From Methanohalobium evestigatum Z-7303 (GTDB lineage Archaea > Halobacteriota > Methanosarcinia > Methanosarcinales > Methanosarcinaceae), in NCBI RefSeq assembly GCF_000196655.1, contig NC_014253.1, positions 682,001 to 746,000 of the forward strand: a stretch of DNA of 64,000 bases, read 5' to 3'. Under the pieces are notes generated by a model. That model ran no database searches and was not told the DNA's origin. It saw only the letters and a program-made list of their open reading frames with translations. The position numbers and the translations under genes were made by a program. This document shows positions 1 through 64,000 of the stretch, piece after piece (position 1 is the first letter of the stretch; the number at the start of each line of letters is the position of its first letter).

Positions 1-699
1 ATCTGCTTTCTTTATGTCAGAAAGAAGATGATTCATTCTTGCAAGATTATTTTTATCCAGTAAACTGCCATATTCATCAAGCAGTTTTTTTAATTCGTCC
101 AGACTATCACTATTTACCGGCTTACCTCTGGACAACCTGAATTGAAGATCTTCATATAGCTTAATCAGTTCTGGAAATACTATCCTTGGATACGTTTTTG
201 CCACTTCCCCAAATAAATTCACAGCTTTAGGAGAAGGTAGAACGAGATATTTATCAAAATCTTTTTCAAAACCGGAAAGATGGTTTGCTCTTATAAACCC
301 AAGTTTTTTGAAAAAATTCTGTGCTCTTTCGTTATCAGGTTTAGTTACTATACATGAACCCAGAAGATATTGCAATGCAGCTGACAGAAGCGTTTTTCCA
401 ATGCCTTTCTGCCTATATGATGAATTGATTTCAATACTTCTTAATAAACAACACTGATTAGTATATTCAAATCTTGTAAAGCCAACCAAAACATTTGGAA
501 TTGAAAACGCTACCACAATAATATGGCCTGAATCAATCGATGATTTCAAGAAGAAACGGTAGGGTGTAGCAAATCTGTTGCGAAAATAATTAAATCCATT
601 GACATCCACATTTATTTTAAGTTTATCAATACTATTACTGGATTCGGGAACTGCATATACTACATTACCCGTCCTGTATAAAATTTTGAAACCGTCCAT
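1..699 (-). CDS. GNAT-type acetyltransferase, 3' end outside the window
   Basis: Probable acetyl-CoA-dependent N-acetyltransferase of the GNAT superfamily; the substrate cannot be told. The ATG at 699 lies ten bases after the stop of the upstream gene. The frame is open to the window edge (233 codons), so the C-terminus is missing. The acetyl-CoA loop reads YRQKGIGKTLL at residues 95-105 and is followed by IVTKPDNERAQNFF. The gene at 6150 has the same arrangement (GNGYGKILL, then IITKPVNNSAKNFF), so the two are paralogues lying at either end of the KaiC cassette. It is probably the last gene seen here of a minus-strand operon; no clear ribosome binding site suggests translational coupling. 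Confidence 0.75.
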   Translation of the reverse strand, partial: MDGFKILYRTGNVVYAVPESSNSIDKLKINVDVNGFNYFRNRFATPYRFFLKSSIDSGHIIVVAFSIPNVLVGFTRFEYTNQCCLLRSIEINSSYRQKGIGKTLLSAALQYLLGSCIVTKPDNERAQNFFKKLGFIRANHLSGFEKDFDKYLVLPSPKAVNLFGEVAKTYPRIVFPELIKLYEDLQFRLSRGKPVNSDSLDELKKLLDEYGSLLDKNNLARMNHLLSDIKKAD

Positions 700-709
700 A
701 AAAGATACG

Positions 710-2182
710 TTATGTATTTATAAAATAGCGTTTGTATCTACCCTTCTTCTGAGAATATATATGGGATTGGTTTTCCAGTTTATCAAGAATTTCAGACAAA
801 TTTTTAGATATTGTATTGCCGTCGGAATCCGACTGTTTTTCCAACTGTTTAAAGGTAGCTGTTTCCATATTTTTAAGCGTTTCAAAAACAGTTAAATCAT
901 CGTTGTCTAATTCACCATCAGTATTATTGATATCTGGTTGTATGGATGTATCCTGAATATTTGATATCTGGGTTTTTATGGACGAGAGTTCATCCTCAAT
1001 TTTTGTTAATTTGTCATCATCAACTTTATTCTCAAGCACGGATTGTATATTTTCAAGTGATTCCAGTATTTCTTGTTTAAACGATGTTAAATCATTGTTC
1101 ATATTCTGGATTTTTTCATCCATTTCCATGAGATCATTTCTTTCTGCTTTTGCATCCAATCTGCTTTCCAAATCCGTTTCATAAGTTTCCGTATCATTAT
1201 CTGGTGAATTTTGAATATCTGCAAGTCTTTTATTCAATGTTTTGATAGCACGGGTATGCAGATTTATAGCATTGGTCATTTCTTCAATCTGGTTATTGAT
1301 TGCGGATATGTTTTCAGAGTTGTTATCAATACTTTCTGATTGTTTATTTTGTATTTCGTTTATAGATTCCAGGTCTCTGGAAAGGTTTGATGTTTTATCT
1401 TTGAGATCTATCAGTGAATCATTCAACTCGTTTAATTTTGTTTCATGAATTGTTACCTTATCAACTGCATATTCAAGGCTACCGGTCTCCACAAAAGACC
1501 TGAAATCCCGACCTTCATAACTTGGGACATACACAGATAGTTTATTGTAAAGTTCAACATACGTTCCATGTATCTGCTTTCTTGATACCAGTTTTGATTC
1601 AACAGCCTCTGAGAGTTTTTTTACCATAAACCTGTTGTTTTCAAACCTGAAAAAATCCACACCCGGGCTTGATTCCCTGACTTCTCCTATCGCAGAATTT
1701 ACTATATTGGATACTTCATGTTTCCCGTAGACATCAAGCATAGCAGACAGTAGGTCATTTAATGTTTTTGCGTAGGTAATCTCAAGTACATCTGGAGGGA
1801 TTTTTCCTGGATCCACTCCTTTTTTGTTTAATGCATCTTCTTCTTTGGCAATCCTTTTAAGACGTTTTGAAAAACTGTTAAAACTATAGTTTAATTGATT
1901 GAAATCATCATAATTAGTTTTAGTTTTAACATCATCTTTTAATTGTGATATCGTTTGGCTGTTAGAGTCTGTACGTTCATCAACATATTGTTGCAGATTT
2001 TCAAGTCTGGATTTCAGGTCTGATATTTCATTTTCCAGTTCTTTTTTGTCAGACCTGTCCATATACTCGGTAACATTCTTTTGGGATTGTGTTTCAGGGT
2101 TACCTGATGAGTCCACATTTTTTGTTTCATTATATGCAGATGACCTGGCAGGAACCAGTTTTATATCATTTCCAGTATCCAA
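710..2182 (-). CDS. Long coiled-coil protein of the KaiC cassette
   Basis: About 490 residues of unknown function. The first 40 residues are polar and probably disordered. Residues about 45-90 form a coiled coil, about 120-240 look globular, and about 240-470 are again a long coiled coil rich in Glu, Asn, Ser and Lys. There is no signal peptide or membrane segment, so it is probably a cytoplasmic scaffold. I chose the TTG at 2182 because GGTGA lies four bases before it; another TTG at 2197 gives five more residues without a ribosome binding site. Long coiled coils beside archaellins recall ArlC/D/E, but I see no convincing ArlCE domain, so I do not name it that. Confidence 0.75.
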   Translation of the reverse strand: MDTGNDIKLVPARSSAYNETKNVDSSGNPETQSQKNVTEYMDRSDKKELENEISDLKSRLENLQQYVDERTDSNSQTISQLKDDVKTKTNYDDFNQLNYSFNSFSKRLKRIAKEEDALNKKGVDPGKIPPDVLEITYAKTLNDLLSAMLDVYGKHEVSNIVNSAIGEVRESSPGVDFFRFENNRFMVKKLSEAVESKLVSRKQIHGTYVELYNKLSVYVPSYEGRDFRSFVETGSLEYAVDKVTIHETKLNELNDSLIDLKDKTSNLSRDLESINEIQNKQSESIDNNSENISAINNQIEEMTNAINLHTRAIKTLNKRLADIQNSPDNDTETYETDLESRLDAKAERNDLMEMDEKIQNMNNDLTSFKQEILESLENIQSVLENKVDDDKLTKIEDELSSIKTQISNIQDTSIQPDINNTDGELDNDDLTVFETLKNMETATFKQLEKQSDSDGNTISKNLSEILDKLENQSHIYSQKKGRYKRYFINT

Positions 2183-2203
2183 AGTTTCACCATCCAATAA
2201 AGG

Positions 2204-2983
2204 TTATAAAACAAATGCCTCCAGTTTACGTTTTATATCAGGTAGCCATTCATTTTTACACATATCTGCAACATAATCCCCATGAAGGGGACGTATCTGG
2301 TCTTCTATCACCATTTCTACAAGCAGTATCCACTCATTTTCAGTCATCCATTTGGGAGATGATGCAATTTCATTAAACGCCATAGTAAGAACCTGGTCTA
2401 CTTCCCCCCGACCCATCACACTGCTTATCTTGGATTTGATATCATCAAGGATCTCCATATTCTTCTTATATTCAGAAGATTGTGTATACATCTCATCAAA
2501 TACCCGTTTTGACAGGGCTCGTAGTTCATTTGCAACATCTTCTGAATACTGGGACAATTGATCAGATGTCATCGGTCTCTGCTCAAATATATGAAGCATT
2601 ACTTCCCTTGTTGTATCGATTATTTCCATATTTTCTGTAAGGTTTACCTTCTGGGTAAAAAGAGAAATTAAAAGCGCACCCCTCCCAACTGATGAAAATA
2701 TAACAGTTCCAAACTGATATTCAACTATTGATTGTAAAAGACCGATTTCAAGTTGCTGGCTTATATGTCGGAGATTGTTGTTTATAACATTGGTAAATTC
2801 AAATATTCTTGAGCCTAAATCCTCGGGTATATAAGAAGCATAGATTTTTCCATCTACACCTGCAAAAAGTACTACATCCACATCACTTATCTGATACATC
2901 CTTTTAAGCTGGGATTCCAGTGCGAATTTTAAGAGGGATACGTCCTCAAGTTCTTCTTTTACCTTTTTTACCACATCTACCAC
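2204..2983 (-). CDS. Roadblock/LC7-like protein with helical C-terminal domain
   Basis: 259 residues. Residues about 10-130 have the alternating strand-helix pattern of a Roadblock/LC7 domain: a strand with VDGKIYASYIPE, two helices, then GTVIFSSVGRGALLISLF. The rest is helical and acidic and matches no family I recognise. Roadblock proteins usually dimerise and bind small GTPases or other nucleotide switches. Here the likely partner is the KaiC ATPase encoded nine bases upstream. The start is GTG at 2983 without a strong ribosome binding site, so translation is probably coupled. The fold assignment is moderate; the role is inferred from position. Confidence 0.7.
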   Translation of the reverse strand: MVDVVKKVKEELEDVSLLKFALESQLKRMYQISDVDVVLFAGVDGKIYASYIPEDLGSRIFEFTNVINNNLRHISQQLEIGLLQSIVEYQFGTVIFSSVGRGALLISLFTQKVNLTENMEIIDTTREVMLHIFEQRPMTSDQLSQYSEDVANELRALSKRVFDEMYTQSSEYKKNMEILDDIKSKISSVMGRGEVDQVLTMAFNEIASSPKWMTENEWILLVEMVIEDQIRPLHGDYVADMCKNEWLPDIKRKLEAFVL

Positions 2984-2992
2984 ACTCGATGA

Positions 2993-4069
2993 TTATCCGG
3001 CTAATTCTTCCAGTTCACTAAGGTCTTCTATTTCAACAGTGTCGCCCTCTCCACCCTTATTTTCCTCATCTGATTTATCAAAGGATTCTGTTGTCTGCTG
3101 TGATGATTCGTTACTGGATTGTTCACTTTGACTGGAAGATGTGTTATCTTTATCAACATTTTCCGAACCTGATACATCATCTTTTTTGATTGCTTGTGTC
3201 AAACCATAGGTCTCAAACAGCATTTGGAGTGTTTCTTTGGGAGAGAATGAATATGACCAGTGTTTTTTCACATAACGTATTTTATCAAGAAACATCTCCG
3301 ATGCACCAAGGTCAGAGGCAGTCTTAATAGCTTTATCAAACATGCCGTCGTATTTATTCGCGTCTTCTGGAGAGACTACAGGGGTTGTCTTTGCAACTAC
3401 ACCAATTCCGCGAACGAATATATAGGGGTACACTTCTTCTCCGTGCCTTGTTGCACGCATTTTGATGATTTCCAGTGAACGATTAAATGCTCCTCCTATA
3501 GGTCTGTAAGTTAAATGAACTGCACCGTCTGATAAATAAACAGGGATTAATACATCTTCACCTATAGTTTCCCCGGGTGCTGAATGTTCTTCAGTGGTTA
3601 CAAGAACTGCTCCCAGTTGTTTGAGAGTATAAAAAAGCTTGGTTATAAGCTCACGTTGTTCCTTTTTATCACTGATAGACCAGATTAATGGTGTCAAAGG
3701 GTCGATAACAACTCTTGTCCTAACCGAATAATCTTTATTCGCCTCCACCAATGCAGGCAACTGTTCTTCTACCAGTTGTTTAAAATCTTCTCCTTTTGTA
3801 TGGAAGAAGAACAGTTCTCTTTCATGGTATTTTTTCATATCAAAACCGAGTTTTTCGGCTTCTTCAAGAATCTGTTCAGGTGGTTCTTCCAGGCTTACAT
3901 ATAAAGCATTTTCACCATTTTCCAGACCATACATGATGTACTGCATTGCAAAAGTTGATTTACCTGTTCCACTTGATCCCACTACAAGCAGTGTTGTGTT
4001 GTCACGCAATCCTCCTTCTATTACCCTGTCAAGACCTGCAATCCCTGTGGGTATTCTGTCTTCATCCAT
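2993..4069 (-). CDS. KaiC-type RecA-fold ATPase with acidic C-terminal tail
   Basis: Single KaiC domain of about 240 residues plus a tail rich in Ser, Asp and Glu (358 aa). Walker A is GSSGTGKST near residue 34. A catalytic Glu pair follows in YVSLEEPPEQ, and the Walker B strand is RVVIDPLTPL. The archaellum motor regulator ArlH also has a KaiC fold, but it is shorter and lacks the tail, so this is a separate paralogue. The ATG at 4069 is chosen because GGTGA sits four bases upstream; a TTG at 4081 also lies in frame. Neighbours (LSm-like, V4R, Roadblock, CheF-like) suggest a cytoplasmic signalling complex linked to motility. The specific function is unknown. Confidence 0.85.
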   Translation of the reverse strand: MDEDRIPTGIAGLDRVIEGGLRDNTTLLVVGSSGTGKSTFAMQYIMYGLENGENALYVSLEEPPEQILEEAEKLGFDMKKYHERELFFFHTKGEDFKQLVEEQLPALVEANKDYSVRTRVVIDPLTPLIWSISDKKEQRELITKLFYTLKQLGAVLVTTEEHSAPGETIGEDVLIPVYLSDGAVHLTYRPIGGAFNRSLEIIKMRATRHGEEVYPYIFVRGIGVVAKTTPVVSPEDANKYDGMFDKAIKTASDLGASEMFLDKIRYVKKHWSYSFSPKETLQMLFETYGLTQAIKKDDVSGSENVDKDNTSSSQSEQSSNESSQQTTESFDKSDEENKGGEGDTVEIEDLSELEELAG

Positions 4070-4086
4070 ATTTGTCACCAAAACTT

Positions 4087-4404
4087 TTAGCTTTCTGAAT
4101 CAGATTCGTGAACAACTTCGCCTTTTTCAATCGAAAGAATAAGGTCTTCATCGTCATCAAAAGGATAAGCCTTCTCAATATAGATGGACTCGATGGATTC
4201 GCCCCTTATCATTACCAGATTACTAATGTGTTTCCAGCCGTTAACTGTCTTTTGTACTGCATCTTTTAATAATATATTAGTATAGCTGTAGTCCACTTTT
4301 TCACAATATCCCCTGTAATGTGCATTATCTGTTATTACACGGATATAATTACCTAAAAAATTTGTAAGTGATTCACAAAAATCATCAGATATATTTTGAG
4401 TCAT
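4087..4404 (-). CDS. LSm/Sm-like small protein
   Basis: 105 residues. The order of motifs fits an Sm fold. A first half has GNYIRVITDN, a Gly-Tyr turn, an Asp at the end of the strand (CEKVDY) and NILLKDA. A second half reads NLVMIRGESIESI, close to the Sm2 pattern IRG-x-x-I. A short acidic tail follows. Canonical archaeal LSm proteins are about 75 residues and bind U-rich RNA; this one is longer and sits between a V4R protein and a KaiC ATPase, so it may instead be a protein-interaction version. GGAGATG seven to eight bases before the ATG supports the start. Fold assignment is from motif reading only. Confidence 0.65.
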   Translation of the reverse strand: MTQNISDDFCESLTNFLGNYIRVITDNAHYRGYCEKVDYSYTNILLKDAVQKTVNGWKHISNLVMIRGESIESIYIEKAYPFDDDEDLILSIEKGEVVHESDSES

Positions 4405-4419
4405 AAGCCATCTCCGTTT

Positions 4420-5373
4420 TTACTTTTGTTTTTTCTTCATTTTTTCAAAGAGCTCAGCAAAACTCTGGGTATCCTTGGATTCTTCTTTAGCTTCTTTGGA
4501 TTTGTCACTTTCATTATCCTGTGTTTGTGTGTCAGATGATTGAGACTGGGACTGAGACTGAGACTGTTGAGTATCACTTTCATTTTGGACTTTTTGTGCC
4601 ATTTCACCAAATGCAGCCCCAAAGGTCTTTTTCTTTGACGCGATTTCGGCAAGTTCTTCTTCCTTTTTCCAAGGTGGCTCAAACTCTTTTTCTTCTACAT
4701 CTACATTACCAGCATATTGTAGATAGGCATCACCAATATCTGTGAGATTACCGTTTTCAATTAATTTGTATACAGTAAGTGTATCAATTCTTTGCTGTAT
4801 ATCCGCTTCATCAAGTTCTGATGGACGTTCACCATGTAATATTCTTTTATCATAACTGTCAAGCATTATCTGATATGCTGATATTGGTTGCAGGTCAACC
4901 TTGAATTTACAGAGTTTATCCCCATCCTTTACACATTCGATTTCCTCGACAGTGCATTCCAATTCAAGGTCTTCAGTAAAAAACCGGTGCAAAGCATCCG
5001 AAGTGGCTACACAGACTTTCTGGTTTTCAAGTGCCGGATACAGACTGCAAACCGGACAATTGGGAACTGCAAATATATAATGCATAGGTGCATAGGATAC
5101 CAGTTGCATATCACCCAGTCCAATTTTTTTAAACAGGTTCATGTGGAACTTGTACAATGGGGTGGATTTTATTGAATTTATATCATGAGCCTTCAGAAAC
5201 TTACGCGTTTCACTCCACGGTACTTTAGACTTTGGAAATTGGTCACTAATTTTTTCCTGTATCTTTAACATCTTGCCGAATGCACCCATTGATTCTGCAA
5301 AACTGCCCCCACCATCAATTGGTGGCGGACTCTGGGATTCATCATTCATAAATGGTGGTAAATCATCAGACAT
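4420..5373 (-). CDS. V4R-domain protein with low-complexity linker
   Basis: 317 residues. Residues about 75-165 resemble the V4R (4-vinyl-reductase-like) ligand-binding domain. The block CPVC near residue 106 and later Cys residues in IECVKDGDKLCKF near 147-155 are the usual conserved positions, possibly for metal or a small hydrophobic ligand. Before it is a Pro-rich start; after it are a helical segment and a tail with a Ser-Gln repeat (QSQSQSQSQ) and many charged residues. The ATG at 5373 has AAGGGG nine bases upstream and is preferred over the ATG at 5397. V4R domains often serve as sensors in transcription or signalling proteins, so this could be the sensory subunit of the cassette; that is inference. 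Confidence 0.7.
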   Translation of the reverse strand: MSDDLPPFMNDESQSPPPIDGGGSFAESMGAFGKMLKIQEKISDQFPKSKVPWSETRKFLKAHDINSIKSTPLYKFHMNLFKKIGLGDMQLVSYAPMHYIFAVPNCPVCSLYPALENQKVCVATSDALHRFFTEDLELECTVEEIECVKDGDKLCKFKVDLQPISAYQIMLDSYDKRILHGERPSELDEADIQQRIDTLTVYKLIENGNLTDIGDAYLQYAGNVDVEEKEFEPPWKKEEELAEIASKKKTFGAAFGEMAQKVQNESDTQQSQSQSQSQSSDTQTQDNESDKSKEAKEESKDTQSFAELFEKMKKKQK

Positions 5374-5405
5374 ATACAAATACCCCTTTAAGTTCATAAC
5401 ATTGA

Positions 5406-5993
5406 TTACATGATCTCCTGAAGCTTTTTCAATCCTGTATTGGTAAGTGCTCCGCCATTATCGCATAATTGCTGGTCTTTTAAGTTCTTGAAGCTGTTTG
5501 TTAAGGTGTCAGCATCAACTCCAATGAGGAATCCCAATTTCTGGAAATCGGTGACTCCTGTATAGAGGAGATACAGCAATTTTTTATCAATATCAGATAA
5601 CGACTGAGATTTCTGGGAACTACCACACATCGGCTGCAGGTAATTTTTCAATGTGTTTATGATAGATTCATTACCTGCCAACAGTGCAGTCGAAGAAACA
5701 TTGGTTCCCTCGACCAGATGCGATTCTTTTACATAATCAATTATTAAAACATCTGAAGCACCTGTCGCTCTCTGTGCTTTTGTTTTGATAGAACTGGTAG
5801 GTTCCCTGCCAATCATAGTAATATTTTTTAAAGGTATTGTTTCCCAGCCGTTTCCTACTGAAAACCAGAGATTGATATTGGTTAAATACATCACGCCCTT
5901 TTCCCAGTTGTTGGAATACAGGGAATTTCCCATCATCACCGCATTAGTAATATAATGCAAATCTACCTTTGCAATACCCTGTTCTTGAGCCAT
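5406..5993 (-). CDS. CheF-like PH-fold protein
   Basis: 195 residues. The N-terminal 110 residues resemble archaeal CheF (DUF439), the adaptor that links the chemotaxis proteins CheY, CheD and CheC to the archaellum. The key block is GVMYLTNINLWFSVGNGWETIPL followed by NITMIGRE, the strand-turn-strand of a PH-like domain. The C-terminal 60 residues look like a small winged-helix domain (TDFQKLGFLIGVDADTL, then GALTNTGLKKL). No cheA, cheY or cheW genes lie in the window. The ATG at 5993 is preferred (GGTGTGAT just upstream) over the GTG at 5999. First gene of the tight cassette 5993-1, after a 150-bp gap. Confidence 0.7.
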   Translation of the reverse strand: MAQEQGIAKVDLHYITNAVMMGNSLYSNNWEKGVMYLTNINLWFSVGNGWETIPLKNITMIGREPTSSIKTKAQRATGASDVLIIDYVKESHLVEGTNVSSTALLAGNESIINTLKNYLQPMCGSSQKSQSLSDIDKKLLYLLYTGVTDFQKLGFLIGVDADTLTNSFKNLKDQQLCDNGGALTNTGLKKLQEIM

Positions 5994-6149
5994 AATCACA
6001 CCAGCTGATATAAAACTAAATATATTTTTAATCCTGTATATCTGTTAACACTTAAAAATCTTCTGTTATTTAACTGAATTTCTGGGTATAACCAAACAAA
6101 TATTTATCACTGAGAATATTGAAAGAATTTGGATTTTCTATCTTGACAA

Positions 6150-6980
6150 TCATAAGTTATCACCCTTGAACTTGGGAAGAAAATATCGTTCCCTACCACA
6201 GTTAGAACATATTATAGAAACACCATCTTTGCCATCCGAACTTATACATTCTTTTGCACTGAATTCACCGCATATACATGGAGACATTAATTTACGCGAC
6301 TCAGAATAATCTTGGTTCTGAGAATACATTGAAAACTCTGATTGGATAAGCTTCTCTGAACAATTTTCTAAATTCCTGGTTAAAATTTTAGAATAAAATT
6401 TATCTCTGCATTTTGTTATTGTATCCATCAAAAAATCCACATTTTCATTGTATAAATTGTTTTTATCCTCATGTGGTAATATCAGATATCCTGGATGATT
6501 TGCAAGATTAATAGGACTGTTTTCTTCCGGATATTTGAAATTCAAGGATAAAAAGAAGTTTTTAGCACTATTGTTAACAGGTTTTGTTATTATATGACCC
6601 GGTAGTACCAGGGACAGTATGTCCAGCAAAATTTTACCATAACCGTTTCCTTTTTTTGATGATGAAATCTCTATGCCTCGCAGTACATAGACAGGTTTAC
6701 TGTTAGTGGATGTATGGCTCCACTTTTCAGCCATTGTCCAGCCAACTACCGTGTTTTTAAGTAAAGTGGTTATAAATACCACATTTTGGCGATTAATCCA
6801 GCTTTTAAAATTTTTAGAATAATCAGACATCCCAAGGTGTTTTTTAAAATAGGTAAAATGTCCAATATTTAGTTTATCAAGTTCTGAAGGATATTCCAGT
6901 ATACAGTATACCATTCCATTATTGGACTTTGCAAGATCTATCATAGTAGTCATATCTGTTTTTTTATACGGGTAGTTCAA
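6150..6980 (-). CDS. GNAT-type acetyltransferase with C-terminal zinc ribbon
   Basis: 276 residues. The GNAT domain covers residues about 20-170, with the acetyl-CoA loop KKGNGYGKILL at 109-119 and the following IITKPVNNSAKNFF. The C-terminus carries a zinc-ribbon-like pair, CICG near 235 and CSNCG near 258, which may bind a protein or nucleic acid. The start is a TTG at 6980, five bases after the stop of the deacetylase-like gene; an ATG at 6953 would shorten it by nine residues. It is paralogous to the truncated GNAT at 1-699. Direct coupling to a deacetylase-fold enzyme suggests opposing activities on one substrate, which is inference. Confidence 0.8.
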   Translation of the reverse strand: MNYPYKKTDMTTMIDLAKSNNGMVYCILEYPSELDKLNIGHFTYFKKHLGMSDYSKNFKSWINRQNVVFITTLLKNTVVGWTMAEKWSHTSTNSKPVYVLRGIEISSSKKGNGYGKILLDILSLVLPGHIITKPVNNSAKNFFLSLNFKYPEENSPINLANHPGYLILPHEDKNNLYNENVDFLMDTITKCRDKFYSKILTRNLENCSEKLIQSEFSMYSQNQDYSESRKLMSPCICGEFSAKECISSDGKDGVSIICSNCGRERYFLPKFKGDNL

Positions 6981-6985
6981 ATTAG

Positions 6986-8347
6986 TTATAAATTATCGGC
7001 TTTGCTCTGGTCGTTTATACTGGATAATGAAAACATTTCTTTTATTTTGAATATGTTTTCAAACGCCTTGTTGTAAACTTTCTTGTGAAGTTGACTTTCA
7101 TATTTTGAATACTTTAAATCATCATGTATAGGATTGGGTCTGTCAAGCAGGGCATTAATGACACTGTGACATAATTTGCCGTTGTGTTTGTGATATCCAC
7201 CTTCCATAAGAATTACAAAATTTTCCGGAAATACGGATTTGATACTTCTTATCATCTGATAGTAACCCTTTGAAGTCAAATTCATCTGTACAGTTTTTTC
7301 CTGATAATAACCATCAAAACCACAACAGCAAATCAAAAAATCCGGAGAATGACGTTTTATCAAAGGGATTATCACTTCATCAAAAGCAAGTTTGTATTCA
7401 ACATTTTCAGACCCCACCGGCATTTCAATATTGATGTTATACCCTTCTCCTGCACCTTCTCCTATCTGTGACATAAAACCTGTACGGGGATAGAAATCAT
7501 GAGGAGAGCGATGTATGGATAAGGTTATTACATCAGGGTCATCGTAGAATATATCCATTGTACCGTTACCTGCGTGTGCATCCCAGTCTACAATCATTAC
7601 TTTCTCTATCCCTTTTTTTTGCTGGAGATATCTTGCAAGTATGGCTGCATTGTTGAAAATACAAAATCCACCATACCTCGATTTACCGGCATGATGTCCT
7701 GGTGGACGCAGGAGGGCAAAAGAGTACGAATAATTATTATCAATAACAAGTTCTGCAGAACGGATTGCAGCACCTGCTGACATTTTTGCTACATCATAGG
7801 TATCTTTAGTTACATAGGTACTGTCCCCAAGGAAACCTCCTCCTTTTTTAGAATAGTTTTTTATAAAAGATACATAGGATTTAGTGTGTATTTTCAACAG
7901 GTCTTTTTCTAAGGCTTTATCAATATCAGTTACCAGATTACACCGGTCATCGTTGAATATCTTGTTGTCTTTAAGATACTGAAAAGCGTCAATTAACCTT
8001 TCAGGTTTTTCAAAATCAGGAATTTTCAAATTGCTACATGCATGAGATGAATGATCCTCATAATACAAAACTGCAAGATTGGGATTATTCTGATTTAACT
8101 CAGTACTAACATCAGTTGGATTTTTGGTTTCACTGTTTTGATTAATGTTATTTAACTCCGATTTTAAATCGTTGGGTTCTGGAACATTTGTACAGACTGA
8201 TTTTTCATCATCTATATTAACTGAACAATATCCATAATATCCATAGTCTTTGAAATTATCCATAAGTATCTGGTTCAGTTCTTTTTTATTTTTGGAACCA
8301 TCGATTATGCTATCTTCCCCATCGAAATTTTTATTTTTATGTGTACA
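6986..8347 (-). CDS. Histone deacetylase / acetylpolyamine amidohydrolase family protein
   Basis: Zn-dependent deacetylase fold (arginase/HDAC superfamily), 453 residues. The catalytic parts are all visible: RPPGHHAG with the His pair near residue 220, GGFCIFNN, the zinc ligands Asp and His in DWDAHAGNGT, the third ligand Asp in CCGFDGY, and the transition-state Tyr in EGGY. In DWDAHAGNGT the second His, normally conserved in the family, is Ala. About 120 residues precede the domain, unusually long, with Cys-rich and Asn-rich stretches. The ATG at 8347 is chosen because AGGT lies nine bases upstream; ATGs at 8353 and 8395 are alternatives, the last overlapping the previous gene. Likely substrates are acetyl-lysine proteins or acetylpolyamines. 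Confidence 0.88.
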   Translation of the reverse strand, partial: CTHKNKNFDGEDSIIDGSKNKKELNQILMDNFKDYGYYGYCSVNIDDEKSVCTNVPEPNDLKSELNNINQNSETKNPTDVSTELNQNNPNLAVLYYEDHSSHACSNLKIPDFEKPERLIDAFQYLKDNKIFNDDRCNLVTDIDKALEKDLLKIHTKSYVSFIKNYSKKGGGFLGDSTYVTKDTYDVAKMSAGAAIRSAELVIDNNYSYSFALLRPPGHHAGKSRYGGFCIFNNAAILARYLQQKKGIEKVMIVDWDAHAGNGTMDIFYDDPDVITLSIHRSPHDFYPRTGFMSQIGEGAGEGYNINIEMPVGSENVEYKLAFDEVIIPLIKRHSPDFLICCCGFDGYYQEKTVQMNLTSKGYYQMIRSIKSVFPENFVILMEGGYHKHNGKLCHSVINALLDRPNPIHDDLKYSKYESQLHKKVYNKAFENIFKIKEMFSLSSINDQSKADNL

Positions 8348-8376
8348 CATTGACATGCAACCTAACCAAACTATAT

Positions 8377-9318
8377 TTACTGGACACGTATCCATACAGG
8401 TTCAAATCTTCCAGAATATTTCTCACCCATATTTTCAAAAACAACCGTTGGTTTGTTTATAGAAACTATTCCAGAGGCTTCAGGAATAACCTCCCATGTT
8501 TGTTTTACGGTTTGACCAGGGGCAATTGTTCCAAAATCTAAGGTTGGGTTTTTAACTTTTAATGTATTACAATATACAGCTACAACTTTAAAATTATTAT
8601 AAGGTTTTTTGGATGGATTTTTCACCCATACATCAATTTTTGATTTTTTGCCGACTTTATTTTGAGTTGAGGGTACAAATTTCACAAATTTTGCAAGTGT
8701 TTCTTTTTGTAATGGATGGGTGTCAGAAAGGTCAACATCATTTACTTCTGAAGAATCCGAACCTTTATTTTTAGTATAAACCAAAACCCCTATAACTGAA
8801 AAGATGATTAAGATATACAAAACATAATTTGGCTCTTCATCATCTGTATCTGAAACACTGGCAGCTACGTTTTCTGATTTGTTTTCGGATAGATAATACG
8901 GTTTATTAAATGATAAATTGGTTATTATCCATCGATTATTTTTCTTTTCAAGTTTAAAATGAAAATCCTTTTCAGACGGGTTGATCCTATTGCGGTTCAA
9001 ATTAAATTCTGTTATTCTACAGTGTGCAGTAATTACTGCTTTATCGCTGTTTACAGTCTGGTCTTTTAGATTTATATTAGCTATCCCGTCTTTTACAAAA
9101 CCTTCATCACGAAATATTTGTTTCATAACTTCTGGATAGGGATATTTACCCCCCTCATAAAAAGAATGAGCGTTTTTAAAATCGGTTTTGTTCACTTTAT
9201 CCAGAAAACTTAGAATCGTCTCATTTACTGGTTTTACCTGTTTATTTTCAGAACAGCCAGATAAACAGATAGAGGCCAATATGAAAAAAATTGTTAGTAT
9301 GAAAACCCATTTTTTCAT
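8377..9318 (-). CDS. Lipoprotein with internal membrane segment
   Basis: 313 residues, function unknown. The N-terminus is a lipoprotein signal peptide with lipobox LSGC near residue 21. Residues about 30-130 look like an NTF2/DUF4878-type extracytoplasmic domain (ETILSFLDKVNKTDF, then a wet beta sheet ending NNRWIITNLSF). A transmembrane helix follows near 165-183. The remaining 110 residues are a beta-sandwich like CARDB or other Ig-fold modules (FVPSTQNKVGKKSKIDVWVKN; FGTIAPGQTVKQTWEV) that would then face the cytoplasm, an odd arrangement. AGGAGG upstream of the ATG fixes the start. It lies between the secreted EF-hand-like gene and the deacetylase gene. Confidence 0.8.
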   Translation of the reverse strand: MKKWVFILTIFFILASICLSGCSENKQVKPVNETILSFLDKVNKTDFKNAHSFYEGGKYPYPEVMKQIFRDEGFVKDGIANINLKDQTVNSDKAVITAHCRITEFNLNRNRINPSEKDFHFKLEKKNNRWIITNLSFNKPYYLSENKSENVAASVSDTDDEEPNYVLYILIIFSVIGVLVYTKNKGSDSSEVNDVDLSDTHPLQKETLAKFVKFVPSTQNKVGKKSKIDVWVKNPSKKPYNNFKVVAVYCNTLKVKNPTLDFGTIAPGQTVKQTWEVIPEASGIVSINKPTVVFENMGEKYSGRFEPVWIRVQ

Positions 9319-9345
9319 ATAAAGCCTCCTGATGATGTCAACGGT

Positions 9346-10074
9346 TTATTCTCTGTTTCTTTGAATCATATAGGATGCAGAAGCAATCAACACCAATAAT
9401 AAAACAAATAAAGAGATTATAAAGGACATTTTTTCATAGAAAGGTTTCTTGTAAATATTTAAACTTGTAGCATAACCAAATTGTGTGGTGTTGCCAACGT
9501 TTGACCTCTGTGTAATACTTTTACCTTCAACAACTGTTCTCCCGTTTTCAGTTGAATTTTTAATATTGTCAAGACCATCAATAGTATTAAGATTTACATC
9601 TTCAGGAAGTGTTATTTCCATATTTTTTATTGAAGGATGACCCTGTATCCAGATTTTGTGATAACCTTCAGAAATTTCAGAAGGAATTGTGAATTTGATT
9701 TCAGTCATAACCCGTAATTCTTCTTTATTTATAGTCCCCACTGCATTTTCAAATTCCATGTCCAAGGATTCCATTTCAATGGAAACGTTGCCATCATCGA
9801 TGGATATGTATTCTGGATATTCTGTTTTTCTGGATTCGGTATAGTTTTCTTTGAATTTGTCAACTTCAGAACTATTTATACTGCTGTCGTTGTTAATATC
9901 CAGACCTTTCCGGATGTTTAATGCATTGTCACCGGTATATGATTCGTTGATTATGAAATTGATGTTATCCGCTTTGATATCAATATCGTTTGTATATACT
10001 GCATCTGCTGATGAATTAAACATCATGCAAGTGAATAAGAGAATAATAAATACTGTAAAGATTCGTTTTTTCAT
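9346..10074 (-). CDS. Secreted membrane-anchored protein with EF-hand/dockerin-like loop
   Basis: 242 residues. A signal peptide at residues 1-25, an extracytoplasmic beta-rich body and one C-terminal transmembrane helix (FIISLFVLLLVLIASASYMI) followed by four polar residues give a surface protein anchored by its tail. Near residues 55-75 the stretch DINNDSSINSSEVDKF has acidic and Asn residues at the calcium-binding positions of an EF-hand or dockerin loop. The ATG at 10074 (GTGATACC just upstream) is preferred over the one at 10113, because only then does the signal peptide begin at the N-terminus. Lying directly after two archaellin genes, it may act at the cell surface with the archaellum; this is inference. 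Confidence 0.72.
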   Translation of the reverse strand: MKKRIFTVFIILLFTCMMFNSSADAVYTNDIDIKADNINFIINESYTGDNALNIRKGLDINNDSSINSSEVDKFKENYTESRKTEYPEYISIDDGNVSIEMESLDMEFENAVGTINKEELRVMTEIKFTIPSEISEGYHKIWIQGHPSIKNMEITLPEDVNLNTIDGLDNIKNSTENGRTVVEGKSITQRSNVGNTTQFGYATSLNIYKKPFYEKMSFIISLFVLLLVLIASASYMIQRNRE

Positions 10075-10143
10075 GGTATCACTGGAAAAAAATGTGAAAT
10101 GTGGATTGGACAATCCACATTCTTTTTAAATCTTTATTTCATT

Positions 10144-10851
10144 TCAGGGGTACAGAGAGATTCTCTTGTCAACACCATAGGATGGTGGTGTCATGAAATC
10201 GATCTGTTTGGATGTTCCAGACTCTGGTGTCAGTGTAATGGATACTGAAGTCCTTGTATCAAGTTTCAATTCAGAATCTACTGGATTATTGGGCACGGAC
10301 ATACCATTAACCATATAAGAGGCTTTTGCTGTTGTTTCTGTAAGTGTTGAAACGTTTAATGTTACAAGGTCTCCCCTGTTCATAACAGGATTGGTTTTTG
10401 AGAAACTATTATCTTCATCTCTTATAGAATTGAGCGAAAAGTGTTCCTTTGAGTAATTCATAGTATTGGAACCATTTAATCCTGATTCATTATGCTCCAA
10501 AACATTCCTTTCATCTGAATCACTAATTGTTATTATGAGCTGACTCAAATCCATGGCAGTTGCACCAGCACTTACTCCTGTACGAATCTTGAGATAATCT
10601 ATTGTGTTTGATAAACCACTTGTGTTATTAGCTCTTATACCTTCAATCGCCTTGATATCCATATTTGAAGATACTTCGGCAGTTGCTTCCTGACCTGTGG
10701 ACTGTGCTCTCTGCTGCAGGTTGCCTGATGTCTGAATCAGTACTGCGGCTGCAACGGCTGCTACAAGTACCATTGCAATAAAGATAATCAGGGTGCCTAT
10801 TCCAACCTGACCCTGTTCATCTTTCATGAATAGATTTTTCAGTTTTTCCAT
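10144..10851 (-). CDS. flaB: Archaellin (FlaB/ArlB)
   Basis: Major filament subunit of the archaellum, 235 residues. The class III signal peptide [14 protein letters not shown] is cut by FlaK/ArlK after the Gly, before [20 protein letters not shown], the hydrophobic assembly helix. A polar segment with [13 protein letters not shown] and a beta-rich surface domain with several N-x-S/T glycosylation motifs follow. It ends in RISLYP. The neighbour at 11028 is a close tandem copy; the first 60 residues are almost identical, the surface domain diverges. GGAGG lies about eleven bases before the ATG. It has its own promoter with an upstream inverted repeat (10941-10972). Confidence 0.96.
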
Positions 10852-10940
10852 TTTTATACATTCCTCCGTAGATTATTCCTTATGTTAGATAAAATCCAAT
10901 ATTTTATTTGGATCTACAAATTTTATTTAATGTTTTTTTA

Positions 10941-10972
10941 ATATAAAAATAATGTGGTTTGAAATGTCAAAC
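10941..10972 (-). promoter_or_regulatory. Promoter of the second archaellin gene with upstream inverted repeat
   Basis: Read on the minus strand, the 16-bp element GTTTGACATTTCAAAC (10957-10972; half sites GTTTGA and TCAAAC) is followed after six bases by the TATA-like ATTTTTATAT (10941-10950). The same element with the same six-base spacing precedes the other archaellin gene (11844-11875). The leader to the ATG would be about 60 bases. The position just upstream of the BRE/TATA fits an activator site. The identical copy and spacing are seen directly; the regulator is unknown. Confidence 0.65.
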
Positions 10973-11027
10973 GTTAAACAAATAATTAAAAAAATAAATT
11001 AAAAAGGCTATTAACCTTTTTTAAATC

Positions 11028-11762
11028 TCAGGGATATAGTTGAATCCTTTTATCAACACCATAGGAAGGAGGTGTCATGAAATCCAACTGTTTAGTTGTA
11101 CCTGCTTCTGGTGTCATGGATATAGATACAGTAGTCCTTGTATCAAGTTCCAACCCAGACTCAGTTGTATTAGAGCTGTTTACAGTGGAAATATCAATAT
11201 CATCGATATTATTATAATCGAGAGAATCACTTGTTATCGTTGATACATTTATTTCTACTAAATCCCCGCGATTCATAACAGGATTAGATTTTGAAAAACT
11301 ACCATCTTCGTCCCTTGTAGCAGACATTGAATATTGTTCTGTTGAATTATTGTTGTTTATTATATCATAACCATCTGGTTCATATGTATCATTACCGTAA
11401 TATTTCAGAACATTTCTTTCATTCGAATCGCTGATGGTTATAACAAGTTGACTCAAGTCCATGGCTTGTGCACCAGCACTTATACCTGTGCGGATTTTTA
11501 GGTAGTCGATGTATGGTGTTAGGTTGTTATCCCCCGAATCAGCTCTTATACCTTCAATTGTCTTGATATCAAGGTTTGAAGAGACTTCAGCGGTTGCTTC
11601 CTGACCTGTGGACTGGGCTCTCTGCTGCAGGTTGCCTGATGTCTGAATCAGTACTGCGGCTGCGACAGCTGCTACAAGAACCATTGCGATGAAAATAATC
11701 AGGGTCCCGATTCCTACCTGACCCTGATCATCTTTCATGAATAGGTCTTTCAGTTTTTCCAT
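11028..11762 (-). CDS. flaB: Archaellin (FlaB/ArlB), first gene of the cluster
   Basis: Archaellum filament subunit, 244 residues, with signal peptide [14 protein letters not shown] cut before [14 protein letters not shown]. The N-terminal assembly helix, the PVMNRGDLV block and the C-terminal [11 protein letters not shown] block are nearly the same as in the neighbour at 10144, while residues about 100-200 differ and carry many Asn/Ser/Thr residues. Tandem archaellins with a shared core and variable surface are common in methanogens, where the gene order in the filament may follow gene order. The rest of the archaellum motor genes (arlC-J) are not in the window. GGAGG precedes the ATG at about eleven bases. 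Confidence 0.96.
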
Positions 11763-11799
11763 TTTTATACATTCCTCCGTAGTTTATTTGGATTTATAT

Positions 11800-11817
11800 G
11801 TCTAAATATATTTAGAC
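11800..11817. promoter_or_regulatory. Perfect 18-bp palindrome in the leader of the first archaellin gene
   Basis: GTCTAAATATATTTAGAC is a perfect palindrome 38 bases upstream of the ATG at 11762, downstream of the TATA-like box at 11844-11853. A further half site, AGTCTAAA, lies about ten bases farther upstream. The second archaellin gene lacks it. It could be a repressor operator or a weak mRNA hairpin; I cannot tell which. Confidence 0.45.
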
Positions 11818-11843
11818 TTATAATAAAGTCTAAAGTTTTTCTG

Positions 11844-11875
11844 ATATAAAAATTAATTGGTTTGAAATGTCAAAC
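11844..11875 (-). promoter_or_regulatory. Promoter of the first archaellin gene with upstream inverted repeat
   Basis: On the minus strand GTTTGACATTTCAAAC (11860-11875) precedes the TATA-like ATTTTTATAT (11844-11853) by six bases, exactly as at 10941-10972. The TATA-like box lies about 82 bases before the start codon. The repeated element, spacing and strand argue for a common regulator of both archaellin genes. Confidence 0.65.
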
Positions 11876-11947
11876 ATCTAACCGCAATTTTTTATTCAAA
11901 TTAAAAAAATATAAATTACATAAATTAATTAGAAAGAATTGATTAAA

Positions 11948-12676
11948 ATGAATTCAGAAATCATTTTAAATATACTCATATGTTTAGCAATAACGGTATC
12001 ATCATTTACTCTGGCATGGGTCCTGGGTAAAAATAAACTAAAGCAAAACAACAAACCATCTTTATGGTCTCTTATATCCCTTTGGTTTCTCATTGGAGTA
12101 ACCTATCTGACTATATCAATAGGTATATTTGCAGAATATTTGCAACATCAATATTTAAACACTGCGATGTTAAACCTTGGTTCAGTTTCATTTGCATTCG
12201 TTTCTGTCCCATTAGTATTTTTTATAACCTATGTAATAATCGGTGATAAAAATATTAGTTCCATTATATCATCTGTTTTTGCAATATTTAGTATACTGTA
12301 TTTGAACTATTTCCACTCAATAAATGCAGGGAATCTAGGTGCAACAGACCATAGCTCAATCATTAGCGTAAGTGGTGACCTAACCATTTATATGTATATC
12401 ATAGCCCTTTTTATAATCCCCACTTCAATGATATTGGGTTTATTGCTACTGCTATTACTGCAAAAGTTACCAAGAAGTACACATTACAAAAAAACACTTC
12501 CACTAGTCGGAATGTCATTAGTGTTTGATTTTATGATGCTGGATGTATTGACCCTTACAGAAACCATGCAATTATCAGCCAGAATATTTATAGTAGTTGG
12601 TATTGTACTGACATTCCTTGCTTACTTCCCCCCTGATTCATATCAGAAAAAAATCAGAGTAAACGATTATTCTTAA
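11948..12676 (+). CDS. Polytopic membrane protein of unknown function
   Basis: 242 residues with about seven predicted membrane helices: near 5-25, 40-60, 75-95, 100-120, 150-175, 185-205 and 210-225. Charged residues are few and lie in short loops. No catalytic motif is recognisable; a seven-helix sensor-like fold is possible. I prefer the ATG at 11948 to the in-frame TTG at 11939. The gene is divergent from the archaellin cluster across 185 bases, and the winged-helix gene that follows is 42 bases downstream, so these two may form an operon. Confidence 0.7.
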   Translation: MNSEIILNILICLAITVSSFTLAWVLGKNKLKQNNKPSLWSLISLWFLIGVTYLTISIGIFAEYLQHQYLNTAMLNLGSVSFAFVSVPLVFFITYVIIGDKNISSIISSVFAIFSILYLNYFHSINAGNLGATDHSSIISVSGDLTIYMYIIALFIIPTSMILGLLLLLLLQKLPRSTHYKKTLPLVGMSLVFDFMMLDVLTLTETMQLSARIFIVVGIVLTFLAYFPPDSYQKKIRVNDYS

Positions 12677-12718
12677 ATATTGAAGGAAAGATTTTATTTA
12701 TAGACTATGGGGGCTACA

Positions 12719-13081
12719 ATGTCAGAAGAAATTGATGTTGAATTTGAAAAAGAGGTTGCCAGTTTTTATCAGTCCCTTGGAATCAATCAGGGACCCGGCG
12801 ACCTTCAATATCGTGTTATTCTAAAAGTGTTAAAAAAAAATGATGGTAACGTTACAAGTTTTTCAGAGATAAGAAGTTACACTGACCTTTTTGCTGATAG
12901 AGGTAGTATCGGCAGTAAAATGAAAACAGTTTTCCAGCTTGAAGGGCTTGTTAACAAGGTCAAATGGGGCGGTTATACAATCACAGATAAAGGTAGAATC
13001 GCTTCAAAATTTCTGGATGAAACAACTGAATTCTATAAAGACACCAGACAATACAAAGATATCCTTGACAGGATGCCTTAA
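12719..13081 (+). CDS. Small winged-helix-like protein
   Basis: 120 residues, rich in charged residues, no membrane segment. Residues about 25-100 look like a winged helix: helices around DLQYRVILKVLKK and FSEIRSYTDLF, a recognition-like helix SIGSKMKTVFQLEGLVNKV, a wing WGGYTITDKGR, then a C-terminal helix. The arrangement of the wing (ITDKGR) is typical of archaeal regulators. The ATG at 12719 has GGGGG five bases upstream and is preferred over the one at 12707. Its target is unknown; trpC starts about 100 bases downstream and the archaellin promoters about 850 bases upstream. Confidence 0.75.
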   Translation: MSEEIDVEFEKEVASFYQSLGINQGPGDLQYRVILKVLKKNDGNVTSFSEIRSYTDLFADRGSIGSKMKTVFQLEGLVNKVKWGGYTITDKGRIASKFLDETTEFYKDTRQYKDILDRMP

Positions 13082-13142
13082 CTTTTTTATCCAAAAATCT
13101 AACTTTTTGTGCAAAGATGTTATCCCGATAAATTTATCATTA

Positions 13143-13178
13143 TGTACATTTATATACATAAAAGAACTAAAATGTACA
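13143..13178 (+). promoter_or_regulatory. trp promoter bracketed by two TGTACA boxes
   Basis: TGTACA occurs at 13143-13148 and again at 13173-13178, 30 bp apart and so on nearly the same DNA face. The TATA-like TTTATATA (13149-13156) lies directly after the first box, and the second box falls where transcription should start. TGTACA is the core of the TRP box bound by TrpY in Methanothermobacter. This suggests tryptophan-dependent repression of trpCBA. The boxes are seen directly; the regulator is inferred. Confidence 0.65.
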
Positions 13179-13185
13179 GAGGGTT

Positions 13186-13983
13186 ATGGTGCATCATATA
13201 ATTGGAAATATCATAGATTCTACTAAAAAACGGGTTGATGATTTGAAAAAAAATAACTCGTATTCTGGAATAGACAAAACCGATATTCGAAACATAGAAA
13301 CAATCATCAATGAAACGAAAAAATATTACAAAGTTCCGGTTATCGCCGAAATTAAACCTGCATCACCAAGCACATTTTATCGGGAGATATCACCGCCAGA
13401 CGCGGCATCAATTGCAAAGGAAATGGAAAAAGCCGGTGCTGCTGCAATTTCTGTATTGACAGAACCGGACTACTTTCACGGCTCAATTGACAATCTGGAC
13501 TATGTAAGAAATGAATCAACACTTCCAGTACTCCGCAAGGATTTCATAATCGATGAAACTCAGATGGATGAACAACAAACCGATCTTATACTTTTAATTG
13601 CTTCAGTTCTTGGAAACCAGCTGGAAAATTTTGTATCCACAGCGCAATCAAAAGGGATACAACCTCTTGTGGAAGTACATGACAGAAACGAACTTGAAAA
13701 AGCCCTCCAGACCTCTGCAAAAATAATCGGAATCAACAACCGCAATCTCAACACATTTGAAATTGACCTGCAAACAACATACGACCTTGCTCCAATTATA
13801 AAACAATATGACATAGAAAACAACACCAATCATATCGTAATAAGTGAGAGCGGGATAGATTCTCAAGAGGATGTTAAACAATTAATTAACTCTGGAGCGG
13901 ATGCATTGCTAATTGGCTCTTCCATCATCAAAAGTGATGATATATACAGCAAAACAAAAGAACTGGTGGAATCACTAAAATAA
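13186..13983 (+). CDS. trpC: Indole-3-glycerol-phosphate synthase
   Basis: Closes the indole ring from CdRP in tryptophan synthesis. 265 residues, one TIM barrel. Signatures are VIAEIKPASPS (catalytic Lys region), ISVLTEPDYFHGS, VLRKDFIID, PLVEVHDRNELEKAL, IIGINNRNLNTF and HIVISESGI. The first ATG at 13186 has GAGGG close upstream; a GTG follows directly. First gene of trpC-trpB-trpA. The earlier genes trpE, trpG, trpD and trpF are not nearby, so the pathway is split in this genome. Confidence 0.95.
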   Translation: MVHHIIGNIIDSTKKRVDDLKKNNSYSGIDKTDIRNIETIINETKKYYKVPVIAEIKPASPSTFYREISPPDAASIAKEMEKAGAAAISVLTEPDYFHGSIDNLDYVRNESTLPVLRKDFIIDETQMDEQQTDLILLIASVLGNQLENFVSTAQSKGIQPLVEVHDRNELEKALQTSAKIIGINNRNLNTFEIDLQTTYDLAPIIKQYDIENNTNHIVISESGIDSQEDVKQLINSGADALLIGSSIIKSDDIYSKTKELVESLK

Positions 13984-14010
13984 AAATTCAGACATAAATA
14001 AGGAATAAAT

Positions 14011-15207
14011 ATGACCAGTAAAGCTACATATGGAAAATACGGCGGGCAGTACGTTTCCGAAATGCTGTTACCCGCTATATCAGAACTTGAAAGAAAATAT
14101 GAGTATTATAAAAACAACCCTGATTTTTTGAAGGACTTGCATTACTACCTTAATGATTTTGCAGGTCGTGAGACCCCGCTTTATTTTGCCAGAAACTTAA
14201 GCGAAAAATACGGAATAAAAATCTATCTCAAACGTGAAGATCTGCTACATGGTGGCGCTCATAAAATAAACAATACACTTGGACAGGCACTGCTTGCAAG
14301 ATACATGGGAAAACACCGCATAGTAGCTGAAACCGGTGCAGGCCAACACGGCACAGCAACTGCCATGGCGGGAGCTGCATTAGGGCTTGACACAGTAGTA
14401 TATATGGGAGAAAAGGATGTGGAAAGGCAAAAAACGAATGTCTACAGGATGGAAATGCTGGGTGCAAAAGTACATCCTGTTAGTGCCGGGTCTAAAACCC
14501 TGAAAGATGCTATTAATGAGGCTCTCAGGGATTGGGTGAGTAATGTCGATAGCACTCACTACCTTATCGGGTCGGTAGTTGGTCCCCATCCGTACCCCAT
14601 GATTGTCAGGGATTTCCAGTGTGTAATCGGTAATGAAGTAAAAAAACAAATAATAGAAAAAGAAGGAAAATATCCCGATTCAATTGTCGCCTGTACCGGA
14701 GGCGGAAGCAACGCAATGGGTACATTCCACCCATTTGTCGATGATACAGGTGTAAAACTCATATCTGTTGAAGCCGGTGGAGAAAGTATGAAATCCACAA
14801 GTAAAGCGGCTCTTCATTCCGCATCACTATGTGTTGGTGAAGAAGGAATTTTACACGGTGCTAAAACCCGGATATTACAGGACAAATACGGACAGATACT
14901 GGAATCTCATTCTATTTCTGCAGGTCTGGATTATTCAGGAGTGGGTCCTGAACTTTCTTACTTGAAAGATTCAGAAAGGCTTAACACTGCTGTTGCCAGT
15001 GATAAAGAAGCAATCGATGCTTTCCACGAATTGTGTCATCTGGAAGGAATTATTCCTGCCCTTGAATCATCCCATGCCATTGCTCATGTACTGAAAAAAG
15101 CAAAAACAGGTGAACTGGGAAACATAGTGGTAATCAATCTGTCAGGCAGAGGAGATAAAGACCTTGACACTGTAATCAAAAGCAGTAAAGGAGAAGGAAA
15201 TATATGA
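14011..15207 (+). CDS. trpB: Tryptophan synthase beta chain
   Basis: PLP enzyme that condenses indole with serine; forms the alpha2-beta2 complex with TrpA. 398 residues, standard TrpB1 length. The PLP Lys lies in [14 protein letters not shown], the substrate Glu region in [13 protein letters not shown], the phosphate-binding Gly loop in [10 protein letters not shown], and NLSGRGDKD is near the end. AAGGAATAAAT precedes the ATG. The stop overlaps the trpA start by four bases (ATGA), which points to translational coupling and equal subunit amounts. Confidence 0.97.
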
Positions 15208-16013
15208 AAATATCAGAAAAATTTGATAATTTGGATGAAAATGAAGCAGCTCTTATTTCTTATGTTTGTGCAGGAGATCCGTCACCTGATGCTACAAAAA
15301 ATATTGTCAGCTCACTTGTTAGAGGCGGAGCAGATATCATTGAGCTGGGTTTACCATTTTCAGACCCTATGGCCGATGGACCCTCTATACAGGCTGCTTC
15401 AAAAAGATCCATTGAAGCTGGAATGAACCCTGATTTGTATTTTGAGCTGGTTTCATCCATTTCTGACAAGTTCAATATACCATTTGTTTGTATGACCTAT
15501 TACAACCTTATATACAAAAGGGGTACAGAAAAATTTGTGCAGGACTGCGCACAATCAGGTATAAGTGGTGTCATAGTACCCGACCTTCCAGTTGAAGAGT
15601 CAGATGAACTTGCAAATGCCTGTCAAAAAAATGACGTGGATTTAATCCTTATAATTACACCTGTCACAGGCAAGGAAAGGACAAAAAAGATTACTGAAAA
15701 ATCTTCAGGTTTTCTTTATATTGTATCCAGACTGGGAGTTACCGGTGCACGCAGTGATATAGCCGAAAATACTGGACAACTTTTAAAAATGGTTAATTCA
15801 TCCATCCCGAAAGCAGTTGGATTTGGTATATCTACACCCGAACAGGTCAAAAATGTTGTTTTATCAGGTGCAAACGGTGTAATTGTGGGATCGGCATTTG
15901 TAAATATAATTGCATCAAATGATGACATATACAACAGGACAGAAAAATTTACAGCAGAATTGAAAAATAACTGCTACATAAATTATTCAAAAAGCTGGTC
16001 TACAAACCATTGA
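15204..16013 (+). CDS. trpA: Tryptophan synthase alpha chain
   Basis: Cleaves indole-3-glycerol phosphate to indole and glyceraldehyde-3-phosphate; the indole is channelled to TrpB. 269 residues, TIM barrel. The catalytic Glu is in [17 protein letters not shown], the Asp in [11 protein letters not shown], and the phosphate loop is in [12 protein letters not shown] and GVIVGSAFV. Its last 31 bases overlap the 3' end of the convergent ftsY gene, so the final residues (about [10 protein letters not shown]) are read from DNA that also codes for the FtsY C-terminus. The tail is longer than in typical TrpA. Confidence 0.96.
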
Positions 16014-17062
16014 GGGTCAAACTTTTTCAGGTCTTCATAACCCTGACCTATACCAAGATAAAGTATGGGTTTCCCTGTTATATAAGCTATCGATATTGCT
16101 GCTCCGCCTTTAGAATCAGCATCAGCCTTTGTCAGTATTGAACCATCGATAGGAATATTATCATTAAACTGTTGTGCACGTTCAACCGCATCATTTCCTG
16201 CTACTGCTTCATCAACAAAAATTATAAGGTCGGGTGAACTTACCCTGCATACCTTTTCAAGCTGTGACATCAGATTTACATTGGTATGCATCCTTCCGGC
16301 TGTATCTGAAAGAACTACATCAATACTACGTGATTTTGCATACTGTACTGCATCATATACTACTGCTGCAGGGTCTCCCATTTCCTGGTGCTTTATCAAT
16401 TTGGTATTAATTTTATTTGCATGTGATTCTATCTGGTCAATTGCACCTGCCCTGAAAGTATCCCCTGCTGCAATCACTGTAGAATAGTTATCATTCTGGA
16501 GGAGGTTTGCCATTTTTGCTATGGTTGTGGTTTTACCAGTCCCGTTTACACCCACAAATACAATATGCACAGGTTTTTCCGCATTTTTAAGATATTCATC
16601 AAAATCAAATGTGTTTGCAGACATTATATTGTAGAGGGATTTTTTTAGGGCATCCTCAACAATTTTACCGGTATCACTTCCAATCCTCCTGCGGGTCCCC
16701 ACCAGTTCATTTTTTACAGATTCAACGATTGCTTCAGAAACCGATAGTGCAATATCATTTTCAAGTAAACCCATTTCAAGGTCCCAGAGTGTATCCTGGA
16801 TATCATCTTCATCAAGGACAAATTCCCTTTTAAAAACAAATGCTTTGGCTTTTTGACCGAAACCTGTTCCGGATTTGGAACCAGTCTCTTGTTCCAAATT
16901 GTTAGATGTTTTGCTGGGTTCTGTTTTGACAGGTTCAGGTTCACTGGTTTCTGCTGGCTGGGTATTTTGCTCTTCAACCTCAACCGCTTTTTCATCTATG
17001 GTATCTTCGGCTGATTTTTTAAAGCTGCTGAGTTTTTCTTTGAGTTTGTTGAACAATGGCAT
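15983..17062 (-). CDS. ftsY: Signal recognition particle receptor FtsY
   Basis: SRP GTPase that docks ribosome-SRP complexes at the membrane. 359 residues: a charged N-terminal A domain (residues 1-75, many Glu, Ser and Pro), the helical N domain (75-150) and the GTPase G domain. GTP motifs are GVNGTGKTTTIAKMA (G1), DTFRAGAIDQ (G2/I-box), DTAGR (G3), TKADADSKGGAA (G4) and [14 protein letters not shown] (closing loop). It runs convergently with trpA and overlaps it by 31 bp. The prefoldin gene lies upstream on the same strand. Confidence 0.96.
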   Translation of the reverse strand: MPLFNKLKEKLSSFKKSAEDTIDEKAVEVEEQNTQPAETSEPEPVKTEPSKTSNNLEQETGSKSGTGFGQKAKAFVFKREFVLDEDDIQDTLWDLEMGLLENDIALSVSEAIVESVKNELVGTRRRIGSDTGKIVEDALKKSLYNIMSANTFDFDEYLKNAEKPVHIVFVGVNGTGKTTTIAKMANLLQNDNYSTVIAAGDTFRAGAIDQIESHANKINTKLIKHQEMGDPAAVVYDAVQYAKSRSIDVVLSDTAGRMHTNVNLMSQLEKVCRVSSPDLIIFVDEAVAGNDAVERAQQFNDNIPIDGSILTKADADSKGGAAISIAYITGKPILYLGIGQGYEDLKKFDPQWFVDQLFE

Positions 17063-17117
17063 CCCCGCATGTTGATATAAAAAATTTGCAAATCCAGAAA
17101 GAAATTAAAACATTAAT

Positions 17118-17588
17118 TTATTGGGCTCTATAAGCCCCATCTTGCTGAGATTGCATTTTGGATTGATATTCATTGAACTGGCGTTCAATTTCCTGCATAT
17201 TTTGTACTACCTGTGAATATGATTCATTTAGTCTTTCATATGCATTGTCCATTTCTTCTTTACGTTTGTTAAGAGTTTCCTTCGCATCTTCCCTATTCTT
17301 TTCTACACTTATACCAGCACCGATATCAATTACAAACCTATTAAGGTCGTTGAACTGTGCATGCATATATGTACCTGAACCTATTGGTACCATTGATTCG
17401 GTTCCTTCTTCAAGGGATTCAAGGCTTTCTATCGTGTTTAATGCCTTTACACATTCCTCTGATGAGGTATAAACCATATCAATATGCTGTTTTATTGATT
17501 CGAGTTGGTTTTTATACTGCTGGTACTGTGTTGATAATTGTCTGAAATACTGCTCAGTATCGCCCTTACCTGAAGCGCCATCAGACAT
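17118..17588 (-). CDS. pfdA: Prefoldin alpha subunit
   Basis: Hexameric co-chaperone that holds unfolded proteins and passes them to the thermosome. 156 residues: two long coiled-coil helices (about 10-50 and 95-145) with a beta-hairpin between (MVPIGSGTYMHAQF, then FVIDIGAGISVEK), the classical alpha-type layout with a four-strand centre. It lies three bases from rpl20A. The order rpl20A-pfdA-ftsY after aIF6-L31e-L39e is a conserved archaeal arrangement known from many genomes. Confidence 0.94.
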   Translation of the reverse strand: MSDGASGKGDTEQYFRQLSTQYQQYKNQLESIKQHIDMVYTSSEECVKALNTIESLESLEEGTESMVPIGSGTYMHAQFNDLNRFVIDIGAGISVEKNREDAKETLNKRKEEMDNAYERLNESYSQVVQNMQEIERQFNEYQSKMQSQQDGAYRAQ

Positions 17589-17591
17589 ACA

Positions 17592-17768
17592 TTATACCTC
17601 TGTAATACTGTCGATTTTAATGTCAAATCGTTTTACTCCATGTTTACTGCCAAATAAAGAATATGTTTTTTCAGTTGCATTCTTTTCATTCTGGCTTTCA
17701 ACATATTTACTGAATTTTTCCCAGTAATGTCCTGCTTTAAATTTACCCTTTACAAGATAATTTTTCAT
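17592..17768 (-). CDS. rpl20A: Ribosomal protein L20a (LX)
   Basis: 58-residue archaeal 50S protein eL20 (formerly LX). It begins [20 protein letters not shown] and continues with the conserved [20 protein letters not shown] block, ending [10 protein letters not shown]. The ribosome binding site AAGGTGG lies seven bases before the ATG. Its stop is three bases before the start of prefoldin alpha, and aIF6 ends 27 bases upstream, so it is in the same transcription unit. Confidence 0.94.
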
Positions 17769-17795
17769 TTAAACCACCTTTAATATTTGATTAGA

Positions 17796-18449
17796 TTAAA
17801 TAAATCCAAGTACATCTTCTATTCGTCCAAGCTCATATCCTGTGGTTTCATAGCCTGCTAAATAACCACTGGTATTTGCAATAACCCCTGAACCTACCAT
17901 TTGTGATCCATAGTTAACTGTACCAACATCTATCGGTAAATCAAATAACTTTTCAAGTTGACTCATTTCAGAAGGAGTTGTATTAGGGTGGACCAGTATT
18001 CCATTATTATTAGCAACACCTGCCATTCCAACTGCCTTGATTCCGGCAATTGTACCCCTTTCAGCATTTACACCGAGTGTTTCTGATATGACTTCTATTG
18101 ACTTATCTGAAAAATTGGGATGCACCAGTGCAGCTGAATCATTAGCAAGAACTGTATTACCGATTGCTGTAAGGTTACTGGGCACTGTACTGACAGTAAC
18201 GTCCGTATCCTTTAGGTCGTCCTCGTTCCCATATCTTGGTATCAATAATCCGTGGGAATTTCCAGATACAAGAGATCCCACAACAGTACTTCCACTTATT
18301 AACGTTGAAATTACCTGTACCTGCAAAGAATCCTCAATGGATTTTATCGTTTTTTCTTTTGTTCCAGTAGGAACTATTGCCAGTTCTTCAGTACAGGTGG
18401 CAAATACTCCTATTACAGGGTTGTCCAGTATATTCAGGGTTCGGGTCAT
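17796..18449 (-). CDS. eif6: Translation initiation factor 6
   Basis: Anti-association factor that binds the 50S subunit and blocks premature joining with 30S. 217 residues made of five repeated alpha/beta units, giving the pentein fold; repeats begin near NPVIGVFATCTE, STVVGSLVSGNSHGLLIP, LTAIGNTVLANDSAALVHP, IAGIKAVGMAGVANNNGILVHP and NYGSQMVGSGVIANTSGYL. The length matches the family. It is encoded after L31e and L39e, the usual archaeal order. Confidence 0.95.
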   Translation of the reverse strand: MTRTLNILDNPVIGVFATCTEELAIVPTGTKEKTIKSIEDSLQVQVISTLISGSTVVGSLVSGNSHGLLIPRYGNEDDLKDTDVTVSTVPSNLTAIGNTVLANDSAALVHPNFSDKSIEVISETLGVNAERGTIAGIKAVGMAGVANNNGILVHPNTTPSEMSQLEKLFDLPIDVGTVNYGSQMVGSGVIANTSGYLAGYETTGYELGRIEDVLGFI

Positions 18450-18485
18450 TTTTGCAAATTAATTTTTAATGATATTATAGTGAAT

Positions 18486-18752
18486 TTATGCAAGCTCAAC
18501 CTGTACCTCACCATCTTCGAATTTGGCAGCACGTACTCTTATCGAAGATGGCGGCTTTTCAGAACCTCTTTCCCAAACCTTTTCATTAACAGTTCGGTCA
18601 ATCTTTATCTGTGACGGAAGAGATTTTGTGTGCCTTATAAGAAATTGTCTTATAAGTGCCATTGCCTTATGAGAACGTTTCCATCTTGGTGCGCTCTTTA
18701 CTTTCCGGAGAGGAATTGTATAAATTTGTTCAGAAACCGCGTCATCTGCCAT
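18486..18752 (-). CDS. rpl31e: Ribosomal protein L31e
   Basis: 50S protein eL31, 88 residues. Characteristic segments are [31 protein letters not shown] and [18 protein letters not shown]. The ATG at 18752 has the ribosome binding site AAGGTGAT four bases upstream and is preferred over one nine bases earlier. It lies 32 bases after L39e and ahead of aIF6. Confidence 0.95.
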
Positions 18753-18784
18753 TGATATCACCTTTCATTAATTCAGGTATAGAA

Positions 18785-18940
18785 TTATTTTACCTTCAAA
18801 TCGTTCCTTCTCCAGTTTCTTCTCTTTGGATGGGTTACTACTTCTCTGTTGGATTTCATAATAACCCATGTCGGAACACGATGATTCTGTTTATGTGCCT
18901 TTGCTAACCTCTTTTTTTGTCCCTTTGAATTATGACTCAA
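18785..18940 (-). CDS. rpl39e: Ribosomal protein L39e
   Basis: Small basic 50S protein eL39 of the peptide exit tunnel, 51 residues. It reads [18 protein letters not shown] near the start, then VPTWVIMKS and [16 protein letters not shown] at the end. The start codon is TTG at 18940 with GGTGAG six bases upstream; no ATG is in frame at the N-terminus. This explains why an ATG-only search would miss it. It is the first gene of the L39e-L31e-aIF6 set. Confidence 0.92.
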
Positions 18941-19076
18941 TTGTCTCACCTTCTTAAACTGTAAATCCTATAAGCATTATATAAAGTTTTTAATTAGTTG
19001 TCCAGTCAACAGCCGGATTTAAAAGATAAGCCATCGTATATATCTTTTTATAAACATAGCCGGTTCAAACTGTACT

Positions 19077-19679
19077 TCATTTTATACGTTTTATTATACG
19101 CGACTGGACATGAGACGGGAATATTTGTGATACTTTATCATCACCATATGTCTGACGTATGATTTCTCTGAGCTCTGTCTCGTAATCAGCCTTGATTATA
19201 TTTTCGCTTTGGTTCTGCTCAATTTCCAGATACTTTTGAACAAGTACATCTACTGCACTTCTGCCATACCCCTTAAGAGGGGTAATGTAATATATATTGT
19301 ATTTGTCTTCAAGACTTTGTATTTGAGATTCACCAAGCATCGGAACCCGGTCATTACGGCGTGTACCGTCTGCTATAGCCTCTTTTGAATTCGATTTTAT
19401 AGATGCAAGCTTTTTAATGGCGTTATAATGAATATAATTTATGGCATTTTTGGGATAACCATCCTCTATTGCCATTTTCAAAGCTTTGTCCAGTATCTCT
19501 GTATCAAGATTTAGTATTTTATAAGGATAGCCCAGTTCATATGCAGATTCACTAACAAACTCTCCAACTGGAAGTAATGAAAAACTGAATGTTATCAATT
19601 CTATTTCAAAAAATGGCTCCAGCAAGATAGCTGATAATGAACTGTCTTTTCCTCCACTAAAAAGCACAGAAGCTTTCAT
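19077..19679 (-). CDS. PP-loop ATP pyrophosphatase family protein
   Basis: 200 residues of the adenine-nucleotide alpha-hydrolase (PP-loop) fold. The ATP-binding loop is LFSGGKDSSLSA at residues 7-18. A second motif, ADGTRRNDRVPMLG, near residue 104, would contact the adenylated substrate. Relatives include tRNA-modifying and asparagine-synthetase-like enzymes; this archaeal group, found beside ribosomal genes, has no proven substrate to my knowledge. Likely activity is ATP-dependent adenylation of an RNA or small molecule. It lies after the PDCD5-like gene on the same strand. Confidence 0.82.
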   Translation of the reverse strand: MKASVLFSGGKDSSLSAILLEPFFEIELITFSFSLLPVGEFVSESAYELGYPYKILNLDTEILDKALKMAIEDGYPKNAINYIHYNAIKKLASIKSNSKEAIADGTRRNDRVPMLGESQIQSLEDKYNIYYITPLKGYGRSAVDVLVQKYLEIEQNQSENIIKADYETELREIIRQTYGDDKVSQIFPSHVQSRIIKRIK

Positions 19680-19706
19680 AAGCGTATATATCGTCTTTTA
19701 TCTTTA

Positions 19707-20057
19707 TTATACCCGCCTTATGTTAGTATCGTGTTTTTTGGGTTGTATCTGAGAAAGAAGCTGTTTCAACTTTTCATCATCAATTACAGACTGGATGCGT
19801 CCGCTTTGTGCAAGTGATATCAATTGAGATTCCAGCTGTTCACCCAACTCGTTTCTGGACATTTTAAGCCTTGTTAAACGCTCCCGTGCATCAGGTGTTA
19901 AAATCTGTCGAAGAATCTTCTTTTTTTCTTCTTCCATCCTTTCAGCTTGTTCTTGCTGGTTGGCATACTGGTCGATGCCAGGTTGTTGAGCAGCCTGCTG
20001 TTGTTGCTGGATTTGTTCTCGCTTTTTTCTACGTATTTCTTCAAGCTCGTCAGACAT
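19707..20057 (-). CDS. PDCD5-family DNA-binding protein
   Basis: 116 residues of the PDCD5/TFAR19 family. The first half is a charged, Gln-rich helix (RRKKREQIQQQQQAAQQ), then a compact three-helix bundle with the conserved segment ILTPDARERLTRLKM and the ending QIQPKKHDTNIRRV. Archaeal members are abundant small nucleic-acid-binding proteins of uncertain role. It lies 104 bases after S19e and 27 bases before the PP-loop gene, which is the usual archaeal order. Confidence 0.9.
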   Translation of the reverse strand: MSDELEEIRRKKREQIQQQQQAAQQPGIDQYANQQEQAERMEEEKKKILRQILTPDARERLTRLKMSRNELGEQLESQLISLAQSGRIQSVIDDEKLKQLLSQIQPKKHDTNIRRV

Positions 20058-20161
20058 CTATCATCACATCCCTATTTTTAAAATGGTAGATAAAGCTCAA
20101 CCATTCCTGAAATATGTACATTAAACTATATGTTTAGAATATTTATTTCTACCGGGAAGGT

Positions 20162-20611
20162 TTAATATTGAGCTATTTCGGGCCGGGATTCAAGAAGCTC
20201 GTTTTTAACTTCATATGCAACATTGTCCAGAAATGCCTGACCCTGTGATGAAACCACTCTACCGGTCTTTAATGTACGTACATATCCTGCATTCTCAAGC
20301 TGTTGAAGTGCCTTCCTTAAGATTGATCCGCTGCCTTTCAGTTTATGTGCAGGTACCACGCCTCTGGTTAATTTGCCCCCGTACATTGAGCGTAGCCTTT
20401 CAACTCCTACAGGACCATCCATATAAATACTCCTTAATACTGCTGCACAACGAGTATACCACCAGTCATCTTCTGCTGGCGGGAGGTCATTAAAAACACC
20501 GGTTTTAACGTAACTTGCCCACTCAGGTGGGTTTACATGTTCGTTTTCTTTCAACTTCTCTGCTACTTTATTTATTAAATCATTTGCAGGGACATCATAT
20601 GCTGTTGTCAT
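20162..20611 (-). CDS. rps19e: Ribosomal protein S19e
   Basis: 30S protein eS19, 149 residues, winged-helix-like. Diagnostic segments are PPEWASYVKTG, DWWYTRCAAVLRSIYMDGPVGVERL, YGGKLTRGVVPAHKLKGSGSILRKALQQLE and VVSSQGQAFLD. The length is typical. A promoter with ACTTATATAAATT (plus-strand reading, 20651-20663) lies about 45 bases upstream of the start. Confidence 0.95.
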   Translation of the reverse strand: MTTAYDVPANDLINKVAEKLKENEHVNPPEWASYVKTGVFNDLPPAEDDWWYTRCAAVLRSIYMDGPVGVERLRSMYGGKLTRGVVPAHKLKGSGSILRKALQQLENAGYVRTLKTGRVVSSQGQAFLDNVAYEVKNELLESRPEIAQY

Positions 20612-20887
20612 GTTATCCTCCTTGTTGTTCCTGAAATAAAAGGTATGATTACTTATATAAATTTTGTCAGGGATACTTTTGGATTATTATGCATGGATAT
20701 AAGGTTGATTAATTTATCGGTCAACAAAAACATACGTTCAAAAAGAAAAATAATTTACAAATCATGACAAAATTTATATTACTACATTTTAACTATTCAT
20801 TAATATCATCTCAAGATTTATATAAAAGTTAAAATACAACATAATTGATAAATTATTAAAGGCTTACAAACTGAAGGACTGGTTTGC
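20612..20887. promoter_or_regulatory. Divergent intergenic region between S19e and a small gene
   Basis: This 276-bp stretch is AT-rich and has no convincing ORF. It holds a TATA-like sequence for S19e on the minus strand near 20651-20663 and another for the plus strand at 20817-20827 (TTTATATAAAA), about 60-70 bases before the small gene at 20888. I see no stable hairpin or repeat. Confidence 0.5.
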
Positions 20888-21130
20888 TTGGACACAGCAA
20901 AAACATCGGAAATGAATGTATTCATCAAAATAACAGCAAAAAAATTGTCTGCACAGAAACTATATTTTTTCAAAATACCGAAATGGTATCTGGATAAGAG
21001 AAATATAGTTTTTAGACCAATCTCTCTGATTCTTGATGAAATAAATGATAGTTACCTTATGAAAGATGCCTTTGATAATAAAGTCTGGATTCCAAAAAAA
21101 ATGATCCAATCTGAATTGATAGAAAATTAA
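20888..21130 (+). CDS. Small protein of unknown function
   Basis: 80 residues from a TTG at 20888, or 72 from the ATG at 20912. Lys- and Ile-rich, no signal peptide, with a mixed beta-alpha look (FKIPKWYLDKRNIVFRPISLILDE; VWIPKKMIQSEL). I do not recognise the family. Support for coding comes from the long frame in an AT-rich region and a TATA-like box 60-70 bases upstream. The ribosome binding site is weak (GGACTGG). It is convergent with purA. Confidence 0.5.
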   Translation: MDTAKTSEMNVFIKITAKKLSAQKLYFFKIPKWYLDKRNIVFRPISLILDEINDSYLMKDAFDNKVWIPKKMIQSELIEN

Positions 21131-21237
21131 CAGGAGTTAATTATATAATATCTAATAGTTGCTTATCTTGAGATTTTCATTTATACCTCGACTATTGATG
21201 ATGTACTTTCAAAGTGAACTACACCACCTATTGAGCA

Positions 21238-22512
21238 TTATAGGTTCTTGAAGGTTTGTGCTCTACCAGGACCCACTGATATATATTCGACAGGCACACC
21301 CATAAGTTCTTCCAGGCGTTTAACATATTTTTGTGCTTTTTCTGGAAGGTCACCAAATTCTGTGACATGGGTTAGGTCCTGTTTCCATCCGGGTAACTCT
21401 TCATATACAGGCTCACATCTTGAAAGGTCGGATGTCAGTTGTGGAGGGTATTCCATATATTCACCATCAAGTTTGTACCCTACACAGATTTTAATTGGGT
21501 CAAGTTCTGACAATACATCCAGTTTGGTTAATGCTATACCTGTATAACCGTTTAAATTAATGGATTTTAATATAAGCGGTAAATCAATCCATCCACATCT
21601 TCGAGGTCTTCCGGTAGTAGTACCGAATTCACGACCTACATCCTGGAAGTGTTTTCCCACTTCATCATTAAGTTCTGTCGGAAGCGGTCCTTCACCAACA
21701 CGTGTTATATAGGATTTTACAATACCCAGTACATTGGTTACCTTTGTAGGACCTACACCAATACTGGAACATGCAGAACCTGCTATGGTACTTGAAGATG
21801 TTACATACTTCTGGGTACCATGAATAACATCCAGATGAGTTCCCTGTGCACCTTCTGCCATGACACTTTTTCCGTTATCAATTGCCTTGTTCACCTCATA
21901 GGAGACATCCGCCATATATGGTTCCAGTTTTTTACCAAGTTTTACATACTTGTCAATCAGTTCTTCATCCATTACAATGGACGGGTCTCCTCCCAAAAAT
22001 TCGATATCATTTTTCTTCTGGGGTGCAAGTTCTGAAAGTTTTTCTATAAGTTTGTTTTTATCTGTAAGGTCTGAAAACTGGATTTCATTTCTTGCTACTT
22101 TATCTACATAGGCAAAACCAATTCCACGTTTGGTTGTCCCTATTTTTTCAGTAAGTGCTGATTCACGCAGGTTGTCAAGTTCAATATGATAAGGCATTAT
22201 AACACTGGTTTTTGAATCAACACCAAGTTTTTCGGGTTCGACATTGCATCCACTTTTTTCCAGCATATCTATTTCATCAGCAAGAACTTCAGGATTAAGA
22301 ACCACTCCCGGACCTATCAAAACTCTGGCATTATAAAGGAAACCAGATGGGATAAGATGGAGTTTATAAACATCATCTCCAACTGTTACCGTGTGTCCTG
22401 CATTATCTCCTCCCTGAAAACGAACTATTATATCGTAATCTTTAGACATCAAATCGACAATTTTTCCTTTTCCTTCATCGCCAAACTGAGCACCTGTTAA
22501 AACCGTAAACAT
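21238..22512 (-). CDS. purA: Adenylosuccinate synthetase
   Basis: Joins IMP and aspartate with GTP, the first committed step to AMP. 424 residues, the length of the usual bacterial-type enzyme. The GTP loop is GAQFGDEGKGK near residue 7, IMP and Mg contacts are in GGDNAGHT, the IMP site is in TTGRPRRCGW, and the aspartate loop lies near KIGTTKRGIGFAY. It stands alone, divergent from the M42 peptidase gene and convergent with the small gene at 20888. Confidence 0.96.
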   Translation of the reverse strand: MFTVLTGAQFGDEGKGKIVDLMSKDYDIIVRFQGGDNAGHTVTVGDDVYKLHLIPSGFLYNARVLIGPGVVLNPEVLADEIDMLEKSGCNVEPEKLGVDSKTSVIMPYHIELDNLRESALTEKIGTTKRGIGFAYVDKVARNEIQFSDLTDKNKLIEKLSELAPQKKNDIEFLGGDPSIVMDEELIDKYVKLGKKLEPYMADVSYEVNKAIDNGKSVMAEGAQGTHLDVIHGTQKYVTSSSTIAGSACSSIGVGPTKVTNVLGIVKSYITRVGEGPLPTELNDEVGKHFQDVGREFGTTTGRPRRCGWIDLPLILKSINLNGYTGIALTKLDVLSELDPIKICVGYKLDGEYMEYPPQLTSDLSRCEPVYEELPGWKQDLTHVTEFGDLPEKAQKYVKRLEELMGVPVEYISVGPGRAQTFKNL

Positions 22513-22633
22513 GGGAGTAGAATTTTAATTATATCCATAATAATGTTTTGATTTAAAACAAAAAACAAATATACATAACCAACTCAAACAATTTATATTC
22601 TTAAAAGCCTTGTACAGATATACGGTGATAACA

Positions 22634-23695
22634 ATGGAACATATACAAAAACTGCTTGAAAAATTGTCAAATGCTCATGGAATATCGGGATCTGAAAACA
22701 ATATCAGAAATATAATGGAAGAAGAAATCAGACCCTATGTAGACGACATCAGAACCGACAAAAACGGAAACCTTATAGCCACAAAAAAGGGCAGTGGACC
22801 TACCATAATGCTGGCTGCTCATATGGACGAAATTGGATTGATGGTCAAATACATCGATGACAACGGGTTTATAAGATTTGTAAAAGTCGGTGGATGGTTT
22901 GATCAAACACTTTACAATCAGCGCGTTGTAATAGACACTGAAAACGGTCCTATAAAAGGAGTCATCGGTGCCAAACCACCACATGTGATGAGCGACGAGG
23001 ATAAGAAGAAACCGATAAAAGCAGAAGATATGTTTATAGACGTTGGTGCCAAGGATAAAGAAGACGCAGAAAATCTTGGTGTACAGGTAGGGTCTACCAT
23101 ATCTCTTGACAGGGATTTTGAACCCCTTGCAAATGGATTTATGACCGGAAAAGCCTTTGATAACAGAGCGGGTGTTGCCGTAACCATTGAAATAATGAAA
23201 CAACTTTCAGAAATGGATGTTGATATAAAGCCTACTATATATGCTGTGGGAACTGTACAGGAAGAAGTCGGATTAAAAGGAGCTCGTACATCAGCATTCG
23301 GACTGAATCCAGACGCTGCCATAGCTATTGATACTACTATACCCGGTGACCATCCCGGTATTGAGAAAAAAGATTCAGCCCTTGAAATAGGAGAAGGGTG
23401 TGTTATTACTGTAATGGACGCTGGTGGCAGAGGATTAATCGCTGACAAAAATATTGTTAAATGGCTAAAGGAAACAGGAAATGAAAACGACATACCATAT
23501 CAAATGGATGTTAGTGATGGCGGTACAACTGATGCAACTGCTATACATATTACAAGAGAAGGTATACCTTCAAGCACCATCAGTATTGCAACCAGATATA
23601 TTCACTCACCTGTTGAACTCCTGAGTATAGACGACATGAAGTCTGCCGCAGACCTTGTAACCAAAGCAATTTTAAATACTGAAAAATATCTCTGA
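22634..23695 (+). CDS. M42-family metallo-aminopeptidase
   Basis: Dinuclear-metal aminopeptidase of the M42/TET family, which makes large tetrahedral particles that degrade peptides. 353 residues. Metal ligands lie in AAHMDEIGLMV, FDNRAG, VQEEVGLKGA and AIDTTIPGD, and the last His in TRYIHSPVE. The ATG at 22634 with GGTGAT six bases upstream is preferred over one at 22610. It is divergent from purA and followed by the branched-chain amino-acid operon after about 90 bases. Confidence 0.94.
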   Translation: MEHIQKLLEKLSNAHGISGSENNIRNIMEEEIRPYVDDIRTDKNGNLIATKKGSGPTIMLAAHMDEIGLMVKYIDDNGFIRFVKVGGWFDQTLYNQRVVIDTENGPIKGVIGAKPPHVMSDEDKKKPIKAEDMFIDVGAKDKEDAENLGVQVGSTISLDRDFEPLANGFMTGKAFDNRAGVAVTIEIMKQLSEMDVDIKPTIYAVGTVQEEVGLKGARTSAFGLNPDAAIAIDTTIPGDHPGIEKKDSALEIGEGCVITVMDAGGRGLIADKNIVKWLKETGNENDIPYQMDVSDGGTTDATAIHITREGIPSSTISIATRYIHSPVELLSIDDMKSAADLVTKAILNTEKYL

Positions 23696-23788
23696 GCTTA
23701 TATATTACTGATACTAATGGATAGACCATCGTTAAACATATCTAAGATAGATGTTTACTATATGCTGCATAAACAAATGTGAGGGATC

Positions 23789-25270
23789 ATATTATTCGAA
23801 AATATTCGTTTTCTGGATACTACACTAAGAGATGGTGAACAGACACCCGGTGTAGCACTTACAACCGAAGATAAAGTATCGATAGCTCAGAAACTGGATG
23901 AGCTTGGTATAGATATTATTGAAGCCGGTTCAGCAATAACTTCAGAAGGTGAACGCGAGTCTATAAAAGCCATTACTGCAGAAAATATCAATGCTGAAAT
24001 CTGTAGTTATTGCCGTATCAAAAACTCTGATGTGGATTATGCGCTCGAATGTGATGTTGATTCAATTCATCTGGTAGTTCCGGTATCTGACCTTCACATT
24101 ACCGCTAAACTAAAAAAAGACCGGGATGAGGTACGCCAGATAGCAAGTGAAGTTACCGAATACGCTAAAGACCACGGGCTTATTGTGGAACTCAGTGGAG
24201 AAGATGCATCCCGTGCAGACCATGAATTCCTGAAATCACTGTATTCAGACGGTATTAGTGCAGGTGCAGATAGATTGTGCTATTGTGATACTGTTGGAAT
24301 GCTTATTCCTGAAAAAACAAGAGAGATTTTTTCAGATATGTCGTCTTCCCTTGATGCTCCTTTAAGCGTCCACTGTCATGATGATTTTGGACTTGCTGTA
24401 GCCAACAGTGTTGCTGCAATTAATGCAGGTGCTCGTGAGTGCCACATGACTGTCAACGGTATCGGCGAAAGAGCAGGAAACACTTCGCTTGAAGAAGTTA
24501 TAATGATACTTGAATGGCTGTACAATTATGATACAGGTATTAAACTTGAGGAATTATACAAAACATCAAGAACTGTAAGCCGTTTGACAGGCCTTCCTGT
24601 TTCTGCTAATAAAGCTCTTGTTGGAGAGAATGCATTTACCCATGAAGCAGGAATTCATGTTCACGGTCTACTGGCAAATACCTCTACCTATGAACCATTA
24701 AAACCAGAAACAATAGGTAGAGAGCGAAAAATTGTCATGGGCAAACATGCAGGTAAAAGTTCATTAAAACTTGCACTCAAAGAACTCGGACTTGAAGTTG
24801 ATGAGTCTCAACTTGACGAGATACTGAGTAGAGTCAAGGTACTGGCAGATAAAGGAAAACGTGTTAGCGATGCAGATATCCAGTCCATTGCTGAAACCGT
24901 TCTTGAAATTTACCGTGAACCCAAAGTCAAACTGGAAGAACTTACTGTCGTTTCCGGAAATACTGTCACACCCACCGCATCCACTAAACTCAATGTCAAT
25001 GGTCAAGATATAGTTGAAGCGGGTGTTGGAAACGGACCTGTAGATGCCGCCATTCAAGGAGTCCGAAAAGCCATATCCGGTGTTGCAGATATACAACTTC
25101 AGGAATATCATGTGGATGCTATAACAGGTGGTACTGATGCACTTGTGGAAGTACTGGTTAAACTTTCAAAAGATGGAAAGATAATTACTTCCAGAGGGGC
25201 TCGCACTGATATCATAATGGCATCTGTTGAAGCTGTTTTAAACGGTATTAATTATTTATTGGATGAGTGA
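23789..25270 (+). CDS. (R)-citramalate / 2-isopropylmalate synthase family enzyme, no standard start codon
   Basis: Acetyl-CoA-dependent aldol enzyme of the DRE-TIM family: CimA makes citramalate for isoleucine, LeuA makes 2-isopropylmalate for leucine. About 493 residues: a catalytic TIM barrel beginning with [27 protein letters not shown] (metal His pair), NGIGERAGN, and a C-terminal regulatory domain from about residue 370. The frame is open from 23783 but has no ATG, GTG or TTG before the GTG at 24032, which would remove the catalytic N-terminus. GAGGG at 23781-23785 points to initiation at ATA 23789 or TTA 23792. First gene of the ilv set; CimA versus LeuA cannot be settled here. Confidence 0.9.
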
Positions 25271-25365
25271 AACTTATATGCTTCAGGTATATAAGTTGGC
25301 TCAACCAACACCAGATATTTAAATTATCAATATTCATATCAATCACAAAATTATGGAGATGTAGC

Positions 25366-27051
25366 ATGAAAGAGTCTACAGAAAAAATGACCGGTGCACG
25401 GGCTCTTATTGAATGTCTATATAAAGAAAATGTGGATACAATATTTGGGTATCCCGGTGGTGCTGTACTTCCTATATATGATGAAATTTACAAATCGGAT
25501 TTAAATCATATACTTACACGACACGAACAATCAGCAGCCCATGCTGCAGATGGATATGCAAGAGCTACAGGTAAAACTGGTGTATGTGTTGCTACCTCGG
25601 GACCCGGAGCAACCAATCTTGTAACAGGGATTGCAACTGCATATATGGATTCAATCCCTATGGTTGCCATAACAGGACAAGTCCCCACTTTTATGATAGG
25701 TAATGACGCTTTCCAGGAAGCAAACATTACCGGTATCACACTGCCAATTACAAAACACAATTATCTTGTACAGGATGCAAATGACCTGCCAAGAATAATA
25801 AAAGAAGCATTCCATATTGCATCAACCGGAAGAAAAGGTCCTGTTCTAATCGATATACCAAAAGATGTTACCGCACAGGAAATAGACTTCCATTATCCAG
25901 ATAAAGTAGAGCTGAGAGGATACAAACCCACTTATAAAGGTAACCTTCAGCAGGTTAAAAAAGCCTCAGAATATATAGAAAGGTCGAAAAAACCGGTAAT
26001 ATACGCAGGTGGAGGCATCATTAATTCCAATGCCAGCGATGAACTAAAAGAATTTGCCGAAAAAATCAACGCCCCAGTTACAACTACACTTACAGGTATA
26101 GGATGTTTCCCTGACGACCATCCCCAGAATATGGGTATGCTTGGCATGCATGGAACAAAATATGCAAACTATGCAATACAGGAATCCGACCTTATAATCG
26201 CTGTTGGGGCAAGGTTTGATGACAGGGTTACAGGAAAAATCGCAGCATTTGCCCCAAATGCAGATATAATACACATCGACATAGACCCTGCAGAAATTTC
26301 AAAGAATATCAAGGTAAGTGTACCAATAGTAGGAGATGCTAAATGGATACTGAAATCATTGACTAAACAGGTAAGCACATGTGATTTTGGACCATGGCTT
26401 CAAAAAATCAATCAATGGAAAGAGCAATATCCTCTGAAATACTTTGAAAATGAAGATGTTATAAAACCACAATATGTTATCGAGCAGATAAATGATGCAT
26501 GCAGAGATGCAATAATTGTTACAGAAGTCGGGCAACACCAGATGTGGGCTTCACAATACTTCAAATTTAAAGAGCCACGTACATTCATTACTTCCGGTGG
26601 TCTCGGAACTATGGGATATGGATTCCCTGCAGCTCTTGGTGCAAAAATCGGCAAGCCTGAAAAAGTGGTTTTTGATATTGCAGGGGATGGTTCATTCCAG
26701 ATGAACTGTCAGGAACTTGCGACAGCAGTACAACATAATATCCCGGTTATTGTCGCGGTAATTAACAACTGCTATCTGGGCATGGTCAGACAGTGGCAGG
26801 AACTGTTCTTTGAACAGAGGTATTCATGTACATGTCTTGAAGAAAGTGTTGATTTTGTCAAACTTGCCGAAGCCTATGGTGCATTGGGTCTTCGAGCTGA
26901 AAAACCAGAAGATGTTCGACCTGTAATCGATGAGGCTCTCGCATCTGAAAGACCCACTGTTATTGATTTTGTGGTAGAAAAAAGTGAAAATGTATCACCA
27001 ATGGTGCCCGCAAGCGCTGCAATCAATGAAATACTGGATCTGGAGAGATAA
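25366..27051 (+). CDS. ilvB: Acetolactate synthase, large subunit
   Basis: Thiamine-diphosphate enzyme for the first common step to valine, leucine and isoleucine. 561 residues in three domains: the Pyr domain with the catalytic Glu in [20 protein letters not shown], a central FAD-binding domain ([22 protein letters not shown]) and the PP domain with GDGSFQMN...[11 protein letters not shown]. The ATG at 25366 has GGAGATG upstream; an earlier in-frame ATG at 25267 would add 33 unlikely residues. It is separated from ilvN by two bases. Confidence 0.96.
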
Positions 27052-27053
27052 TA

Positions 27054-27539
27054 ATGAAGCACACACTTGCAGTTCTGGTTGAGAACAAATACGGTGTCCT
27101 TGCACGAGTGGCAGGACTTTTCTCAAGACGAGGCTACAATATAGACAGCCTGGCGGTAGGAATTACCGATGACCCGGATATATCCCGGATGTCCATTGTA
27201 GTACACGGTGATGACCATGTACTGGAACAGGTAACCAAACAATTAAATAAACTGGTTGATGTTATAAGAGTTACCGATTTAGATGCAAAAGATTCGGTTG
27301 AACGAGAATTGGCACTTATAAAAGTGACAACCGACACCAAAACAAGACCTGAAATCATGCAGATAGTGGATGTTTTCAGGGCCCGTACTGTTGATGTTGC
27401 GGCAAAATCCATGACAATAGAGATTACTGGCAACGAGGATAAAATCAACGCAATAGAACAGCTTTTACGCCCGTTCGGTATAAAAGAAATGGTAAGGACC
27501 GGTAAAATTGCGATGACAAGAGGAATTAAAAAATCCTGA
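27054..27539 (+). CDS. ilvN: Acetolactate synthase, regulatory subunit
   Basis: 161 residues. The N-terminal ACT domain (HTLAVLVENKYGVLARVAGLFSRRGYN) binds valine and gives feedback inhibition of IlvB; the C-terminal domain (residues 80-160, ending MVRTGKIAMTRG) activates the large subunit. It starts two bases after ilvB, with GGAGAG overlapping the ilvB end, so the two are made together. Confidence 0.95.
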   Translation: MKHTLAVLVENKYGVLARVAGLFSRRGYNIDSLAVGITDDPDISRMSIVVHGDDHVLEQVTKQLNKLVDVIRVTDLDAKDSVERELALIKVTTDTKTRPEIMQIVDVFRARTVDVAAKSMTIEITGNEDKINAIEQLLRPFGIKEMVRTGKIAMTRGIKKS

Positions 27540-27593
27540 AAATTAAAATTACGTTTAATCATATTATACAATAAAAAAACAGAGGTAGTAAAA

Positions 27594-28586
27594 ATGGTAG
27601 AGATGTATTATGATGATAATGCGAATATCGATGCATTAAAAGACAAAACAATTGCAGTTATAGGATACGGAAGTCAGGGTCATGCACAGGCACAGAACCT
27701 ACATGACAGCGGATTGAATGTTATAATCGGTTTAAGAGAAGGAAGTTCTCGCTGGAAACAGGCAGAGAATGACGGACTTGAAGTAAAATCCATATCTGAA
27801 GCCGCAAAAGCCGCTGATGTAATACAGATACTTATGCCTGATGAAGTTCAGGCAAATGTTTATGAATCACATATCAAACCCGGAATTGAACCCGGTAACG
27901 CCATAGTTTTCTCACATGGTTTCAACATCCACTACAACCAGATCGTACCCTCAAAAGATATAGATGTCTATATGGTTGCTCCAAAAAGTCCGGGACATCT
28001 TGTCAGAAGAACCTTTGAAGAAGGTGCAGGTGTACCAGGTCTGATAGCTGTATATCAGGATGCCACTGGAGATGCGAAAAACCTGGCTCTTGCCCATGCA
28101 AAAGGTATAGGATGTACCAGAGCAGGAGTCCTTGAAACCAGTTTCCGGGAAGAAACCGAAACTGACCTTTTCGGAGAACAGGTAGATCTTTGCGGTGGAG
28201 TGAGTACCCTTATAAAAACCGCATTTGAAACACTTGTTGACGCTGGATATCAGCCTGAAATGGCTTATTTTGAAACATTCCATGAATTGAAATTAATTGT
28301 TGACCTCATCTATGAAGGCGGTCTTGAAAAAATGTGGAGTTCGGTATCCAACACCGCTGAATATGGAGGGCTTACTGTAGGTCCAAAAATAATAAATGAG
28401 CAATCAAGAGAGGCGATGTATGAAGCACTCGAAAGAATCCAGAGCGGTGAATTTGCCAGAGAATTTGTACTTGAAAACCAGACAAACAGTCCTGTATTAA
28501 GTGCTCTGGAGAAAAAAGAAAAAGAACACCTTGCTGAAAACGTAGGCAAAGAATTAAGATCCAAGATCCCCTGGCTTCAGGGATAA
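27594..28586 (+). CDS. ilvC: Ketol-acid reductoisomerase
   Basis: Converts acetolactate or acetohydroxybutyrate to the dihydroxy acid using NAD(P)H. 330 residues, class I. The dinucleotide fold is [18 protein letters not shown] near residue 22; the acidic metal site is in [11 protein letters not shown] and in the later [26 protein letters not shown] precedes the ATG. Last gene of the operon, ended by a hairpin with a T run at 28611-28642. Confidence 0.96.
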
Positions 28587-28610
28587 AATCTGGAATTTGT
28601 TCAATTAAAG

Positions 28611-28642
28611 AGTTTTCCTGTTTGATAACAGGAAAACTTTTT
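28611..28642 (+). terminator. Hairpin terminator after ilvC
   Basis: AGTTTTCCTGT (28611-28621) pairs perfectly with ACAGGAAAACT (28628-28638) across a six-base loop, and a run of five T follows from 28638. It lies 25 bases after the ilvC stop and separates the operon from the nitroreductase gene. Confidence 0.7.
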
Positions 28643-28681
28643 GTTATTATGGGTTATTTAACTGATTAAAGGGTGTCAATT

Positions 28682-29224
28682 TTGCATACATTAGATACAA
28701 TAAAAGCCAGAAGAAGTATAAGGAAATTTGAAAATACTCCTGTTGAAAAAGAGGATATAGATACAATTCTGGATTCAGGTCGATGGGCTCCATCAGGATT
28801 AAACAACCAGCCCTGGAGATTCATTGTTATACAGGACAAAGAAACTATAAAAAATCTATCTACATGCACCCACTACAGTGAAATTGTAGAAGGTGCACCT
28901 CTTTTAATTGTGGTATATCTCTACCATGAGGTCTTATACAACTATGTTAAAGATATACAGTCCATTGGTGCATCCATTGAAAACATGCTACTTGCATGCC
29001 ATGAGCTGGGACTGGGTGCAGTCTGGCTGGGAGAGATTCTAAACCAGGCTGAAAGTGTTAACACCATACTGGAGACACCCGAATCCTTCGAACTCATGGC
29101 AGTAGTTGCCATAGGACATCCAGCAGAAAAGTCAACGTCAGAGCGAAAAGAGATACATGAACTTGTATATAGTGAAAAATTCGGTAACAGATGGATAGAA
29201 GAAAATAGAGACGAAGAGTATTGA
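28682..29224 (+). CDS. Nitroreductase-family flavoprotein
   Basis: 180 residues of the FMN-dependent nitroreductase fold. The FMN phosphate site is ARRSIRKFENTPVEKEDI near the N-terminus; RWAPSGLNNQPWRFIV and LACHELGLGAVWLG are the family blocks, and the ending AVVAIGHPAEK contacts FMN. Substrate unknown; likely an NAD(P)H oxidoreductase for quinones, nitro compounds or a cofactor. The start is the TTG at 28682, six bases after GGGTG; a GTG at 28673 is possible. Confidence 0.88.
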   Translation: MHTLDTIKARRSIRKFENTPVEKEDIDTILDSGRWAPSGLNNQPWRFIVIQDKETIKNLSTCTHYSEIVEGAPLLIVVYLYHEVLYNYVKDIQSIGASIENMLLACHELGLGAVWLGEILNQAESVNTILETPESFELMAVVAIGHPAEKSTSERKEIHELVYSEKFGNRWIEENRDEEY

Positions 29225-29257
29225 TGGGGTATAGGAGGTAAGTTTTTTGGGATTATT

Positions 29258-29295
29258 AGCTTGATTAAAGGGTGTAATGAAAAATCAAGCTTTTA
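29258..29295 (+). terminator. Hairpin after the nitroreductase gene
   Basis: AGCTTGATT (29258-29266) pairs perfectly with AATCAAGCT (29283-29291) around a 16-base loop, followed by a short T run. It lies 33 bases after the nitroreductase stop, before the convergent topoisomerase gene. The remaining bases to 29420 are AT-rich and hold nothing I can name. Confidence 0.5.
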
Positions 29296-29420
29296 AACTT
29301 TTTGATATTTTCTTCGTCTCTATACGAACTATTTGTTAGTTAGTATATATAAGACCTTTGCTTAAATTACTCAATAAAAATAATTATATCAAAATTTTGT
29401 TACCCAGTAGAAGAATAATA

Positions 29421-31739
29421 TCAAAGTTTGTTGATGCATTTCCGATTTACACAAAACTCTTTTGCTTCTTTTTCCTTTTCTTTTACACGTACAATATTCC
29501 AGCCGCATTCACATGTATCATCAAGGATAGTCAATCTGCCTGATTTGGGAACAGACTGGGTATAACCACATTTATTGGTGCATCCCAGAAAACGTGAATC
29601 CTTGGTCTTTATTAAAAACATATATCCATCGCAATTGGGACACTGTCCGACAATTTCAGGTGGAAAACACTCATTTTCCATATCGCATTTGAAACATGGT
29701 CCTATACCAACAGCCCAATGATATTTATTACCCACTTTGATTACAGCAGGTGCTCCTTTTTTACATTCACGACTTTTCATTATGTTCAAAGCACCTTTTT
29801 TGGGGAGGGGGTAGGTATTTTTACATTCAGGATAACCTGTACATCCCACAAACCTGCCGTTATCAGTTGTTACTATTCGAAGAACACGACTGCATTCACT
29901 ACATTTACCTATATAATTATCCGAATCTGCGGCAACACTTTCATCATAGATTGTACCGGCTATCTGTGATACCATCTCATCTTTATTGGAGGTAAGCTGG
30001 GAATACATCTGTTTTATAAGTGCTGTTCCCTCATTAATCGCTCCATCGAGTGATTTTTTACCATCTTCAACGTCCTGGATAAGCTGTTCTACACGTGCCC
30101 TGATTTCAGGTTTGACGATTAAAGGTACAGATTTATCCAGTGCATCCATAAGTGTAAAACCTGTATCAAGGATGGATATGGATTTGCCTTTTGTTTCAAA
30201 ATACCCTCGTTTTTTGTTGGTTTCTATATGTGTAGGTGCTGTTGCTTTGGTACCAATTCCGTTTTTATCCATAAGTGTCAGAAGTTCTGATTCTGTAAGG
30301 CGTTTTGGAGGAGTAGTCTGTGAGTTGGTATTTGTGATTTTATTAATCTTTAACTTTTCATTAATTTCTATTTCTGGAAGAATCTTGTCGTTTTTGGCTT
30401 CAAAAGGATATACCCATATCCATCCTGATTCCTTTTTCACTGTACCTGTCGCATCGAATATTTCATCGTTGACAGAGATTTCAATCCGGGTTTTTTCAAA
30501 AACGGCTGGTTGCATCAGATTTGCAAGAAAATGTCTGACTATTAAGTCATACACATCCCAGCCTTTGGAATCGTTTACCGCATTGTTTATGTCACCTTTA
30601 TTCGCCGACTTTATAGGATGAATCGGTGGGTGGTCTTGTGCATCCTTTGTACCATTTCTGGGATTGAAACCGTCTTCAGAATTTTTAAATACTTCAAGTG
30701 CAAGCTCTTTATGTGCTTTTTTTGTCAGCTCTGCAACACGGGATTGAAAATCAAAATCGTTTGCATATTTATTTGTTTCAGTCCTTGGATAGCTGGTAAA
30801 CCCTGACAAATACAACTGTTCTGCAATTTCAAGTGCTCTGTCTGAATTAAGCCCCAGAAATTTGGATGCACGTTTTAAAAATTCATTTGTATTTAACGGA
30901 TAAGGCGGACTGGACTTTGTCTCTTTTACTTTTTTGTTTGTAACCTGTCCGGTTTTGCAATCACTTATTTTATTGTAAACCGCGTCCGCCTTTTGTTTAT
31001 CAAAAAATTTGCCTGTTCTGTGAGTACCCTGAAAATCAATGTCGTTGTGAGTAAAAACTGCCTCTATTTTCCAAAAATCCCTTGGCTCAAATTCTTTAAT
31101 TGCTTTTTCTCGTTCATAGACAAATCCGCATGTGGGTGTCTGGCAGGGTCCTATGGAAAGTACACCTTTGGTTCTGGCTTTTTGCTGGACTGAAAGCGTG
31201 ATATATCGGGTGAATGCGACACCCATTTTCAAATCCAGTATTTGCCGGGCTTTTGCTGAATTAGCCAAATTTACATCGGGCTCTACAGGATTCTGAAAAG
31301 CTTTTTTTATTTCACCGGTGGAAAGGGATGAAAAGCGCGCCCGTTTTATTGGTGAATTACATACTTTTTCTGCAATTGATTTTGCTTCAAAACCAATGTT
31401 TTCCCCTTCTCTGTCATAATCACATGCAAGGATAATCTCATCTGAATCCTTGGCTAAACGGGATATAGCATTGGCAAAAGCCTGTTTGGTTATAAATTGT
31501 TCAGGCATGGTGTCGATAAGTACACCGGGGTCGACATCTTTCCAGTTATTATATTCCTGTGGGTAGTCATAAGTCATTATATGACCTGATAATCCCATGA
31601 TTCGCCATTGCTTCCCGTCCTTTTTAAATTCATAAACGTTTACACCCTCAAGTGTTGTACGTTCAAAATTACCCTCACTGAGAATACTGGCTATCTGGGC
31701 TGCAGCCTTATTTTTTTCTGCAAAAGCAACTATACTCAT
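29421..31739 (-). CDS. topA: DNA topoisomerase I (type IA)
   Basis: Relaxes negative supercoils by single-strand passage. 772 residues. The Toprim domain at the N-terminus has the metal site DYDREGE near residue 108. The active-site Tyr is in SYPRTETN near residue 320. The C-terminus has several Cys4 zinc motifs (CSECSRVLR, CKKGAP, CPNCDGYMF, CECGWN), more than in topoisomerase III. It stands alone with AT-rich flanks and is convergent with the nitroreductase gene. Confidence 0.95.
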   Translation of the reverse strand: MSIVAFAEKNKAAAQIASILSEGNFERTTLEGVNVYEFKKDGKQWRIMGLSGHIMTYDYPQEYNNWKDVDPGVLIDTMPEQFITKQAFANAISRLAKDSDEIILACDYDREGENIGFEAKSIAEKVCNSPIKRARFSSLSTGEIKKAFQNPVEPDVNLANSAKARQILDLKMGVAFTRYITLSVQQKARTKGVLSIGPCQTPTCGFVYEREKAIKEFEPRDFWKIEAVFTHNDIDFQGTHRTGKFFDKQKADAVYNKISDCKTGQVTNKKVKETKSSPPYPLNTNEFLKRASKFLGLNSDRALEIAEQLYLSGFTSYPRTETNKYANDFDFQSRVAELTKKAHKELALEVFKNSEDGFNPRNGTKDAQDHPPIHPIKSANKGDINNAVNDSKGWDVYDLIVRHFLANLMQPAVFEKTRIEISVNDEIFDATGTVKKESGWIWVYPFEAKNDKILPEIEINEKLKINKITNTNSQTTPPKRLTESELLTLMDKNGIGTKATAPTHIETNKKRGYFETKGKSISILDTGFTLMDALDKSVPLIVKPEIRARVEQLIQDVEDGKKSLDGAINEGTALIKQMYSQLTSNKDEMVSQIAGTIYDESVAADSDNYIGKCSECSRVLRIVTTDNGRFVGCTGYPECKNTYPLPKKGALNIMKSRECKKGAPAVIKVGNKYHWAVGIGPCFKCDMENECFPPEIVGQCPNCDGYMFLIKTKDSRFLGCTNKCGYTQSVPKSGRLTILDDTCECGWNIVRVKEKEKEAKEFCVNRKCINKL

Positions 31740-31870
31740 TCTTATGTTACCTGTTAACGTTATCTTATTTACGATTTTTGAGAATTAGATGAGTTAATTT
31801 ATTTGATTTTAAATGTCATATATAAAGTCGTTCCATAAATCATGATTGCATATACAAAAAATTATATTGA

Positions 31871-32332
31871 TTAACCACCCGGTATTGGATGAGAAGTTAC
31901 AGAGGTTATATTTATACGTTGAATAAACGGTTCCAATTCCAATAATTCTTCCTTTGATAATCCTGTAGTATTAAGGCGAATATCATTTTTTATCTGGATG
32001 AAACCTTCTGGTTCAATTGATTTATTAATTATTTGTGTGGTATTTTTTGTAACAATAATATCTGAAAAATTCTGGCTGAATTCTGGTTTAAAGGTTTTTA
32101 TCAATAATTTATGCTCATTTCCGTTGTACAACGTAAAATTGTATGAATAAATCTGTATATTGGTGTTGTTCTCATCGAGTGCACCGAGTGAAGTTGTACT
32201 TTCTACAACCTCCAAACAGTCATTGGTTTCTACATCCTGAACACCAAACATAGGTACTGAAATACCCACTGCCAGACCGATTAGAAATACAGTGAACACA
32301 CTTAAAATATGGTTTTTTAATCTATTATTCAT
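31871..32332 (-). CDS. Secreted or membrane-anchored protein of unknown function
   Basis: 153 residues. An N-terminal hydrophobic segment (ILSVFTVFLIGLAVGISVPMFG) is a signal peptide or anchor. The rest is beta-rich with several N-x-S/T motifs, which fits a cell-surface domain of Ig-like type. The ATG at 32332 is chosen, six bases after AGGGA; one at 32338 is possible. It is divergent from thiC. I do not recognise the family. Confidence 0.65.
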   Translation of the reverse strand: MNNRLKNHILSVFTVFLIGLAVGISVPMFGVQDVETNDCLEVVESTTSLGALDENNTNIQIYSYNFTLYNGNEHKLLIKTFKPEFSQNFSDIIVTKNTTQIINKSIEPEGFIQIKNDIRLNTTGLSKEELLELEPFIQRINITSVTSHPIPGG

Positions 32333-32462
32333 CAACATTCCCTTTTATACTGGTTTATATAATCAGGATAATAAATCATTTTTCTTTTTGCATCAATTGT
32401 GATGAAACATATATATTGGACTAAACCTTTATTTTGCAAAGAAACCCAACAAGAGAGTAACA

Positions 32463-33746
32463 ATGACATTAATGGAAGATGCTAAAAAAGGCATTATCAC
32501 ACCTTTAATAAAAAACGTGGCTGAAAAGGAAGGGATTGATTCTGAAACCGTGCGTTCATGTGTTGCAGAGGGACTGATAACCATTCCGAAAAACGTCAAC
32601 AGCAGTTCTAATCCCTGTGGAATTGGAAAATACATGAGTACCAAAGTAAACGCCAATATTGGTACATCCAGAGATTATGTGGATATCGATACCGAAGTAG
32701 AAAAAGCAAAATCCGCAGAAAGATACGGTGTCGATACCTTAATGGATTTGTCCACTGGAGGAGAACTTGACAAGGTAAGGAAAAAAATAATGGACTCTAT
32801 AAACATGTCCTTTGGTACCGTCCCCATTTATCAGGCTGCTTCACCACATAAATCTGTTGTGGATATGTCATCCGATGATATGTTCAATGCGGTTTTAAAG
32901 CATGCTAAAGACGGTGTGGATTTTGTTACAATACATGCAGGAGCAAACCTGAATGCTCTTGACAGGCTCAGAAACAGTAACAGAATAACAGATGTTGTCA
33001 GCCGTGGTGGTGCTTTTACCATAGCATGGATGGTTCATAATGAACAGGAAAATCCATTTTACAGTGAATTTGACTATCTTTTAGAAATTGCTCATGAATA
33101 TGACATGACATTAAGTCTTGGAGACGGTATGCGTCCAGGATGCATAAATGATGCTTCTGACGGACCAAAATTTATGGAGTTCATAACACTGGGAGAACTG
33201 ATTAAAAAAGCTCGAAACCAGAATGTTCAGATGTTTGTTGAAGGTCCGGGACATGTACCAGTGGATGAAATTGAGCTTAGTGTTCAGGGAATGAAAAAAC
33301 TGTGCGATGGGGCTCCACTTTATCTTCTGGGTCCTCTTGTAACTGATATTGCTCCCGGTTATGACCACATAACAGGTGCTATCGGCGGTACTCTTGCTGG
33401 AATGTATGGGGCGGATTTTCTATGCATGACAACACCCTCAGAACATCTTGCACTGCCCTCTGTTGAAGATATAAAGGAAGGAGCAATGGTTACAAGGATT
33501 GCTGCACATTCTGCCGACCTTGTTAAAGATGGACAAAAAGAACGTGCACATAGCGTAGATACTGAAATGGCTTATGCACGTAAAAATCTGGATTGGAATA
33601 CACAGTACAATCTGGCAATTGACAGTGAAAAAGCCCGGTCTATCAGAGAAAGTAGAGTGACCGAAAGTGATGCATGTTCCATGTGTGGAGACCTCTGCGC
33701 CATGGAAATTGTCAAAAAGGCTCTGGAAAAAGATAAGAGCAATTAA
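32463..33746 (+). CDS. thiC: Phosphomethylpyrimidine synthase ThiC
   Basis: Radical SAM enzyme that rearranges aminoimidazole ribotide to the HMP pyrimidine of thiamine. 427 residues, the short archaeal/bacterial form without the N-terminal extension. Substrate and zinc blocks are [28 protein letters not shown] and [15 protein letters not shown]. The non-canonical cluster motif CSMCGDLC (C-x2-C-x4-C) is at the C-terminus. A TATA-like CATATATAT lies about 55 bases upstream. I see no TPP riboswitch in the 124-base leader. Confidence 0.96.
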
Positions 33747-33858
33747 ACGAAAATAATAATATTACATGTAACTGTACCGAAATTAATTAAAAAATTAAAA
33801 TAAGAGGGTTACAATTTAAATAGTATAAAATAAGGTAATCGTCAAAGGGAAGTGGTTT

Positions 33859-34230
33859 ATGACCTATCAAAAGATAATATTTGTATATAATGCAGAAAGC
33901 GGAATGTTGAATACTTTATCTGACTATTTTCATAAAATGACATCACCATCAACTTATCCATGCAACCTCTGTGCGATAACATTCGGAAGTTTTGGTATGA
34001 AAAACGAATGGAAGGAATTTATAAATAATCTGGATGTTCCTGTAGAGTTTTTACACAAAGATGAATTCTTAGATATTTATGGTATAAGCGACGCCAGTTT
34101 TCCCTGCGCCTATAAAATAAAAGATGAAAATTCACCCGTACTTTTTATTACATCAAAAGAAATCAACAGTTGCAAAACACTTGATGATTTGAAAAAACTT
34201 GTAATGGAAAAAGTGGAAAAACTGAAATAA
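33859..34230 (+). CDS. Conserved small cytosolic protein
   Basis: 123 residues, no membrane segment. The family pattern, known from many bacteria and archaea, is IFVYNAESGMLNTLSDYFHK, then SPSTYPCNLCAITFGSFGMK with a CxxC, then a strand-helix alternation like a thioredoxin or GTPase fold, ending LDDLKKLVMEKVEKL. Function unproven to my knowledge; the CxxC near residue 35 suggests redox or metal binding. AAAGGGAAGTGG precedes the ATG. Its neighbours thiC and msrB also handle redox chemistry. Confidence 0.8.
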   Translation: MTYQKIIFVYNAESGMLNTLSDYFHKMTSPSTYPCNLCAITFGSFGMKNEWKEFINNLDVPVEFLHKDEFLDIYGISDASFPCAYKIKDENSPVLFITSKEINSCKTLDDLKKLVMEKVEKLK

Positions 34231-34255
34231 AAATTATAAACCAATATCCTTATCT

Positions 34256-34648
34256 TTATTCTTCCTTAAAATCAAGAGCTACGGAGTTGAGACAGTAGCG
34301 TTTGCCTGTGGGTTGTGGACCGTCATTAAATACATGTCCCAGATGTCCTCCGCATCTACTGCACATCACTTCAGTTCTTTCCATTGAAAAACTGTAATCT
34401 GTTTTTGTTTCTATCCTGTCTTCAGATATTGGAGCCCAGAAACTGGGCCATCCGGTGCCTGAATCATACTTGGTTTCAGATGAAAACAATTCCTGACCGC
34501 AACCAGCACATCTATAAATACCTTTTCTTTTATTCTGATAGTATTTTCCTGTAAACGGTGGTTCTGTTCCTTTCTCGCGTAGTACATAATATTGTTCAGG
34601 AGTGAGTTCTTTTTTCCACTCCTCTTCGGATTTTTCAACTTTATGCAC
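34256..34648 (-). CDS. msrB: Peptide-methionine (R)-S-oxide reductase MsrB
   Basis: Reduces methionine-R-sulfoxide in proteins. 130 residues. The zinc site is two CxxC pairs, CAGCG and [17 protein letters not shown] and [10 protein letters not shown] are the substrate blocks, and the catalytic Cys is in [11 protein letters not shown]. The start is GTG at 34648 with GGGGG eight bases upstream. It is convergent with the gene at 33859. The next 200 bases upstream carry no gene. Confidence 0.95.
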
Positions 34649-34850
34649 AATTTACCCCCACTATAATTACATTACCTGTTCAATATTACAATCTTAAATA
34701 TTGGTTATGTTCGGATTGTATCCATAACATTAGTTGATGTTTATGCCCCTTCATTATATATAGTGTTGTGTATAGCATTTAATGTTTAAAAACGTATGTT
34801 ACAGAATATGAAATTAAACGTAAATCATTGGACTCCCGTAAAATTTTAAG

Positions 34851-35051
34851 TTACAATAATTGAACATTTTCCAGATGATTATACACTCTTTTATTTCGTA
34901 ATTCTAAAGGTTCATCAGTATCTATGGTAGCAATAAGATGACTGCAGTTTTGTAGAGTATTTTCCATACATCCACATTTGTAGCATTTGACAAACTTTAT
35001 GCCTTCCTGTAGTTCAGACTTGATTTTTCCTATCGAATTAGACTCAGTCAT
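34851..35051 (-). CDS. Small Cys-rich protein, possible fragment
   Basis: 66 residues from the ATG at 35051; no clear ribosome binding site. The helical N-terminus is followed by VKCYKCGCMENTLQNCSH, a cluster of four Cys that could bind a metal. The C-terminus is short and ends abruptly (NHLENVQLL). The CxxCGCM pattern reminds me of the start of larger methanogen proteins encoded beside methyltransferases, so this could be a truncated copy, but I am not sure. It lies 42 bases after arsM on the same strand. Confidence 0.5.
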   Translation of the reverse strand: MTESNSIGKIKSELQEGIKFVKCYKCGCMENTLQNCSHLIATIDTDEPLELRNKRVYNHLENVQLL

Positions 35052-35093
35052 AATATCATATTATAGTCTTACAAACAACACTAATATTGGTAA

Positions 35094-35888
35094 TTATATT
35101 ATTTTGGATGCCTTGATTTTTATACTGACAATAGACTCTGCGTATCTGAATATGTCATATTCATCACTTACTGAGGATAAAGCATCATGAGGAAATTCGG
35201 ATTCATCTATTATTTGAATGTCTTTAAATCCTGCTTTTTCAATTAAATCCAGATAATCTTCCTTTTTCAAAGCTCCTGAAATACAGCCGACATAAGCTTC
35301 TATGGAATTCCTTATTGATTCCGGTAGATCTTGCAAGAGGACAATGTCTGATACAACTAACCTACCATCTGGTTTCAGGACTCGATACACATCATTGAAC
35401 ACTTTTTCTTTATCAGGAGACAGGTTGATGACACAGTTTGATATAACAACATCAACACTATTATCATCGAGAGGTAAATTTTCGATTTCACCCAATCGGA
35501 ATTCAACGTTTGTATAATTGTCTTTTACAGCATTATTTTTGGCTTTTTCAACCATATCAGGTGTCATATCAACACCTATTACTAAACCGTCTTCATCTAC
35601 CTTGTCAGCAGCCAAGAAACAATCAAAACCCGCACCTGAACCAAGATCAAGAACGACCTCGCCCTTTTTTAACGAAGCAAGGTAGACAGGATTGCCACAA
35701 CCCAAACCAAGATTAGAGTCTCGAGGAACGTTTTTTAAATCCTCTTCTGTATATCCAACAAGTTTGCTAATTTCTTCCGGTGATTCTCTACTTCCACAAC
35801 ATGATACAGAACCACAGCATGAATTGTTATTTTTGGCAATCGTTGAATATTCTTTTTTCACAACGTTTTTGATGTCTTTATTTTTCAT
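35094..35888 (-). CDS. arsM: Arsenite S-adenosylmethionine methyltransferase ArsM
   Basis: Methylates As(III) to volatile or less toxic forms. 264 residues. The N-terminal Cys pairs ([12 protein letters not shown]) and the typical [13 protein letters not shown] precede the SAM-binding motif [16 protein letters not shown]; later Cys are in [12 protein letters not shown] and VGCISGAL, the usual As ligands. AGAGGTAC precedes the ATG. Inverted repeats around the TATA-like box at 35962-35972 may be control sites. It starts about 190 bases from the flavoprotein gene. Confidence 0.92.
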
Positions 35889-35945
35889 TCTTGTACCTCT
35901 ATTTTATAAATGACAATTTCTTAAGAGTTCTCATATCCCCATTTC

Positions 35946-36018
35946 AAATTTTGCTGAAACCAGTATATATAGTTTAAGATTATCTTGAAAAATTAGAGAA
36001 CAGCAAATTTTCTGGTTT
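35946..36018. promoter_or_regulatory. Interleaved inverted repeats around the arsM promoter
   Basis: AAATTTTGCTG (35946-35956) and AAACCAG (35957-35963) are followed by their approximate complements CAGCAAATTTT (36001-36011, one base short of perfect) and CTGGTTT (36012-36018). The arms are in the order A-B-A'-B'. The TATA-like ATATATA at 35964-35971 lies between them. It may be an operator or a folded leader. Confidence 0.4.
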
Positions 36019-36077
36019 ATCTTTATTAATTATAAAAAAGAAAAAGTAGAATAAAGGTTTAATTTAAAAACATATAT

Positions 36078-37412
36078 TTACATCATATGTTCGATGTCTG
36101 AACATACACTCGGATAGGTAAACACCGCATTCTTTACATCACTTGCATTCAATCCGTATCTCATCGCCATTGCAAATATATTTATGACCTCTTCTGCCTC
36201 AGGTCCGAGTATATGAGCCCCAAGTATCTTATCAGTCTGTTTATCGATGATTATTTTGGATGCCGCATGGTTAAAATTGAGTCTCTTTGAGGAGTACCAG
36301 CTGCTTCTGTCATTATAAATTACCTCATGGGTATCTTTTACATCATCTTTGGTGATTCCTACACTTGCCAGAGGAGGCAGTGTAAACACTACCGCTGGTA
36401 TGCCTGTATAATCCACTTGTTTGTTATTTCCTTTGATGATGTTTTCAGCCACTGTATCACCCTGAAGACCTGCAACAGGTGTTAGCTGAGGTCCCTCTTC
36501 TGTACAATCACCGGCAGCATATACTCTGGGATTGGAAGGACTCTGCATGTATTCATTAACTGCTATACCTTTTTTGTGAACCTCGACATTACCTTTATCC
36601 AATCCAAGTTCATCGATATTAGCAGACCTTCCACCACCATGAACCACAAGGTCTGTAGTAAACGTATTCTGTTTTTCATTTTCTGTTGTTACTTCATACA
36701 GGTTGCCCTTTTTTTCGATTTTGGTGACTTTGTGACCAGTTAAAACGTCTATACCTGCATCTTTTGATGCTTCCACAGCTACATCCACCATATCAGAATC
36801 AAACGTTTTAAGAGGATTTTCTCCTCTCTGCAAGATTAAAGGTTTTGAACCCGCTCTTGCGGCTATATTGGCAAATTCGAAGGATATATACCCCCCTCCC
36901 AGAAATACTACATTACCCGGCAGGTTTTCCAATTCCATAAACTCATCACTTGTTATTATATGCTCTTCACCGAGTATATTCAATTCTCTGGGTTTTGAAC
37001 CGGTTGCTATTACTATATAATCCCCTTCTATCTGGTCATCACCCACCTCTATTGTCTTATCATCAGAAAAACAGGCAAGTCCATGATAGGCATCAATACC
37101 ATGAGAGGTGAAATTTTTCTCTATCATATCAGGAAACGCTTGGGTGAATGTCCTTTTAAAAGAAATAAGAGATGTCCAGTTTATAGTTGTATCCCTATCC
37201 AGACCAGCGGTTTCCTTCATTCTATTGTTCCAGTCAACCAGTTCAGCACCTCCTACAAGAACCTTTTTAGGGTCACATCCTCTTAACGCGCAGGTGCCCC
37301 CAAAGGGTCTGTGATCTATGATTGCCACATTTTTACCTGCAGAATTACATTTGTGGGCTACCGTAGAACCTGCAGTCCCTGTACCTATAACAACAACATC
37401 ATATTTTTTCAT
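36078..37412 (-). CDS. Pyridine nucleotide-disulfide oxidoreductase
   Basis: FAD flavoprotein of the dihydrolipoamide dehydrogenase / glutathione reductase / mercuric reductase class, 444 residues. FAD site VVIGTGTAGSTVA; redox-active disulfide GGTCALRGCDPKK near residue 40; NAD(P) site FLGGGYISFEFA; second FAD site VYAAGDCTEEGPQLTPVA. The dimer-interface block that is usually HPT-x-x-E reads YPSVCSDIE, so the proton-relay His is Tyr. It might reduce a low-molecular-weight disulfide or metal. GGTGAT precedes the ATG. Confidence 0.88.
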   Translation of the reverse strand: MKKYDVVVIGTGTAGSTVAHKCNSAGKNVAIIDHRPFGGTCALRGCDPKKVLVGGAELVDWNNRMKETAGLDRDTTINWTSLISFKRTFTQAFPDMIEKNFTSHGIDAYHGLACFSDDKTIEVGDDQIEGDYIVIATGSKPRELNILGEEHIITSDEFMELENLPGNVVFLGGGYISFEFANIAARAGSKPLILQRGENPLKTFDSDMVDVAVEASKDAGIDVLTGHKVTKIEKKGNLYEVTTENEKQNTFTTDLVVHGGGRSANIDELGLDKGNVEVHKKGIAVNEYMQSPSNPRVYAAGDCTEEGPQLTPVAGLQGDTVAENIIKGNNKQVDYTGIPAVVFTLPPLASVGITKDDVKDTHEVIYNDRSSWYSSKRLNFNHAASKIIIDKQTDKILGAHILGPEAEEVINIFAMAMRYGLNASDVKNAVFTYPSVCSDIEHMM

Positions 37413-37431
37413 TTATATCACCCAATAATGT

Positions 37432-37872
37432 TTATTTCCTGCTGTAGTTGCCCATTAACTCCCCTTTGCCGACAACATGACCTTCCATCGCCTTCTCAAC
37501 TTCCTTTTTGGTCGCACCTTCGCTCTTATCAAGTTTTGTATCAAGTGCATAAACTCTGAAGAAATATCTATGAGTTCCTGAAGGCGGGCAGGGTCCACCG
37601 TAGGATGATTTTCCAAAGCTGTTTGCTCCCTGTACACCGGGAACACTGTTTTCTTTTATGCTCGATGATGGGTCAATGTTCCATACAACCCAGTGTGTGA
37701 ATGTACCCACCGGTGCATCAGGGTCATCCATAATCAGTACCAGACTTTCCGTTCCCGACGGTACATTACTAAACTGTAAATCCGGATTTATATCCTCTCC
37801 ATCACAGGAATACTTCTTCGGGATTTCTCCATTATGTTTGAATGCGCTGCTTGTTACCTCTATATTCTCCAT
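37432..37872 (-). CDS. YbhB/YbcL (PEBP) family protein
   Basis: 146 residues of the phosphatidylethanolamine-binding-protein family, a beta fold with an anion pocket. Signatures are LVLIMDDPDAPVGTFTHWVVWNI, SYGGPCPPSGTHRYFFRVYALD and GKGELMGNY at the end. No signal peptide, so cytoplasmic. Its biochemical role in archaea is unknown. AGGAGGTAG precedes the ATG. Short spacing to neighbours suggests one transcription unit from the SDR gene to the flavoprotein gene. Confidence 0.92.
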   Translation of the reverse strand: MENIEVTSSAFKHNGEIPKKYSCDGEDINPDLQFSNVPSGTESLVLIMDDPDAPVGTFTHWVVWNIDPSSSIKENSVPGVQGANSFGKSSYGGPCPPSGTHRYFFRVYALDTKLDKSEGATKKEVEKAMEGHVVGKGELMGNYSRK

Positions 37873-37897
37873 TATTATCTACCTCCTATTTATCAAT

Positions 37898-38524
37898 TCA
37901 TTTTTTGGCTTTGTTCATTATTTCAATAACTTCATTATCAGATACGTCATACCAGTTTTCATAGACCTGTGCCACTGCATGGAAAAAGGGAGGAATATCA
38001 AGTACTATGATATCATCCACTACTTTATCTATCATATCAGCAACCTGTTTTCCCGCGACAGGTACTGCTACCACAATTTTACCTGCACCTTTGTTTTTGC
38101 AGAGTTTAACAGAAGCACTCATTGTAGAACCCATTGCAAGACCATCATCTGTAAGTATTACAGTTCGGTTTTTCATATCAGGCAGAGGTTCACCGTTTCG
38201 CAATACTTCTATTCGTCTTTTAATTTCATCTACCTGTTCCTTTTTTATCTGTTCTATCATATCCTCTGATAGTTCTCTTGCAGCAATCTCATTGATGAAT
38301 GAACTCCCATCTTCTGTAACTGCTCCAAAACCCGCCTCAGGGTTATAAGGAAAAGGCAATTTTCTGGAAACAAGCAGTGATAATTCTGCATCAAGATAGT
38401 TAGCCACCTGATAACCTATTTCTACTCCTCCCCTGGGAATCGCCAGTACCAAAACATCCTCATTACGATACTTATCCAGCAATTTTGCAAGTTGTTTACC
38501 TGCATCTGTTCGGTCTTTAAACAT
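37898..38524 (-). CDS. Phosphoribosyltransferase-fold protein
   Basis: 208 residues. PRPP-binding loop VILTDDGLAMGSTM near residue 120, where the family usually has DDGxATGxT. Other blocks are VLAIPRGGVEIGYQVA, SRKLPFPYNPEAGFGAVTEDG and VVAVPVAGKQVADM. Often annotated as a phosphoribosyl transferase linked to dienelactone-hydrolase-like domains in bacteria; the substrate is unknown. The ATG at 38524 is preferred because GGGAG lies nine bases upstream and it avoids overlap with the SDR gene. Confidence 0.85.
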   Translation of the reverse strand: MFKDRTDAGKQLAKLLDKYRNEDVLVLAIPRGGVEIGYQVANYLDAELSLLVSRKLPFPYNPEAGFGAVTEDGSSFINEIAARELSEDMIEQIKKEQVDEIKRRIEVLRNGEPLPDMKNRTVILTDDGLAMGSTMSASVKLCKNKGAGKIVVAVPVAGKQVADMIDKVVDDIIVLDIPPFFHAVAQVYENWYDVSDNEVIEIMNKAKK

Positions 38525-38543
38525 CTTACCCATCTCCCACTGG

Positions 38544-39236
38544 TCATCGATAGATTTCAACCGATGACCCGGATGGTATATTTGTACTGGGCATACACAA
38601 CTCCACAACTTTTTTTGCAACATCATCAGGCTTTAAATGCGGTCTGCCCGAAAACATTGACCGGTACATATCAGTATCCACACCACCCGGACACACAGCA
38701 TATATCTGTACATTACTTCCCACTTCACGTGCTGTAGATTCGGTCAATCCTATGACACCAAATTTTGATGCACTGTAAACAGATAACTCCGGAATACCGG
38801 ATTTTCCTGCTCCTGAAGAAATATTAATTATTTTTCCAGAATTATTATACTGCATATGCGGAAGAGCATGTTTCATACCCAGAAAAACGCCCTTTAAATT
38901 GACCTCTATTACTTTTTCAAATTCGTCCAGTGATGTTTCAATAAACGGTTTCCTTAGCCCCACTCCTGCATTGTTGACAAATATATCTATACCACCAAAC
39001 GTATCGATACTTTTTGATACCAGATTTTTTACATCCTCTTCTTTGGTTACATCTGTCTTTACTGCCATTGACTGTGTCCCAATTTCCTCAACTTCTCTTT
39101 TTGTTTTTTCAATATCAGATTCAGTTCTGGCAGCTGGAATTATGTTTGCCCCCTCTTTTGCCAGTGCAAGACAGATGGACTTGCCTATACCTTTACCTCC
39201 GCCTGTTACAACGGCTGTCTGGTCTTTTAATTGCAT
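38544..39236 (-). CDS. Short-chain dehydrogenase/reductase
   Basis: 230 residues, classical SDR. Cofactor motif TGGGKGIGKSI near residue 10; NNAG; catalytic Ser in INISSGAGKSG; YSASK with Tyr and Lys; then CPGGVDTDM. An Arg in AARTESD near residue 33 may favour NADPH. Substrate unknown. The ATG at 39236 is chosen because only this start puts the cofactor motif at the usual distance; an in-frame ATG at 39284 would add 16 residues. First gene of the set SDR-PRT-PEBP-flavoprotein. Confidence 0.9.
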   Translation of the reverse strand: MQLKDQTAVVTGGGKGIGKSICLALAKEGANIIPAARTESDIEKTKREVEEIGTQSMAVKTDVTKEEDVKNLVSKSIDTFGGIDIFVNNAGVGLRKPFIETSLDEFEKVIEVNLKGVFLGMKHALPHMQYNNSGKIINISSGAGKSGIPELSVYSASKFGVIGLTESTAREVGSNVQIYAVCPGGVDTDMYRSMFSGRPHLKPDDVAKKVVELCMPSTNIPSGSSVEIYR

Positions 39237-39387
39237 TATCTCTACAAATCCCCTTACAACTATAAACTTGAAATGGTTGCCCAATTTCCCCTTATAATGA
39301 TTTCTAATTCAAGTATTTATAAGTACTTATTATAGATACAGTATATTAACAATAATCCTATATCCCTGCAAATCTTAATTAGAATAT

Positions 39388-39960
39388 ATGTGCCCTGAAG
39401 TATGCCCGTGGTGGCTCTATTTTGTACTGGATAACAGAATCCGTAAATCTATACACAAACCTGAACAAATTCTGGATAATTATGTCAAACCCGGACAAAC
39501 AGTTATGGATTTTGGATGCGGACCCGGTACATACACAATAGATATGGCACAAATGGTAGGTAGAAACGGTAAAGTTATCGCGGTAGATTTTCAGGAAAAA
39601 ATGCTTGAAATACTGGAAAAAAAGTGCAAAAAAGAGGGTCTTGAATCAAGGGTTAAAATACATCAGAACAATCCTGAAAGTATAGGTGTTTCAGAAAAAG
39701 TGGATTTTGTACTGGCTTTTTATGTTATCCATGAACTTCCAGCCATAGATAATTTTTTCGCGGAATTGAAAACTATTGTAAAACCAGAAGGTCGTCTGCT
39801 GGTGGTTGAACCAGAGGTGCATGTAAGAAAACATTTTTTTGACAGTATAGTAAAATCATCAGGAAATCATGGATTTGTTCCACAATCAAGAATTAATATC
39901 AGGTTTAGCCGTGCGGTTTTATTTAAAAATGTAACAAATAAGTCAACTACCCCTCCCTAA
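39388..39960 (+). CDS. SAM-dependent methyltransferase, tail altered by the adjacent element
   Basis: 190 residues, class I Rossmann methyltransferase: MCPEVCPWWLYFVLDNRIRK at the start is characteristic of a family often beside metal-stress genes; SAM motif VMDFGCGPGTYTIDMA near residue 40; AVDFQEKMLEIL; LAFYVIHELP; GRLLVVEPEVHV. The family usually ends soon after a strand like RFSRAVLFKN. Here that is followed by VTNKSTTPP, whose last codons lie in the left end of the IscB element, so the C-terminus is probably rebuilt by the insertion. It is likely still active. Confidence 0.85.
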   Translation: MCPEVCPWWLYFVLDNRIRKSIHKPEQILDNYVKPGQTVMDFGCGPGTYTIDMAQMVGRNGKVIAVDFQEKMLEILEKKCKKEGLESRVKIHQNNPESIGVSEKVDFVLAFYVIHELPAIDNFFAELKTIVKPEGRLLVVEPEVHVRKHFFDSIVKSSGNHGFVPQSRINIRFSRAVLFKNVTNKSTTPP

Positions 39961-39980
39961 CTGAAGCAAATGCTTCAGTT
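39959..39980 (+). repeat. Left-end hairpin of the IscB element
   Basis: Arms AACTGAAGC (39959-39967) and GCTTCAGTT (39972-39980) pair without mismatch around AAAT. Such subterminal hairpins mark the ends of IS200/IS605 elements. Confidence 0.7.
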
Positions 39981-40262
39981 GAGGAAGGAGCTTGTTTCCA
40001 TAAAGCAAGTTCCTGGTTGACCAGACCACTGGATACCGGTTGAACATGTCAAAGAAAAGTCCAGTAAACGATACCGGAGAATACAACAGTAGTCACCCTG
40101 GGATGTCGCCTCAGTCCCTTGCTCTGAGAGTGCAGTTTAAAGAGTTCCGGCGGGGTAGGAACAGTGACTGTACTTTTAAACCTCCGGTAATCCGGTCGAG
40201 AGGAAGTCGGAAGTCAGGACTGAACCCCGGCAAGTCCTGACCTACGCACAACTCCCTTGAGG
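39959..40262 (+). ncRNA. Probable omega RNA of the IscB system
   Basis: Non-coding, GC-richer than its surroundings, with several foldable segments. These are the left hairpin at 39959-39980, a second with arms near GGAGCTTG and CAAGTTCC (39987-40012), a CCGG-TAAT-CCGG motif near 40185-40198, and a perfect nine-base-pair stem GTCAGGACT / AGTCCTGAC (40213-40241). IscB omega RNAs lie directly upstream of iscB, and the guide is taken from DNA just outside the left end; here that would be the methyltransferase 3' end. Assignment rests on position and foldability; I have not matched a covariance model. Confidence 0.65.
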
Positions 40263-40276
40263 AGGAATTACAAATG
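40252..40276 (+). promoter_or_regulatory. Hairpin that may hide the iscB ribosome binding site
   Basis: CTCC (40252-40255) can pair with GGAG (40261-40264) in the iscB ribosome binding site GAGGAGG. The ATG is at 40274. The stem is only four base pairs, so the effect is uncertain, but it is placed where it could keep translation low. Confidence 0.35.
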
Positions 40277-41497
40277 CGTGTATTTGTTTTAAGCAAAAAT
40301 AAGAAACCGTTAATGCCTACGAGACCAGCTAAAGCCAGAAGATTGCTGGAATCCGGTAAAGCAAAGGTCGTCAGAAGGTCTCCGTTTACTATCAAATTGT
40401 TATACGATACAGCAGAGTACACCCAGCCTGTAATTGCCGGGATGGATTCCGGCTCAAAACACATCGGGTGTGCTGCTGTTGCTAACGACGAAGTACTGTA
40501 TCAGTCTGAAGTCGAATTGAGAGATGACGTGTCAAAGAAAGTACAACAAAGAGCCAGTTACAGGAGAAACAGGAGGTCAAGAAAGACAAGGTACAGAAAA
40601 CCGAGATTCAACAACAGGGGAAATTCCAAGAAAGACGGAAGAATAGCTCCATCCATCAAGAGCAAAGTGCAGTCCCACGAAAGAGAAAGAAGATTCGTTG
40701 AATCCATCCTACCTGTTAAGAAATGGATAGTAGAAACTGCCTCATTTGATATACACAAAATCACAAATCCGAATGTATCAGGTACAGATTACCAGAACGG
40801 TGACCTGAAAGGATACTATAATATCCGAACCTACGTACTCCATAGAGACAACTATACATGTCAAAAATGCAAGAACAGGTCGAAAGACCCAAAACTTGAA
40901 TGTCACCACATCGTGTTCAGAAGTAAAGGTGGGACCAACAGACCTGACAATCTGATTACTCTCTGTGAAACCTGTCATGGCAAGTTACACAACGGTAAAT
41001 TTACTATAAACAAAAAACCGTCTAACACGAAACACCCAACAGAAATAGGTATAGTCAGGTCGCAGATAAGAAAACTGAACTGGAAGTTCCAGGAAACATT
41101 CGGATACATAACCAAATACAAGAGAGAACAGATCCTTGGTCTGGAAAAGACTCATTACAATGATGCTGTAGCAATCTGTTGCGATGAGAATAACCCAAAT
41201 TTACAGTTATCCAACGTTGTATATTACAAGAAACATGTAAGCAGTGGAGATTACCAACAGACTAAAGGTATCAGATCCGACAAGAAAATACCGACAGGAA
41301 AACTTCACGGATTGAGAAAATTCGACTTTATAAAAACTCCAGATGTTTCCGGGTTCGTAAAAGGCAAAAGAACATCAGGAAATTTCAGCATCATGGATAT
41401 ATTCGGAAATACTTTTAAGAAAAACCCTAACGTTAAGAAGAACTGCAGGAGAATCTCGGCTAGATGTACAACTCTGACTCAACAAATACAAATCTAA
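40274..41497 (+). CDS. iscB: IscB RNA-guided nuclease (RuvC/HNH)
   Basis: 407 residues, the ancestor-like relative of Cas9 that uses an omega RNA to cut DNA. The PLMP domain is at the start (KKPLMPTRPAKARRLLESGKAKVV). RuvC-I Asp is in GMDSGSKHIG near residue 56. The Arg-rich bridge helix is QQRASYRRNRRSRKTRYRK, RuvC-II Glu is in VETASFDIHK, and the HNH domain is near residues 185-240 (CQKC, CHHIVFRSKGG, TLCETCH). RuvC-III is in KTHYNDAVAI near residue 292, and a basic target-interaction domain ends the protein. All catalytic residues appear present, so it is probably active. GAGGAGG precedes the ATG. Confidence 0.92.
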   Translation: MRVFVLSKNKKPLMPTRPAKARRLLESGKAKVVRRSPFTIKLLYDTAEYTQPVIAGMDSGSKHIGCAAVANDEVLYQSEVELRDDVSKKVQQRASYRRNRRSRKTRYRKPRFNNRGNSKKDGRIAPSIKSKVQSHERERRFVESILPVKKWIVETASFDIHKITNPNVSGTDYQNGDLKGYYNIRTYVLHRDNYTCQKCKNRSKDPKLECHHIVFRSKGGTNRPDNLITLCETCHGKLHNGKFTINKKPSNTKHPTEIGIVRSQIRKLNWKFQETFGYITKYKREQILGLEKTHYNDAVAICCDENNPNLQLSNVVYYKKHVSSGDYQQTKGIRSDKKIPTGKLHGLRKFDFIKTPDVSGFVKGKRTSGNFSIMDIFGNTFKKNPNVKKNCRRISARCTTLTQQIQI

Positions 41498-41503
41498 AAG
41501 ACA

Positions 41504-41547
41504 GGTCGCATTCCTCTCCCAGCTCGCGCAGGGAGTCTCCTGCGACC
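41504..41547 (+). repeat. Right-end hairpin of the IscB element
   Basis: Outer arms GGTCGCA (41504-41510) and TGCGACC (41541-41547) and inner arms CTCCC (41516-41520) and GGGAG (41531-41535) fold around AGCTCGCGCA. It lies seven bases after the iscB stop and marks the right end; histidine-kinase sequence begins directly after it. Confidence 0.7.
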
Positions 41548-41549
41548 AA

Positions 41550-42137
41550 TTGGATGAACGGATTCGGGAACTGGAACTTCACCATCGGATTAAGAACAAT
41601 TTACAGATTATAAACAGTTTAATAAACCTGCAATCTGAAAATTTTGATGATGAAGATGTTATTAATGCATTCAGAGATACTCAAAACCGTGTCTCTTCGA
41701 TGTCACTGGTTCATCAGAAACTGTACCAATCTCAAGAATTAAACAACCTAAGTTTAAATGGTTATATAAAAGACCTTGCTGAAAATCTAAATGACATTTA
41801 TGGTGGGAACAACACCAAAATTAATGTTGATGTGCAGGACTTCCACTTAGGAATTGATACTATAATTCCTCTTGGGATGATTGTCAATGAAATAATTTCA
41901 AATTCTTTAAAATATGCGTTTTCAGATGATGATAACGGGATTATTAACATAGAATTTAACAGTAACAAATGCTATGTTTTGATTATAGAAGACAACGGAA
42001 AGGGAATCCCCGATAATATTGATATAGAAAATCCTGGCACACTTGGATTACAGTTAATAAATACTCTTGTAAAACAGTTAAATGGTGAAATCGAATTGGA
42101 AAGAAAGAGTGGTACCAAGTTTATTATAAGATTTTAA
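41550..42137 (+). pseudogene. Histidine kinase fragment without a sensor domain
   Basis: 195 residues holding a dimerisation/phospho-acceptor domain (LHHRIKNNLQIINSLINLQSE, HisKA_2 type, with the His in HH) and an ATPase domain (EIISNSLKYAF N box, DNGKGIP G1 box, GTLGLQLI G2). In this family a PAS or other sensor region precedes the acceptor helix. Here it stops about eight residues before it, exactly where the IscB element ends. The start would be a TTG at 41550 with no ribosome binding site, and the frame stays open back into the element. It looks like the 3' part of a gene cut by the insertion. Confidence 0.7.
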
Positions 42138-42241
42138 CTAAAATATTTATAATTATTTTGTTCATATTATCCTTAATAAGTTATATCAGGGCTGTATGCA
42201 ACCAGCAATAAGAGAACAACCGCATAAAGGGGGATTAAACA

Positions 42242-42544
42242 ATGGAAAATATGGAATTACCAGAATTTCTTCAAATACTTAAAGAAAAAGATCCCAAATA
42301 TGCAGCCAATCTGCTGGAAAATTTTTCAGAAACCCAGACTGATGGAGCTTTATCTGCAAAGACCAAGTTGCTAATAGCCATGGCTCTTGATGCCGGCAAT
42401 GGAGATATTGATGGGGTTAAAGCTTTATCCCAACACGCCAGAGAGGCAGGTGCTACTGAAGAGGAAATACTTGAAGTAATAAAGGTTATAGGGTCAGTCT
42501 GTGGTACACAGGGTTTGTTTTATGCCACTAAAGCCTTTAAATGA
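42242..42544 (+). CDS. Carboxymuconolactone decarboxylase (AhpD-like) family protein
   Basis: 100 residues of the all-helical CMD/AhpD fold: LSAKTKLLIAMALDAGNGDIDGVKALSQHAREAGATEEEILEVIKVIGSVCG. Active AhpD-type proteins carry CxxC and His in the third helix; here the motif is missing (only one Cys, in GSVCG), so peroxidase activity is unlikely. Such small members may bind a cofactor or lactone. AAAGGGGG lies ten bases before the ATG. Function unknown. Confidence 0.8.
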   Translation: MENMELPEFLQILKEKDPKYAANLLENFSETQTDGALSAKTKLLIAMALDAGNGDIDGVKALSQHAREAGATEEEILEVIKVIGSVCGTQGLFYATKAFK

Positions 42545-42566
42545 GCAACTGGCATAATACCAATTT

Positions 42567-43436
42567 ATGATTACATATAAACCAAAAGTGAAAACAAGGA
42601 ACAAAGACTACACTATATTAAACAGTGAATTGTTCATTGATTTTTTCATATTTTTTGTTGTCGTACCTCTTTTTTTGACTGTCGTTTTTTTAAGTCCGTT
42701 AAATGAATGGTTTATACTCCATACTTCAAATCCTGAATTGATTCCCATCTATTTTTCAAATTATGCCCATAGTAATATTCAGCATTTCCTGCAAAACCTT
42801 ATTCCGTATTACCTTTTAATATCTCTTATTTTCAGATTCCATGATAATAGGTATCAATTTTATATTGATATGTTTCTAATATTTGGGATATTACCGCTAT
42901 TGATATCGTTCAGCAACATCATAAGTTTTCAGTATAAAAACACATTGGGTTTTTCAGGTATTGTCGCCGCACTGGTCTCATACCTTTTGTACACAGTATA
43001 TACCTACATTCAAAAACAATGTAACCTCTATTTCAGAAACATCATTCCTGTTTTTATTTTCGGTTTTACTGTTTTTATAATCATCCTCAAATATCAAATA
43101 GTATATACTGTAAATCCGGAGTTTACATTAATTTTCTTTTTTATGCTGTTGTTTACAGCAGTTTTTTACAAAAACGAATTGGAAGATTTCATAACATCAT
43201 CAAGGAATCTACTGGAAATGTATATTAAAAAATCATTGATTAAAAATAGGTTTATAGATATATTCACTGATTTGTATATTTTTATGACAATAATTGTTTT
43301 TATAATTGTGATCTTTCTATCTTTATTTCCAGTTAATATAAATAACACCAATATATTAAGCCACTACATCGGGTACTGTTTCGGATTGTTTGCACCTATT
43401 GTATCGAAGACATTGCAAAAATCAAAGTTTTACTAA
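42567..43436 (+). CDS. Rhomboid-like membrane protein
   Basis: 289 residues with about six to seven membrane helices. Three features of rhomboid proteases occur in order: HSNIQHFLQN in the second helix, GFSGI with the nucleophile Ser near residue 130, and SHYIGYCFGL near residue 268 with the catalytic His in the last helix. The order and spacing fit the catalytic dyad Ser/His. The loops are rather AT-rich and the sequence diverges from known families, so activity is not certain. It follows the CMD-like gene by 22 bases and may share its transcript. Confidence 0.65.
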   Translation: MITYKPKVKTRNKDYTILNSELFIDFFIFFVVVPLFLTVVFLSPLNEWFILHTSNPELIPIYFSNYAHSNIQHFLQNLIPYYLLISLIFRFHDNRYQFYIDMFLIFGILPLLISFSNIISFQYKNTLGFSGIVAALVSYLLYTVYTYIQKQCNLYFRNIIPVFIFGFTVFIIILKYQIVYTVNPEFTLIFFFMLLFTAVFYKNELEDFITSSRNLLEMYIKKSLIKNRFIDIFTDLYIFMTIIVFIIVIFLSLFPVNINNTNILSHYIGYCFGLFAPIVSKTLQKSKFY

Positions 43437-43488
43437 TAATTCTAAAGTTCGTGCTCCAAAAGTTTTAAATAAACATCTACTATTTGAT

Positions 43489-43530
43489 TATAACGTGTTG
43501 GGTGATAGGAATCGGAAAGCAAACGTTATA
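43489..43530 (+). promoter_or_regulatory. Inverted repeat around the promoter of the regulator gene
   Basis: TATAACGT (43489-43496) and ACGTTATA (43523-43530) are a perfect eight-base inverted repeat 26 bases apart. The right arm overlaps the TATA-like TTATATAAA (43526-43534), about 55 bases before the ATG at 43587. The position suits autorepression by the protein encoded there. Confidence 0.45.
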
Positions 43531-43586
43531 TAAACAGTCATTTCATCAAATATTATAAAACATCTCAACACATTAAGTGATTTGAA

Positions 43587-44399
43587 ATGAAGCAATCATT
43601 ATTAGATGTCATATTTCTTTCTGATAAAAGAAAGAAACTACTATTATTGTTGAACGATAACCCGAAAAATATCGATTATATAAAGACCTCACTTAATGTT
43701 ACTTCTACGTCTATAATGCCCCAGATAAAGATATTGAAGGAAAAACAACTGATAAATTATGAGCATGATACAGAGCTTTATAAATTATCAGATATCGGGA
43801 AAATTATCGCTGAAAATATGCAGCCTCTTCTGGATACTGTAAATGTATTTGAAGAAAACCTTGAATACTGGGCATCCCGTGATTTAAGTGCTATTCCAGA
43901 CCACCTTTTAAAAAGGATAGGCGAACTCGGGCACTGTACACTAATCCAGCCCGACCTGAACCATATGTTTGAACTTCCCCGGGAAGTTATTGACAACATG
44001 TACAAATCAAACAATATAATGGCTATATCATCCTGTTTCCATCCAAGCTATCCTACATTATTTCTTGAAATTGCAAAAAAAGGAACAGATATATCCATAA
44101 TTCTGACAGAATCTACATTTGAGAAACTCAAAAATGAATTCAGAGAAAACACAGAAGAATTTCTGAAAATGAGCAATGCAAAACTTCACATATCCAACGG
44201 AAATATAAAGCTAACAGCAGCTGCTATAACAGACAGATTTGTATTTTTATGTTTCTTTGATAAAGACCAAAGATTTGACCTCCAGTATATTATGAGTTTT
44301 GATGAAAGCGCACTGAAATGGGGTGGAGAACTGTTCCAGTATTATATAAACCAGTCTACACCTGTTACAAATCTATTGAAAGTACAAAAGGAACTATAA
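43587..44399 (+). CDS. Helix-turn-helix transcription regulator of the methanogen FilR1/DUF1724 type
   Basis: 270 residues. An N-terminal winged helix (residues 10-75: KKLLLLLNDNPKNIDYIKTSLNVTSTSIMPQIKILKEKQLI, then the wing YKLSDIGK) is followed by an effector-like domain with the typical ISSCFHPSYPTLFLEIAKKG and VFLCFFDKDQRFDLQYIMSFDESALKWG. Relatives include the Msr/MreA proteins that control methyltransferase genes in Methanosarcina. Its targets here are unknown. It has an AT-rich leader with an inverted repeat at the promoter, which hints at autoregulation. Confidence 0.85.
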   Translation: MKQSLLDVIFLSDKRKKLLLLLNDNPKNIDYIKTSLNVTSTSIMPQIKILKEKQLINYEHDTELYKLSDIGKIIAENMQPLLDTVNVFEENLEYWASRDLSAIPDHLLKRIGELGHCTLIQPDLNHMFELPREVIDNMYKSNNIMAISSCFHPSYPTLFLEIAKKGTDISIILTESTFEKLKNEFRENTEEFLKMSNAKLHISNGNIKLTAAAITDRFVFLCFFDKDQRFDLQYIMSFDESALKWGGELFQYYINQSTPVTNLLKVQKEL

Positions 44400-44410
44400 G
44401 CAACAATTAA

Positions 44411-44730
44411 TTAAAATCGTTTATTCCTATCTGGTATGTAACCTTTTTCTCTCATTATTTCATTTATACATTTGATTTCACTTGTACGTCTATTTCTCAC
44501 ATAGACAGTAACAATTAATTTTCCAGAAATTTCAGAACCCTTCTCTTCGAATACAATCCACCCATCGGAATTGTTACTAAAAATTAGACCATTTAAAACA
44601 TTTTTGGCCCTTTTTTCTCCTGTTTCATCAACCTCTGGTACATCCACATCTGCAAGCCTTAGCGTTCTGTTTGTCACCTCAATGGTTTTTCCATCGGTTA
44701 CACTTTTTACTTTGGCTCTTTTTTTTTCAT
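44411..44730 (-). pseudogene. Thermonuclease-like (SNase) gene with a frameshift in a poly-A tract
   Basis: An SNase-fold protein of about 107 residues: VTDGKTIEV, TLRLADVDVPEVDETGEKRAKN and REKGYIPD follow the family layout. The ATG at 44730 starts the right N-terminus only if the A9 run at 44719-44727 (minus strand) had one more A; with A9 the ATG frame hits a stop after seven codons, and the SNase frame has no start until GTG 44677. The Arg of the YGR motif is missing (ISGKLIV). Explanations are a real frameshift, polymerase slippage in the A tract, or a sequence error. Confidence 0.6.
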
Positions 44731-44902
44731 ATACAAAAAATTAAAATTGAATATATAAAAACATTTATTTTAAGCATAAATTACTTTGTACTATCAATTT
44801 CTGGATGATTATAGTTTACAATATATTCAATACGATTGAATTATGAAAAATAGCAAGTGCAATTATTAAGTTGTCTGTTAAAATGAGTTGAAAAAAAATG
44901 GA

Positions 44903-44974
44903 TACATCAGCCGGGATTCGAACCCGGGTTTGGGCGTTGGCAACGCCCAGTGATAACCACTACACTACTGATGT
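44903..44974 (-). tRNA. tRNA-Gly (GCC)
   Basis: Full cloverleaf on the minus strand. The acceptor stem is ACATCAG with CTGATGT and discriminator A. The D arm is GTGTAGTGGTTATCAC. The anticodon stem GGGCG / CGCCC encloses TTGCCAA, giving anticodon GCC, and the T arm is CGGGTTCGAATCCCG. CCA is not encoded. It is the last of three tRNA genes in a row. Confidence 0.9.
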
Positions 44975-44994
44975 ACATCGCTTCCTTTATCAAG

Positions 44995-45067
44995 TGCCCA
45001 GACCCGGACTTGAACCGGGGACAACTGCCTCTTCAGGGCAGCGCTCTCCCTACTGAGCTATCTGGGC
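44995..45067 (-). tRNA. tRNA-Phe (GAA)
   Basis: The acceptor stem is GCCCAGA with TCTGGGC and discriminator A. The anticodon stem CTGCC / GGCAG encloses CTGAAGA, giving anticodon GAA. The T arm is CCCGGTTCAAGTCCGGG. It lies 20 bases from the Gly gene and 58 bases from the Val gene. Confidence 0.92.
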
Positions 45068-45125
45068 TTTCAGTGAGCAACCTCCTTATAAGGAGATTTC
45101 TAAATTTAAATTTAATGGTTTTTGA

Positions 45126-45199
45126 TGGGCCCGCTGCGATTCGAACGCAGGATCCCCGCCATGTCAAGGCGATGTCATAACCTACTAGACCACGGGCCC
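45126..45199 (-). tRNA. tRNA-Val (GAC)
   Basis: The acceptor stem is GGGCCCG with CGGGCCC and discriminator A. The anticodon stem TCGCC / GGCGG encloses TTGACAT, giving anticodon GAC (valine). The T arm is CTGCGTTCGAATCGCAG. First of the three tRNA genes, downstream of the ArsR-type gene. Confidence 0.9.
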
Positions 45200-45277
45200 A
45201 TTTCTGTTAACTGGGATACCAGTATTGCATTATTATTGATAAATCTTTGGGTTTGTGAGTTTCACTGATTACAGCTG

Positions 45278-45592
45278 TTATTCATTATTATCGGATGAAT
45301 TTTCAAAAATCCGGTTGAGGTCTTCAATCCCCACTTCAACATCAAACTGCTTTAACCTGAAAAATTTTTTAGCCCTCATATCTTCATCTTCAAGTCTTAA
45401 ATCACTTTCCACAAAATCCGCTTTTTCAAGACGCTTTAAATGAAGGTAAAGCACCTGTCTTGATATCTTTAGTTCTTTGGCAAGTTCATAGACATACCAT
45501 TCACGTTCAGCAAGCATATATATCAATTTCAACCTCAAAGGATGCGAAATCGCCTCTCCGATATCAACTATTTGCTGAAGTGTTTTTTCCAT
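45278..45592 (-). CDS. ArsR-type winged-helix regulator
   Basis: 104 residues. The winged helix spans residues 8-75: AISHPLRLKLIYMLAEREWYVYELAKELKISRQVLYLHLKRLEKADFV, then a wing and a C-terminal dimer helix. The order of helices fits the ArsR family. There is no obvious metal-binding Cys pair, so the signal is unknown. It follows a small membrane protein by 31 bases; the two may form an operon with the secreted protein upstream. Confidence 0.88.
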   Translation of the reverse strand: MEKTLQQIVDIGEAISHPLRLKLIYMLAEREWYVYELAKELKISRQVLYLHLKRLEKADFVESDLRLEDEDMRAKKFFRLKQFDVEVGIEDLNRIFENSSDNNE

Positions 45593-45623
45593 AAATAAAA
45601 ACCTTTAATCGTTTTTATAACCT

Positions 45624-45854
45624 TTAAATTTCATCTAATTTTTGTTTTATCTCTTCAACAGTCTCTTTTATATCTTCTACATCCTTTTCGATTTTTGAGA
45701 TTCGTTCACTGGATTCTTTATTTTCAGAACCTGTATTATTAGACTTATTCAGAAAATATAAAACAATTCCTATGATTATCAATACAAGAATGATATTTAA
45801 AAAAATTCCAAAAAAAGGACTATATCCTGTTCCATACCCTGGCATCATATGCAA
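45624..45854 (-). CDS. Small membrane protein with coiled-coil tail
   Basis: 76 residues. One membrane helix (FLNIILVLIIIGIVLYFL, about residues 18-35) is followed by a charged coiled coil (ISKIEKDVEDIKETVEEIKQKL). Such short proteins are common next to ArsR-type regulators in methanogens; function unknown. Two further in-frame ATGs within the first four codons are possible starts. Confidence 0.7.
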   Translation of the reverse strand: MHMMPGYGTGYSPFFGIFLNIILVLIIIGIVLYFLNKSNNTGSENKESSERISKIEKDVEDIKETVEEIKQKLDEI

Positions 45855-45930
45855 ACAAACACCTCTAAATCCTGTATTTAGATTGTCTTGTATATAACTT
45901 TATAGTATATGAAGTTTAAAAAGAAATGTG

Positions 45931-46006
45931 GATTAATATCCATATCCCATACCACTGCAACCATATCCGATTAATATCCATATCCCATACCACTGCAACC
46001 ATATCC
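45931..46006. repeat. Perfect 38-bp tandem duplication
   Basis: The 38 bases at 45931-45968 are repeated exactly at 45969-46006. The unit covers the last codons and stop of the secreted-protein gene at 45971. Because the second copy holds the stop, the first lies beyond it as untranslated DNA. A perfect copy suggests a recent event. Confidence 0.95.
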
Positions 46007-46441
46007 ACCTCTGTGGAAACGATTATTGTCTCTGGGCTGGTTATTTTGCTGGTATGCATTGTTACTGAAATCTTCAATTACCTCAGCGGTATACGCATCT
46101 AATCTTCCCTGTTTTATTATGCCATCTGAACCAGAGTAATTGATTACCCACCATCGACCCATCTGATAGACATTGTCTTTTGATACATCTATGCCTGTTT
46201 CAGATTTAAATTCTGTTATTGCATCATCTACTGACTGGACAACTGGTTCATTTACATCTTCACTATAAACACCGCCATATCCTCCATGTCCATGACCGTA
46301 TCCATTGTGTTGGTTATATGCACCATTATTTGCCTGGTTCCATCCATATCCATGGTTTCCATATGCATTTGCACTTGCAATTCCCACAGTTGCTATTGCA
46401 AGCATTGTAGCAATTAATACCACACCTATTTTTTTATTCAT
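45971..46441 (-). CDS. Secreted PepSY-like protein with Gly/His/Tyr-rich segments
   Basis: 156 residues. The signal peptide (residues 1-25, ending near ASA) is followed by a low-complexity stretch with HGHGGYGG and QANNGAYNQHNGYG, a PepSY-like domain (VVQSVDDAITEFKSETGIDVSKDNVYQMGRWWVINY), and a Gly/Tyr-rich end with CSGMGYGY. PepSY domains often inhibit peptidases or bind metal; the His content would suit metal binding. The ATG at 46441 has GGTGGATA upstream and is preferred over the one at 46456. Confidence 0.75.
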   Translation of the reverse strand: MNKKIGVVLIATMLAIATVGIASANAYGNHGYGWNQANNGAYNQHNGYGHGHGGYGGVYSEDVNEPVVQSVDDAITEFKSETGIDVSKDNVYQMGRWWVINYSGSDGIIKQGRLDAYTAEVIEDFSNNAYQQNNQPRDNNRFHRGGYGCSGMGYGY

Positions 46442-46575
46442 TATATCCACCTTCATAATTCGTATTTACTTATGTTAATTTTACATACTATGTGTAACCT
46501 TTTAGTTACATATATACAGTATATGTTGATAATATAAATAATTAACCATTGATTTGGCTGAACCAGAAATCTATA

Positions 46576-47514
46576 TTACAGGAAAACAAGTAGCAACAAA
46601 GTGATAAATATCAATATCATTAAACGTAGAATAAATGAGATTAACATTGTTTTCATTCCAAGTCTTGGTCCAAATATACCAATATAATGAGGAGCTATTA
46701 TACGAAGACCAGTAATACTGGTCAATATTTTACTAATAAGCAGGGTTATTAGAATTTCTTTTCCACTGAGAACCTCTCCTGTAAGCAAATTTCCAGCAAT
46801 TGTATAACCGGCTATTTTGCTTGCAAATTGTGCGGCGATTACAGGCAAACCATTGACAGGAACAGGCAACAAACGAGAAACAGATTTTAGATATTGCGAT
46901 ACAATATCAAATACGCCAATATCCATAAGAATAAAAACAAAAATAGTCACAGGTACAGTTACCACAAGTATTTTACCCAATGTTTTTTTAGATTTTACAA
47001 GGCTGGATTTTAAAGCGTCAACAAATCCATCAGGTTTACCGGCTTTAGTGAATTCAGCTACTGAATGATTACTGCCATCAAGTATAAAATGTCCGATTAA
47101 TGCTACAATGACCGTTTTTAAAAGCCCTACCAGTGTAAGTATTCCTACGTATATAAGACCAATAGTACCCAAAAGAGGCACAAGCACAGGAAGAAGTGTA
47201 CGCCAGTGAGTAATTATAGAAGGAAACGAATTCAAAACAGATGCAATGATAAGCTCTTTTTCATCTATCAATTCATTATCATGCAGGTCTTTTAACGACG
47301 CATTTGCAGCTGATGGCGAAGCAAAAGCTGTCAAAAAGCTTATACCACACTCCTTTCGCAAATGAACGAATCCTGTTATGGGACGAACAAGGAAACTGAT
47401 TTTATCAACCCATCCAAGTTCCACAACAAGTTCTGCAAGAACAACTCCCGCTATCATGTAGGGTATAATAGTGGACAAATAATCAAATGATAACAAAAGA
47501 GCATCAGTTAGCAT
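46576..47514 (-). CDS. Nucleoside-recognition (Gate) domain membrane protein
   Basis: 312 residues, about eight membrane helices, with two inverted halves. The first has SFDYLSTIIPYMIAGVVLAEL, then SPSAANASLKDLHD and NSFPSIITHWRTLLP; the second has FASKIAGYTIAGNLLT and LTSITGLRIIAPHYIGIFG. This layout resembles the Gate domain of FeoB and spore maturation proteins. The transported compound is unknown. No ribosome binding site stands out. It is followed by an AT-rich region holding nothing else I can name. Confidence 0.82.
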   Translation of the reverse strand: MLTDALLLSFDYLSTIIPYMIAGVVLAELVVELGWVDKISFLVRPITGFVHLRKECGISFLTAFASPSAANASLKDLHDNELIDEKELIIASVLNSFPSIITHWRTLLPVLVPLLGTIGLIYVGILTLVGLLKTVIVALIGHFILDGSNHSVAEFTKAGKPDGFVDALKSSLVKSKKTLGKILVVTVPVTIFVFILMDIGVFDIVSQYLKSVSRLLPVPVNGLPVIAAQFASKIAGYTIAGNLLTGEVLSGKEILITLLISKILTSITGLRIIAPHYIGIFGPRLGMKTMLISFILRLMILIFITLLLLVFL

Positions 47515-47619
47515 TATCAGTGAATAAAAGTTAATAAAATTAAAGGTTACTGGTTAATTAATACTAAAAACCAATAATTGAAAAATAAAAAAACGAATTG
47601 GTAATTTATTTTAGCTGAT

Positions 47620-47796
47620 TTATTTCATGCTGATTGCTTCGACAGGGCATATATCTACGCATGCTTCACAATCAGTGCATTCTTCTTCATCAACTACAGC
47701 TATACCATCATCGTTCATTGATATTGCATCTACTGGACATTCGTCAACACATGCTTCACAGCCTGTGCATATTTCTGAATCTACTACTGCTGGCAT
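47620..47796 (-). CDS. 2[4Fe-4S] ferredoxin
   Basis: 58 residues, small electron carrier with two C-x2-C-x2-C-x3-CP clusters: CTGCEACVDECP and CTDCEACVDICP, each followed by a short VxAIS strand. The two halves are close repeats. It would accept electrons in methanogenic or biosynthetic redox steps. Too short for the usual length cut-offs, but the Cys pattern leaves no doubt. It is divergent from the DUF2070 gene. Confidence 0.96.
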   Translation of the reverse strand: MPAVVDSEICTGCEACVDECPVDAISMNDDGIAVVDEEECTDCEACVDICPVEAISMK

Positions 47797-47995
47797 TTTA
47801 TATCACTCCTTTAGTAAGTTGATTTTAATAGACTAGTTACTATAGATAAAAGTGATTAATAAAAAACTATCGATTGGAAAGGAAATAGCAAAATTATTAT
47901 TTATCTGGTCGTAAGTAAAATTATAAAAACTACAAAACTGATTTTATATAAGAAAAACAATAATCAAAAACGAATAAATCCAGTGGCAGAAAATA

Positions 47996-49651
47996 ATGTC
48001 TGATAACATCGATGTTTTTAAAAACATTATATTTAGTGTACCTTCTTTAAAAAGAGTAGTTGAAGCACTAATAGTTACAGGAGCAATATACGGAGTATTA
48101 ATCAATCTATCAATATCATATCTTTCTGCAGTACCATTAAATCTTTACTATATTATTATTACTGCGCTTTTTATGTTTATAATCCCTGCTCTTGTCTCGG
48201 GAGAACTGTATTATCAATTTTTACCCGAGTATCCAAGAAAGTGGGGATATTTCCTTACACTTTTTAATGAATTTGTGCTTTTTGTCTATGGAATGATTTT
48301 AACTTTTAGTGCTGAGTCAGGATTTATCAGTGCATGGAATATCTTCTGGATAGCCATTATAACTATATTCTTAACCAGCTTACTGGTACTTGTTGGTACA
48401 CTTGGCTACAAATACATTAAAAGAATCAGTATTCTGGGAATGGTACAACCCCTAATGATTGTATCAGCCTTCCACCTATCCATTGGGAAAAGCCTTGAAA
48501 TAACAGTGACCACATACATAGAACGTATAGGTTTACTGTTTCTTGCGGGAATAATGCTTTTGTTAACTTTTTTCCTGGCAGAATATCTGATTTCTACAAA
48601 CGTCAATGTTTCAGCTATAAAACTTTCCTCAGGGTTGCTGCAAAAACGGCAGGAAGTACTTAACCTTGGGTACTCATCCAGACCAGATGTTCAAACTCTT
48701 GAAATCGAAAATGAAAATAGTTCAACTACAATAGCAGTTCCATGGATACACCCCGGACCTCTTGAGGGTTTTGGAGGAGGAAGAGCATCCACAGATTTAA
48801 TAAACCATCTTAACGAAAACGGCAGTGGTTTCTTTTTCCATGTTCCATCAACTCATAAATGTGACCCGGTTAACCCGGATGATATTTACAAAATAATAAA
48901 AGCATTAAACAAACCAACAAAAAGCTCCACTGCTTCCAAATTGGTCAAAGAAAGTTATCCAGAACATAAGTTAACATTCTACGGCAGAAAGCTTGGTGAT
49001 AAAAAACTTGTATATATGGAAGCCGAAAACTACGGTGATTATGAGATTTCAGTTTTCAGAGACCTTATAGATCTGGAAAATGTAATGATAATCGACCTTC
49101 ACAACCATGAGAGGAATAAAGAACCTGACCCTCAATTACTTTATGGTACAGATGAAGCAGAAATATTCAGAGAAAAATTACTCAAATTCCTGGATAAACT
49201 TGAAGGTCTTAAAACTTCCGATTATCAGGTAGGATACTGCACTAACACTATAGGAACTCCCAAATTTGCCCTGATAGAAAATGTGGATGGACAGAAAACA
49301 CTTCTATTTGGAACTGAAGGAAATGGTATTTCAGAAAAGATGGATGAAGTTCGCCAGAACTTAAAAGACAGTTATGATGAAATATTAATCTTTACCACTG
49401 ATACACATAGCAGTATTCATAACATGATATCCAACAAACACGTAGAAACTGACGAATTATACGAGGTTATAAATAAAGCCAGTAAAAACGTGTCAAACGG
49501 AAGTGCAGGGTTTACCAACAATAAATCAGAATCAATGAAATTGTTAAAAGATGATTATCTCGGGCTTGCGTACAGTATCAATATATTGGTACGGCTGTTT
49601 CCCCTTTCATTGCTGTTGCTTTATATAGTCCTGATTTTATGGATTCTATAA
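47996..49651 (+). CDS. DUF2070 family membrane protein
   Basis: 551 residues. The first 210 residues have about seven membrane helices. The rest is mostly soluble, with the block VPWIHPGPLEGFGGGRASTDLINHL, characteristic of this archaeal family, then a phosphohydrolase-like strand order (IIDLHNHERN; ILIFTTDTHSS). It ends with a hydrophobic segment (LFPLSLLLLYIVLILWIL), so both ends are in the membrane. The function is unknown; the His/Asp pairs suggest a metal-dependent enzyme. It is divergent from the ferredoxin gene. Confidence 0.9.
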   Translation: MSDNIDVFKNIIFSVPSLKRVVEALIVTGAIYGVLINLSISYLSAVPLNLYYIIITALFMFIIPALVSGELYYQFLPEYPRKWGYFLTLFNEFVLFVYGMILTFSAESGFISAWNIFWIAIITIFLTSLLVLVGTLGYKYIKRISILGMVQPLMIVSAFHLSIGKSLEITVTTYIERIGLLFLAGIMLLLTFFLAEYLISTNVNVSAIKLSSGLLQKRQEVLNLGYSSRPDVQTLEIENENSSTTIAVPWIHPGPLEGFGGGRASTDLINHLNENGSGFFFHVPSTHKCDPVNPDDIYKIIKALNKPTKSSTASKLVKESYPEHKLTFYGRKLGDKKLVYMEAENYGDYEISVFRDLIDLENVMIIDLHNHERNKEPDPQLLYGTDEAEIFREKLLKFLDKLEGLKTSDYQVGYCTNTIGTPKFALIENVDGQKTLLFGTEGNGISEKMDEVRQNLKDSYDEILIFTTDTHSSIHNMISNKHVETDELYEVINKASKNVSNGSAGFTNNKSESMKLLKDDYLGLAYSINILVRLFPLSLLLLYIVLILWIL

Positions 49652-49714
49652 TCCTTTTATTTAAAAAAATACTTAAAGCAACATTTAGTATTGTAAATTG
49701 TAGGGGAAAAATAA

Positions 49715-51802
49715 TTGAACTATATTAAAAAAAGAGATGGAAGAACTGTTGATTTTGATTCTGATAAAATTACACAGGCTATACATAAAGCAATACATAG
49801 TGTAAATGAAAATGATGGTGACCTTGCCCGAAAAATGTCTTATCAGGTGATAGATAACCTTGAAAACCGGTTTAAAAATACCATTCCCAGTGTAGAAGAT
49901 GTACAGGATATTGTTGAAGATGTTTTAATAAAAAATGGATATTCTGAAGTAGCCAAATCCTACATCCTCTATCGCAGAAAAAGGTCAGAGGTAAGAGAAA
50001 CAAAAAAGTATCTGGGTATAAAACATGATGACCTTAAATTAAGTGTAAATGCAATAAGGGTATTGGAAAGAAGATATCTACTTAAAGGTGAAAATGGCAA
50101 TCCTGTAGAAACTCCTTCAGAGATGTTTGAAAGAGTTGCAAATTCGGTATCATCAATAGATAAAAGATATGGTTATAATCCCTATGACAGCAAAGCTGAA
50201 TTTTACAGGATGATGTCAAATCTGGAATTTTTACCAAACAGCCCCACCCTAATGAATGCTGGTACGGAACTGGGACAACTAAGTGCATGTTTTGTACTTC
50301 CTGTTGAAGATTCAATGAAGGACATTTTCGAAGCTTTAACAAATATGAGCCTTATACACAAATCCGGTGGAGGTACTGGATTCTCATTTTCAAAACTGCG
50401 ACCGAATGGAGATATTGTTAAATCTACAAAAGGAGTTGCTTCAGGACCTGTATCATTCATGAGCATTTTTGACCAGGCTACTGAAGTAATAAAACAGGGT
50501 GGTAAACGCAGGGGTGCAAATATGGGAATTTTAAGAATCGACCATCCTGATATAATTGAATTCATTAACTCAAAGGAGAAAGAAGGATATCTGGACAATT
50601 TCAACATCTCTGTAGGAGTAACAGATGAATTCATGAAAGCAGTCCAGAGTGATAGTAAATATGACCTGATTAACCCGAGAACAGGCAAAACCACTGAAAA
50701 ACTCAGAGCCAGAGATATTTTTGACCTGATAACTACAATGGCATGGAGAACTGGTGACCCGGGAATGATATTTCTGGACGAGATTAACCGCAGACATCCT
50801 GTGTCCCATGTAAGAACTATTGAAAGTACCAACCCCTGCGGTGAAGTTCCACTGCTTCCCTACGAATCCTGTAATCTGGGATCTATAAACCTGTCAAAGA
50901 TGGTTAAAAACGACACAATCAACTGGGAGAAGCTAAAAAATAATACACACTCAGGAATCCATTTTCTTGATAATGTTATTGATGCCAATAAATATCCGTT
51001 AAATGAAATAGACAGAGAAACAAAAAACAACCGTAAAATAGGATTGGGAGTTATGGGACTTGCAGAGATGTTTGCAAAACTTAACATACCCTACAATTCA
51101 GAAGAAGCCATCGAAACTGCAGAAAATATTATGAAGTTTATTAATGAAGAATCTGTTAAAAAATCAGTAGAACTTGGAGAAAAAAGAGGTTCATTCCCGA
51201 ATTTTAAAGGGAGCCAATGGGAAAAGAAATACAGTTCTATGAGAAACGCCACTGTAAATACCATCGCCCCCACTGGTACCATAAGTATTATCGCAAATAC
51301 AAGTTCAGGTATAGAACCGATTTTTGCTCTTTCTTTTGTGCGGAACGTAATGGCAACACAACTTCTTGAAGTAAACCCGGTTTTTGAAAACGTTGCAAAA
51401 GAAAGAAACTTTTACAGTAAAGACTTGATGATGGATATATCAAAAACAGGATCTATTCAAAACCTTAAACAGGTCCCAAAAGATGTAAGAGACCTTTTTG
51501 TTACATCACTGGATATTGATCCCGAATGGCACGTTAGAATGCAGGCAGCCTTCCAGAAATATGTGGACAACTCCGTTTCCAAAACAGTCAACCTCCCTGA
51601 AAAAGCTACACTGGATGATGTTAAAAGAATCTACATGATGGCATACAAACTCAATTGCAAAGGGATTACAATCTACCGGTATGGAAGTAAAGAAAATCAG
51701 GTTCTTGAACTTGGTGGATTGAAAAAAGAAAAGGGCGAAGGTATAATCGCAGATTCTGAATTTTCAGGAGATTATCTTACAGGATGTTCTATCTGTAATT
51801 AA
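49715..51802 (+). CDS. nrdJ: Adenosylcobalamin-dependent ribonucleotide reductase (class II)
   Basis: Reduces ribonucleotides for DNA synthesis without oxygen, using a cobalamin radical. 695 residues. The N-terminal ATP cone (residues 1-95, IKKRDGRTVDFDSDKI) gives allosteric control. The barrel has LPNSPTLMNAG, SACFVLPVEDSM, HKSGGGTGFSFS, STNPCGEVPLLPYESCNLGSINL (radical Cys and Glu) and NTIAPTGTISII. The redox Cys pair is in GCSICN at the very end. The start is TTG at 49715 with GGGG nine to ten bases upstream. Confidence 0.93.
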   Translation: MNYIKKRDGRTVDFDSDKITQAIHKAIHSVNENDGDLARKMSYQVIDNLENRFKNTIPSVEDVQDIVEDVLIKNGYSEVAKSYILYRRKRSEVRETKKYLGIKHDDLKLSVNAIRVLERRYLLKGENGNPVETPSEMFERVANSVSSIDKRYGYNPYDSKAEFYRMMSNLEFLPNSPTLMNAGTELGQLSACFVLPVEDSMKDIFEALTNMSLIHKSGGGTGFSFSKLRPNGDIVKSTKGVASGPVSFMSIFDQATEVIKQGGKRRGANMGILRIDHPDIIEFINSKEKEGYLDNFNISVGVTDEFMKAVQSDSKYDLINPRTGKTTEKLRARDIFDLITTMAWRTGDPGMIFLDEINRRHPVSHVRTIESTNPCGEVPLLPYESCNLGSINLSKMVKNDTINWEKLKNNTHSGIHFLDNVIDANKYPLNEIDRETKNNRKIGLGVMGLAEMFAKLNIPYNSEEAIETAENIMKFINEESVKKSVELGEKRGSFPNFKGSQWEKKYSSMRNATVNTIAPTGTISIIANTSSGIEPIFALSFVRNVMATQLLEVNPVFENVAKERNFYSKDLMMDISKTGSIQNLKQVPKDVRDLFVTSLDIDPEWHVRMQAAFQKYVDNSVSKTVNLPEKATLDDVKRIYMMAYKLNCKGITIYRYGSKENQVLELGGLKKEKGEGIIADSEFSGDYLTGCSICN

Positions 51803-51823
51803 TAGATTTGTAGTATTTATCAA

Positions 51824-51847
51824 GGCTCGTAAAATAAATCACGAGCC
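51824..51847 (+). terminator. Hairpin after nrdJ
   Basis: GGCTCGT (51824-51830) pairs perfectly with ACGAGCC (51841-51847) around ten AT-rich bases. It lies 22 bases past the nrdJ stop and can end transcripts there. A clean T run is missing, so the assignment is moderate. Confidence 0.5.
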
Positions 51848-51901
51848 ATTTATCTGATTTTAGAAAAGTATTAGTATTGTCTATTTAAAGGAAGGTCTGT
51901 G

Positions 51902-51923
51902 GTTACAGATAAAAATCTGTAAC
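51902..51923 (-). terminator. Hairpin at the 3' side of rps10
   Basis: GTTACAGAT (51902-51910) pairs perfectly with ATCTGTAAC (51915-51923) around AAAA. It is 18 bases from the rps10 stop on the minus strand, at the end of the EF-2/EF-1A/S10 transcripts. It could act on either strand. Confidence 0.5.
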
Positions 51924-51941
51924 TTAGAAAAATTGAATTCC

Positions 51942-52253
51942 TTAGCTCTGCAGAACTATTTCGATATTGATATCTTTTGGAACCTGGATTCTCATGAGCT
52001 GCCTGAGTGCTCTTTCATCAGCCGAAATATCGATTAATCGTTTGTGTACACGCATTTCCCAGTGGTCCCATGTAGCAGTTCCATCTCCACTTGGGCTTTT
52101 ACGAGCGGGAACCCGTAGTTTTCTTGTTGGGAGTGGAACAGGACCAGACATACCGACACCGGTTCTATCTGCTATCGACTTTACCTGATCGCAGACTCCG
52201 TCCAGGTTTTCTGGATCCGTTCCTGATAGTTTAATTCTTGCTTTCTGTGCCAT
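51942..52253 (-). CDS. rps10: Ribosomal protein S10
   Basis: 30S protein uS10, 103 residues. Segments [51 protein letters not shown] and [12 protein letters not shown] are typical. It lies 33 bases after EF-1A on the same strand, the usual archaeal order. Confidence 0.97.
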
Positions 52254-52286
52254 ATTAATCCCCTGAAAAATAAAGAATTGAGTGTC

Positions 52287-53552
52287 TTATTGGTTGACAC
52301 TCATACACATTCCAGCAGCGATTGTTTTGCCCATGTCACGGATAGCGAATCTACCCATGTGTGGAATTTCTTTCACCGGTTCAATTATCATTGGCCTTGT
52401 TGGTTTGAGAGTTACAATCGCTGAATCTCCAGATTTAAGGAATGTTGGATTCTCTTCTTTTACCTGTCCTGACTTTGGATCCATCTTCTTATCAAGTGAG
52501 ATGAATGTACATGCAATCTGTGCAGTGTGTGCATGGAATACAGGTGTGTAGCCAACAGTTATTGCAGATGGATGCTGGAGAACAACAATCTGTGCTGTAA
52601 ATTCATTTGCTACAGTTGGTGGGTTGTCTTTGTGTCCAGCTACATCACCTCTTCTTGCATCACCTTTACCAAGTCCACGAACACTCCATCCGATGTTGTC
52701 TCCTGGGGTCGCTTGAGGTACTTCTTCATGATGCATTTCTATGGATTTGACTTCACCGGTCTTACCACTTGGCATGAAGGTAACCTGATCTCCCTTCTTC
52801 ATTACACCGGTTTCAACTCTTCCTACTGGTACAGTACCAATACCTGAAATGGTGTAAACGTCCTGTACTGGTATTCTTAATGGAAGTTTGTCTGCTTTTT
52901 CTGGTGGTGTGAGGTTGTTAAGTGCTTCCAGTATAGTTGGACCATTGTACCATGGTGTGTTTTCACTCAGTTTGGCTACGTTATCACCAAGGTATGCTGA
53001 AGTAGGTACAAATGTTACATCGTCTGGTTTGAATCCTACCATTTTAAGAAGTTCAGATACTTGGTTTTTGACCTCTTCATATCTCTTTTCATCGTAATTG
53101 ATGTCATCCATCTTGTTGACTGCAACAATGAGGTCGTTGATACCCAATGTTCTTGAGAGGAAGACATGTTCTTTTGTCTGGTCCATCACACCATCTGGTG
53201 CTGCAACAGATAATACAGCTGCATCTGCCTGAGATGCTCCTGTAATCATATTTTTGACAAAGTCTCTGTGACCTGGACAATCAACAATGGTGAAATAGTA
53301 TTTATCGGTATCGAACCTCTTGTGAGCAATATCGATTGTGATTCCTCTGTCTCTCTCTTCTTTAAGAGAGTCCATAATCCATGCAAAAGCGAATGTTTCT
53401 TTACCCTGTTCTTTTGCTTTTTCTCTGTTCTTGTCGATTATATGCTGAGGAATTGCACCTGTTTCATACATCAACCTTCCAACGAGTGTGGATTTACCAT
53501 GGTCAATATGACCAATGATAGCTAAATTCATGTGTGGTTTCTCGTCTGCCAT
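52287..53552 (-). CDS. tuf: Translation elongation factor EF-1A
   Basis: GTPase that brings aminoacyl-tRNA to the ribosome. 421 residues in three domains. GTP motifs are GHIDHGKST (P loop), [10 protein letters not shown] (switch I), DCPGHRDF (switch II) and NKMD. Domains 2 and 3 carry the tRNA-binding blocks near [15 protein letters not shown] and [17 protein letters not shown]. It sits between EF-2 and S10. Confidence 0.97.
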
Positions 53553-53665
53553 TTTTTATCCTCCTTTTATGTATATTTTTCATTTTTTGTATATATTATT
53601 CATATATTAACATATGGTTCGACCATAATAATCGTCTATATGTTTTAAGTTTTCTGATGAATAAA

Positions 53666-55861
53666 TCAGACTGTCTCCAATATATCCTGAGGCTTGGGTA
53701 TTTCGTTCTTCATACCCTTCCTTTCGCGAATCATACTTATAGTTTCCTGTATTAAATTTGATGGAATCGGTTCAAAGCCAGCAAATTCTGTACTCCACAT
53801 GGCACGACCTTCAGTTGATGACCTTATATCACCTGCAAACCCAAACAGTTCTGCCACGGGTGCCTTGGATTCTACGGCTGTCATATCTCCTTCTGAACTC
53901 ATATTAAGGATAATTCCGCGTTTACCCTGTATCAATTTGGTAGCTCCACCCATCTGGTCCTGTGGTACATAGATGAATACTTTTTGATATGGTTCAAGAA
54001 TTGTGGCATCTGCCATGAGCATTGCAGCCTGAATAGCCTGCCGTGACGCTGGGATTACCTGCGCTGGTCCACGATGGATAGTATCTTCGTGGAGTTTGGC
54101 ATCAATAAGTTTTACCTTTACACCCATACATGGTTCATTTGCCAGTGGCCCTGCCTGCATAACCTCTTCAAAACCTTCAAGGATTAATTCCATTGTCTCA
54201 TTAAGATGCTGAATACCCTTTGTCTGGTCAAGATATATATTAGATTCACAAATGTCGACCAGTCCTTTGGCTTCCTCTTTATCCATTCCTGCTTCCATCA
54301 GCTTGTTCCTGCGCTCCAGTTCAGGCATACGCATTGAGATGTCACCGGATCTGATAAGATCAATGACTTCTGGTTCAAGTGGTTCAACCTCTATATAGAA
54401 CTTGTTGTGTCTGTTTGGTGACTTACCTTCAACCGGTCCCGCATGTTTTTGAACCGCTTCACGATAGACAACAATTGGAGGGCTTGTACTAATTTCTACT
54501 CCTTTGTCACGTTCAATTCTGTGACCTATAACTTCAAGATGGAGTTCACCCATTCCTGAAAGCAGGTGTTCTCCTGTCTCTTCGTTTAATGTAACATTTA
54601 GTGTTGGGTCTTCCTTGTTTACCTGTCTTAAAACTTCAACAAGTTTTGGCAGGTCTTTCATGTGTTTGGCTTCGACTGCAACAGTAACCACTGGTTCACT
54701 TACATGCTTTATACTTTCAAAAGGTGTCATATCATCCTTTGTAGTTACTGTAGAACCAACAATGGCATCTTTGAGACCTGTTACTGCTGCTATATTACCG
54801 GCTGGTATTCTTTCGACTTCGACCCTTTCAGATCCCATGTAGATGCCTACCTGCTGAACCCTATTTTTACTGGGTGACCCTGAAATGTTTACTTCCATAC
54901 CACGTTTGAAGGTTCCACTGAAAAGTCTACCTGTTGCTACTTCTCCTGCATGTGGATCAAGCCGAATGTCTGTCACCATAAAGGCCAAGTCACCATTTTC
55001 TTTGGCTTTGGTCATCTGCTCTCCGACATCAGATTCAATGTCACCATGCCAAATTGTGCTGACCCGGTAGGGTTGTGCTGTAATCGGATTTGGAAGGTGG
55101 CGAATAACCATGTCGTTTACTGCTTCATAGAGCGGACATTTTTGAGCAAGGTCGGTTTGACGCTCCTGCTGACAGTAATTATATACATCAGCAAAACCGA
55201 TGTTTGTTTTATCCATCATAGGTACGCTGATTGCCCAGTTATACAGTGCTGAACCGAACGCAACCGTACCGTCTGAAGCAGAAACCTTCCAACCCTTATT
55301 ATAACTTTCTTCGTTCATACCCTTGATTAATTTGTTAACATGGTCTATTAACTTACCAAGGCGTATCTGCATTTCCTGTGAATCGACCTGTAGTTCATTA
55401 ATAAGACGGTCTACTTTGTTGATAAAAAGTACCGGTTTAACCTGTTCCTTTAACGCCTGTCTTAAAACCGTTTCTGTCTGGGGCATAGTTCCTTCAACTG
55501 CATCAATAACAACAACAGCCCCATCAACAGCTCTCATGGCTCTTGTAACGTCACCACCGAAATCAACATGTCCCGGAGTATCTATCAAATTAATAAGAAA
55601 CTCTTCACCATTGTATTCGTGCACCATCGACACATTTGCAGAATCAATTGTGATTCCCCTGTCCTGTTCTTCTTCATCAGAATCCATAAACAGCTGGCTT
55701 CCAGAAAGTTCGGAAGATATCATTCCTGCGCCAGCCAGAAGGTTATCTGTTAGAGTGGTTTTCCCATGGTCGATATGTGCAACTATACCAATGTTTCTTA
55801 TATGTTCCGGATTTTTCATGAGCGATACTACTCGCTCAACCATTTTTTTTCTTCTTCCCAT
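53666..55861 (-). CDS. fusA: Translation elongation factor EF-2
   Basis: GTPase that drives translocation. 731 residues, the usual archaeal length. GTP motifs are [34 protein letters not shown] and NKVDRL. The diphthamide His lies in the [13 protein letters not shown] loop near the C-terminus. It starts [15 protein letters not shown], typical for methanogens. It lies 53 bases after S7 and 113 bases before EF-1A, in an archaeal str-type order. Confidence 0.97.
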
Positions 55862-55914
55862 ATTACTACCCTGCAGAATATTGAAAAATATTATTTTTAT
55901 TTTTTATATCAAAT

Positions 55915-56475
55915 TTAACGTGCTGATTTGGCAACCCGTTCTTTGGAATCTTTTCTGTTTACAGAGAAGTATTTTGCATCACGGTTAGCAGCACCCATCA
56001 GTTCTGATGCCAGACAATCTGCCAATGAACGTTTTGATTTGTATGCTGCCTGGTTTACTCCCATAGAAATAAGCCTTAATGCGGTATCAACACGCCTTTG
56101 TGAAGCAGTATCCACTGCTTTGGGTACAGATATTCCACCGTATTTTAATCTAACTACTTCTTCCCTTGGACCTGTATTGGCAATAGCATCTACAAGAACC
56201 TGTACCGGGTTCCTTTCTGTCTTTGAATATATTATATCAAAAGCGTCTTCTACAGCACGCAGTGCAAATTGTTTTTTACCTGTGTTATGTTCTTTTCTCA
56301 TTAAATTGTTTACCAGACGTTCAACAATTGAAATCTCTGATTTGTTAAATTGCTGTCTTGCATGTCTTCCATTCGTATGTGGAACAACAACAGGGTCCAG
56401 ATTAACATAGCTTTTTATTCCGGAGTCATTTACCTCAACTTCTGACATGTCCCATTTATCGAACAATTTGTACAT
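55915..56475 (-). CDS. rps7: Ribosomal protein S7
   Basis: 30S head protein uS7, 186 residues, longer at the N-terminus than in bacteria as in all archaea. Segments [43 protein letters not shown] and [28 protein letters not shown] are diagnostic. The ATG at 56475 has GAGGAG, within the end of S12, upstream; the ATG at 56484 is closer to that site and less likely. Confidence 0.96.
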
Positions 56476-56480
56476 AAAAA

Positions 56481-56909
56481 TCATCTCCTCGGTTTCTCTC
56501 TTCTACCTATTGCCATCTCATTTAATGAGACATTGTTTACAGCAATAACCTTGAATCTGACACCGGGTATATCACCTTTTGATCCACCCATTCGTCCGCC
56601 AATACGTTCTACAGTTACTTCATCGTGTTCATCTATATAATTTATAGCACCGTCACCCGGACAAAATGCTGTAGCCTGGCGACCATTCTTTATCAACTGT
56701 ATTCTTACACATTTTCTAACTGCAGAATTTGGCTGTTTTGCTTCCACACCTACTTTTTCAAGTACAATTCCACGACCCTGTGGTGCACCTGAAAGCGGGT
56801 CTGCTTTAACATCCAGCCCTAAGGCACGCCTACTATATCGCTTATCTTTCCATCGCGAGTCTGTATGATCTTTTTTCAATTTACTTGCAGCATATTTTCC
56901 ATTCGCCAT
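56481..56909 (-). CDS. rps12: Ribosomal protein S12
   Basis: 30S decoding-site protein uS12, 142 residues. The decoding loops [19 protein letters not shown] and [16 protein letters not shown] are well conserved. It ends IGRREKPRR. Its stop overlaps the ribosome binding site of S7, so the two are translated together. Confidence 0.97.
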
Positions 56910-56994
56910 TATTTTCCTCCAAAAATTTCAGTTATGTTGATGAGAATCATTTAACGTAAACTCTTATGATTGATTAACCATTTTATATAATAAT

Positions 56995-57420
56995 TTATTG
57001 AATAATTACACTATCGATGTTATGATGACGGTTTGCAATCATTTTTACTTTGTCAATGTTTTTTCCATTACTTCCTATAGCAAGACCTTTGCTATTATTG
57101 GATACCTGTACATAAGCATATTGCTTATCATCTTTATTGACTAGATTTACAGAAGATACTGCCACTGGTCCAAAGGCATTTTTGATAAATTCACTTGGAT
57201 CTTCTGAGTATTCAACAAGTTCAACATGCTTATCTACATTTTCTTTGACCTTGTTTATATGCTCACCATTTTTACCAATAGCAGCACCCATATTTCCTGC
57301 TTCGACAACATAGATGATTCTGTCTTCGTCCACTATACAGTCACGGACTTCTGCACCTGTTGTCTGTTCAAACATTGCTATGTATCTTAACTCTTCTGTA
57401 GATAGTTTAATTTCACTCAA
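56995..57420 (-). CDS. nusA: NusA-like KH-domain protein
   Basis: Archaeal short NusA-family protein, 141 residues: two KH RNA-binding domains with GxxG loops (AAIGKNGEHINKV and LAIGSNGKNIDKVK) and no S1 domain. It is thought to act in transcription elongation or termination; in archaea it is always close to the RNA polymerase and ribosomal genes. It lies 11 bases after L30e and 85 bases before S12. Confidence 0.92.
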   Translation of the reverse strand: MSEIKLSTEELRYIAMFEQTTGAEVRDCIVDEDRIIYVVEAGNMGAAIGKNGEHINKVKENVDKHVELVEYSEDPSEFIKNAFGPVAVSSVNLVNKDDKQYAYVQVSNNSKGLAIGSNGKNIDKVKMIANRHHNIDSVIIQ

Positions 57421-57431
57421 AGATGAACCCC

Positions 57432-57728
57432 TTAGAATGATGATAAAATATTGGATTCTCCAGGGTCTATAATAGCCATTGCTGCAATTGAGAATGGTTT
57501 ACCACATGAAGCCCCTAATTCTACACTGGTTCCCGAATAATTTAATACAGGTATACCTGTAGAATTGATTTTTGACTTTACATTTTCCGGACAATTTGCA
57601 GATAATACTATCATTTCTGCTTCTGATTTTTCTGCTGATTCAATGGTTCGTTTAGAACCAATTACTACTGACCCTGTTCTTAGAACACTTAATAGTGCTT
57701 TATCGATACTAATATTTTTGTTGCTCAT
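57432..57728 (-). CDS. rpl30e: Ribosomal protein L30e
   Basis: 98 residues of the L7Ae/L30e RNA-binding fold: LLSVLRTGSVVIGSKRTIES, AEMIVLSANCPE and NYSGTSVELGASCGKPFSIAAMAI. The ATG at 57728 (GGGTTGAT upstream) is preferred over the one at 57737. It is between rpoA'' and nusA, the usual archaeal order. Confidence 0.95.
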   Translation of the reverse strand: MSNKNISIDKALLSVLRTGSVVIGSKRTIESAEKSEAEMIVLSANCPENVKSKINSTGIPVLNYSGTSVELGASCGKPFSIAAMAIIDPGESNILSSF

Positions 57729-57807
57729 TTGTATCAACCCATTGTAAATCTTGAATATGCATTCACTAATACCAAATTAATTATATCTAGTTTCTGGTTG
57801 ATGTTAA

Positions 57808-58974
57808 TTAGACACTTTCTCCTTTAACTGGTTTTGTTGCGACCAAATGCACATCGCCTGTACCAAGTTTGATTGGCTGTCCTATAATTATATTTTCAGT
57901 TACACCATTCAATTCGTCAACATCACCGCGTATTCCCGCATCAAGAAGGTGGTTGACTGTGACCTCAAAAGCAGCACGTGCAAAAACACTTGCTTTTTCA
58001 CCTGAAATACCATGACGACCTATTTGTTTTACTTCTCCATCACATGTCATGATATCTGCTACCAGCATAATATGCCGTATGTCAACATTAAGGCCTTGTT
58101 CACTCAGTGTATCCATTGCTTCTTTAACCAGTGCATTTCTGGCTGCTTCTATTCCGAATACTTCGTAGATTTCAGCGATATTATTGGTATAGGTTCTTGT
58201 AACATCAACACCTTCTATTTTCAGAACTTCATTGAGTTCAGAACCTTCTGTATACAATGTGTATTCATCACTGTCTTTTCGGATAACAACCCTTTTAATG
58301 CCTTCTATACCTTTAAGTGTTACGTTATGTATATTCTTTGCAAGCTGTAAAAGCTCACGATAAGATGGCTGGTTTGGTTGTATAATAATCTGATAATCTA
58401 CTCCTTCGGATATTTTAACCAGTACATTAAGTTTATCACGGAGTATGCCTGCTATTTCATCGACTGATATTTCTCTTTGTGTAAGAGTTTTTTCATGAAG
58501 ATCGACAACAAGCTGCATTTGTGCAAGGTCAGTTGTAACATCTCCCAAATGCCCGATATGGGTAGCTTCTATCTGCCATGCAAGTTTTCTGGCTTCATCT
58601 CTGGAATCTGAATAACCTTCCTCAAGTGCAACAGTCATCATAGGTGTACTGGGTGTTTTCCTTGCATCGACAATTTCTATAAGTCGTGGAAGACCCAGTG
58701 TTACGTTAATTTCTGCAACACCTGCATAGTGAAAAGTACGCATCGTCATCTGCGTACCGGGTTCTCCTATCGATTGTGCTGAAACCACACCTACTGCTTC
58801 ACATGGTTCTACGCATGCATAACCATAGTTATCCATCACCTGATGGATGATTTCTTCCAGTTCTTTTTTGGAGACCCCGACCTTTATTGCATCCTCTTTT
58901 AACGTATTAATCATATTCTGAGGCAGAGGAAGATCATCCACCATTGAATTGATTGTAGCTTCACTCAGGGTCAT
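57808..58974 (-). CDS. rpoA2: RNA polymerase subunit A''
   Basis: C-terminal part of the largest polymerase subunit, split off in archaea. 388 residues. The trigger-loop side is conserved: [24 protein letters not shown], then the jaw and cleft regions and [25 protein letters not shown] near the end. It overlaps rpoA' by four bases (ATGA), so the halves are made together. Confidence 0.97.
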
Positions 58975-61616
58975 TGTTCGACCTCCCTTCCAGTAACTGA
59001 TTTAACAATACTGTGGATTGACTCCGGCTTGCTGTAATCACTTTTTGTCGAATCAATTCCATCTTCTCCGTACTTAAATTGTACAATTACACCTCTTGTT
59101 TCACGTACAGAACCGTCATACTGAACTTCAAGGTCCTGCAAAGCATTGACAAGTCTCCTCTGGAGGTAACCTGATTGAGATGTCCTCACCGCTGTATCCA
59201 CCAGACCTTCACGACCTCCTACAGCATGGAAGAAATATTCTGTTGGATTAAGACCACTCTTATAACTGGACTTGACAAAACCGTGTGCATCAGCACCAAG
59301 GTCACCTTTGCTGAAATGCGGAAGTGTTCTCCCTGTATATCCTCTTCTTATACGTTCACCACGAACAGCCTGCTGACCTACACTTGCTGCCATTTGAGTC
59401 AAGTTCAACATTGAACCTCGAGCACCAGATTTAGCCATGATTACAGCAGAATTATCCAGACCAAGATGGTTACCTGCTACATCACCAGTTTTATCTCTGG
59501 CAACACCCAGTTTTTGCATAATCTTCATTTCAATTGTCTCATCAAGAGTTCTACCAGGAAGTGGCTCAAGTTCTCTTGCCTCGTAGGCTTCAATCAATCG
59601 TTTGACCTCGTCTTCAGCATTAGATATAATCTCACTGATATGCATTTGAGCTTCTTTTGGAATATCCTCATCACTGATACCGAAACTAAGACCTGAACGC
59701 ATGATAGCCCGGATAGCCAGTCTTGTCATATCATCAATAAACTCTGCTGATTTAGTAGAACCATATTCTTTTACAATTTTATCAACAATATGTCCTTTAA
59801 AAGCCCCTATTCCTTTCTCATCGATTGTTCCTGTGATGAGTTCCCCATTTTCAATTATAACATAAGCATCATTTTCACAGTTTTCTCTGTTACATTCATC
59901 ACATTTGGAACAAACTTCTGCAACATATTCCAGATTTAAGTCATCCGGTAGAAGCTGACTGAAAATCTGTTTACCAGTCCAGTAGGGTTCACCATCATCT
60001 CTGTATCCTGCTGGTTCAGGCAACTGCCTGATATGTGATTTTCTTAAAAGGTCAAGTGCATCATTTTTGCTAATATCATTATCAGTTCTTGTTAGCAAGA
60101 ACATTCCTGAAATGTGGTCATGGATCCCACCAATAATCGGACCACCGAAACGTGGAGAAAGAATATTTTCCTGGATTTTCATCAATATTTCTGCTTCAGC
60201 TCTGGCTTCCTCTGTCTGCAAAACATGAAGGTTCATTTCGTCTCCATCAAAATCAGCGTTGTATGGTGGACATACCGCAGGGTTTAATCGGAAGGTTTTA
60301 TACGGCAGTACCTTTACATGGTGAGCCATTATACTCATTTTGTGGAGTGAAGGCTGCCTGTTAAAGATAACAATATCTCCATCCTGCAGCTGTCTCTCGA
60401 CCACCCATCCTATATCCAGTTTTTCTGCAAGGTCAGTGCAATTAACATCTGTAACTTTAATACGCCTGCCATCAGCACGAATTACATAATTAGCTCCCGG
60501 ATGAACATCATTTCCGCGGGCAACGTACTGCCGCATTTTCTCAAGGTTTCTGCTAATGACATTTACAGGTATCGTCATCTGCTTTGCAATTGCATATGGC
60601 AAACCTACTTCATTAATACTTAAATTAGGGTCAGGCGAGATGACTGTACGTGCTGAGAAATTGACACGTTTACCTGAAAGACTTCCTCTAAACCTACCTT
60701 CTTTGCCTTTTAAACGTTGTGTCAATGTCTTTAATGGACGTCCTGACCTGTGCCTTGCAGGCGGAACACCTGATACTTCATTATCAAAAAACGTTGTTAC
60801 ATGATACTGCAAAAGTTCCCAGAGATCTTCAAGAATTAACTGCGGAGCACCTGCTTCTCTGTTCTCCTGGAACCTTTGATTGATACGTATTATATCCACC
60901 ATTTTATGGGTAAGGTCATCTTCACTACGCTGACCGGATTCCAGTGTAATGGATGGGCGAACAGTAACAGGCGGTACTGGAAGGACTGTTAATATCATCC
61001 ATTCAGGACGTGCGTTACTTGGGTCCATTCCCATTAAACGCACATCATCATCTGACATGTTTTCGAATCTTTCACGTATCTCAGTAGGGGTTAATTTTTC
61101 CCCGTTTTCAATATAATCCGATGGTTTTTCAAATTTTATCTCTACCTGTTCTTCATTGCAGTGCGGACAGACTTTGGTTTTTCTGGCTTCTTTAAAAAGA
61201 TCATTTACCAAGTCATCTGTCGAATGACCCATTATCTTTAATTGCTGCAATTGTTCAAGATACTCATTTTTCCTCTGGGGTTCAAGCAAAAAATTACTGC
61301 AATTCCTACAGATTGAGCGTAGTGATTTTAATATCAATTTATTAAATCCTACATGTATCACTGGCGCTACAAGTTCTATATGTCCAAAATGACCCGGACA
61401 ATCACCAGCCCTACTGCCGCATGTTTTACAAATCAGTCCCGGGTCTATTACACCCAGACGCATATCCATAAGACCCATATCAATCGGATAACCGTCATCA
61501 TCATAGGTATCCGCTGTGATTATGGGCGTAACACTCATTTTTCTTACTTCTCTGGGAGACAGTAAACCAAATCGAATTTCACCAACTCTTTTAGGTATAG
61601 AAGCCATTGCATCCAT
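58971..61616 (-). CDS. rpoA1: RNA polymerase subunit A'
   Basis: N-terminal part of the largest subunit, 881 residues. The catalytic Mg-binding [13 protein letters not shown] is near residue 460; zinc sites are [20 protein letters not shown] at the clamp and [26 protein letters not shown] and [10 protein letters not shown] are typical. The start has GGTGAT seven bases upstream. It lies 12 bases after rpoB'. Confidence 0.97.
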
Positions 61617-61628
61617 TTTATATCACCA

Positions 61629-63443
61629 TTATACAGCATCCTCAAGTCCCATTCTTGGTGTAACACCAAGCGATTTTATTTCATCCAGAAGCAATTTGAA
61701 AGCATAACTCATCTCTACTGGATAGATATCAGTTTCTGATTCACAATTAGAACAGAAAGCCATCTTTTGTTTCCGGTCGTAGGTAGCAATCATACCGCAG
61801 TTGGAACAGACCAACTGAACCACTTTATCGGATTCATCCATCAAACGTTCTTTCAGTGCCATTGCTGCACCATGTCCTATCATGACATCTCTTTCCATTT
61901 CTCCAAATCTTAGACCTCCTTCACGGGCTCTACCTTCAGTAGGCTGTCTTGTAAGCACCTGTACAGGACCTCTGGATCTGGCATGCATCTTAGAAGCAAC
62001 CATGTGGTGCAGTTTTTGATACAGAATAACACCTGAAAAAGTATCAGCCTGTATTTTCTTACCTGTTACTCCATCTGTAAAGACTTCCTTTCCCGTATGT
62101 GAAAAACCATAATCTCTTAGACCGTTTCTTAATTCCTCTTCGGATTCACCAGAAAACGCTGTAGCATCAACACGTCTACCTTCCATAGAACCTACTTTAC
62201 CACCAATCATTTCCAGAACATGACCAACAGTCATACGAGATGGTATAGCGTGTGGATTTACAATAAGGTCAGGAACCAATCCATCTTCAGTAAACGGCAT
62301 ATCCTGATAGGGAACAATTAATCCAATGACACCTTTCTGACCGTGTCTTGATGCAAATTTATCCCCGATTTCAGGCACTCTCTGGTCTCTTACTTTCACT
62401 TTTGCAAGGCGAGTACCGTTTATGGATTCTGTTAATATTACATTATCAACGATACCCTTTTCATTAGAACGCATGGTTATCGCACTTTCACGGCGCTGTT
62501 CCACAGCAAGACCGAAATCGGATTGTTCTTCAAGAAAACGCGGCGGACTGGTCTTACCGATAAGAACGTCATTTGGTGCCGCTACTGTTTCAGGGTTTAC
62601 AAGTCCATCTTCATCAAGATTTGCATAAGCTTCAGCGCCTCTTGCTCCTCTGTAATCCGAATCAGGAATTTCAAATTTGTCTTCCTGTCCACCAGCATAC
62701 CGTCTTTCTTCTCCTTCAAATGTCCTCAAGAAATGACTTCTTGCAAGTCCTCTTTCAATAGAACCTTTATTAAAAACAAGTGCATCTTCGATATTGTAAC
62801 CTTCATATGACATTACAGCAACAACAAAATTTTGACCTGCTGGTCTTTCGTCAAAATGAATAGAATCTGCTGGCTGTGTCTTTGTAAGTGCTTTTTGTGG
62901 ATAATGGAGCACATGCGCTCTGGTATCAGGCCTTAATTTCTGATTGGAAGTTGACATGCCGACACACTGCTTTACCATCGCAGCCCCCATTGTATTACGT
63001 GGCGCTGCATTGTGTTCTGGGTAAGGTACCATTCCAGTACATATACCCAGAATCATTGAAGGGTCTATTTCAAGGTGGGTGTGTTCGGGTGTCAGGTCTG
63101 ATGCATACAGTGCTATGTAAGCATTCTCTTCTTCTTCTGCATCAAGATATTCCACAAATCCCTGTTTTACCAAATCTTCAGATGTGATTTCATTGTTTTT
63201 CAGCTGCTCGATTTGTTCATCAGTTACAAGAGGCTTACCATCTTTGACAATAATTAGTGGTCTTCTTGCCCTACCTATATCAGAATTTATTATAATTTCA
63301 TTGATATCTTCATATAACGCTACATTTACCTGTTGCGATATCAAACCATTTCTTCTCTGCTCTCGTATATCCTCTACCAGTTCAACAGGATTATTATGAG
63401 TACCCACCAGTTCACCATTTAGGAAAATTTTTGCTTCTGTCAT
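61629..63443 (-). CDS. rpoB1: RNA polymerase subunit B'
   Basis: C-terminal part of the second-largest subunit, 604 residues. In methanogens and some relatives rpoB is split in two. Blocks are [50 protein letters not shown] and a zinc site (CSNCG, CSNCE). It lies 12 bases after rpoB'' and before rpoA'. Confidence 0.97.
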
Positions 63444-63455
63444 TTAAATCTCCTC

Positions 63456-64000
63456 TCACAATGTATCCGAATCTAAAACTTCGCTGGAGCTTGTGTGTTC
63501 AGGTCCTTGTGCTTCAGGGAATGTTTTTTCCAGCTCATCCACGTAATTATCAACTTCCTCTTCATATTCAGGTTCTTCACTTGTCGGTGTATGTATCACC
63601 ATAGGTTTAACTCCCAAATCATAGAGGCTGTTTTTGATTGAATCCATATCATCGGTACCCGTGGATAGCTCCACCATCTGGGCAAAATTCTTAACCAGCC
63701 CACAGTTTGGACCTTCTGGTGTTTCCGATGGACACAAACGTCCCCACTGGGTAGGATGAAGGTCACGAGCTTCAAAATGCGGCTGTGCTCTTGAGAGAGG
63801 AGAAATAACCCGCCTTAAATGAGATAGTGTAGAAATATAATCGGTACGGTCTAAAAGTTGTGATACTCCGGTTCTCCCGCCTACCCAGTTACCTGTTGCC
63901 AATGGATGTTGAAGACGGTCTGTTAATACATCTGCTCTTACAAGGGTAACTACATTCAATTCTCTGTTTCTCATACTTGCCCGTTCAAGCTGATATTTAA
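63456..64000 (-). CDS. rpoB2: RNA polymerase subunit B'' (partial, 5' end outside)
   Basis: N-terminal part of the split beta subunit; only the last 181 residues are in the window and the frame is open to the right edge. Signatures are HPLATGNWVGGRTGVSQLLDRT, HFEARDLHPTQWGRLCPSETPEGPNCGLVKN. The C-terminus is long and acidic (EEPEYEEEVDNYVDELEKTF). It precedes rpoB' by 12 bases. Confidence 0.95.
   Translation of the reverse strand, partial: KYQLERASMRNRELNVVTLVRADVLTDRLQHPLATGNWVGGRTGVSQLLDRTDYISTLSHLRRVISPLSRAQPHFEARDLHPTQWGRLCPSETPEGPNCGLVKNFAQMVELSTGTDDMDSIKNSLYDLGVKPMVIHTPTSEEPEYEEEVDNYVDELEKTFPEAQGPEHTSSSEVLDSDTL

What the first reader, a model, noticed from the sequence alone, without database searches (positions are those of the whole stretch)
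39942..41547. Complete IscB / omega-RNA element in a methanogen
All IscB parts can be read: PLMP domain, three RuvC blocks with their acidic residues, bridge helix, HNH, and a basic end. A 300-base foldable GC-rich leader lies directly upstream, with end hairpins on both sides and no tnpA. Archaeal IscB loci are much rarer than bacterial ones as far as I know. Guide sequence would come from the DNA left of the element, here the methyltransferase 3' end. This would be an RNA-guided nuclease from a salt- and anoxia-adapted host.
Basis: partly seen in the sequence, partly recalled or inferred. Interest (0 to 1): 0.8.

Follow-up and report, generated by a model that had tools for sequence, protein, structure and literature searches.

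The report
Mobile IscB RNA-guided nuclease in methanogen
This is a complete, recently mobile genetic element of a known kind: it makes a small Cas9-like nuclease (IscB) with its own guide RNA in a salt-loving methane-making archaeon, and its five copies show where it jumps, although one copy has lost its original guide through a nearby deletion.

Summary
Window 39942-41553 (1612 bp) is a complete IscB/omega-RNA unit. The RNA matches Rfam HEARO (91.9 bits, gathering score 83). The 407-aa protein matches NCBIfam guided_IscB (357 bits, cut-off 175), with catalytic residues intact, and an AlphaFold model matches solved IscB structures best. The host genome holds five copies with identical tips; one is 99.6% identical to the window copy. 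Two sites are empty in a same-genus genome, which fixes the ends to the base: the unit starts GTCAAC, ends CCAATTGG, makes no target duplication, and sits immediately before ATGAA, the predicted target-adjacent motif (TAM). All 17 clearly ended insertions of the window's lineage and its nearest relatives, and 11 of 12 of a second lineage in the family, precede RTGA. No unit has tnpA beside it.

Two corrections. IscB is not rare here: 17 of 101 genomes of the host's family carry it, and archaeal IscB-HEARO is published. The "guide from the methyltransferase 3' end" is secondary: against the same-genus genome, about 1.04 kb left of the element is gone, including the front of a histidine-kinase gene, so this copy's guide no longer matches its insertion site. 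New member of a known kind; cleavage untested.

The parts
39926..39941 (+). Predicted 16-nt guide of this copy (AAAATGTAACAAATAA), from the 3' end of the methyltransferase gene; not the guide of the original insertion site
   Evidence: Lies immediately 5' of the HEARO match and the element's left tip. In the same-genus genome this sequence is followed by ATAAA, not ATGAA. No other guide-plus-TAM site in the own genome above control.
39942..41553 (+). Whole mobile IscB element (1612 bp), tips GTCAACTACC...GACCAATTGG
   Evidence: Five genomic copies with the same tips; empty sites for two of them in a same-genus genome.
39942..40211 (+). Omega RNA scaffold (HEARO, RF02033)
   Evidence: 91.9 bits against a gathering score of 83; fold z-score -5.16; covariation in 28 of 55 pairs.
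39958..39981 (+). Left-end hairpin, part of the omega RNA
   Evidence: Minimum-free-energy fold; its sequence recurs as solo end remnants in the genome (L007, L008).
40274..41497 (+). iscB, 407 aa RNA-guided nuclease
   Evidence: NF040563 357 bits; PF14239 and HNH; PDB IscB matches by sequence and by fold, 8csz E 1.3e-25; dN/dS 0.05-0.06 against the intact copies in the genome.
41504..41547 (+). Right-end imperfect hairpin (GGTCGCA...TGCGACC)
   Evidence: Conserved in all copies, and resembles (reverse-complemented) the left end of resident TnpB units at L009 and L010.
41554..41558 (+). Flanking ATGAA: insertion target and predicted TAM (reverse complement TTCAT)
   Evidence: Follows the right tip in all 5 full copies and in a relative; GTGAA at a right-end fragment; present in both empty sites as ATGAA or GTGAA.
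41550..42137 (+). Truncated remainder of a HisKA_2 histidine kinase gene interrupted by the element (its own sequence begins at 41554)
   Evidence: In the same-genus genome the orthologous kinase is an open frame of at least 475 aa whose first part is missing here.
39388..39960 (+). SAM methyltransferase gene at the left edge; its last codons and stop come from the element
   Evidence: The ortholog ends ...FKNVTNK-stop; here it reads ...FKNVTNKSTTPP-stop.

Best explanation
It is an IscB/omega-RNA (HEARO) insertion sequence with IS200/IS605-type ends and no transposase of its own. Shown: it has moved recently in this genome, inserts immediately 5' of ATGAA without duplicating the target, and carries a conserved guide-RNA scaffold and a nuclease under purifying selection. 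Inferred: transcription from the left flank makes a 16-nt or longer guide joined to the scaffold. IscB uses this RNA to cut DNA that matches the left flank and is followed by a TAM of the ATGAA (RTGA) type, that is, the element-free allele left after excision or present on a sister chromosome. Repair from the occupied copy then restores the element. A Y1 transposase encoded elsewhere in the genome would supply the movement. In the window copy a left-side deletion of about 1 kb has replaced the original guide with the methyltransferase 3' end, so it no longer matches the ATGAA site at which the element sits.
For: Protein family and fold. HEARO match here and at all the other full-length IscB loci tested in the host family. 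Fold and covariation. Five copies, one 99.6% identical. Two empty sites contiguous across the junction in the same-genus genome, and one shared occupied site. TAM tally found by searching the element tip with no assumption about the flank: window lineage 6 ATGAA and 1 GTGAA of 7; close relatives 10 of 10 ATGAA; second lineage 11 of 12 GTGA. RTGA agrees with the NNRR TAM of OgeuIscB (PMC9640706). dN/dS 0.05-0.06 between the intact copies of the genome. Two intact Y1 transposase genes elsewhere in the genome, none beside any IscB in the family genomes with IscB. Left-side deletion.
Against: No transcript, cleavage or transposition was measured. The transposase that moves it was not identified, and the transposase-bearing elements looked at have somewhat different end pentamers. 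The window copy's present guide has no matching target with an ATGAA/RTGA TAM in its own genome, so this copy may now be idle as a homing device.
Confidence: 0.9

Rival explanations
1. A dead relic of an IscB element: the ORF is still open by chance and neither the RNA nor the protein works.
For: Sister copies are broken: L002 has a stop and L003 a frameshift, and end fragments exist. The guide of the window copy was replaced by a deletion.
Against: All catalytic residues and the RNA structure are intact. dN/dS is 0.05-0.06 against two other intact copies at dS 0.8-1.0. The nearly identical copy L002 shows very recent movement.
Confidence: 0.08
2. A domesticated host function (defence or gene regulation) rather than a selfish element.
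For: Strong purifying selection. One copy is shared at the same site by two species-level genomes (L005 and L141).
Against: Multiple copies with element tips, empty sites, different flanks and recent movement are what a mobile element gives. No guide match to another gene with a TAM was found for the window copy.
Confidence: 0.04
3. On the sub-question of the deletion: it arose by recombination between two element copies inserted at neighbouring sites, rather than by transposase or nuclease action.
For: The deletion stops at the element tip within one or two bases, as it would if a second element had sat at the left breakpoint.
Against: The left breakpoint in the same-genus genome is followed by ATAAA, not the ATGAA/RTGA that virtually all sampled insertions have.
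Confidence: 0.3

Closest known systems
IscB / HEARO elements (OMEGA systems; OgeuIscB and relatives)
   Same: PLMP, RuvC I-III, bridge helix, HNH, C-terminal TAM-interacting region, HEARO RNA directly upstream, guide at the 5' end, purine-rich 3' TAM. PDB fold matches 8csz, 9liq, 9k30 and 7xht.
   Different: Only about 18-24% identity in the structural alignment to solved IscBs. 407 aa rather than 496 for OgeuIscB. The RNA is 270 nt over the HEARO model's 211 positions, with enlarged loops. Archaeal host.
IscB of marine gammaproteobacterial plasmids (Pseudoalteromonas pMEGA, Shewanella)
   Same: About 60% identity over the whole protein, HEARO upstream, GTCAA start. Annotated by RefSeq as RNA-guided endonuclease IscB.
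   Different: Bacterial plasmid hosts; different right-end hairpin.
IS200/IS605 insertion sequences (Y1 TnpA, TnpB)
   Same: Subterminal hairpins, pentanucleotide at one flank (TTCAT on the bottom strand), related pentamer TTGAC at the other tip, no target duplication; ends resemble those of resident TnpB units.
   Different: No tnpA; carries iscB in place of tnpB, with the guide at the opposite end.
Second IscB lineage in the same genome (L016, L017)
   Same: Same architecture, GTCAA tip, HEARO at 141-150 bits, TAM GTGAG or GTGAA.
   Different: About 33% protein identity to the window copy; separate deep branch of the tree.

Membership tests
IscB (RNA-guided HNH/RuvC nuclease) | Curated family model over its cut-off | tested here: met
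   NF040563 357 bits, cut-off 175
IscB (RNA-guided HNH/RuvC nuclease) | PLMP motif, RuvC catalytic D/E/H/D, bridge helix, HNH | tested here: met
   PLMP at residues 12-15; D58, E154, H294, D297 invariant in 35 sequences, matching D61/E193/H340/D343 of OgeuIscB (PMC9640706); helix 86-102 and RuvC strands in the model
IscB (RNA-guided HNH/RuvC nuclease) | Fold of IscB | tested here: met
   Model pLDDT 75, best PDB matches are IscB-omega RNA complexes, E 1.3e-25; whole-chain rmsd is large, so domain placement is uncertain
IscB (RNA-guided HNH/RuvC nuclease) | Omega RNA (HEARO) directly upstream | tested here: met
   91.9 bits at 39942-40211; covariation
IscB (RNA-guided HNH/RuvC nuclease) | TAM next to the insertion site | tested here: met
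   RTGA in 28 of 29 distinct insertions searched without assuming the flank; two empty sites
IscB (RNA-guided HNH/RuvC nuclease) | RNA-guided DNA cleavage | not testable with these tools
   Needs a biochemical assay
IS200/IS605 family insertion sequence | Y1 transposase (tnpA) inside the element | tested here: not met
   None in the element; two intact Y1 genes elsewhere in the genome; none adjacent to any IscB in family genomes
IS200/IS605 family insertion sequence | Subterminal hairpins, fixed target oligonucleotide, no target duplication | tested here: met
CRISPR-Cas9 (type II, including II-D) | Cas9 protein with REC lobe over its family cut-off, CRISPR array and crRNA | tested here: not met
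   407 aa; Cas9d model scores 31.9 bits against a cut-off of 375; guide RNA is HEARO. A dedicated array search was not done.

The most novel reading that the evidence does not exclude
The nuclease took part in the neighbouring deletion and thereby re-aimed itself: an imprecise repair event at the IscB tip removed about 1 kb, gave the copy a new guide, and left it able to cut the ancestral allele at the deletion's left edge (same guide followed by ATAAA). If so, adjacent deletions would be a natural way for these elements to change target.
Probability: 0.1. Interest if true: 0.6.

Novelty: new member of a known kind. Interest (0 to 1): 0.36.

Why it matters
It gives a ready natural system for IscB biology in archaea: five copies in one probable extreme halophile, three of them with intact genes, exact ends, a predicted TAM (ATGAA/RTGA), empty sites in a sister species, and a second IscB lineage in the same cell. 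A halophile's IscB may be unusually stable in salt. The re-aimed window copy shows how the guide of such an element can change by deletion of its left flank.

Tried and rejected
The primary papers on HEARO and on IscB function were not in the library, so statements about them rest on PMC9755519, PMC9640706 and general knowledge. A search for the guide plus TAM elsewhere in the genome found nothing above the reversed-pattern control. Looking for a resident transposase with the same end pentamers was inconclusive: the tnpA/tnpB unit L013 and the TnpB units L009/L010 end in TTCAC with a TTTAT-like flank, near to but not the same as TTGAC/TTCAT. Relocation of the missing 1042 bp was rejected: only distant kinase paralogs (64-77% identity) remain in the genome. 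The TAM tally was discarded because its pattern demanded the TAM; one search was used instead. The idea that the element is restricted to archaea was rejected: marine bacterial plasmids carry 60% identical proteins.

Full report
WHAT IS THERE. The window holds an open frame of 407 codons at 40274-41497 on the + strand. NCBIfam names it guided_IscB at 357 bits (cut-off 175; the Cas9d model gives only 31.9 bits, far below its cut-off of 375). Pfam gives RRXRR (220 bits) and HNH. Its best sequence matches among solved structures are IscB chains. In an alignment of 35 relatives the RuvC residues D58, E154, H294 and D297 are invariant; they correspond in order and context to D61, E193, H340 and D343 given for OgeuIscB (PMC9640706). 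An AlphaFold model (mean pLDDT 75, pTM 0.68) has IscB-omega RNA complexes as its best PDB matches (8csz, E 1.3e-25). Whole-chain TM-scores are moderate (0.5-0.6) and rmsd is large, so the model supports the family but not the relative placement of domains.

THE RNA. The stretch 39942-40211 matches Rfam HEARO over the full model at 91.9 bits against a gathering score of 83. The other IscB units scanned (17 from the host family or the same genus, one from Methanobrevibacter) all carry a HEARO match; only L006, a right-end fragment without a leader, has none. The leader folds at -118.8 kcal/mol against -92.5 for shuffles (z -5.16). Across 19 related leaders, 28 of 55 consensus pairs show changes on both sides with pairing kept. 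The relatives are a clade, so cells are not independent events, but the amount and the agreement with a published model leave little doubt.

EXACT ENDS, MOBILITY AND TAM. The host genome (2.41 Mb) contains five full copies. Their common part starts with GTCAACTACC and ends with CCAATTGG (CCAATTG in one copy); flanks differ entirely except that ATGAA follows the right tip each time. The window copy is therefore 39942-41553. Copy L002 differs from it at 6 of 1612 positions, one of them a stop codon in iscB. In a same-genus genome (G005) the sites of L002 and L004 are empty and read straight through the predicted junction with no duplicated bases; the L005 site is occupied there as well, so that insertion is older. 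Searching for element tips without assuming the flank gives RTGA next to the right tip in 28 of 29 distinct insertions in three groups: ATGAA in the window lineage and its close relatives (one GTGAA), GTGA in a second lineage (one GGGA). RTGA fits the NNRR TAM of OgeuIscB (PMC9640706). On the bottom strand the flank is TTCAT and the other tip TTGAC, which is the layout of IS200/IS605 ends (general knowledge of that family), and resident TnpB units have closely similar ends.

TRANSPOSASE. No Y1 transposase gene lies in or beside the element. The genome has two intact ones and one broken one elsewhere. In the family genomes that carry IscB, none lies beside an IscB gene, and two such genomes have none at all. 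Movement by a transposase acting from elsewhere is an inference. PMC9755519 also reports that few HEARO nucleases sit near TnpA.

SELECTION. Between the window copy and the intact copies L004 and L005, dN is 0.04-0.06 at dS 0.8-1.0, a ratio of 0.05-0.06. The nuclease has been kept functional while these copies diverged. The orthologous pair L005/L141 has dS 0.04, so the paralogs are far older than the split of the two genomes.

THE WINDOW COPY HAS LOST ITS FIRST GUIDE. In G005 the methyltransferase ends in its own stop codon, followed by spacer and an intact PAS/HisKA_2 histidine kinase open over at least 475 codons. The right junction of the window element lies in that kinase, before the ATGAA of ...KNERIREL. 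The left junction lies at the end of the methyltransferase, so about 1042 bp between the two points is missing. No close copy of it remains in the genome; only paralogs at 64-77% identity are found. The sequence now at the guide position, AAAATGTAACAAATAA, is followed in G005 by ATAAA. Whether recombination, transposase or nuclease made the deletion is open.

HOW IT WORKS, AND WHAT IS INFERRED. Shown: architecture, ends, insertion rule, recent movement, selection, the deletion. Inferred from the characterised members of the family: the omega RNA with 5' guide loads IscB, which cuts a matching sequence followed by the TAM, that is, the element-free allele, so that repair from the occupied copy keeps the element. 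Not shown: transcription, cleavage, the transposase used.

KINSHIP AND NOVELTY. The nearest named organism is a Methanohalobium MAG. That, together with the genome size and my own recollection of Methanohalobium evestigatum, suggests that genus; this is an inference. IscB is over the cut-off in 17 of 101 sampled genomes of the family and 19 of 393 of the phylum; one genome has 19 matches. The own genome carries two IscB lineages placed far apart in the tree. Plasmids of Pseudoalteromonas and Shewanella carry about 60% identical IscBs annotated as such, also with HEARO upstream, so exchange between domains is likely. Archaeal IscB-HEARO has been noted in print (PMC12988326). This is a new member of a known kind.

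Noticed in passing
L009 and L010 (G000:C1:1623278-1626316 and 1313332-1316370): Resident TnpB units have a left end (TTTAT flank plus a CGCAGAAGACTCCCTGCG hairpin) and a right tip (GGTAGTTCAC in L010) very like the two ends of the IscB units, which suggests a shared mobilisation system.
   Followed up: partly
L036, L134, L135, L142, L033: In some relatives the iscB stop codon TGA appears to be supplied by the flanking (N)TGAA target motif itself, so the nuclease gene is closed by the site it inserts into.
   Followed up: no
G031 (L025, L116-L130): One family genome carries 19 matches to the IscB model, most of a second lineage with near-identical tips and GTGA flanks: a rich natural set for guides and TAM.
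   Followed up: partly
L026 (G005:C161): A second-lineage IscB unit appears to be inserted inside the iscB gene of a first-lineage unit in the same-genus genome (left flank GTAGTGTACTACAAAAAACAT is iscB sequence).
   Followed up: no
L006 (G000:C1:1152540-1152761) and L007, L008: Solo right-end and left-end remnants of IscB-like units, including one with a GTGAA flank.
   Followed up: no
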